A DNA stretch of 35,223 nt. Origin: Patescibacteria group bacterium (lineage in GTDB: Bacteria; Patescibacteriota; Minisyncoccia; Phycocordibacterales; SBAW01). The stretch is from contig JAIEMM010000011.1 of assembly GCA_019752125.1 (NCBI GenBank), positions 1 through 35,223 of the forward strand, in the 5' to 3' direction. This document shows positions 1 through 35,223 of this stretch, piece by piece. Within the stretch, counting starts at the first letter, position 1, and each line of letters opens with the position of its first letter. A model generated the notes under the pieces. That model saw only the letters and a list, made by a program, of their open reading frames with translations. It did not search any database and was not told the origin of the DNA. The position numbers were made by a program, and so were the translations under genes.

Positions 1-1046
1 TCAGCAATAGCTACCGATTCCGGGTACTCAGATTCCTTGCTAGGAATCTGCTCAGTCCTCGCACCGTCGTGCTGCGGAGCCCCTCCATCGGCACTATTGC
101 TTTCGGTTTGCACGACTCCAGATGTTGCGGATGCCGGAGCAAGATCGGGCCGCGGTTCGACAGAACCGATCGGACGAGCTTGCGCAGGTTCTACCAGTAC
201 TGGAGCAGAATTCTCAGCAATTTTCTTTGCAAGCGAAGCAAAAAGAACTTGAAGGTCATCCTGGCTCATAAAGTCGATAGAGAGCTTGCCGCCATTTTCT
301 TTTGGTTCAATAGCAACGCGCGTGCCCAAAGCTTCTGAAAGCTCACGCTCCATCTGCAAAATTTCTGGCGCGTAGAGATATTCTTTCTTACGTACCTTGT
401 CGTACGCAATGCGGCGGGCTATAGATTCAGAATCGCGCACCGTAAGGCGTTTCAGCATAATCTCGCGGAAGAGCACGCTCTGTTCTTGCGGGCGGTCTAT
501 AAGCATCAACAAAGGGCGCGTGTGGCCTTCTGCAATTTTTCCTGCAGTGAGGGCCTGCTGCATGTCCAGCGGCAGCGTAAGTAGGCGAAGTGTGTTGGAC
601 ACATACTCGCGACTCTTCCCTACCTTTTCTGCGACCTGTGCGTGCTTAAACCCAAACTCATTTACAAGGCGCGCGAATGCGTTTGCACGGTCCATTGGAT
701 TCAAATCTTCGCGCTGAAGGTTCTCGATGATAGCTACTTCGAGCTTTGTCTTGTCGTCATCGTAGTCGGCACGGATAATAACCGGCACCTGTTGTATGCC
801 CGCAAGGCGCGATGCACGCAAACGGCGCTCACCAGCGATGAGTTCATATTCTGTTGCTATACCGCCATCTTGTTTCTCAAATTCGCGGCGTGTAACCGTG
901 AGGGGTTGGATAACCCCATACTGGCGGATGGATTTTGCGAGGTCTTCAAGCTTAGCCTGGTCGAACTCTCGGCGAGGCTGGTACGGGTTTGGTTTGATTT
1001 TCTCAACCTCGACCCAAAAAATAGCGTTGTTGTAAAACTCCGACAT
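1..1046 (-). CDS. parB: ParB/Noc-family chromosome partitioning protein (3' end runs off window)
   Basis: Reverse-strand reading gives MSEFYNNAIFWVEVEKIKPNPYQPRREFDQAKLEDLAKSIRQYGVIQPLTV...ELIAGERRLRASRLAG...AIIENLQREDLNPMDRANAF; classic ParB nuclease-like N-terminus and ENLQRxDLNP motif. No stop reached by base 1. Confidence 0.93.
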   Translation of the reverse strand, partial: MSEFYNNAIFWVEVEKIKPNPYQPRREFDQAKLEDLAKSIRQYGVIQPLTVTRREFEKQDGGIATEYELIAGERRLRASRLAGIQQVPVIIRADYDDDKTKLEVAIIENLQREDLNPMDRANAFARLVNEFGFKHAQVAEKVGKSREYVSNTLRLLTLPLDMQQALTAGKIAEGHTRPLLMLIDRPQEQSVLFREIMLKRLTVRDSESIARRIAYDKVRKKEYLYAPEILQMERELSEALGTRVAIEPKENGGKLSIDFMSQDDLQVLFASLAKKIAENSAPVLVEPAQARPIGSVEPRPDLAPASATSGVVQTESNSADGGAPQHDGARTEQIPSKESEYPESVAIA

Positions 1047-1069
1047 TGGCGATATTCTACCATAGCAAG

Positions 1070-1150
1070 GCCGGAGTGGCGGAATGGTATACGCGCGCGA
1101 CTCAAAATCGCGTCTCGCAAGGGATGGGAGTTCGAGTCTCCCCTCCGGCA
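1070..1150 (+). tRNA. tRNA-Leu (CAA)
   Basis: GCCGGAG...CTCCGGC acceptor stem, anticodon loop CTCAAAA, variable arm, T-arm GTTCGAG. Confidence 0.93.
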
Positions 1151-1224
1151 CAAAGTTGACAATATAGATTTTTTTGCGATTCTTAGCCAGAATCGCTCTT
1201 CAACGTTCTCAAAGGGGACACATA

Positions 1225-1998
1225 ATGAAACAGTCTCACGTGATGGTTTCCCTCGACCTGCCTCGTCGTTGGCGGCAAGCACCTTATGATCTTGGCTCCC
1301 GCCTCAAGCAAGCTGGTTGCACGCACTTCAAGGTACATGATCCTTTTCCAACAATGGATCTTGCTGCGACCGCCAAATACCTCAGCACATCGCTGCTGCC
1401 CGGTAAATCGGCCACAGTCATGCTCGACAACAAAGAGCATGACATCCTTAGCCGCGTCATGAAGGCGGTTGAAAACCATGTGCGGATGGGCTTCCGTCTC
1501 ACCACGGTACACACCATGTGTGGACGTGAGGTTTTAACCGAATTGGCCAAGGAATTCGGCGATGTCGTTGTTGCTGTCACTACCCTAACTAGCATGCAGG
1601 AGAAAGACCTGCAGGAAATTCACGACAACAAGAAGACACACGCTGAAATGGAGTTGCATCTTGGGCGCATCGCGTTTGACTGCGGTATCCGTGCGGGCAT
1701 CGTATGCAGCGCTCCAGGTGTTCCCGCACTGAAGGAGTATGTGAAAGGTGTTCCGTTTATGACGCCAGGCATATATCTGCCGAGCCAGGGGCAGCCTTCC
1801 GACCAACGGTGGGCCGCGACTCCCAAGCAAGCTGTGGATTTCGGCTCGAACTACCTCATCGTCGGAAGAAGCATTCTCGGAAGCGATGCCGTGATCGAGA
1901 AAATTAATGGGCAGCATCGCGTCGTGCAGCAGGAAATCCCAGTGCACGATCCGGAAGAGAAGTATACGCAGGTCTTGAGAGAGACTGGCATCCAATAG
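1225..1998 (+). CDS. pyrF: Orotidine 5'-phosphate decarboxylase-like protein
   Basis: MLDNKEHDI (D-x-K-x-x-D) motif, TPGIYLPSQGQPSDQRWAATPKQAVDFGSNYLIVGRSI C-terminal signature of OMP decarboxylases; ATG 1225 after AAGGGGAC. Confidence 0.85.
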   Translation: MKQSHVMVSLDLPRRWRQAPYDLGSRLKQAGCTHFKVHDPFPTMDLAATAKYLSTSLLPGKSATVMLDNKEHDILSRVMKAVENHVRMGFRLTTVHTMCGREVLTELAKEFGDVVVAVTTLTSMQEKDLQEIHDNKKTHAEMELHLGRIAFDCGIRAGIVCSAPGVPALKEYVKGVPFMTPGIYLPSQGQPSDQRWAATPKQAVDFGSNYLIVGRSILGSDAVIEKINGQHRVVQQEIPVHDPEEKYTQVLRETGIQ

Positions 1999-2005
1999 TA
2001 ACCAG

Positions 2006-2038
2006 ACAGCGGCATAACAGCCGCTGTTTTCTTTTTTA
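2006..2038 (+). terminator. Rho-independent terminator after pyrF-like gene
   Basis: ACAGCGGC-ataaca-GCCGCTGT followed by TTTTCTTTTTT. Confidence 0.85.
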
Positions 2039-2061
2039 TAAAATTCCTCTACAGTGGGCGT

Positions 2062-2982
2062 GTGAATAAGCCCAAAGTCATTGCAGTAGTAGGGCCAACC
2101 GCGTCGGGGAAAACGGCGTTGGGTATTTTTCTTGCACAAAAGCTTGGCGGCGAGGTTATTTCTGCAGACTCACGTCAAATATATAAAGGGTTGGCTGCTA
2201 TAGCCCGCGTGCCGGATACAAAAGAGCGCGCCGGCATCCCCCACCACTTACTAGAATTTGCATCTCCTAAACGCCTCTACAGCGCAGGAGAGTTTAAGAA
2301 GCATGCCCAAAAAATCATTACTGATATAAACAACAGGAACAAAGTTCCACTTGTTGTTGGTGGCACAGGGTTCTATGCAGACTCGCTGCTGCGCGGCTTT
2401 TCTCTTCCTGAAGTCGCGCCAAACAAAAAACTTCGTGCGCAGCTTGCAAAGAAAACACCTGCCCAACTTTTTTCCATGCTTAAAAAATTAGACACGAAAA
2501 CCGCTGCACGTATTGATGCAAAAAATCCCGCACGGCTTGTACGGGCAATAGAAATAGCAAAAGCTATTGGAAGCGTTCCAGAACTTATTTCAGATTCTCC
2601 CTACGAAGTACTGTGGCTTGGGCTTCGCCCCGCCGAAACAAAACATGCAAAAGCAATTCGAGCCGGTGTAGAAAAACGGCTCAATCTCATGCTTCGTGAA
2701 GCAAAGAAACTTCGCACCTCGCTCTCTAAAAAACAGCTATCGGCGCTGGGCTTTGAACTTATTCCCCTGCTTGCATATTTGGATAAAAAACTTACTAAAG
2801 CAGAACTTATAGAACAGCTTGTGCGTAGCGAGCTTGGATACGTAAAGCGCCAGATGCGCTGGTTTAAACGACACAAAGAAATCCACTGGGTAAAAAACAA
2901 AACAGAGGCATTGACTTTAAGTAGAGTTCATGGTTTTATGATACAAGGAGGTCCCAATGTGCGACGAAAAACCGCAAAGTAA
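2062..2982 (+). CDS. miaA: tRNA dimethylallyltransferase
   Basis: GTG start; VIAVVGPTASGKTALGIFLAQKLGGEVISADSRQIYKGL and GTGFYADSLL motifs. Confidence 0.95.
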   Translation: MNKPKVIAVVGPTASGKTALGIFLAQKLGGEVISADSRQIYKGLAAIARVPDTKERAGIPHHLLEFASPKRLYSAGEFKKHAQKIITDINNRNKVPLVVGGTGFYADSLLRGFSLPEVAPNKKLRAQLAKKTPAQLFSMLKKLDTKTAARIDAKNPARLVRAIEIAKAIGSVPELISDSPYEVLWLGLRPAETKHAKAIRAGVEKRLNLMLREAKKLRTSLSKKQLSALGFELIPLLAYLDKKLTKAELIEQLVRSELGYVKRQMRWFKRHKEIHWVKNKTEALTLSRVHGFMIQGGPNVRRKTAK

Positions 2983-3169
2983 CGTCCATTACCTTTTCCC
3001 CAGAAAAGGTGTGGCCAAGGAAAAACCACCCGAGCAACCAGCGCCGCCGCTGGAGTTTGACTTCTCGCAGCTGGTAGCACCGTATCCCATGAATCAGGCT
3101 ACGACCCCCGAACAAGAGAAGTGGGGTTCGTGGCTGATAAACTTTCTCGCCGAAAGCGGGGAGAAATAG
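2957..3169 (+). CDS. Small hypothetical protein (70 aa)
   Basis: ORF with strong SD AAGGAGG upstream of ATG; overlaps the 3' end of miaA. Confidence 0.6.
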   Translation: MCDEKPQSNVHYLFPRKGVAKEKPPEQPAPPLEFDFSQLVAPYPMNQATTPEQEKWGSWLINFLAESGEK

Positions 3170-3248
3170 AACGAAGAGGCGCTAGGAGAAATCCCAGCGC
3201 CTTTCCCTTTACAACGTTCCGTCGGAACCTCAACCAAATCGCTGGGGT

Positions 3249-4643
3249 TTATAGTAAAGCCGCACGAATAAACCTCTCGTGCATCTGTGACAATTCTTTT
3301 TCTGGCATTGCACCAAAAGCCTCAGCTGTTGTATCTGAAAGTTCGCGAAATATTGAATCTTGCTCCATTACCTCTGGATGTACTTCAAGTGCTCTGTCGT
3401 TTAAACCAAGCAAATACAGCCCATCAAGCGTTCGCACGCGCGAAAGCGCCACATAGCCCTGTCCGTATTCAAATGCCTGTGAAAGATCAATTATGGCCGC
3501 ATCTAGAGACATTCCCTGGCTCTTGTGTACTGTTATGGCCCACGCCAAGCGGAGTGGCAACTGTTCTATGCTGGCTAGTTTTTTATTGCCGTCCTGCACC
3601 GCCCACTCAACCGTATCTACCTCTATAACGCCGCCAGAATTTAATTTAACTATTGGGTGGCCAGTGAGTTTAGAAAATTCAAGCACTGTCCCTATCGTCC
3701 CGTTGTAATATTCGCCCTCTGGATCGTTTTTAGTAAACATAACTTTTGCTCCAACCTTGAGCATCAGAGCTTCCGGTGAAAGACAGCTGCGTTTAAGCGC
3801 CTCGGTAAGAGGAAGTGCGCCTTTGCTTCGCATGTCGTAGCGGCGCGGCAGTGAAGGTAATTTCTCAAGCTCTGCGTCGTTAAGTCTGTCTACGTTTACG
3901 TTATGAGGAAAAAGCTTTGTATGCGTATTTTTCTTTGGCGGCTCAGTGATTCTTGATGAAAGTTTTTGCTTTAAATCACTCGGCACATACCCTCGCCTGA
4001 GAGCTGAGAGAATTTGAAGAAACACAGGGTCCTCCTGACGATGCTGTTCTTCCAAGTAACATACAAGCGGCTTTGCTCGTTTCCACGACTGCGCATAAAA
4101 CGCAAAGGGTGACATTGAGCTACGTTGTCCATTCGGAGATTCGTCATAGTTTATTTCCATCATGTCGCTTTTGATCTCTTGCATTTTTACCACAGGCGGC
4201 AGCTGGAAAAAGTCGCCAACAAAAATCATCTGTAGACCGCCAAAAGCTTCGTTTGAATTTCGGAGCATACGCAAAACCACATCAACAGAGTCGAGCGTCT
4301 GCGCAGACAGCATAGATATCTCGTCGATGATAAGAACTTTCGCATTGCGCACGCGTTTTACTACTTTTTCTTTCTGGCTGATAAGGTCGAGATCATATTC
4401 TGTAAGCGTGGACTTAACTCCAATACCGCACCACGAGTGTATGGTGTAGCCACCAATGTGTGTCGCTGCAATACCCGTAGATGCACACACGGCTGGCTCT
4501 ATACCCTGCTCTCGTAAGTACGCTACGTAGCGGTTTATAGTGTGCGTTTTGCCGCTCCCTGGCTCCCCGGTGAGAAATACATTCGCGCCTGTTTTAAGTA
4601 TTTGGAAGGCCTCGTCCTGAGTCATTGGACTAGTGTACCGCAT
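3249..4643 (-). CDS. PIF1/RecD-like superfamily 1 helicase
   Basis: GANVFLTGEPGSGKTHTINRYV (Walker A), VLIIDEISMLSA (Walker B), VHKSQGMSLD and YVALSRVRTLDGLYL motifs. Confidence 0.92.
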   Translation of the reverse strand: MRYTSPMTQDEAFQILKTGANVFLTGEPGSGKTHTINRYVAYLREQGIEPAVCASTGIAATHIGGYTIHSWCGIGVKSTLTEYDLDLISQKEKVVKRVRNAKVLIIDEISMLSAQTLDSVDVVLRMLRNSNEAFGGLQMIFVGDFFQLPPVVKMQEIKSDMMEINYDESPNGQRSSMSPFAFYAQSWKRAKPLVCYLEEQHRQEDPVFLQILSALRRGYVPSDLKQKLSSRITEPPKKNTHTKLFPHNVNVDRLNDAELEKLPSLPRRYDMRSKGALPLTEALKRSCLSPEALMLKVGAKVMFTKNDPEGEYYNGTIGTVLEFSKLTGHPIVKLNSGGVIEVDTVEWAVQDGNKKLASIEQLPLRLAWAITVHKSQGMSLDAAIIDLSQAFEYGQGYVALSRVRTLDGLYLLGLNDRALEVHPEVMEQDSIFRELSDTTAEAFGAMPEKELSQMHERFIRAALL

Positions 4644-4671
4644 AGAGATAAGAAAATGATAATATTGGGCG

Positions 4672-5031
4672 CTATAGCTTATTCCGAAGCCATAAATCTA
4701 AACCGTCGTTTTCATAACGAGGAACAATATGGAAATGCGTATGAAATACAGACTGTTGTGCCTCCTTGCCAGCAGCGTGGAGGAAATTTATCGCTTGAGC
4801 GCCATGCTTTTCGAGCAAGTTCTTTCCAATCTGTTTCGAAACAATGGCAAGATGAGCCAGCACTGCATCATCAGTATCTAGCATATTTACAAAATGTTGT
4901 TTCGATATAACCAATGTATGCCCCTCAGAGACAGGCTCGATTGGCTCAATCGCCAACGATATATCGTCTTCAAATACGACAGAGGCAGGCGCTTCTTTTT
5001 TAATTATCTTACAGAAAATGCAGTCGTCCAT
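4672..5031 (-). CDS. HIT family hydrolase
   Basis: MDDCIFCKIIKKEAPASVVFEDD ... HTHFHIVPRYENDGL (HxHxH). Confidence 0.95.
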   Translation of the reverse strand: MDDCIFCKIIKKEAPASVVFEDDISLAIEPIEPVSEGHTLVISKQHFVNMLDTDDAVLAHLAIVSKQIGKNLLEKHGAQAINFLHAAGKEAQQSVFHTHFHIVPRYENDGLDLWLRNKL

Positions 5032-5051
5032 GACAATCTTTAAAAACTCTG

Positions 5052-5125
5052 TGGCGGGCGATGAGGGAATCGAACCCCCGCCAGCGGTTTTGGAGACCGC
5101 TGTTCTACCACTAAACTAATCGCCC
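5052..5125 (-). tRNA. tRNA-Trp (CCA), 3' CCA encoded
   Basis: Reverse complement GGGCGAT...CTCCAAA loop...ATCGCCC-G-CCA. Confidence 0.93.
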
Positions 5126-5177
5126 TTCGACTCGAAGACTCGCTCAAGGCAAGCCCTCGGTAAAAACAGTGTACCGT

Positions 5178-5205
5178 AAAACGCTCCCGAGTGGGAGCGT
5201 TTTGT
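5178..5205 (-). terminator. Terminator downstream of rpmG
   Basis: AAAACGCTCCC-gagt-GGGAGCGTTTT inverted repeat. Confidence 0.75.
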
Positions 5206-5363
5206 TATTTCTTAACCTCTTTGTGAACTGTCTGAGCACGGCACCACTTGCAGTACTTTTTAAGCTCAATTTTGCGCTCCACCAACTTCTTGTTCTTGGA
5301 CGACCAATAGTTGATGCGCTTGCATTTGTTGCAGGCCAGTTTTATGAGTCTATCTTGCGACAT
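5205..5363 (-). CDS. rpmG: 50S ribosomal protein L33
   Basis: 52-aa reverse-strand ORF MSQDRLIKLACNKCKRINYWSSKNKKLVERKIELKKYCKWCRAQTVHKEVKK with paired CxxC motifs. Confidence 0.92.
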   Translation of the reverse strand: MSQDRLIKLACNKCKRINYWSSKNKKLVERKIELKKYCKWCRAQTVHKEVKK

Positions 5364-5401
5364 GCCGAACACTATAGCAGAGCTGAGCTATTTGGTCAAA
5401 A

Positions 5402-6547
5402 TTAGCACCCTGTCCCCCGCAGGGTTAGCGTACGGCAAATATTGGCTACATAGCCCCGTGTTTCTTGTAAGCCCCCTGGGTTTGTAACGCATTGCCAGGC
5501 ATACAGACCAACACAGTCAGAGCTTGGGGCGAGACCAGGCTTTGTCCCATTTGGATACGGACTTGTTGAAATACCACTGTTGTACCCAGCAAGAGAATTT
5601 GGGATATCTGGAAACTGCTTGTATATCGTATTTAAATATCCTGCTCCCCCATTTATCTGACACTGCGTGTCAGTAGAAGCACAGTCAGAACCTGGGCTGC
5701 CTGGCATCGCTTGCATTAGACCCTTAGCACCTGTTGAAGAAATTGCGTTGGGGTTGCCGCCAGACTCGGCCGCGATAGTTGCCGTAACAACCTGCGTGCA
5801 GTTAGGAACAGAAGAGCCGTTGCATGCGGCTTGGATTTGGTCACCATACTTAGCCTGGACCTCATCATAGGTGATGATTAAATTCAGGTCGCTCTGAGTT
5901 GTCGACAGAGCGATAGGTGCCGCCATACCGTTTGGGCCAACAGTTTGCACGTCGATAGGTGTCACTGCAGGGCCCGCGGGTGTTATTGGACCACTTGGAT
6001 TATTCGGATTTGTTGGATACTGATATCCAGATGGCGGTGCACTGACAGGAGTAAGTACTTGGCTAATGTCGAGGTTTCGTGGTCGAACAGATTTGCCATC
6101 ATTCGGCCCGTTATATATATGGCAATCTATACTGAAATAACTGCCCATCTTGGAATAATCTTGGTTAGTGACCGACTGAAGTATCACCTGCACCACAAGC
6201 CAACCTGTGATGGTGATGATGAATCCGATAAGGACTGAGCGGAAGATACTTCGTGCACGAGCGATGCGCTTTGGGTTACCTGCGTTGGTGAAGAAGAGAA
6301 TGCCAGCCCAGGCAAACATGCCGACGCTAATTGGGATGGTTACCATCACCAAGAAGTTCACAATGTTTTGGATGAGTTTTGCGAAGTAACAGAAGTTGCA
6401 GGAGGTGGCTTGGACGTAATAGTTGGGGTCGAAGTAACTCGTAAACCTAGGTACACCGCAAGGCACGAGCTCTGACGCTTGTGCCAAAGCCAAGGCCGGG
6501 AGACCAAACAAAACCACAAAAGGTAGAAATTGAAGAAAGCGTTTCAT
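5402..6547 (-). CDS. VirB2/TrbC-like membrane domain fused to a lytic transglycosylase (SLT)-like domain
   Basis: Signal peptide; IVNFLVMVTIPISVGMFAWAGILFFTNAGN...GFIITITGWLVVQVIL two-TM region; C-terminal ATIAAESGGNPNAISSTGAKGLMQAMPG...LAGYNSG, SLT-type motifs. Confidence 0.8.
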   Translation of the reverse strand: MKRFLQFLPFVVLFGLPALALAQASELVPCGVPRFTSYFDPNYYVQATSCNFCYFAKLIQNIVNFLVMVTIPISVGMFAWAGILFFTNAGNPKRIARARSIFRSVLIGFIITITGWLVVQVILQSVTNQDYSKMGSYFSIDCHIYNGPNDGKSVRPRNLDISQVLTPVSAPPSGYQYPTNPNNPSGPITPAGPAVTPIDVQTVGPNGMAAPIALSTTQSDLNLIITYDEVQAKYGDQIQAACNGSSVPNCTQVVTATIAAESGGNPNAISSTGAKGLMQAMPGSPGSDCASTDTQCQINGGAGYLNTIYKQFPDIPNSLAGYNSGISTSPYPNGTKPGLAPSSDCVGLYAWQCVTNPGGLQETRGYVANICRTLTLRGTGC

Positions 6548-6549
6548 CT

Positions 6550-7611
6550 TTAATTACCGCATGAAGGGCTAGCGCTTGGGCTCATATACAGAGAAAAGTG
6601 CCCGCCTGTGCCGTACCCGGTTAAGCACCTTGAAGTAACTCCGGCTGGACACGAGTTGCCTATTCCCGGCTCCCACACCGCACACTGCCCTTGTGCGCGT
6701 GCGGCTTGGATGACTGAATTTATCGCAGCGGCATTTGTGTTCAACGACGAATCTTTAAACGAAATATCGACCGAGTTTCCATTTTGCTGTTCGCTGTTTT
6801 GGTGCCCCACTTCATTTCCTCCTGAAACAGTAATCTGCTGGCCTGAATTATTTTTTAAATCGACCACAGCGCTGATGACGTTTGAATTGACCTTATCGAG
6901 CGCGGTACAACTACTACTACCAGCATCGTTGCAGTTTCCAGAAGACGTAACTGGAACGCCAGAGGATTCCAATATTCCACGATTTATTTGATCTTGGAGT
7001 TGTCCTCCTGATGGGGTTGGGCCAGAAGTAGCCGGTGTTCCGGTACCTGGCGGATATGGATACTCCGTCGAGGGAGCAGTAGGAGCAACAGTAGGCGTAA
7101 GCACCGAACTGATATCAACATTACGAGAGCGGAATTGATTGTACTCACTACAATCCAAGTTCACCCAGTTGTTAGCACTGTAGAAATTTGGATTGGTAAT
7201 ACTCTGCAACACCACCTGCACCACAAGCCAACCTGTGATGGTGATGATGAATCCGATAAGGACTGAGCGGAAGATACTTCGTGCACGAGCGATGCGCTTT
7301 GGGTTACCTGCGTTGGTGAAGAAGAGAATGCCAGCCCAGGCAAACATGCCGACGCTAATTGGGATGGTTACCATCACCAAGAAGTTCACAATGTTTTGGA
7401 TGAGCTTTGCAAAGTAACAGAAGTTGCAGGAGGTGGCTTGCAGGTAGTAGCTGGGATTTAACAATGAATAGTTACTCGATGAAACTGCGCCGCATGGCAC
7501 AAGACCATTTGCGCCAACTGATTGGGCGTATATATATAGTGGCGTAGCAAGAAAAAGGAGGAGAAGAAAACTGTATTTATGTCGAAAAAAGAACCGGGCA
7601 ATCGCCTTCAT
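6550..7611 (-). CDS. Paralogous VirB2/TrbC-like membrane domain with a possible M15-like peptidase C-terminus
   Basis: Same two-TM block as the neighbouring gene; C-terminus HQNSEQQNGNSVDISF...GYGTGGHFSLYM with His/Asp/His spacing reminiscent of M15 peptidases. Confidence 0.65.
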   Translation of the reverse strand: MKAIARFFFRHKYSFLLLLFLATPLYIYAQSVGANGLVPCGAVSSSNYSLLNPSYYLQATSCNFCYFAKLIQNIVNFLVMVTIPISVGMFAWAGILFFTNAGNPKRIARARSIFRSVLIGFIITITGWLVVQVVLQSITNPNFYSANNWVNLDCSEYNQFRSRNVDISSVLTPTVAPTAPSTEYPYPPGTGTPATSGPTPSGGQLQDQINRGILESSGVPVTSSGNCNDAGSSSCTALDKVNSNVISAVVDLKNNSGQQITVSGGNEVGHQNSEQQNGNSVDISFKDSSLNTNAAAINSVIQAARAQGQCAVWEPGIGNSCPAGVTSRCLTGYGTGGHFSLYMSPSASPSCGN

Positions 7612-7714
7612 GTTGCACTAATTGTAACACCATCCGCCAGCTGGTGGATCGACAAGCTGTCCAAAAAAGTGTATTTTGAAGGTCGTTCTCGTTCGATGTC
7701 GGTATTGAAATAAT

Positions 7715-7797
7715 GCGTCGGTGGTAGAGTGGTCAATTACACTTGGCTGTAAACCAAGCGCCTTCGGGCTACGTAGGTTCGAATCCTACCCGGCGCA
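7715..7797 (+). tRNA. tRNA-Tyr (GTA)
   Basis: GCGTCGG...CTGTAAA loop, long variable arm, GGTTCGAATCC T-arm, CCGGCGC. Confidence 0.93.
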
Positions 7798-7804
7798 CAA
7801 GAAA

Positions 7805-7834
7805 CAAAACCCCTGGCAAATCGCCAGGGGTTTT
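7805..7834 (+). terminator. Terminator/hairpin after tRNA-Tyr
   Basis: AAAACCCCTGGC-aaatc-GCCAGGGGTTTT perfect inverted repeat. Confidence 0.8.
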
Positions 7835-7872
7835 GTTATATGATTACAGGCGAAGCCCTTTGGAGGAACCAC

Positions 7873-7992
7873 ATGTTCGATTGGAACGCTTGGATCGATG
7901 AGATGATCCGGCTCGACCATTACGCGGAGCGCCCGCTTGACTACTGGCTCGACTGGATCGATGACATGGTTGTGGCAGTATGGGGCTACTGA
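7873..7992 (+). CDS. Trp-rich micro-ORF (39 aa)
   Basis: MFDWNAWIDEMIRLDHYAERPLDYWLDWIDDMVVAVWGY; SD TGGAGGAACC 7 nt upstream; bracketed by two terminators; not in the supplied ORF track. Confidence 0.6.
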   Translation: MFDWNAWIDEMIRLDHYAERPLDYWLDWIDDMVVAVWGY

Positions 7993-8003
7993 AGCCTCAC
8001 TGC

Positions 8004-8036
8004 AAAAGCCCCGTGACGAAAGTCCGGGGCTTTTTT
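8004..8036 (+). terminator. Rho-independent terminator after the micro-ORF
   Basis: AAGCCCCG...CGGGGCTTTTTT. Confidence 0.8.
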
Positions 8037-8062
8037 ATTTTTTACAAACGTGAAGGCCATCC

Positions 8063-8617
8063 CTAAGGATGGCCTCTGTGTTGTTTCGTGTCCTCGTCTT
8101 CGATGAGGAACTCGGCGAACCGCTTCATGAGGCGGTTATATCGCAGAAGGATCAATTCCGCATTCGTCGACGAGATAAGTTCCCGAGGAAACTTGTCGAG
8201 CAGCTTTGCTCCAACTGGAACAAGTGTTGCGCCCCGCTTATCTTCATCGATGAGACAAAGCTTTTCGTCACGCGGGTGCTTGTTCTGGTCGGGGCCGTAG
8301 TTGAAGCGAGCGATCAAATCCTTCAAGAGCTTGGATTCTTTTTTCCACTGCTTCTTTACGGGCTGAAACGCCGCTATCTGGTCGAGGCTCCTAAGCACGA
8401 TGGGAAACTTCGTGTTGGTTGCCGTGACATTTACCCACGGATACATGCGGTCATTTGGGCCGCAGTGCCCCTGGCATGAGGCCACAGTCCTGAACCCACG
8501 GTAACGAAGCGCCACCACGAGATCAAAAATTCCAGGTTCAACACCAGGATGTCCGCCGACGCTGTAGTCATCGCTGATTTTTTGAACTTCAGCGCGGACT
8601 TTTTCCAAACGAGTCAT
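8063..8617 (-). CDS. Hypothetical protein
   Basis: Long ORF with VVALRYRGFRTVASCQGHCGPND; no confident family. Confidence 0.7.
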   Translation of the reverse strand: MTRLEKVRAEVQKISDDYSVGGHPGVEPGIFDLVVALRYRGFRTVASCQGHCGPNDRMYPWVNVTATNTKFPIVLRSLDQIAAFQPVKKQWKKESKLLKDLIARFNYGPDQNKHPRDEKLCLIDEDKRGATLVPVGAKLLDKFPRELISSTNAELILLRYNRLMKRFAEFLIEDEDTKQHRGHP

Positions 8618-8695
8618 TCATACCCCCTTGTGATGTTCTTTCAGCTTATATTATATAACATAATTCTATGTTTCGTCAAATACAACAAAACTTTT

Positions 8696-11380
8696 TTATA
8701 CCGCCTGGAGGTCAGAAGCGACGGTAGATTTAACGCGGCTTTTAGGACCTTTTTTAACGTCGAAGACAAACTCACTTCCCTTCATGTCGACAGTGATGCT
8801 GCCGCCGGAGAGAACGCCACGGCTGACCATAAGAGACGCGGCCTTGGTAAGAATTTTATCTTGAATGAGTCGGCGGAGTGGGCGCGCACCGTAGTGTGGG
8901 TTGTATCCTTCTTTCGACAGATAGTCGTACACTGCAGGAGTAAGCGTGAGTGAAATTTCTTTTTGCGCCAAGCGTTTGACCACTTGCTCCACCTGAATGC
9001 CCACGATTTCTTTAACCGCCTCCTTCGAAAGGATGTTGAAGATAATTATTTCATCAATACGGTTAAGGAATTCTGGACGGAAGTAGTCCTTAAGAGCCTG
9101 CTGCACACGATCCTTCGCCATCTCGTAGTTTGCCGCATCGGTTGGGTTGTTTGCGAAGCCAAGCTGCTCCATCTTGTCGATATGCTGAGCACCAATGTTG
9201 CTCGTCATAATGATGATGGTGTTACGGAAGTTTACGCGGCGGCCTTTTGCGTCTGTGAGCGTACCGTTGTCGAGCACCTGCAGAAGAATGTTGAAGACTT
9301 CTGGGTGTGCTTTTTCAATCTCGTCGAAGAGAAGTACGGAGTATGGGCGGTGGCGAACAAGCTCTGTAAGAGAACCTCCCTCTTCATGTCCCACATAGCC
9401 TGGAGGTGCACCGATAATCTTCGAGACCGAGTGCTTCTCCATGTACTCCGACATGTCCACGCGAATGAGCGACTTGTCGTCATCGAACATAAACTCGGCG
9501 AGTGCCTTTGTGAGTTCTGTTTTACCAACACCTGTTGGGCCCAGGAACATAAACGACGCGATAGGACGGTTCGGGTCTGCGATGCCTGCACGGCTACGCT
9601 TTACAGAGTCTGCAACTTTTTCAACAGCTTCGTTCTGGCCAACCACGCGCGACTGCAATACCTGTTCAATACGCGAAAGTTTTTCCGCCTCTTCTTCAAG
9701 CATGCGAGACACAGGAATGCTCGTCCATTTTGAAACCACAGAGGCGATGTCAGTTTCAGTAATTTCTTCTTTCAAGATACGGCGTGTGCTTTGGAGTTTC
9801 TTCAAGCGTTTTGTCTTCTGTTCAAGCTCGCGCTCAAGACTTGGGATTTCGCCGTAGCGGATTTCTGCCGCACGAGAAAGGTCTACTGCCATTTCTGCAG
9901 AGTCTGCCTCCATGCGCAGACTTTCAAGCTCTTTCTTGATGCTCTTAATGTCGCTCAAAACCTGCTTCTCATTCTTCCAGCGGCTTTCAAGCTCACTCGT
10001 TTTTTCTTTCAAGTCTGCAATATCTTTCTCTATCGCCTTGGTACGTGTTTTAGCAGAGCTATTTTCATCCTCTGAAGCCTCTTTGCGGAGCGCCTCTTTT
10101 TCTACCTCCAAACGCATTATCTTGCGATGCGCATCTTCAAGTGCTGGCGGTTTATTTTCAAGCGAAATACGGAGCGCCGACGAAGCTTCGTCGATCAAGT
10201 CTATTGCCTTGTCGGGCAAGAAACGATCCGGAATATAGCGAGCAGAAAGTTCCACCGCACTAACAAGCGAGTCGTCTGTGATGTGTACCCCGTGGAAGAG
10301 TTCGTATTTTTCTTTAAGACCGCGCAAAATGGCGATAGCGTCGTCTGTTGTTGGCTCGAGCACATACACTGGCTGGAAGCGACGCTGGAAGGCAGGGTCA
10401 CGCTCAATGTGTTTTTGATATTCTTTAAGTGTCGTTGCGCCAATGACGTGGATGTCGCCGCGCGCAAGGGCTGGCTTAAGCATATTTGAAGCATCCATAG
10501 CGCCTTCTGCGGCGCCTGCGCCTATCATGGTGTGGATCTCGTCAATAAAGAGCAGAACTTTGCCTTCTGAGCGTTCTATCTCTTTCATAATTGCCTTCAA
10601 ACGTTCTTCAAACTCGCCGCGGTATTTCGTACCCGCAATGAGTGCGCCGAGGTCGAGAGAGACAAGCTCTTTGTCGCGCAGAGATTCTGGAACATCGCCT
10701 GAAGCAATGCGTGAAGCAAGACCTTCAGCGATTGCGGTTTTTCCTACACCCGCTTCACCGATAAGTATTGGGTTGTTTTTTGTGCGACGTGAAAGAATTT
10801 GGATAACGCGCTGAATTTCTTCATCACGACCAATGACTGGGTCGAGTTTATTTTCTGCCGCCATGCGTGTAAGAGAGCGTGTGTACTTTGTGAGTGCACG
10901 GTTCTTCTTCCCTTCTGCAGGCGCAGTGTGCTTTGAAGAGCGGAGGTCTCCAAGCGCGCGGATAATGCCTTCACGAGTAATGCGGAAGCGGCCAAGCGTA
11001 TCGCGGGCCACACCTGGCACATCGACGATGGCTACCAAAAGATGTTCTGTTGAAACAAACTCATCGTGGAGTTCTGTCGCAACTTTTGCTGAACGCTCTA
11101 GTGCCTGCACAAGCTCAGGTGTTAGGTACAGTTGGTACGATGGTGAGAGCACCGAGCTCGCAGGACCCCCTTCAAGCCCTTCTAGTATCGTGTCCGTCAA
11201 AAGAACGAGGTCGACTTCTAGTTTTTCTATAATTGAAACCACCAGCGACTCCTCCTGTAGCAACAAAGCCGCCAACAGGTGAAGTGGGCTTACTTGGTTC
11301 TGGCCGCGCTCAACCGCAAGCTCGTGAGCTCGGCGGACGGCCTCTTTTGCTTTCGTTGTGAAATGATTGAATGGAGGCAT
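8696..11380 (-). CDS. clpB: ClpB-type AAA+ chaperone/unfoldase
   Basis: N-terminal Clp repeat, [15 protein letters not shown], coiled M-domain, [51 protein letters not shown]. Confidence 0.92.
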
Positions 11381-11406
11381 AGCGTTTTATATAACTAACT
11401 TATACG

Positions 11407-12213
11407 TTATTGAGTTTTCGCCCCTGGTTTGGGTGGTGGAGCCGCAGGCAATGTTGCGATTGTGTAGTAGTCACTACCTTGGCCGAGAGAATCGGTGGTT
11501 GCTATACCGATGACACTGCCGAAGATATCCATTATAAGAGAGCCTGGCGTTACTGAAGTTACACTTGCTTCGATGAGGCCTGGGTTATTTTTGGAAGGAA
11601 GTGTCGCAATAACGCCTTGCCCCACGGTATCTATACCTTTACCACCGATACGAATGATGCTCTGACCAAGCTGAAGTTTGCTTGAATCGGCAAGCGTTGC
11701 TGGAGCAGCTGCTGTCGACGTTCCGGAAAGTACTGTTACGACGGCTATTGCGGAACTTGTTGCATCGTTCACATTTGAGATAGGAACACGCGTACCATCG
11801 GAAAGAATTGCATCGAAGCTCGTTGCGCCCGTTGCCGCAAGCGAGTCGCTGTCTGTGAGCGTAGTGCCCTTACTGTCTACGATGACGCCACGTGCGACTA
11901 ACTCTTCCTTTCCCTTAATGGTGATGCGAACAATACTTTTTTGCATCGCTGCAATGGATTGTGCGGTAAGGTCATCGCTTCGTACCACAACTGTTTTGGT
12001 GGTTACGGTTGCCACAGCAGCTGCCGCGTCTTGGGTTGCAGGCACGACGGTCTGTACCGTGCGCTCAACAATCTGGTTTATGGTACGAGTGATGCCTTGT
12101 GGCTGCTGGTTCAACAACGAAACAGTTACGATGCCCGTGGCAATGGATGTCACGAGTGCGACCAAAAGAGTGAGGAGTATTACTTGATGTTTGGTCAGTC
12201 TCTCGAGGTCCAT
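11407..12213 (-). CDS. HtrA/trypsin-like pseudo-protease (TM-anchored, triad apparently lost)
   Basis: N-terminal TM, then VARGVIVDSKGTTLTDSDSLAATG...ATLADSSKLQLGQSIIRIGGKG...FGSVIGIAT matching the HtrA layout without the catalytic residues. Confidence 0.6.
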   Translation of the reverse strand: MDLERLTKHQVILLTLLVALVTSIATGIVTVSLLNQQPQGITRTINQIVERTVQTVVPATQDAAAAVATVTTKTVVVRSDDLTAQSIAAMQKSIVRITIKGKEELVARGVIVDSKGTTLTDSDSLAATGATSFDAILSDGTRVPISNVNDATSSAIAVVTVLSGTSTAAAPATLADSSKLQLGQSIIRIGGKGIDTVGQGVIATLPSKNNPGLIEASVTSVTPGSLIMDIFGSVIGIATTDSLGQGSDYYTIATLPAAPPPKPGAKTQ

Positions 12214-12221
12214 TACTACTA

Positions 12222-13400
12222 TTATATAGCGGTTGTATAGCGTTTTGCAATTTTTTCAAGTGCGGCGGAAATAGTGTCAGCGTCGCGCTTTGTTGCGTCG
12301 GGCAAAAGGGTGATTCTGATGGCGCCCCGCGCTCGATTCGTGTCGCCCAGCGCCACTACAACGTATGAAAGTTCACTGTCGGCAACATTGCACGCAGAGC
12401 GTGTGGTAATCGCGACCCCTTCTGCATCAAGTCCAAGCACGGCCATTTCTCTATCAAGACCTAGAATAGAGATGTTGAGATTGTTTGGTGCGCGGTGAGA
12501 AAACTCCGGGCCGTTTAATTCTGCTTCCGGAATTCGTTTCTTGATCTCGTTCCAAAGATAATTTCGAATCTCTGCAGTTTTTTCTGCCCTATCAACGACA
12601 TTCTTACTTGCATCCTTAAGTGCGACAGCAAACGCACCAACGAGCGGGACATTTTCAGTTCCTCCGCGAAGCCCACGCTCTTGCTTGCTCCCCAACAGCA
12701 GCGGTTCAATCTGAACCCCTCTCTTTATGTAGAGTGCACCGACTCCTTTAGGACCCATTATTTTTTGTGCATCAAGCGTAAGCAAATCAACGCCAAGCGA
12801 TTCTACTTTCAAATCCAACCATAACGGTGCCTGTGATGCATCGGTGTGAAAATAGATTGGTGTTTGTTTTGTTTTTTTTATTCGGCGAATCTCTTTTGCG
12901 ATTTCCCGGATTGGCTCGATCGTACCAATTTCACTATTTATGTATTGGATAGAAATAAGTACAGTGTGCTCGGTAATTGCTTCTGCAAGTTCTTTTGGGG
13001 AAATAAGTCCTTCACTATCAACTGCAAGTTCTGTTAACTGCAGACCTTCTTTTGTAAGGGCGCGAAGCGGCTCAAGAACCGATGAGTGTTCGATTACACT
13101 CGTAATCGCATGCGCCGGTTTTCCTTCACGTATATAAGGTCTGAGAATTCCCTGCAATGTAAGATTGTTTCCTTCGGTCCCACTTCCTGTGAAAACCATT
13201 TCATCTGGGTGTGCACCTATAGCTTTTGCCACAACCTCCCGAGCATCTTCAAGTTCTCGTTTTGCCTCCACTCCTTCTTTATGGAGAGCCCCTGCATTTC
13301 CGTACACATCCAAAAGGCGAAGAAGTTCCCCTTTCGCACGAGCAGAGAGCGGCGTAGCCGCTGCTGCATCTGCATAAATACGCTTCTTTCTAAACCACAT
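12222..13400 (-). CDS. Cysteine desulfurase (NifS/IscS-like)
   Basis: IYADAAAATPLS, FTGSGTEGNNLTLQG, FHTDASQAPLWLDL, LDAQKIMGPKGVGALYI, TTRSACN. Confidence 0.92.
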   Translation of the reverse strand: MWFRKKRIYADAAAATPLSARAKGELLRLLDVYGNAGALHKEGVEAKRELEDAREVVAKAIGAHPDEMVFTGSGTEGNNLTLQGILRPYIREGKPAHAITSVIEHSSVLEPLRALTKEGLQLTELAVDSEGLISPKELAEAITEHTVLISIQYINSEIGTIEPIREIAKEIRRIKKTKQTPIYFHTDASQAPLWLDLKVESLGVDLLTLDAQKIMGPKGVGALYIKRGVQIEPLLLGSKQERGLRGGTENVPLVGAFAVALKDASKNVVDRAEKTAEIRNYLWNEIKKRIPEAELNGPEFSHRAPNNLNISILGLDREMAVLGLDAEGVAITTRSACNVADSELSYVVVALGDTNRARGAIRITLLPDATKRDADTISAALEKIAKRYTTAI

Positions 13401-13422
13401 TAAGTTCAGTATACTAATTTTC

Positions 13423-13971
13423 ATGTCGCTTGCATCTATGATTTCTTGGCTTACACTCGCCTCTCCCTATATGGCCCTTGGCGCACTTGTCGTCTCGCTC
13501 ATTGCCGTGGCACTACTTCTTGCCATTCGTCGTAGATTTATGCGTCTCGCGTTTGGCCGCAGTGGCTCTATAGAAGAAAGTATCGCAATACTCCTACGCG
13601 ACACTAAAGAACTTCAACATTTCCGCATTGAACTTGAAAAATATTTGAAAAACGCAGAGCTTCGTCTGCGCGGAAGCGTGCAAGGTGTGGGCGTTGTTCG
13701 CTTCAATGCATTTGCAGGATCCGCCACTGGCGGAGGTGCCGGTGGTAACCAAAGTTTCTCGGCCGCTTTTCTTGACGAAGAGCTCTCTGGTGTGGTATTG
13801 TCAACTCTCTATTCGCGAAACCACGTCGGCGTATACGCGAAGCCGGTAGAAAAAGGCAGCTCGTCATTTGAACTAACTACCGAGGAGCGCGACGCTATCG
13901 CAAAAGCAAAGCTTTCCATAGCCGTACACAAGAAGCATGCCAGCCCCGCTGACGGCAAGGTAAGCGCATAA
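13423..13971 (+). CDS. DUF4446-like protein
   Basis: N-terminal TM, then LQGVGVVRFNAFAGSATGGGAGGNQSFSAAFLDEELSGVVLSTLYSRNHVGVYAKPV. Confidence 0.8.
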   Translation: MSLASMISWLTLASPYMALGALVVSLIAVALLLAIRRRFMRLAFGRSGSIEESIAILLRDTKELQHFRIELEKYLKNAELRLRGSVQGVGVVRFNAFAGSATGGGAGGNQSFSAAFLDEELSGVVLSTLYSRNHVGVYAKPVEKGSSSFELTTEERDAIAKAKLSIAVHKKHASPADGKVSA

Positions 13972-13976
13972 ACACT

Positions 13977-15584
13977 ATGTCACAAGAAAATCTTACATCG
14001 GGCGAACGCCCGCCTATAGTTGCAATTGTTGGTCATATCGACCACGGAAAATCGACATTGCTCGACTATATTCGTAAAACAAATATTACTGAAAAAGAAG
14101 CGGGTGGAATCACCCAACATCTTTCTGCATACGAAGCGCAGCACACTAACGCCACCGGCACGCACCATATCACCTTTTTAGATACTCCAGGGCATGAAGC
14201 ATTTCGCGCAATGCGCCTACGCGGCCTTGAAGTTGCCGATGTTGCCGTACTTGTTGTGTCCGCAGAAGACGGCGCAAAACCTCAGACCCTCGAAGCGGTA
14301 AAACTTATTGAGGAAACAAAAATCCCCTACATTGTCGCAATCACAAAGATAGACAAGCCGGGCGCAGATGTTGAGAAGGCAAAAATGTCTCTTCTTGAAA
14401 ACGGTATTTACCTAGAAGGTTTGGGTGGCGAGATTCCTTTTACCGCAATCTCAAGCAAGAGCGGCGAAGGCATTCCTGAACTTCTCGATCTGATCTTGCT
14501 TGCAGGAGAACTTGAAGGCCTTTCTGCTGATCCAGATAAGGCTGGCGAAGGCTTGGTTATCGAAGCACATCTAGACCCTAAGCGCGGCAATGCCGCAACA
14601 CTCATTGTGCAGGACGGCTCTGTTGAAAGCGGCGAGTTTATCATCTCAGGAGAATCAATGGCGCCTGTGCGCATTATGGAAAACTATGTCGGCAAGGCAA
14701 TTAAAGTTGCAGGCCCCGGCAGCCCTATTCTTATTGTTGGATTCTCTTCCCTCCCACAGATTGGTGCAAAGTGGCGCTGCGTTGAAACTAAAAAAGAAGC
14801 TGAGCAAGAAGTTTCAGAAGCTAAGAGAAATCCTGCGCAGAAACCAAGCTCGCCTCAACGCGGAGAATTTTCTGCTAAAAATTCTCCTACCTCCGGCGCC
14901 GTCGCGCCTGCGTACATTTCGGACGAACTTGTTTCTGCTTCGACCGCTACTGAAAGCGCTGAGCCAGCAGAAGTCATGAATCTTCCTATCGTTATCAAAA
15001 CCGACTTCGCAGGAACAGGAGATGCTGTTGTTCACGAAATTGAAAAACTTCCCAAGCACGCACGCTTGAATGTCCACGTTGTTGGCCGCGGCACAGGCCC
15101 TATCTCTAAGAGCGATGTTGAACTTGTCGGCAGTGGCGCGGTGCCTGGCATTATCCTCGGCTTCAATGTGAAGGCCGACCGCGACGCCGTACAGCTTGCA
15201 GAGCGCCTTGGAGTTTCAGCATCAACGTTCTCTATAATCTACGAACTTACAAAGTGGCTTGGAGAAGAAATAGAAAAACGCCGCCCTCGCGCACAAATGG
15301 AAGAAAAGACCGGCTCAGCAAAATTGCTTAAAGTATTTAGTACGGTTAAGAACAAAGTTGTTGTTGGAGGCCGTGTTGATGAGGGGGAAATTGTCGAAGG
15401 CGCGGATATAAAAATCATACGCCGCGACGTGGAAGTTGGTCGCGGTACTATCTCCAGCCTCCAGAGCCAGAAATCAGCAGCAAAGAAAGTTGAAAAAGGT
15501 AACGAATTTGGCGCCATGCTTAAGATTGATTTTGAACCAGCCGCTGGCGATACTCTCGAAGTATTTGCCGTAGTCACAAAGTAG
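13977..15584 (+). CDS. infB: Translation initiation factor IF-2
   Basis: [73 protein letters not shown]; short form. Confidence 0.96.
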
Positions 15585-15610
15585 TTCGACTACGCTCACC
15601 ATAAATAACT

Positions 15611-15931
15611 ATGAACGGAAACCGAGGAGAAAGAATACAGGAAGCAGTGCGCGCGACGGCGGCAGAATTTCTCGCGAAAGAGGCTGGGCCGCAGTCGCTT
15701 ATAACAGTTACTCAAGTCGCCCTTTCAAATGACGCTCGTAGTGCACGAGTATTCATCAGCGTACTCCCTGAAAGCGCAGAAGACGCCGCCCTTGCGTTTG
15801 CACAGCGTAACCGCCGCGAACTCGCGGAGTTCTTCCGCACTCGCGTACGTGGCGCATTCCCTCCCCATTTCGAATTTATGATCGACCGCGGCGAAAAGAA
15901 TCGCCAGCGCCTCGACGAACTGACGAGTTAA
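15611..15931 (+). CDS. rbfA: Ribosome-binding factor A
   Basis: Follows infB; RIQEAVRATAAEFLAKEAGPQSLITVTQVALSNDARSARVFISVLPE ... RGEKNRQRLDEL. Confidence 0.88.
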   Translation: MNGNRGERIQEAVRATAAEFLAKEAGPQSLITVTQVALSNDARSARVFISVLPESAEDAALAFAQRNRRELAEFFRTRVRGAFPPHFEFMIDRGEKNRQRLDELTS

Positions 15932-15948
15932 CGTTAAAGTATTGAAAC

Positions 15949-16023
15949 GGCCACGTCGCCAAGTAGTAAGGCACGGGACTGCAAATCCTGAATACGCGGG
16001 TGCGATTCCCGCCGTGGCCTCCA
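15949..16023 (+). tRNA. tRNA-Cys (GCA), 3' CCA encoded
   Basis: GGCCACG...CTGCAAA loop...CGTGGCC-T-CCA. Confidence 0.93.
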
Positions 16024-16036
16024 AAGTGTGCTGAAA

Positions 16037-17554
16037 TTATGCGAGCGCTTCCTCGAACACTCGTGCAAGTGCCTCTATTTCATTTTTTGTTTCTGTGCCA
16101 ACAGAAATACGGACAAACGGGCTGGTAATACCAGTTGCGTAACGTGCTGTTACATACAGCCTCGTCGTATCAAACCCAAAACTCGTCCCACCAACAATAT
16201 CAATGCCGGCTTTTTTTGCAGCCCCAGTAACACGCGACACAAAGGCATCGTAGTGAGAAACGCTCTGCTTCCCTTCTTTAAAACTAAGTGTCACAAAGGG
16301 TCCTTGGAAAGAAAGATTTTTACTCCATTCGTATCCAGCGTATGTAGGGAGGCTGGGATGTACCACGTGGGACACGACGCCACCTCCATGTCTAAGAGCA
16401 GTGTCGAGCTTCTCTGCAAGCAACCGTGCATTTCTACCAATACGCGCAAGACGGGCATCAAATAATTCTCTATTGGGAAGTGGCATGGCGAGCACTGACG
16501 CATCCGGCATAATCGTTCCAAGGTGCATGCGCGCTTCAAACAAACCTTGTTCTGAACCAACCGGTGCCCAGATAATTCCTCCACTCACTCGATCGAATCC
16601 AAATTGATGGAACTTGAGCAAACTTTCCACCACCACCAGATGCATGCCACCCAAAGGTTTGAGCGGTAGCTCATGAAGCGGCTGGTATGAAGTGGCGAGC
16701 CCTGTATTGTCGAGCACAAGAGTAGATGTTGAAGGTAATATATTGGAAAGTTTTGGAATAAGCACATGGAGATTTGGCATCGCGAGCGATTCAGCACCGC
16801 AGATGGAATCTAAAAACACAATCGAAGGCTGTAGCTTCTCTGCAATAAGAAGCATATTTTCAGTATCAAACTCATCAACATAATGAACCTGCCCCGGAAA
16901 CAATTTTTCCAATTGCCACTTGTTTTGGAAATAGCTTGCCTGCCCTACCATCACGACAGAGCCAGGTGCGACACGAGACCGCAATGATGTAAGCACCGTC
17001 GCGACAGCGCTCATACCGCTACTAGTTGGAAATGCAAACGGAGCAAGACGAAGAGGATGGTCAACGTATGCTTTTACAAATGCTTGTCCGTAACGCTTTT
17101 CATCGGCATGCATGTCACGTTTGTAGTCATTAGCCGACACAGAGATCTTCCCTGTTTCGTTGCCCGCCTGCGGCGTAGCTGTATGCCAAAACGATGGAGA
17201 CTGCCAGTTACCCGCAGAGAGAAGTCCTCCGAGCGTCGCATGGAAAGTTCTCAGCAAATCACTATATTCTTTTTTCTTTTGTATAAGCTGCGGCACGTGA
17301 GAAACACTCCACAGGGCTTTATTACCGAGCACGTGTTCAAGTTCTCCAGACACTCCTTGGAGTACGCCACGCAGACCATCGGCCTGGCTTTTTAAATAGG
17401 TTTTTGTCGGCAGTATGTAGGAATCTTTTGTTCCAGCAAGATGCATGCAAAAAGCTTCGACGGTCTTGTACGCAAAACCATACAGGCTGTGCAAACGCCC
17501 AAAATCCTCTTTCAAGTCTGCCAAGGTTTCTTCCATGTGCGGCCATTTTAGCAT
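16037..17554 (-). CDS. PLP-dependent fold-type I enzyme (Cys/Met metabolism-like)
   Basis: FPTSSGMSAVATVL, LVLDNTGLATSYQPLHELPLKPLGGMHLVVVESLLKFHQFGFDRVSGGII. Confidence 0.75.
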   Translation of the reverse strand: MLKWPHMEETLADLKEDFGRLHSLYGFAYKTVEAFCMHLAGTKDSYILPTKTYLKSQADGLRGVLQGVSGELEHVLGNKALWSVSHVPQLIQKKKEYSDLLRTFHATLGGLLSAGNWQSPSFWHTATPQAGNETGKISVSANDYKRDMHADEKRYGQAFVKAYVDHPLRLAPFAFPTSSGMSAVATVLTSLRSRVAPGSVVMVGQASYFQNKWQLEKLFPGQVHYVDEFDTENMLLIAEKLQPSIVFLDSICGAESLAMPNLHVLIPKLSNILPSTSTLVLDNTGLATSYQPLHELPLKPLGGMHLVVVESLLKFHQFGFDRVSGGIIWAPVGSEQGLFEARMHLGTIMPDASVLAMPLPNRELFDARLARIGRNARLLAEKLDTALRHGGGVVSHVVHPSLPTYAGYEWSKNLSFQGPFVTLSFKEGKQSVSHYDAFVSRVTGAAKKAGIDIVGGTSFGFDTTRLYVTARYATGITSPFVRISVGTETKNEIEALARVFEEALA

Positions 17555-17582
17555 GGTGGCCTTATGCTAAAGTTTCTCTATC

Positions 17583-18323
17583 ATGCCCATTGCAGACATC
17601 CTTGGTTTAAAGCCTGGCCCCACATTACTTGTTACTGCAGGGCTCGACGGAGATGAGTATCCTCCTATTGCCGCCGCGTTTGAAGCGGCGCAGCGCTACA
17701 AAGATGGAGACTTTGCGGGCCGCCTTATTATCTTACCTATCGTCAACATCGCCGGGTTTGATGCGGGCACGTCAAAAAATCCTATAGATGGGAAATATCC
17801 TAAGTACTGCATACCCGGCCGCCTCTTTGGAACATCGTCGGACCGTCTTATGCGCAGTGTTGTTAAAACGTATGCACAACACTCAGCCCTATGGCTAGAC
17901 CTCCACAGCGCGGCACAAGGTGAAACAGTAATCCCGTGTCTATGGAACAATATCAGCGGTGTTGCCAGTGTAGATGCTCTCGGTGAAGCGTTTACGCGAG
18001 TATCAGGCGTGATAGCTGCAGTGCGCGAACAAGGCGGGCGGGCAACTTGCACTCTCGCGAAACACGGCTGCACATACGTGATTGCAGAATCAGAAGAGGA
18101 AGAGCAACATGCTGCATATATAGAACATGCGTTGCAGGTGCTCGGGATGATACCCGACAACTCTCCAACACAACCTCCTCGTATTTTTACAAAAACACGC
18201 GACATGAAAACATTTGAAGAAACTCCAAACGAAGGAGAACTTGTATTGTGGCAAAAAACCACCAACCTTCCCGGACACAAAGGCAGGTTTGGCGAAATAG
18301 CATACGAAGAGATTACGGAGTAA
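17583..18323 (+). CDS. Succinylglutamate desuccinylase/aspartoacylase-like (M14 family) protein
   Basis: LLVTAGLDGDEYPPIAAAFEA...LIILPIVNIAGFDAGTSKNPIDGKYPKY...ALWLDLHSAAQGETVIP. Confidence 0.8.
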   Translation: MPIADILGLKPGPTLLVTAGLDGDEYPPIAAAFEAAQRYKDGDFAGRLIILPIVNIAGFDAGTSKNPIDGKYPKYCIPGRLFGTSSDRLMRSVVKTYAQHSALWLDLHSAAQGETVIPCLWNNISGVASVDALGEAFTRVSGVIAAVREQGGRATCTLAKHGCTYVIAESEEEEQHAAYIEHALQVLGMIPDNSPTQPPRIFTKTRDMKTFEETPNEGELVLWQKTTNLPGHKGRFGEIAYEEITE

Positions 18324-18340
18324 AATAGCTCCGTAGCACT

Positions 18341-18426
18341 GCCGGGGTGATGAAATGGTAGACATAGGGGACTTAAAATCCCCGGACGTAAAAGTCGTGT
18401 GGGTTCGAGTCCCACCCCCGGCACCA
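18341..18426 (+). tRNA. tRNA-Leu (TAA), 3' CCA encoded
   Basis: GCCGGGG...CTTAAAA loop...GGTTCGAGTCC...CCCCGGC-A-CCA. Confidence 0.93.
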
Positions 18427-18432
18427 GAACAT

Positions 18433-19290
18433 ATGTACGGCGAGATATTACAAGAAGCACCAGAAGGCTATGTCCCCCACTATCAATGGCCTGAGTATGG
18501 GCTTGATACAGATGTCCCTCCCTTTTTAGGACCACGGCTCGTCGGCAAAGACCCCGTTGGGATGTACCGCCGCTTTTGGCCCATTGTTGTTGAAGAATAT
18601 ATTTCTGACAAAGAACCCGTGCTTGCAGACTCGGACCCTCAAGGCATTTCTCTCAACCGCATCATTATTTGGCAGCGTGTATTCCACAAAGATCAGCCAA
18701 AAGGATGGCGCACACTAAAACAAAAGCCTCCACAACTTGAAGGGTTTGCAGAACTTACATCTGACTATTGGAAGCAGTGGTCAGAGTCGGCACGCAGATA
18801 TCGTCGCAAATGGCACGATGAATTCTTGGGGAAAGAATATGCGATAGAAAAAATTAGCGCCGAAGAGTTTTTAAAACAGTATGAAAAGAGCACCATTAAG
18901 TCGTATATAAAAAAATTATATATGGACATTATGCAGCGCAAACAAAAAAACAGCGCGCATATAGATTTTATTGCAGCACGCCACCTCCCCACAGGCGACA
19001 TTGCTGCGGCCATGGCTGTGGTTGATTCCCCAACACATAACGCGTCGCACTACCTGTGCGGTTTTATAAAACCAGAATACGAAAAGGTTCCTGCGATGGT
19101 GGGAGTTATGGACGAATGGCACGCGCGCGGCATGCAGCGCGGTATGAAGTTTCTGCACTTCGGACGTTTTTGGCAAAAAGGCGACCCGGATGACTGGAAA
19201 GGATTTTCTGGGTTCAAATCAAAATTTGGATTGAAGTATGTAGCCTACCCACCTGCCTTGTGGAGATTCAAGGGAGGAAGACTTTTTTAG
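18433..19290 (+). CDS. FemAB/GNAT-like hypothetical protein
   Basis: Long ORF (ATG 18433) with FGRFWQKGDPDDWKGFSGFKSKFGLKYVAYPPALWRFK, resembling FemAB/acetyltransferase C-termini. Confidence 0.55.
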   Translation: MYGEILQEAPEGYVPHYQWPEYGLDTDVPPFLGPRLVGKDPVGMYRRFWPIVVEEYISDKEPVLADSDPQGISLNRIIIWQRVFHKDQPKGWRTLKQKPPQLEGFAELTSDYWKQWSESARRYRRKWHDEFLGKEYAIEKISAEEFLKQYEKSTIKSYIKKLYMDIMQRKQKNSAHIDFIAARHLPTGDIAAAMAVVDSPTHNASHYLCGFIKPEYEKVPAMVGVMDEWHARGMQRGMKFLHFGRFWQKGDPDDWKGFSGFKSKFGLKYVAYPPALWRFKGGRLF

Positions 19291-19620
19291 TGCGCCTTGT
19301 CGGACAAAATTGGAATCAATTAGTTTACGAGCTAGGCGGGTGGTATCAGCTCGGCCGAGACTTACAAGATGTGTTGGCTTCTAAAGCCGAGGCAATAATA
19401 GAGGAGGTTTAAGGACTGCCTTATGGGATTAGAACATACACACTGGAGGCAGAGCCGACAGTGTGCTTCTTGGAGGGGGTCTGGGGGAACCTTCTTTTAG
19501 AGAGAGTAGTTCGAGTCCAAAATTAGCGATATGTTACTATTAAGTTGGCCGGTTGTTCCGTAGGGAACTAGGCTACCTCTCGACGATGTAGATATCCGCA
19601 AGGAGACTGGCTTCAAAAGC

Positions 19621-19645
19621 CCCCCTCATTTCGAGGGGGTTTTTT
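19621..19645 (+). terminator. Strong rho-independent terminator
   Basis: CCCCCTC-atttc-GAGGGGG-TTTTTT; terminates a + strand transcript with no assigned gene. Confidence 0.85.
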
Positions 19646-19648
19646 GTT

Positions 19649-20551
19649 TTATACCGTGCAGCCTTTTTGAAAATCCCAATTGATTTTCGCTATATCGGGA
19701 ATACAAACCAAACCATACCCTCGTACTTTGCTCCTAAAGATGCCCCCTACGTAAAAATTGCATCGGATGCGTTTGAAATAGTCATATGTGCGGAGCACCA
19801 CATCCCCTGCAGGGTTTTTATTTGAGCCGTTCCACTCTCCTCCATGCTCAATAAACTGTCGGGCTATTGTATAAGCACAGACATCTGCAACTTGTAAGAA
19901 ATTTTCAGACGAAGATTTTTTAAAGGTCACGTCGTCTATGTTTCCATAAGAAGGCACATAGATATTTGCCATGCCTTCATTTTTTAGGTACACGCCCTGC
20001 AGTTTATTGTGCGCTCCTCTGGTGATGGAGAGTGATGATTCCATCTGATCGAATACGACTGAACAACCTCCGCCGCAATAAGAGTGGATACGCTCAAGTA
20101 AAACCTGAGCGGCTTTCAAGAGAGGTGTCCCTTCTGGTTTATTGCGAGACGGGCCATAGTAACGCTTATCAAATACGGTCGCAAAAAGTTTCATGCGATC
20201 TGCGTTTTTAGCGATGAGGTCAAAATACTCTTCGCCAAATTGGTTAAGCTGCTCTGGAGTAATGCCATATGGATCGAGGTAGTACTTTTTTCGCTTATCT
20301 GGGATTCTCATCCAGACCGATTTAACCTCCACGTCATAGGTGCCAAAATACTTCTTCTTTAGTGCATTGAACTGATCATTCAAATCCTTAAGATCCGCAT
20401 TGTCGATACTCACACCACAAAGAACAAAATAGTTCCCACGCCAAAACGCCTCATTGCCTTTGTATGGAGGAGGATTATCAACGAATTCTTTAGCGTGAGG
20501 CGTGACATACTCCTTACTGCCGCTGTCGTCTATAAAAACTGTTCTGGCCAT
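19649..20551 (-). CDS. DUF3800-like protein
   Basis: MARTVFIDDSGSKEY N-terminus, VVFDQMES, and C-terminal ENFLQVADVCAYTIARQFIEH, typical of DUF3800. Confidence 0.82.
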   Translation of the reverse strand: MARTVFIDDSGSKEYVTPHAKEFVDNPPPYKGNEAFWRGNYFVLCGVSIDNADLKDLNDQFNALKKKYFGTYDVEVKSVWMRIPDKRKKYYLDPYGITPEQLNQFGEEYFDLIAKNADRMKLFATVFDKRYYGPSRNKPEGTPLLKAAQVLLERIHSYCGGGCSVVFDQMESSLSITRGAHNKLQGVYLKNEGMANIYVPSYGNIDDVTFKKSSSENFLQVADVCAYTIARQFIEHGGEWNGSNKNPAGDVVLRTYDYFKRIRCNFYVGGIFRSKVRGYGLVCIPDIAKINWDFQKGCTV

Positions 20552-20624
20552 TGAAACAGACTACACCCTTGGGGTTACGAGAACAATAATTTCTGCACGC
20601 AGATCATGGTGTGGATATAAAACC

Positions 20625-20652
20625 TTGTCGCTCAACCATGAGGGTATATACT
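20625..20652 (+). promoter_or_regulatory. Candidate sigma70-type promoter for a ncRNA
   Basis: TTGTCG (20625-20630), 16-nt spacer, TATACT (20647-20652); predicted TSS ~20658-20660. Confidence 0.5.
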
Positions 20653-20657
20653 TTGTA

Positions 20658-20838
20658 CTGTGGAACATGACGATGATGATTTGCTTTGTATCAAAAACTT
20701 GCCTAAATTAGTGTTCTAGCCACAAAGGACCCTTATACCATGTGCGGAGCATCGAGCTAAAACCTCATGTTCCACAGACTGGGGCAATGTTTGAAAAAGC
20801 ATTTCTTCGGTGCTCCGCATTAGGTGTAAGGGTTTTTT
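20658..20838 (+). ncRNA. Candidate ~180-nt structured ncRNA with interleaved helices and terminal U-run
   Basis: CTGTGGAACATGA (20658-20670) / TCATGTTCCACAG (20765-20777) perfect 13 bp; 20730-20756 pairs with 20806-20832 (21 WC + 4 G.U of 27), followed by TTTTTT. Confidence 0.55.
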
Positions 20839-20956
20839 CTTTGTCACGCTACTCCTGCACAGGGCAACTCGTGTGCAGGTCAGGCAGGATAATAGCCGCA
20901 ACCGCATCAACCGATGCGGTTGGCAGAAGCTGCAAGAAACGCAGAGAAGATGCCAT

Positions 20957-21088
20957 ATGGCACGACAATCTCGTCTCGCTGGCCGTGACAAGTACGGTCA
21001 GTTTGAGGAACTCGACAAGGCACGGGAAAAGAAGAGCTCGACTGTTGAGCACCTTCCACTTCCGGGCTACGGCGACGTAGATAGGTAG
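20957..21088 (+). CDS. Small ORF (43 aa)
   Basis: MARQSRLAGRDKYGQFEELDKAREKKSSTVEHLPLPGYGDVDR; ATG 20957; no homolog recognised. Confidence 0.35.
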   Translation: MARQSRLAGRDKYGQFEELDKAREKKSSTVEHLPLPGYGDVDR

Positions 21089-21203
21089 AAACATGGGGAG
21101 TTAGGTCATCCCACCCAGTTGCAAACTGTTTGGCAATTGGCAGGGGTGACTTAACAGTAAGGGCGTCCCCAGCCCTAGTCGGCAGACGAAAAATGTAGCC
21201 GCA

Positions 21204-21353
21204 ATGAACACAAAATTTGCGCATTGCCATCTCGATCCAGAGACTGGTTTGGTCTGGTGCCAGCACCATAACGGTAGTTGGGCGCCACCATTTCAGGCCT
21301 ATGACATTGAAGATGGTGAGGACGGTGAACGCCAAACGGCCACCACCTCATAG
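21204..21353 (+). CDS. Small Cys/His-containing ORF (49 aa)
   Basis: MNTKFAHCHLDPETGLVWCQHHNGSWAPPFQAYDIEDGEDGERQTATTS; not in the supplied track; terminator follows at 21388. Confidence 0.3.
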   Translation: MNTKFAHCHLDPETGLVWCQHHNGSWAPPFQAYDIEDGEDGERQTATTS

Positions 21354-21387
21354 AAGCAGCAGCCGTTTGGAATCTTAAGAAATGGGT

Positions 21388-21412
21388 CGAGGGAAACTCC
21401 CTCGGCTCTTTT
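21388..21412 (+). terminator. Rho-independent terminator
   Basis: CGAGGGA-aac-TCCCTCG followed by GCTCTTTTC. Confidence 0.75.
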
Positions 21413-21525
21413 CTATTTTAGCGCACGTTGGCGCTTGCATACCCTACCAATCCACATTCAGTGTGACAAGTTCATCATGATATTAATGTGAGGGTATAGG
21501 GATTTTAGCTATATTTTATAAAGAT

Positions 21526-21548
21526 TTTACTGCACTAGGTGCAGTAAA
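21526..21548. repeat. 23-nt palindrome, left copy of an inverted pair
   Basis: TTTACTGCAC-TAG-GTGCAGTAAA, perfect 10-bp arms; its first 21 nt are the exact reverse complement of 23943-23963. Confidence 0.9.
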
Positions 21549-21648
21549 CACTGCCTGCCGCCAAAACGGACCTTTTAACAGGCATAATTAATTAAGGTCC
21601 TCGGTCTGCTTAGGTGGGCTTTTGCCGCGGAAGTAAGCAAAAACCCTC

Positions 21649-21891
21649 TCATCCGATGACATGATACTTCTGCGTACTTTTGTCTAAATAAAAAATGTGA
21701 TTAATGCGACCAACAGGTCTTTTTGAATCCATTAAAACTCGGTAGGGTCTCGCAATCGCGCTATCTAGAGAAGTGTTCACTCCGTCTATTCCATGGTCGT
21801 ATTTAAACTCAGCGGTAAAAGAAAGAGATTCAGCATATTTTATTTTCTTCCCTGGGAACTGTTTAGCAATTTTATCCTTTAGAGAAAACAT
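21649..21891 (-). CDS. Small hypothetical protein of the HNH cassette (80 aa)
   Basis: MFSLKDKIAKQFPGKKIKYAESLSFTAEFKYDHGIDGVNTSLDSAIARPYRVLMDSKRPVGRINHIFYLDKSTQKYHVIG; 4 nt from the next gene. Confidence 0.6.
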   Translation of the reverse strand: MFSLKDKIAKQFPGKKIKYAESLSFTAEFKYDHGIDGVNTSLDSAIARPYRVLMDSKRPVGRINHIFYLDKSTQKYHVIG

Positions 21892-21895
21892 CCTT

Positions 21896-22879
21896 TTATT
21901 CTTCGTCTAAATAGTCAAAAGTGTGGGCGCCTGGGCCCTCGTGCTGTTTTGCTTCTCTAGTTTGGTGTACGTATTCGTCAGTTGCACGATATTCTTCACC
22001 AAACGGTAGTGCTTCTGAAGATAAAGGATTTGTAGCGAGAGGATTATGTACAACTATAAAATTTTCTCCCATCTCGTTAGAAAGGCGGGGGCTATTTATT
22101 ACATTATCAATGCAATAAATCACGGCACTTATTCCAGCATGAGCTGGATTCGCAAAGAAAGTCATCGATACTTCATTCCCGCTTTTCTTTCTGATATTCG
22201 GCCTTAACTGCCAAAATGCTTCGGGCCCTGCAGGCGGAGTTACTTCGGTACCTGGTACAGGAAAACGAATCGCCTGATGACCAATACCAAACAAGACTTT
22301 TAGTATGAGAGATGGCGGCATCTCAATATGTTCGAGTTCAGAGCGATTTATTGCTATAACATACGGATCTCCCGCAGCGATAAAGCCATTTGTGAGATCG
22401 GATTGATACTTCCTGTATTTTGCATCTAAAGCCGCAGCTACTCGTAACGACATATTCTCTTCGGGTACATTAACAGCGACTCGATAATTCATCTCAGGAA
22501 CTCTATCTGGCCCATCTCCCTTACGGGCTGAAATAGCTTCTATCCATGTTATGCGATTACCATTCTGATCTCTAACGTCAAAATCAGGCCCTGCATCGTT
22601 GTGTGCCCCAAGCATGAATCCTCTATTGATCAGAGTGACTCCTAAGTAAAGCTCCCAAGAACGTGCATTAAAGTTTCTCTTAAAGCTACCTAGAAAGTCA
22701 GTATCAGCGTATGGTTGATACTGTAGCCAAAGGCTTTCCATCCATTGTCTTACCTTTCTGCGCAGACCATACGCACCTTGGCAGATATACCCCGCATCAT
22801 AGTCCGGATGCTGCTTCAGCAAAGCAGCCAATTCTTGATCAGTTTTTATTTCCGGGAAATTGTCTGAAAACAAAGACAT
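21896..22879 (-). CDS. PD-(D/E)xK-like hypothetical protein
   Basis: SWELYLGVTLINRGFMLGAHNDAGPDFDVRDQNGNRITWIEAISARKGDG: alpha-helical Glu, GPDFD, then EA, as in degenerate PD-(D/E)xK nuclease-like domains. Confidence 0.6.
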   Translation of the reverse strand: MSLFSDNFPEIKTDQELAALLKQHPDYDAGYICQGAYGLRRKVRQWMESLWLQYQPYADTDFLGSFKRNFNARSWELYLGVTLINRGFMLGAHNDAGPDFDVRDQNGNRITWIEAISARKGDGPDRVPEMNYRVAVNVPEENMSLRVAAALDAKYRKYQSDLTNGFIAAGDPYVIAINRSELEHIEMPPSLILKVLFGIGHQAIRFPVPGTEVTPPAGPEAFWQLRPNIRKKSGNEVSMTFFANPAHAGISAVIYCIDNVINSPRLSNEMGENFIVVHNPLATNPLSSEALPFGEEYRATDEYVHQTREAKQHEGPGAHTFDYLDEE

Positions 22880-22883
22880 AAAG

Positions 22884-23906
22884 TTATGACAGGTCTACGG
22901 GATGATCCATTTTGTATCCTAGATACGGCTTTTGTCCTGGCGTAAAGCGATAGGCCACCTCTGCTTCTTCTGGGACCGAGTGATTTTCCACAAGAATAAA
23001 CTCATAAGTGAAAATATTGTAGATCTGTATCACGCCTACAACATGTCCGCCTTGGTTCTCGATCCGAACGTTATAGCTATCGCTTGCAAACCTTAGATTA
23101 TCTTTTTCCTCTCCTGTCCAAAAAGGTTTTTGTGTGATTCTTCCCAACAGGGTATCGCCGTCGTATCTAATAAAATTTCTTGCTTTGTCCCATTCAGGCT
23201 TAACTGTCTCTGCCTCGCCAATGTAATAGGTTGCAAAGTTGAATAAAACTTTTGCAATTGCACGTCTATGACGTTTGTCGATCGTGCCTTCAATCGTGCC
23301 CCGCACAATAACTTTTCCATCCGGATCTACGTTTTTAAGAAAAGGGATCTCATCCATCATTTCCTTTTCCCTGTAAGGAATGTTGTATTTCTTTAACTCA
23401 GCGACCACCTCGTCATACCTCTCTTTAGAAGGGCCATATATTCGCATCTGTCGACTCCCTGGAGTTGTGCCGCCATGCTCATCTTCGATGATTTTTACGT
23501 CTTTTATTTGATCCAGTCTGTATCTCTCCCATTTATCTTTTTTTATATTCCAGATCCAAAATTGAGGAAGAAGTAGGCCACCCTTACCAGTTTTTGGATC
23601 TGGGGGGCCAAGTAAAGCCCCACCATACTCTCCATTTTCCTCGGTCTCTTCAAGAGAGAAAATTAGACTCTTGGGCGCACCCTTTGCATCCGAAGTAATA
23701 CCTTTTTTGGATCGAGTGACCCCTTCAATAGTGTCTCGCGCAAGCAACAGATCAAGTTCCTTACCGAAATAAGTGTTGCATTCATCGCAAACATTCCTAA
23801 GAGTCGGAGTGTCAGAGCTGAACTTACCAAAGCTTTGAGGAATGACATGCTCTACCCCTTTAAAGTTTTCAACTCCTTCTTTTTTGCAATATATGCATGC
23901 ATTCAC
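22884..23906 (-). CDS. HNH endonuclease domain protein
   Basis: CIYCKKEGVENFKGVEHVIPQSFGKF...LRNVCDECNTYFGKELDLLLARD: CxxC...EHVIP...N.CxxCN. Confidence 0.88.
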   Translation of the reverse strand: MNACIYCKKEGVENFKGVEHVIPQSFGKFSSDTPTLRNVCDECNTYFGKELDLLLARDTIEGVTRSKKGITSDAKGAPKSLIFSLEETEENGEYGGALLGPPDPKTGKGGLLLPQFWIWNIKKDKWERYRLDQIKDVKIIEDEHGGTTPGSRQMRIYGPSKERYDEVVAELKKYNIPYREKEMMDEIPFLKNVDPDGKVIVRGTIEGTIDKRHRRAIAKVLFNFATYYIGEAETVKPEWDKARNFIRYDGDTLLGRITQKPFWTGEEKDNLRFASDSYNVRIENQGGHVVGVIQIYNIFTYEFILVENHSVPEEAEVAYRFTPGQKPYLGYKMDHPVDLS

Positions 23907-23942
23907 AGTAGATTGAATCTAACATTTCAGAGGGGTCTCTAC

Positions 23943-23963
23943 TACTGCACCTAGTGCAGTAAA
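23943..23963. repeat. Palindrome, right copy of an inverted pair
   Basis: TACTGCACCTAGTGCAGTAAA, exact reverse complement of 21526-21546; 37 nt upstream of the HNH gene start. Confidence 0.9.
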
Positions 23964-24151
23964 TAAGGCGTAGCAGAAAACTCCCTCGAAGAACCCATAT
24001 TTGAAGGCATTTTCTAAAAGTTTTCTGCTGTAAAACACAGTTTTTGGATGTGGATTTATTCACCCTCCAAACATGGGATAATGGGCATGCCAAAACCCGC
24101 AAAAGTCGACTCCGCGAAATTCCAGAAAATAACCTTCAATAAAGCCATAGT

Positions 24152-24799
24152 TTGCTTGGGAAACCCGCAGAGGCCACAGGAGTTTTATCGCAGATCCCTA
24201 ATGATTTCGACATGTACGGAGCGAAGATGGAAATATGGTGGCTAACACGTAAGTTAAAAGGTCGGACTTGGCTCTCATCCTCAGTGTCATGGGGCGAAGA
24301 TGGTGACCTGAAGGTTCAGTACGAACTCGACATGCGGCCTGATAGTGAGTTCAGGCCTGAATTTAAGCTTTCGTATAGCGTAGACGATCGGGACGGAGTG
24401 TCGCAGGACATACACTACTCAGTGTATTTGGATGAAACCCCGGCCAACTACGGAGGGTTCAGGTATTGGTTTTTCTGCCCACTCTCGAAAGACGGGAAAT
24501 ATCGATGTAATCGACGTGTTGCGGTTCTGTATTTCAGTGGAAGATATTTTGGCTGTCGCCAGTGCATTGGCTACGAATACGACTCGAAAAGCATCAATTA
24601 CAGCTCCACCTCCCATCGCTATATTTCAATACTGAAGATGCAGGATATGTCAGAAAATCTTAAACGCTGTACATGGCGCGGCAAGGACACACGACAGATG
24701 AAGCAGTTCAGGAAACTTTGTGAACAGGCAGGCTGTCCGAAGTATGCCGACGCGCTCATTCGTTTACGTTCACGCCGGAAAACTCTAAAGGTGACCTAG
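24152..24799 (+). CDS. Zinc-ribbon-like hypothetical protein
   Basis: GGFRYWFFCPLSKDGKYRCNRRVAVLYFSGRYFGCRQCIGYEYDSKS, a pattern common in mobile elements; start codon uncertain (TTG 24152 or ATG 24212). Confidence 0.6.
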   Translation: MLGKPAEATGVLSQIPNDFDMYGAKMEIWWLTRKLKGRTWLSSSVSWGEDGDLKVQYELDMRPDSEFRPEFKLSYSVDDRDGVSQDIHYSVYLDETPANYGGFRYWFFCPLSKDGKYRCNRRVAVLYFSGRYFGCRQCIGYEYDSKSINYSSTSHRYISILKMQDMSENLKRCTWRGKDTRQMKQFRKLCEQAGCPKYADALIRLRSRRKTLKVT

Positions 24800-25287
24800 T
24801 TCTGTATACTGCTTAGAATGCCGTCGTCGAAGTAGATGTAGTTAGAGCCATATACCCACTGCTCGTTTGTGCCGTCCGCCGTTATAGTGCGGTTAACGTG
24901 ATCCGGCTCACCCCATGCCGCACGTGCCTGCTCTGGGCTCATGCCTATAGCGACTTTCTTTTCGAGTATTAAATCGCAGGCCTTTCGTTTCCAGTCAGTG
25001 TGTTTGGCACAGAGCTTGCCTGCTGGAGTTTCCTGCCATGCTGCGAGTTCGGCCGCTTGTTTTGCAGCGTCTTCGGCGTTAACAGTTGAGTTTGATGGTT
25101 TAGACCCACCAAGGCCGATACTGAAAATCACAAATAGAATTAGGGCTCCTAGAAACCCGGCCACGAACTTGCGCCACACAGTCCATTTATAAATTTTCCC
25201 CTGACAATGAGGACAGCGTGTAGCTGCCTTGTCGACCTCCGCTTTGCAGTGAGGGCAAATGCCTTTCGCTGCGGTTGTGGTGACCAT
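24796..25287 (-). CDS. Zinc-ribbon membrane protein with SmpA/OmlA-like C-terminus
   Basis: CPHCKAEVDKAATRCPHCQGKIY, TM segment, IGMSPEQARAAWGEPDHVNRTITADGTNEQWVYGSNYIYFDDGIL. Confidence 0.7.
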   Translation of the reverse strand: MVTTTAAKGICPHCKAEVDKAATRCPHCQGKIYKWTVWRKFVAGFLGALILFVIFSIGLGGSKPSNSTVNAEDAAKQAAELAAWQETPAGKLCAKHTDWKRKACDLILEKKVAIGMSPEQARAAWGEPDHVNRTITADGTNEQWVYGSNYIYFDDGILSSIQN

Positions 25288-25384
25288 AGTAATAAAAATT
25301 ACCGGATAAATCCGGCGTTTGGACTCAGAAACACTGAGCCCCACGCCAGCTAGGCTTTGCAGCCCCACACCCGTTTCCAGATAT

Positions 25385-25474
25385 GGCCCATCGCTGAGTC
25401 GCTGAACGTGGGGTTCAGTGTCAGCGATGGGTCTTGACGACCTTGCCGTACAGCGATGCTGTGCGGGTTAGGTC
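25385..25474. repeat. Two tandem long hairpins in a divergent intergenic region
   Basis: CCCATCGCTGA (25387-25397)/TCAGCGATGGG (25421-25431) enclosing CTGAAC/GTTCAG; then GACCT..CCGTACAGC-GAT-GCTGTGCGG..AGGTC (25439-25474). Confidence 0.7.
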
Positions 25475-25546
25475 CTTTGTATTCAGTTGTATGCAGTCTT
25501 GCGACCGCACTTTCAATCATAGGTCAAAGTCGGTAATATCTCAATT

Positions 25547-26284
25547 ATGAACGCTCGTGTGCCGAACCCCTCGGCATATTTTGATGAGGCTGAAATATCC
25601 ACAGAGATATTGCGTGTCTTGCCGCGCGGTATGATGGAATTTTTAAAATATAGATTTACGCAAGATGGTGTATATGACCGTAAGACTGCTGATGATTTTA
25701 CTGTGCTTAGAGAACGTCTCGGCAATTCTGAGTATCGATTTACTTCTCCAGAGCTGCAGGCTTTTAAAGAATCATTTATAAGGCTAGATGACGTACTGAC
25801 TGATGACTTTGGGTATGAGGCTCGCCGCGAACATTTTGTGATTCATCAAACTAGGAAAGATGAAGTAAAACAGGATCTACAGAAACTCTTCCCGGTGTTC
25901 GAGAAAGCACACGCTGATCTTGTACGTTCAATGCGTAACTCTCCAGCAACACAAATTTCACTCTCAGCTATGAGCATAAAGTTCAATGATTCCGAAGCGG
26001 CTATTTATTTCGGAGATAAGGTCTGTAAATTACCCCCATTTAAAAATGAGCATTATTTATGCAAATTTATGTTTTCGCAACCAGCAGCTCAACCTATTGA
26101 CTGGTCCGAAGTGAGTCGTGGAATTACTGGTACCGACCCACTCGTCTCTAGAATGGCAACCAAAAAGCTTCAGAGGACGGTCAAAGACGCGGTGTATGCG
26201 GTCAATCATCGTGTTCATGAGGATATTAATAGTTCGGAGGACTTATTTACTTGGAAAGAATTAACGATAACCCGTAACTTTTAG
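25547..26284 (+). CDS. Hypothetical protein (245 aa)
   Basis: Long + strand ORF followed by a clear terminator; no family recognised. Confidence 0.65.
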   Translation: MNARVPNPSAYFDEAEISTEILRVLPRGMMEFLKYRFTQDGVYDRKTADDFTVLRERLGNSEYRFTSPELQAFKESFIRLDDVLTDDFGYEARREHFVIHQTRKDEVKQDLQKLFPVFEKAHADLVRSMRNSPATQISLSAMSIKFNDSEAAIYFGDKVCKLPPFKNEHYLCKFMFSQPAAQPIDWSEVSRGITGTDPLVSRMATKKLQRTVKDAVYAVNHRVHEDINSSEDLFTWKELTITRNF

Positions 26285-26319
26285 CGGTGAGCCGTCAGTG
26301 ACTCACCACCCTTTAAGAG

Positions 26320-26343
26320 AGACTGGCAACTAGCCAGTTTTTT
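26320..26343 (+). terminator. Rho-independent terminator
   Basis: ACTGGC-aacta-GCCAGT-TTTTTT. Confidence 0.85.
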
Positions 26344-26354
26344 GTTTGGGGAAT

Positions 26355-26430
26355 TGAACGCTCCCAAGGCCGTTGCTCATCTGGCGGGTGCTTTCGAGCG
26401 TTCATAACCTGCCAGATGAATAACGGCTTT
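26355..26430 (+). promoter_or_regulatory. Interleaved inverted-repeat leader upstream of the recombinase operon
   Basis: TGAACGCTC (26355-26363)/GAGCGTTCA (26396-26404); 26366-26389 pairs with 26407-26430 (20 WC + 3 G.U of 24). Confidence 0.65.
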
Positions 26431-26463
26431 ATGCATGGTCAGTACCAAGTTAGCGGAGAAATA

Positions 26464-26658
26464 ATGTTGAGCATAGAACAAATGCTGAAAATAGACCCAT
26501 CTCTATCCGAACTAAGTGAAGCGGAGCTAGAGGAACTTCGTGCTTCCCTATATGAAACTGCTCAAATCGGCTTTGACTATTGGCGGGAAAAGAAAGGTGG
26601 TTCCAAAAATCCTATTAGGTCGTTGACATCGGAGGCAGAAGACGCTCCCATTGATTAG
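26464..26658 (+). CDS. Small acidic protein preceding the serine recombinase
   Basis: MLSIEQMLKIDPSLSELSEAELEELRASLYETAQIGFDYWREKK; ATG 26464 preceded by GCGGAGAA; ends 2 nt before the recombinase. Confidence 0.65.
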   Translation: MLSIEQMLKIDPSLSELSEAELEELRASLYETAQIGFDYWREKKGGSKNPIRSLTSEAEDAPID

Positions 26659-26660
26659 GT

Positions 26661-28211
26661 ATGGGAACTACAACAGAAAGTACAGGGGTGATTTATTGCA
26701 GGGTTTCCTCAGCTGAGCAAGTTGCTGGCACGAGTCTCGTCATGCAAGAACGCTACTGTCGAGAATACGCAGAGCGAGAGAAGGTGAAGGTGTTAGCTTG
26801 TTTTATCGAAGAAGGCGAATCCGCAAAAACAGCAAATCGAACTGAATTTCAAAAGGCATTGAGTTTTTGTGCTGACAAGAAAAACTCAGTGAATTTCTTT
26901 ATTGTCTACAAATTAGATCGTTTTGCACGTAATCAAAATGATCATGTGGCAACACGGGCATTTTTAAAAAGATATAAAACTGAGCTGAGATCTGTTACTG
27001 AACCTATAAATGAAACTTCGGTCGGACGTTTACAAGAGGGCATTCTCTCAGTATTTGCAGAGTTTGATAACAACGTGCGCGCAGATAGAAGCAAGAATGG
27101 AATGATGGAGCGTATAAAACAAGGTGTATGGGTATGGCAGGCACCCATTGGCTATAAACGCCTTGTGCAGGGCGGGAACCTTGTCCCAGACGAAAACATC
27201 GCTCCCTACATAAAACTGGCCTTTGAAGAATATGCAAAAGGTACGCATAGCTTCCAGTCACTTTCCGATTATCTGAAAGAGCGCGGTTTCCGCACAAGGA
27301 TTGGTAAAAAGCCCTGCCCTCAACTGATCCAAAGAATAATTAGAAACCCCATCTATTGTGCTCAGATGAAAATTTGGGACATGGAGGCAAAAGGGACTTT
27401 TGAAGAGATTGTTAGCGAGGAGCTGTACCTAAGATGCCAGCCTTCTTTGCGTAAGTTCGGAGGTGGAAATAAAAGAGAAATAGCTCATCCTGTTTTTCCT
27501 CTCCGTCGCTTTACAATATGTGAGATATGCAACAAAGGACTTACAGGGAGTTCATCCACTGGCAGAAAAAATAAAAAATATCCTTACTATCATCATCACA
27601 AGCAAGGATGTCCTGCGGCTATCTCAACCCCTAAAGAAACGCTTGAGCAAAATTTCGTAGAATATTTAATGGAGGTCGGTCCGAATTCAAAATATGAAAA
27701 GATATTTCGGGCTGTCGTGCTGGATGTATGGCAGAGCAATTACAAGGCTCTCGATGGTGAAAATGCGCGTATACGCAAAGAAATTGAAAACCTTGAGATA
27801 GAGCGTCAGAGAGTGTTCGACTTGCATAGGGCGGGCACCTACAGCGATTCAGAGTTTTCTGAACAGAAAGAACGCATCGGACTGCGGATTATAGAGAAGA
27901 AAAACCACTTGGATGATAAGCGTGTCGAAGAATTTAATATGGAAGAAGCATTGAATTTCTGCTTCAACCTCATACGAAATGGGGGTGAAACATGGAACGG
28001 GCTCGAAGATTTTCCAAACCTGCGGTTAAGGTTCCAAAAATCGGTCTTTCCTCAAAATGTGACCTTTGATGGTAAAAAATTTGGAAACAAGAAATTAGCC
28101 TTAGTTTATAGGCTGAAAGAGGAAAGTTCTGCTGAAAAATCTAACTTGGTGCGCCCACCAGGATTCGAACCTGGGACCATCTCCTTAAGAGGGAGTTGCT
28201 CTACCAACTGA
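26661..28211 (+). CDS. Large serine recombinase
   Basis: GVIYCRVSSAEQVAGTSLVMQERYC, YKLDRFARN, recombinase and zinc-ribbon domains, C-terminal coiled coil. Confidence 0.93.
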   Translation: MGTTTESTGVIYCRVSSAEQVAGTSLVMQERYCREYAEREKVKVLACFIEEGESAKTANRTEFQKALSFCADKKNSVNFFIVYKLDRFARNQNDHVATRAFLKRYKTELRSVTEPINETSVGRLQEGILSVFAEFDNNVRADRSKNGMMERIKQGVWVWQAPIGYKRLVQGGNLVPDENIAPYIKLAFEEYAKGTHSFQSLSDYLKERGFRTRIGKKPCPQLIQRIIRNPIYCAQMKIWDMEAKGTFEEIVSEELYLRCQPSLRKFGGGNKREIAHPVFPLRRFTICEICNKGLTGSSSTGRKNKKYPYYHHHKQGCPAAISTPKETLEQNFVEYLMEVGPNSKYEKIFRAVVLDVWQSNYKALDGENARIRKEIENLEIERQRVFDLHRAGTYSDSEFSEQKERIGLRIIEKKNHLDDKRVEEFNMEEALNFCFNLIRNGGETWNGLEDFPNLRLRFQKSVFPQNVTFDGKKFGNKKLALVYRLKEESSAEKSNLVRPPGFEPGTISLRGSCSTN

Positions 28212-28222
28212 GCTATAGGCGC
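28147..28222 (-). tRNA. tRNA-Lys (CTT), 3' CCA encoded
   Basis: Reverse complement GCGCCTATAGCTCAGTTGGTAGAGC...CTCTTAA loop...GGTTCGAATCC...TGGGCGC-A-CCA. Confidence 0.93.
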
Positions 28223-28373
28223 GAGTGAGGAAGGAACCGAAAACTTGTTTTTGATTTCCCCGAACGAAACGTCTATATCCTCGATATAGGCGCGATAGTG
28301 TGGATTGTACAGAAAAAACACAAAAATATCTACAGCGCGACAAACGTTTATAATTATCATACAATCACACAAT

Positions 28374-28455
28374 GCTGGGATGGCGGAATTGGTATACGCG
28401 CCAGTCTTAGGAACTGGTCCCGCAAGGGATGGAGGTTCAAGTCCTCTTCCCAGCA
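28374..28455 (+). tRNA. tRNA-Leu (TAG)
   Basis: GCTGGGA...CTTAGGA loop...GGTTCAAGTCC...TCCCAGC-A. Confidence 0.93.
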
Positions 28456-28644
28456 CACGTTCGACTCGCTCTGCTCGCTCAGTGCAAGCCACATTTCTGC
28501 CTTATTTTATAAGGTTTTTTGACTTGACAAGCACGTGTTTATTGTTATATAATATATGAGAATACCATATTCAGGCATTCTGCTTGGAATGGATGACATT
28601 CGCGGCATCTCGCCGCCTGAACCTTGAAAGAAAGGAATTGTGTT

Positions 28645-30099
28645 ATGACTGTTCAAAACATCCTCGACTGGTTCGCCTCCTTCACTGTGACGGACCTTCT
28701 GAGCTGGGTTACCAGCTTTGTCGGAATGACTGTGGTGACCGCACTGATCGTCCTGTCCGTGTTGTTCTTCAGCCGGAACTACATCACCCGCAGCAGCAGG
28801 CGGATCCTCAACTGGATCAGCCCGCTCGGCGTGGACATGTGGGTGTGGCTACAACGACACAAGCAGGTCGGCACACCCAAGACAAAAATCAAGCGCTGGC
28901 TCAAACTTGCTAAACTGCGTAGGTACAGACAAAGACGCTACGGGTACATCAAAACGTATCCTGAGGTGTATTTCCTTACCCTTGCGGTGGTTGCCGCTCT
29001 CTATCTGATTGTTGGTTCTGCTTGCTTGTGGAAACAAGTGGCGATTCCACAGACCGATTGGAAATTTAACGTCGGCCTTCTCATCTACACCGCCGGTCTT
29101 GCACACTTCGCAAGCGGCTGGAAGGTGGTGGACAAAACCCACATCGGAGGAGTGTTTGTTCTCGGTATTCCAACCATCGAGATCAGCGGCTTATTTCTCT
29201 TCGTACTTGGGCCCGATTGGCTGATGAAGTTCAGCCAGATCGAACTTGCTCCAGTCGACATCAGTGTTCCCAGCTCACCTGAAAAGGTGTGGCGTGGGAG
29301 AGGCCCAGACAACAAGCCGCTACCAATACCCAAAGACAGCGACTACGAAGAGCCGATTCGGATTATCTTCGCCGACGAAGAACACTCAAAACTGGACGAT
29401 AAAGACCTCTTGAAGAAGGCTGCGCGAGCGGACGATCCGCTTTTACGCAGCCAGACCCAGGAAGTGGAGTACATTGTGCGCATGGCGATATTGCCTGGAC
29501 ACTACTTCGACTTCATCGTGAAGGTCAAGGACTATCCAAACGCTCGGGTGCAAATCCGAGGTTTTGGTGTCGCAAAGATCAACGAAGAGTTCACGAGCAT
29601 CTCCGTCAGGAGAGCCTCCTTTCAGAACCAAGAGTACAATCTTCGGCTTCAACAACATCTTGCAAGAGAGGTTCGAAGCTGGGGCGTTGGCATCAACAAT
29701 GCCAAAATCAGAATCCTCCTCTCGTACAGCATGAACAAGGCTATCGAGGGGATTCCAGAAGGCGAAGCCCAAGGTCGTGCCGAAGCCGAAAAAGCCTACG
29801 GCATGAAGAGCTCGATGAAAACTCTGTCTGAGGGTGAGGAGATCAAACTCACCAACGAAGGGCGCGGTAGGGCTAGTGCAGTTAAATCGCTGCAGGATGC
29901 CACAACCGACGCACTAACACGTCGCGCTAAGGAGCTGGAGCTTGAAGGCTCTGACGTCCTTGGCGCAGAAGTCGCCCGAGAAATTGGGCAAAGCCAATCG
30001 GACAAATTCGTGCTCGGTGTGGGCGGCATTGCTGAGGCTCTCGGCCTCAGCAGGGCGCTCAGCGGCTCAATTCGTCCCAAAACGAAGGAGACGGAATAA
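28645..30099 (+). CDS. SPFH/band-7-like membrane protein
   Basis: Several TM segments, VKVKDYPNARVQIRGFGVAKINEEF, then GEAQGRAEAEKAYG...ATTDALTRRAKELELEGSDVLGAEVAREIGQSQSDKFVLG. Confidence 0.65.
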   Translation: MTVQNILDWFASFTVTDLLSWVTSFVGMTVVTALIVLSVLFFSRNYITRSSRRILNWISPLGVDMWVWLQRHKQVGTPKTKIKRWLKLAKLRRYRQRRYGYIKTYPEVYFLTLAVVAALYLIVGSACLWKQVAIPQTDWKFNVGLLIYTAGLAHFASGWKVVDKTHIGGVFVLGIPTIEISGLFLFVLGPDWLMKFSQIELAPVDISVPSSPEKVWRGRGPDNKPLPIPKDSDYEEPIRIIFADEEHSKLDDKDLLKKAARADDPLLRSQTQEVEYIVRMAILPGHYFDFIVKVKDYPNARVQIRGFGVAKINEEFTSISVRRASFQNQEYNLRLQQHLAREVRSWGVGINNAKIRILLSYSMNKAIEGIPEGEAQGRAEAEKAYGMKSSMKTLSEGEEIKLTNEGRGRASAVKSLQDATTDALTRRAKELELEGSDVLGAEVAREIGQSQSDKFVLGVGGIAEALGLSRALSGSIRPKTKETE

Positions 30100-30890
30100 T
30101 GGAATATATCGGCCTTGGCCTTCTGTTTTTCTTTATATTTCGAAACAGGGGTCGAGTTCTAAAGACATTAGGCGGCGCCAAACTCTACGATCTCCCTGGA
30201 ATTAAAAACTCAGGGCAGATCAAGGAGGTGATAATCGCTGCCATCGCCGTAGGGTTCATCTTCACCGGCTTCTCAAAGCTCTTTCCCGAGACGACGCATG
30301 CGTATGTCGTCCAAGGAGGGCCGGTATGGATTGCGGCGGCTGCGTTCGTGCCATTAGGGGCATCGTATTTAGCCACCAATGGCAGAATCCAAGGCTGGCT
30401 CATGACCATAATCGGTGCTGTCGTTGTAATCTGGATGTTGTGGTTTTTTGTTATCGCATTGATCCACGGCACAGACCTCACCCGAGGAGAAGCTGCGAGA
30501 GCGGTCAAGCAAGCTGATGCTGCGCAGTACATCGCGCAGATGCAGATCGCCACCCAACAAAAGGCGGCGGAGGCGGCGGGAGGCGCTCAATGCCTCAACG
30601 TCGTCCATAAGGACCACGTGTTCGGCCTTCAGCCGGACGAGACTTCTCTAGTCAATAACGAGGGGAGGTGTTTCTTCTACTTCGAACCACCTCCCGGCAC
30701 ATGCTTCTATGCACAAGGGCGCTGGAGCGATGAGCGTAAGGGACCTTTCGGCACATGCCCGACAGCAATCCCTTTCAACGCAACAAACGCCCCACGCGAC
30801 CCGGTGCGAGTGTGGAGCGCAGGCCCCACACCTTTCACAGCAGACTATGTTCTTCGACCGCGAACCGGTACACACGGTACGGTCAACTAA
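30099..30890 (+). CDS. Hypothetical membrane protein
   Basis: Start overlaps the preceding stop (TAATGG); several TM segments. Confidence 0.7.
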   Translation: MEYIGLGLLFFFIFRNRGRVLKTLGGAKLYDLPGIKNSGQIKEVIIAAIAVGFIFTGFSKLFPETTHAYVVQGGPVWIAAAAFVPLGASYLATNGRIQGWLMTIIGAVVVIWMLWFFVIALIHGTDLTRGEAARAVKQADAAQYIAQMQIATQQKAAEAAGGAQCLNVVHKDHVFGLQPDETSLVNNEGRCFFYFEPPPGTCFYAQGRWSDERKGPFGTCPTAIPFNATNAPRDPVRVWSAGPTPFTADYVLRPRTGTHGTVN

Positions 30891-30893
30891 CGC

Positions 30894-30936
30894 CAAACGG
30901 CGGGATCCTTCGGGACCCCGCCGTTTTCTTTTTTTA
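30894..30936 (+). terminator. Rho-independent terminator
   Basis: AAACGGCGGG..TTCG..CCCCGCCGTTTTCTTTTTTT. Confidence 0.8.
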
Positions 30937-30939
30937 AAT

Positions 30940-31188
30940 TTAGAGCGAATTTACTGTATTTTGTATAACCGCAATGATGCCAAGCGCAGAGGCCATCACA
31001 AACATACCGACAATCCCCCACAGCATATGCTGTTTACCATATTCTTTTGAATGCTCGTCGCCTTGTATATTGAACTTGAAAAAAAATTCAGCGACGCCAT
31101 ACACAAACACCGTCAAACCCGCCGCAAACAAAAGTATAAGCAGCGGGTTGATGATGACGCTATTTAACGCGTTTACGAATTGAGTCAT
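30940..31188 (-). CDS. Small VirB2/TrbC-like two-TM protein
   Basis: NSVIINPLLILLFAAGLTVFVYGVAEFFF...YGKQHMLWGIVGMFVMASALGIIAVIQNT. Confidence 0.65.
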   Translation of the reverse strand: MTQFVNALNSVIINPLLILLFAAGLTVFVYGVAEFFFKFNIQGDEHSKEYGKQHMLWGIVGMFVMASALGIIAVIQNTVNSL

Positions 31189-31207
31189 AGACCCGAGAGA
31201 ATCGAGA

Positions 31208-31564
31208 TTACTGAGTTACACGAGGAGCGCGGAGAGCGTCGCCAGTGTTGTTGAAGTACTTGATACCGAGGGCATCTGCACCAAACTGGAGAATGCCATA
31301 GAGAGTGACCATGACAAACAAAGAAGCGAGGCCTGCGATCATAGTGTTTTTACCAACAGCAGTGTCCTTTCCTTGACCCCAAATGTATTTAACCAAGCCC
31401 CAGAAAAAGGCGATGATAGCGAGGACGATAAGGATCGGGATAACAAGACGCAGTGCGTATCCTACTGAACTTATCAACTGAACAATGTTATTCAGCTGTT
31501 GCGCCGAAGCGATGAACGGTGTCAAAAGCAATAAAGCTGAAGTTGCGACGTATAGTTTCTTCAT
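31208..31564 (-). CDS. Small VirB2/TrbC-like protein with signal peptide
   Basis: MKKLYVATSALLLLTPFIASAQQ...VLAIIAFFWGLVKYIWGQG...IAGLASLFVMVTLYGILQF. Confidence 0.7.
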   Translation of the reverse strand: MKKLYVATSALLLLTPFIASAQQLNNIVQLISSVGYALRLVIPILIVLAIIAFFWGLVKYIWGQGKDTAVGKNTMIAGLASLFVMVTLYGILQFGADALGIKYFNNTGDALRAPRVTQ

Positions 31565-31643
31565 AATGTATTAATAGTATTACGTTACTAAGTGTATCAA
31601 GCACCCCCTGCTATACAAGGAAGCTGTGTGGATAGTATACGGG

Positions 31644-32006
31644 CTACAGTGGAAGGATTTCTTTGAGCACTTGGAGTATGCCCGCAAGTGCAACAACCAC
31701 AAAAAGCCCGATTAAACCCCACATAATAGTATCTCTCCCCTTTTTACGGCCCTTCACATCACCCGCATAGTAGATGTAACGTACAAGGCCCCAAAAGAAT
31801 GCAATCACTGCAACGGTAAGAAAAAGGCCCGTGACTCCATCTAGGAGTCCTATAAATATCTTTACCAGCCCATCTAGCGTAAGGCTGCTACTTGGGCTTG
31901 TAAGACGGATCTTCGGCGCAGCACCAGTTTGTGCATACGTAAGAAGCGGAGCAAGCATACCCATGACCAATCCTGCAACACGTATGTACTGTTTCTTTAA
32001 CGACAT
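31644..32006 (-). CDS. Small VirB2/TrbC-like protein with signal peptide
   Basis: LTVAVIAFFWGLVRYIYYAGDVKGRKKGRDTIMWGLIGLFVVVALAGILQVL. Confidence 0.7.
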   Translation of the reverse strand: MSLKKQYIRVAGLVMGMLAPLLTYAQTGAAPKIRLTSPSSSLTLDGLVKIFIGLLDGVTGLFLTVAVIAFFWGLVRYIYYAGDVKGRKKGRDTIMWGLIGLFVVVALAGILQVLKEILPL

Positions 32007-32422
32007 TGTCCGATAGTTGGGTTAGAACTTCCTGCGCCAGCACCAAGTGCGCCAAGCGTATTTGCGATTATCTGTCCAAGCACCCATGCGCCAATAAAAA
32101 TACCTATACCAATGACTGTGTACCATAGGTTTGTTTTTGCACCCTCCAATGCCTTGGTATTACCGCGCGCCCACACCATACGGAAACCGGCATATACCAA
32201 GAACAACACTGCAACTGGTCCGCCTATTGCAGAAATAGCATCTAAAAAGAGGGTTAATGCCTTGCAAATCGTGTCAGCCTTAAGTGGGTTATTGAACCCA
32301 ACTGAGTTCCCCATACCATAGCCCTGCGTGTTACCAATGCCATATCCCTGTCCCTGCGCCCCCGCGACCATTGGGAGTGCAAACAAAAACGCTGCTATAT
32401 ATATTTTCTTTACGTATTTCAT
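31997..32422 (-). CDS. VirB2/TrbC-like pilin-like protein
   Basis: Signal peptide, GPVAVLFLVYAGFRMVWARGNTKALEGAKTNLWYTVIGIGIFIGAWVLGQIIANTLG. Confidence 0.75.
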   Translation of the reverse strand: MKYVKKIYIAAFLFALPMVAGAQGQGYGIGNTQGYGMGNSVGFNNPLKADTICKALTLFLDAISAIGGPVAVLFLVYAGFRMVWARGNTKALEGAKTNLWYTVIGIGIFIGAWVLGQIIANTLGALGAGAGSSNPTIGQCR

Positions 32423-33726
32423 TGCAGAGTACCTGGAGCGAGTGTTTGCAGTGCGCGTGCTGCATCTTGAACCGCAGAACCTGCTTGCGACTTGTTGCTT
32501 ACGACATCACTGACCATGGTACTAAATATATCATCGGTTTTTGAGGGATTTGGGTCGAGCCAACCACGCGCGATAAGTACCGACTGGTAGAAGGTCGCGT
32601 ACGCAGCATTACCTGTCGTGTCTACAGAAAGATCTGAGCGTACAGGTGCGCCGCCAAACACCGAGAACGCAGCGCCTATCCCTGCTTGGTTTGTCATTTT
32701 CTGCGCGATAACAAGCGCACCTTGTTGGTTTTTTGATGTACGTGGAACGGCAAGGCCCGTAAGAGTGCCGTAGGTTACATGAGAGCTGTTGCCCTGGATT
32801 TGCGGAACTGTAGCCACCCCAAAACGTAGGTTTGGATTTCTTTTGCTTATATCTGCATACTCGCTCGCAAACCCAAGATAGACAGCAAGTGTTCCTGAGG
32901 TAAACGCTTCTTGCGAACGAGGGAGGCTGCGGTTCCAAGAATAATCAGTCTTCGATGGGTTACCAAATTCTGTATAAAATTGTAGCGCCGATGCGGCAGG
33001 GTTTTCAGTCGCTCCTTGGGTATTTGCACCGAAGACACTTTTTATGAGGTCAGTGCTGTTGTCGCGCACAACAAGCATATCCCCTGCCTGCATAAACAAC
33101 ATGGAGAGGATCTCTTTTGCATGGTCAATGTTGTCCCAACCACCAAGGGCTATAGCGCTTCGTTTAATGTTTCTTGCAGGGTCCAGCAGGCTAAGTTTTT
33201 GTGCCTGTGTGACAAGATCGTTCCAATACTGTGGAGGTTGCGCGAGACCAGCGGTTTGGAATATGTCGCGGTTCCAATACATTACCATTGGGTCAATAAG
33301 GAAAGGAAACGCTAACGTGCCTTGTGAAGTTAAGAAAAGTCGTGCTTCATCTACATACGAATTTACGAAGGAAGATTGCGGCACTATGTTGTATGGAATG
33401 GTGGTTACCTTGTCAGCGAACAGGCCTATCTGGTCTTGAGAGATAAGAATGATATCGGGGCCGGCACCGCTTGCCATCGCGTTGATAACTTCGCTTGGAT
33501 ACGTGCTCTCATTTTTTTGGACGTACGACACGCCTTGGGAAGAACGGTCTTGTTGGTTTAACGAGTTGATAAAACTGAGCATCTTGTCTTGGTCTACCGT
33601 ACCCCACACCACAACATTTCCTATACTGCTGTTGTTTGAGCTGTAGAGCGAGAAGGACAAAACTCCAAGGCCAATAAAAATGACAAACATTGCCGTAAAC
33701 ACAATTTGAAAGGTTGTCATCTTCAT
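32419..33726 (-). CDS. Extracellular solute-binding protein (ABC sugar-type)
   Basis: TM anchor, GPDIILISQDQIGLFADKVTTIP, FPFLIDPMVMYWNRDIFQTAGLAQPPQYWNDLVTQAQKL. Confidence 0.85.
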   Translation of the reverse strand: MKMTTFQIVFTAMFVIFIGLGVLSFSLYSSNNSSIGNVVVWGTVDQDKMLSFINSLNQQDRSSQGVSYVQKNESTYPSEVINAMASGAGPDIILISQDQIGLFADKVTTIPYNIVPQSSFVNSYVDEARLFLTSQGTLAFPFLIDPMVMYWNRDIFQTAGLAQPPQYWNDLVTQAQKLSLLDPARNIKRSAIALGGWDNIDHAKEILSMLFMQAGDMLVVRDNSTDLIKSVFGANTQGATENPAASALQFYTEFGNPSKTDYSWNRSLPRSQEAFTSGTLAVYLGFASEYADISKRNPNLRFGVATVPQIQGNSSHVTYGTLTGLAVPRTSKNQQGALVIAQKMTNQAGIGAAFSVFGGAPVRSDLSVDTTGNAAYATFYQSVLIARGWLDPNPSKTDDIFSTMVSDVVSNKSQAGSAVQDAARALQTLAPGTLQ

Positions 33727-33730
33727 ACAT

Positions 33731-34285
33731 TTATTCTGCGGCCTGCGCAGCTTTTTTGCGAACAATAAATCCCCAGTGGTATGCACCAGCATTAATATCA
33801 TCCACCCACGTAAGGCCGCCTTCTTCAAACATCTGTCGCGCCGCGCGTGCGGTTATAACATGGTCTTTGTGTGGACCCATGCCACCAAAAGATGCGGACC
33901 AGTCTATAACAAGTGCCCTACCACCGTTTTTAAGCAAGCGCCGCACCTCGGCAACTGCGGCCTGCCTGTTTTCTGACGCAAATAAAACATTGGCGAGAAT
34001 ACAAAGGTCAAATTGTTCAGCAGGTAAATGGCTGCCTCCAGTGTGTTCTATATCGCCATGAATCACCTCAACATTATTGAGGCCTTCGGCATGTGCCAAA
34101 TTTTTGAGGCGCGGAAGAAGGTCTCGATGCACATCAACGGCCCATACGACGCCGGTCTCACCAACTATTCGTGCTGCAGCGCGGGTAAAAAAGCCCGAAC
34201 CAGCGCCCAAGTCGGCAACTTTCATGCCTTCGTGCAAATGTGTGTGCCCTAAAGCTTCTGTCGGATTCAAAAAACTAGTTTCCAC
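33731..34285 (-). CDS. Class I SAM-dependent methyltransferase
   Basis: HEGMKVADLGAGSGFFTRAAARIVGETGVVWAVDVHRDLLPRLKNLA. Confidence 0.9.
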   Translation of the reverse strand: METSFLNPTEALGHTHLHEGMKVADLGAGSGFFTRAAARIVGETGVVWAVDVHRDLLPRLKNLAHAEGLNNVEVIHGDIEHTGGSHLPAEQFDLCILANVLFASENRQAAVAEVRRLLKNGGRALVIDWSASFGGMGPHKDHVITARAARQMFEEGGLTWVDDINAGAYHWGFIVRKKAAQAAE

Positions 34286-34520
34286 CAGTTAATTATACCC
34301 TGTCATTTAACAGCGAGGCTCTGCTCTTGGCCTGCGACTGCGTGACTTGCACGTTCGCTATTCAAAACTGTCATGCCCCAAAACGAGTACGCCAGTATAC
34401 AAACGAGTGCGACCATCGTCGCCCCCAACGCCCCAAAATTTTCCTCCACTTTCCTTCTCATACTATATATAACGCACGAGAGGCGTGATTATTACATGAA
34501 CCGAAAAAGAAAAGCTGCCA

Positions 34521-34724
34521 TTACTGGCAGCGTAGAACAAGTCCGTACTCTGATAGAAAGCGTACGAGGCAGTCGACCGCCGGCTCGCTCTCTTCCTGAG
34601 AGCCAACCACGATGACCAAGCTCTTTGGGTCATACTTCTTAACGGTTACGCCGATTTTTGTCCAGTCGGCGCAAAACTCGTTGTACTTTGCCGCGGTAGG
34701 AAAGTCGATAAAAAAGTCGCTCAT
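34521..34724 (-). CDS. Small hypothetical protein (67 aa)
   Basis: MSDFFIDFPTAAKYNEFCADWTKIGVTVKKYDPKSLVIVVGSQEESEPAVDCLVRFLSEYGL. Confidence 0.5.
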   Translation of the reverse strand: MSDFFIDFPTAAKYNEFCADWTKIGVTVKKYDPKSLVIVVGSQEESEPAVDCLVRFLSEYGLVLRCQ

Positions 34725-34826
34725 GGACCACCCTCCCCACTAACTACCTCAAACCTACTACCTTCTAACATTTTGTCTACAGGAGAAATAGTGTATATTC
34801 GTCTTCGGAAAACACAGGAGGTCTTG

Positions 34827-35099
34827 ATGCTTGCAAACACCCACATCATCGCGCGGATCGCGGTCGATCGCTGCTTCGCCGGCGGTATCATCGATAAACT
34901 TCGGGAGTACTTCCCGGACTACAACAAGTACGAGCGCCTGGCGCCTGACGGTAATGAGGACGTTATACACGTCCTGGAATTCACCATCGACGAGAAGAAG
35001 GCCTCCACGTTCTTCGAACACTACCACCGCCTAGGGAAACATGGCGGCGAACTGGTGTTCTATCGTCCGCTGAAGATCCCGGAGGCCGTCGCCGCCTGA
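34827..35099 (+). CDS. Hypothetical protein (90 aa)
   Basis: ATG 34827 after ACAGGAGGTCTTG; ORF to 35099. Confidence 0.6.
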   Translation: MLANTHIIARIAVDRCFAGGIIDKLREYFPDYNKYERLAPDGNEDVIHVLEFTIDEKKASTFFEHYHRLGKHGGELVFYRPLKIPEAVAA

Positions 35100-35223
35100 C
35101 CACCAAGGCCAGTCGTCCTCATGCCCTTCTTATCCCAATAGCCCCTCGGGGCTATTTCTTTTTACCCTCTACCGAGGACAGTCCTCGTCTAAAATCTAAA
35201 TAAAATTTTCCTAATCTCGCAAT

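Follow-up and report, generated by a model that had tools for sequence, protein, structure and literature searches.

A candidate leader RNA ahead of a small-protein gene and a covarying RNA at the tail of a DUF3800 gene in a Patescibacteria genome

Introduction

In the window, by which we mean the whole 35,223-nt stretch of Patescibacteria DNA analyzed here, a DUF3800 gene lies head-to-head with a stretch for which an original prediction, made from the letters of the DNA, had proposed a discrete ncRNA of about 180 nt with an interleaved, pseudoknot-type fold and, as speculation, a link to the DUF3800 protein. The locus raises the question of which gene, if any, the predicted RNA (20658-20838, plus strand) belongs to, and whether the DUF3800 gene has an RNA partner of its own. 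The DUF3800 gene (19649-20551, minus strand) encodes a protein of 300 aa matching PF12686 (E 1.2e-16). Proteins of this kind, to which a published AlphaFold model assigns an RNase H-like fold, are found in some CRISPR loci (PMC10910872, PMC12669027), including some VI-F and V-A2 loci (PMC12669027), and in our sample of the phylum DUF3800 was present in 73 of 384 genomes, about one in five.

Folding of the stretch from 20658 to 20838

Re-inspection of the sequence placed every element listed in the original prediction where it had been described. The promoter-like sequence TTGTCG (20625-20630), a 16-nt spacer and TATACT (20647-20652) precede a predicted start at about 20658 on the plus strand; the hexamers are present as described, although their 9/12 match to the consensus is no better than chance, with 1.6 sites as good expected in the region. 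At the predicted start lies element C (CUGUGGAACAUGA, 20658-20670), which is perfectly complementary over 13 nt to element C' (20765-20777) in the loop of helix D. When the 196-nt stretch was dinucleotide-shuffled 20,000 times, a perfect 13-nt complement appeared in 4 of the shuffles, and the 35-kb window holds just one other perfect complement of at least 13 nt within a span of up to 250. Helix D joins 20730-20756 to 20806-20832 through 21 Watson-Crick and four G.U pairs with two mismatches and is followed by UUUUUU, all as first described; in our folding its pairing reaches further outward, so that the 5' arm occupies 20728-20756, and both the minimum free energy (MFE) and the centroid structures place a small hairpin (AAUGUUU-GAAA-AAGCAUU, 20786-20803) within its loop. 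The 3' arm of D together with the six U residues (20806-20838) forms, as judged by sequence, a terminator-like end. The D loop measures 49 nt, which is unusual for an intrinsic terminator, and since the simple terminator scan accepts loops of 3 to 8 nt only, this end is absent from its list.

The domain surrounding helix D (20724-20845) has a folding energy of -57.2 kcal/mol, compared with -28.8 +/- 3.4 for its shuffles (z about -8.5), and its minus strand gives a z of -4.3; for the entire stretch from 20650 to 20845, z is -5.4 on the plus strand versus -2.1 on the minus strand. Only on the plus strand are the four wobbles G.U pairs, which explains its better fold, and the difference in z favors a plus-strand RNA, in line with what had been proposed. 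From these fold statistics, a structured plus-strand RNA with a terminator-like end at 20658-20838 is a well-supported prediction. Two further strong hairpins are predicted at 20854-20927, between the D element and the next gene (20845-20990, z -3.2). Strong structure on the plus strand, overlooked in the original prediction, continues to about 21500.

The proposed interleaving of C:C' with helix D is allowed by the sequence and by loop lengths of 59, 8 and 28 nt, the first being the linker noted at the outset. With C and C' left free, the best fold has -55.2 kcal/mol, to which the C:C' duplex would add -20.4 kcal/mol before any pseudoknot penalty, a term that we ourselves estimate at 7 to 10 kcal/mol. 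The MFE structure is nested: part of C pairs locally in a 5' hairpin (20652-20668 with 20711-20726, -12.4 kcal/mol), where 20711-20726 competes with C', and the complete nested fold has -68.4 kcal/mol. The two folds are thus equal in modeled energy within error, which makes the pseudoknot possible and not favored. This nested alternative, of about the same energy, had also been overlooked. Given the near-equal energies, C may switch between its local partner and the D loop. In the one candidate homolog in which conservation of the interleaved pairing was checked (locus L060 of genome G154, described below), a pairing of the 5' part with the loop was not better than in shuffles, 180 of 300 of which equaled it. 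Of the pseudoknot as first proposed, the feasibility stands, while the energies tie and the homolog is without C:C'.

A small downstream gene and its proposed leader in other genomes

A conserved gene of 43 aa (MARQSRLAGRDKYGQFEELDKAREKKSSTVEHLPLPGYGDVDR, 20957-21088) begins 118 nt downstream of the U run, on the same strand as the predicted RNA. It too had been overlooked. Its protein has no match in Pfam or NCBIfam. Genome G154, from a different family, encodes a homolog with 88% identity over 41 residues, and weak homologs (E about 1e-4), with leaders of different lengths, occur in G162 and G145. The gene was not found in the 40 other genomes of the source genome's own family, and we therefore regard it as accessory DNA.

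When a single-sequence model of the 20658-20838 RNA (R1) was run with filters off on the seven relevant loci (28 kb), its best match was the leader of the G154 homolog, at 19.8 bits and an E value of 0.022 that is to be read as rough. The TATACT box recurs in G154 at the same upstream distance; the -10 box and the U run are 186 nt apart in the window versus 191 nt in G154, and the ATG follows the -10 box at about 313 nt versus 316 nt. The G154 sequence has diverged, and a global alignment of the two leaders scored 126, against 99.7 +/- 8.9 for shuffles, i.e., about 3 standard deviations higher, with 1 of 200 shuffles reaching that score. The G154 element itself folds with a z of -4.2. In G162, a 10/12 promoter is followed by a leader that contains a hairpin and a U run and precedes the small-gene homolog. 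A conserved same-strand downstream gene preceded by a leader is thus found in G154 and more weakly beyond that genome, G154 being the one relative in which the leader is clearly comparable. A promoter scan found no second promoter-like site between 20652 and 20957. The covariance model search of genomes that had been suggested gave little, as the model of 20658-20838 returned only two weak matches (E 0.04 and 0.09) across 297 genomes of the order; both aligned mostly the unpaired 5' part and were judged to be chance. Phage and plasmid DNA held no similarity to 20658-20838.

Beyond the small gene, folding predicts a long hairpin (21101-21160, plus strand), after which come a possible ORF of 49 aa (MNTKFAHCHLDPETG..., 21204-21353, plus strand) with no family match and a terminator-like hairpin reported by the terminator scan (21384-21408, plus strand), a possible end of the plus-strand unit. 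Near one of the small-gene homologs, a minus-strand ORF of 104 aa (1037-1351 of locus L062) contains a related stretch (GRDSKTGQFISVRDAKKRPKTTVVE), which suggests, at the level of sequence, a wider family of small proteins.

An RNA at the tail of the DUF3800 gene

Database scans with the single DUF3800 protein, covering genomes and viral contigs, found nothing, and a two-sequence alignment used as the query found three relatives. The relatives considered here share 55% (L044), 52% (L045) and about 40% (L046 and L008) identity with the protein of the window. The acidic residues D8, E75, D128, D168, E171 and D223 do not vary among five relatives, as would be expected of an active nuclease as far as sequence can tell. 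Our AlphaFold model of the protein, built on four sequences, was too poor to be used (mean pLDDT 48.8), and comparison with solved structures gave marginal matches only.

A second RNA lies at the opposite end of this gene. It occupies 19547-19614 on the plus strand, opposite to and tail-to-tail with the gene, whose stop codon is 34 nt away, and is predicted to fold into a four-way junction with a closing helix P1 (GGCCGG/CUGGCU) and three hairpins (GUUCC-GUAG-GGAAC, CUAC...GUAG and UCC-GCAA-GGA); a terminator composed of a hairpin and a U run is predicted at 19619-19645. Nearly identical copies accompany the genes at L044 and L045, and a model built from those two (R2) matches the window copy at 71 bits. 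When R2 was used to scan 290 genomes of the phylum for the RNA alone, two were positive, the source genome and G451, where the match, found blind, proved to lie immediately tail-to-tail with a DUF3800 gene. With L046 and L008 added, the members number six, each 66 to 68 nt long, and in 6/6 the RNA is on the strand opposite to the DUF3800 gene, tail-to-tail with it, and is followed 3' by a hairpin and U run. The promoter is weak in the window copy; at L045, a TATAAT box within a 10/12 promoter match stands 6 nt before the first base.

All 95 of 95 scored cells of the tail RNA alignment are paired, a percentage inflated by fitting the alignment to the model structure, which does not account for the contrast with slid partners, of which 31 to 48% are paired. 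Eleven of the 17 pairs have changed on both sides, and none of 500 shuffles reached the observed covariation. Rfam 15, searched over 18300-21000 at gathering and relaxed thresholds, gave no match up to E 10 for the tail RNA or for 20658-20838, which agrees with the earlier statement that the latter belongs to no recognized family. DNA similarity to the tail RNA was likewise absent from phages and plasmids. From sequence comparison, the tail RNA is a new and previously uncatalogued class of DUF3800-associated RNA, newness here being judged against Rfam, through which alone the motif list of Weinberg 2017 was compared.

This arrangement resembles that of catalogued DUF3800 RNAs. An Rfam scan of 31 DUF3800 gene loci in the phylum found DUF3800-IX (RF02968) at 11 and DUF3800-V (RF02964) at 5. 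Wherever a copy was assignable to a particular gene, it sat at the tail, on the strand opposite to the gene and typically no more than some tens of bases beyond the stop codon. None occupied the divergent head position; a second DUF3800-IX copy at L027, upstream of the gene, was left out of the assignment. The tail RNA shares with these two families a small, structured form, a position tail-to-tail with the gene, some tens of bases away at most and on the other strand, and, often, a -10-like box just upstream, and differs from them in sequence and in its four-way junction. The RNA at 20658-20838 is unlike them: its position is at the gene's head, and no Rfam family matches it. The original expectation that the DUF3800 gene goes with an RNA was right in general; the cognate RNA seems to be the one at the other end of the gene. 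Most likely, we infer from the consistent association and the covarying structure, the tail RNA and the DUF3800 protein act together as a small ribonucleoprotein. A further covarying class at the same tail-to-tail site, recovered blind in one genome, strengthens the view of a small RNA as a regular part of DUF3800 systems, and the gene with its 100-nt RNA constitutes a named pair that is small enough for bench tests.

A second tail RNA class outside Rfam was noticed at five other DUF3800 genes (L031, L034, L036, L040 and L042), again on the opposite strand and marked by the motif GUGGGGCUCCGUAUGGUUCCUC or GUGGGCUUCCGGAUGGUUGCUC; 96% of its cells are paired, and 6 of 16 pairs have changed on both sides.

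Discussion

The reading that we prefer, with a probability of about one in two, is that 20658-20838 would be a terminator-bearing 5' leader of the small gene at 20957-21088 and attenuate it, and that the tail RNA would belong to a DUF3800 ribonucleoprotein. Transcription would start near 20658, helix D with its U run would attenuate transcription, most transcripts ending at about 20838 as an RNA of ~180 nt, and read-through beyond 20838 would yield the mRNA of the 43-aa protein. C may switch between the local 5' hairpin and the D loop. The DUF3800 gene, the upstream neighbor, points the other way, and helix D is therefore not its terminator. The element has in common with attenuator leaders a promoter-like site, a structured leader, a hairpin with a U run, a downstream gene on the same strand and alternative pairings of its 5' part. 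It departs from them in that the D stem is much longer and its loop reaches 49 nt, in that no ligand, leader peptide or anti-terminator was identified, and in that the protein that follows belongs to an unnamed family of 43 aa. If the leader reading is true, it predicts control of read-through at 20838, and the structured RNA then goes with the small-protein gene instead of the DUF3800 gene.

The main rival, which we consider rather unlikely, is a stand-alone small RNA running from the promoter at 20625 to the terminator at 20838 that would work in trans through base pairing or protein binding, with the small gene served by a promoter of its own. The promoter-like site, the strong fold and the terminator-like end do delimit a unit of ~180 nt, and an attenuated leader would give the same short RNA. 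Several observations make the originally proposed "discrete" ncRNA doubtful, leaving its structured plus-strand RNA and terminator-like end in place: (i) the conserved gene on the same strand starts 118 nt downstream, (ii) no other promoter-like site lies in between, and (iii) in G154, too, a similar element with matching distances stands ahead of the homologous gene. Moreover, a stand-alone RNA has no copy elsewhere in the genome and no separate locus in 41 genomes of the family and 297 of the order. A still less probable explanation, for which we see only a slim chance, denies the stretch any RNA function and takes it for imperfect inverted repeats, a remnant of a mobile element in an accessory island whose hairpin arose by chance. 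It would fit the absence of the small gene from the 40 other family genomes and of the DUF3800 gene from nearly all genomes of the order, as well as the further inverted repeats nearby, such as a pair of 21-nt palindromes; it is at odds with the strand bias of the fold and of its wobbles, with the comparable element ahead of the homologous gene and with the finding of neither a transposase nor a second copy.

Least probable by far is the speculation from which the analysis departed, that 20658-20838 is the partner RNA of the head-to-head DUF3800 gene. The RNA begins 107 nt from the start of that gene, and RNA neighbors of DUF3800 genes are known (PMC10910872, citing Weinberg 2017). Against this, the co-occurrence suggested at the outset fails, since the head regions of the four relatives with enough flank (L044, L045, L046 and L008) hold nothing like 20658-20838; moreover, all DUF3800 RNAs of Rfam assignable to a gene in the phylum are tail RNAs encoded opposite to it, and this DUF3800 gene already owns a covarying tail RNA.

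Two well-known RNAs were also tried and rejected for 20658-20838. Its length near 180 nt recalls 6S RNA and its possible pseudoknot recalls tmRNA; no Rfam match to 6S RNA was obtained here or anywhere in the genome, and the tmRNA of this genome lies elsewhere (G000:C2), with no match at this position.

Taken jointly, a bolder proposal can be made only tentatively and is, in our estimate, rather less probable than the leader reading: 19547-19614 would found a new class of DUF3800 ribonucleoprotein RNAs that direct or restrain an RNase H-like nuclease, and 20658-20838 would be a new pseudoknotted regulatory leader of an unnamed family of tiny proteins in accessory islands of these bacteria.

The DNA beyond these elements offers further observations. 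Two adjacent minus-strand genes (21896-22879 and 22884-23906) resemble PD-T7-5/PD-T7-1 (E 6e-22 and 3e-12) and the HNH_5 endonuclease and are, by sequence, likely a phage-defense pair. They are flanked by identical 21-nt copies of the palindrome TACTGCACCTAGTGCAGTAAA at 21526-21546 and 23943-23963, one of them inverted. Further along, a LOOT RNA (RF03000) at 25352-25474 on the minus strand scores 73.8 bits and overlaps the start of an ORF at 24796-25368.
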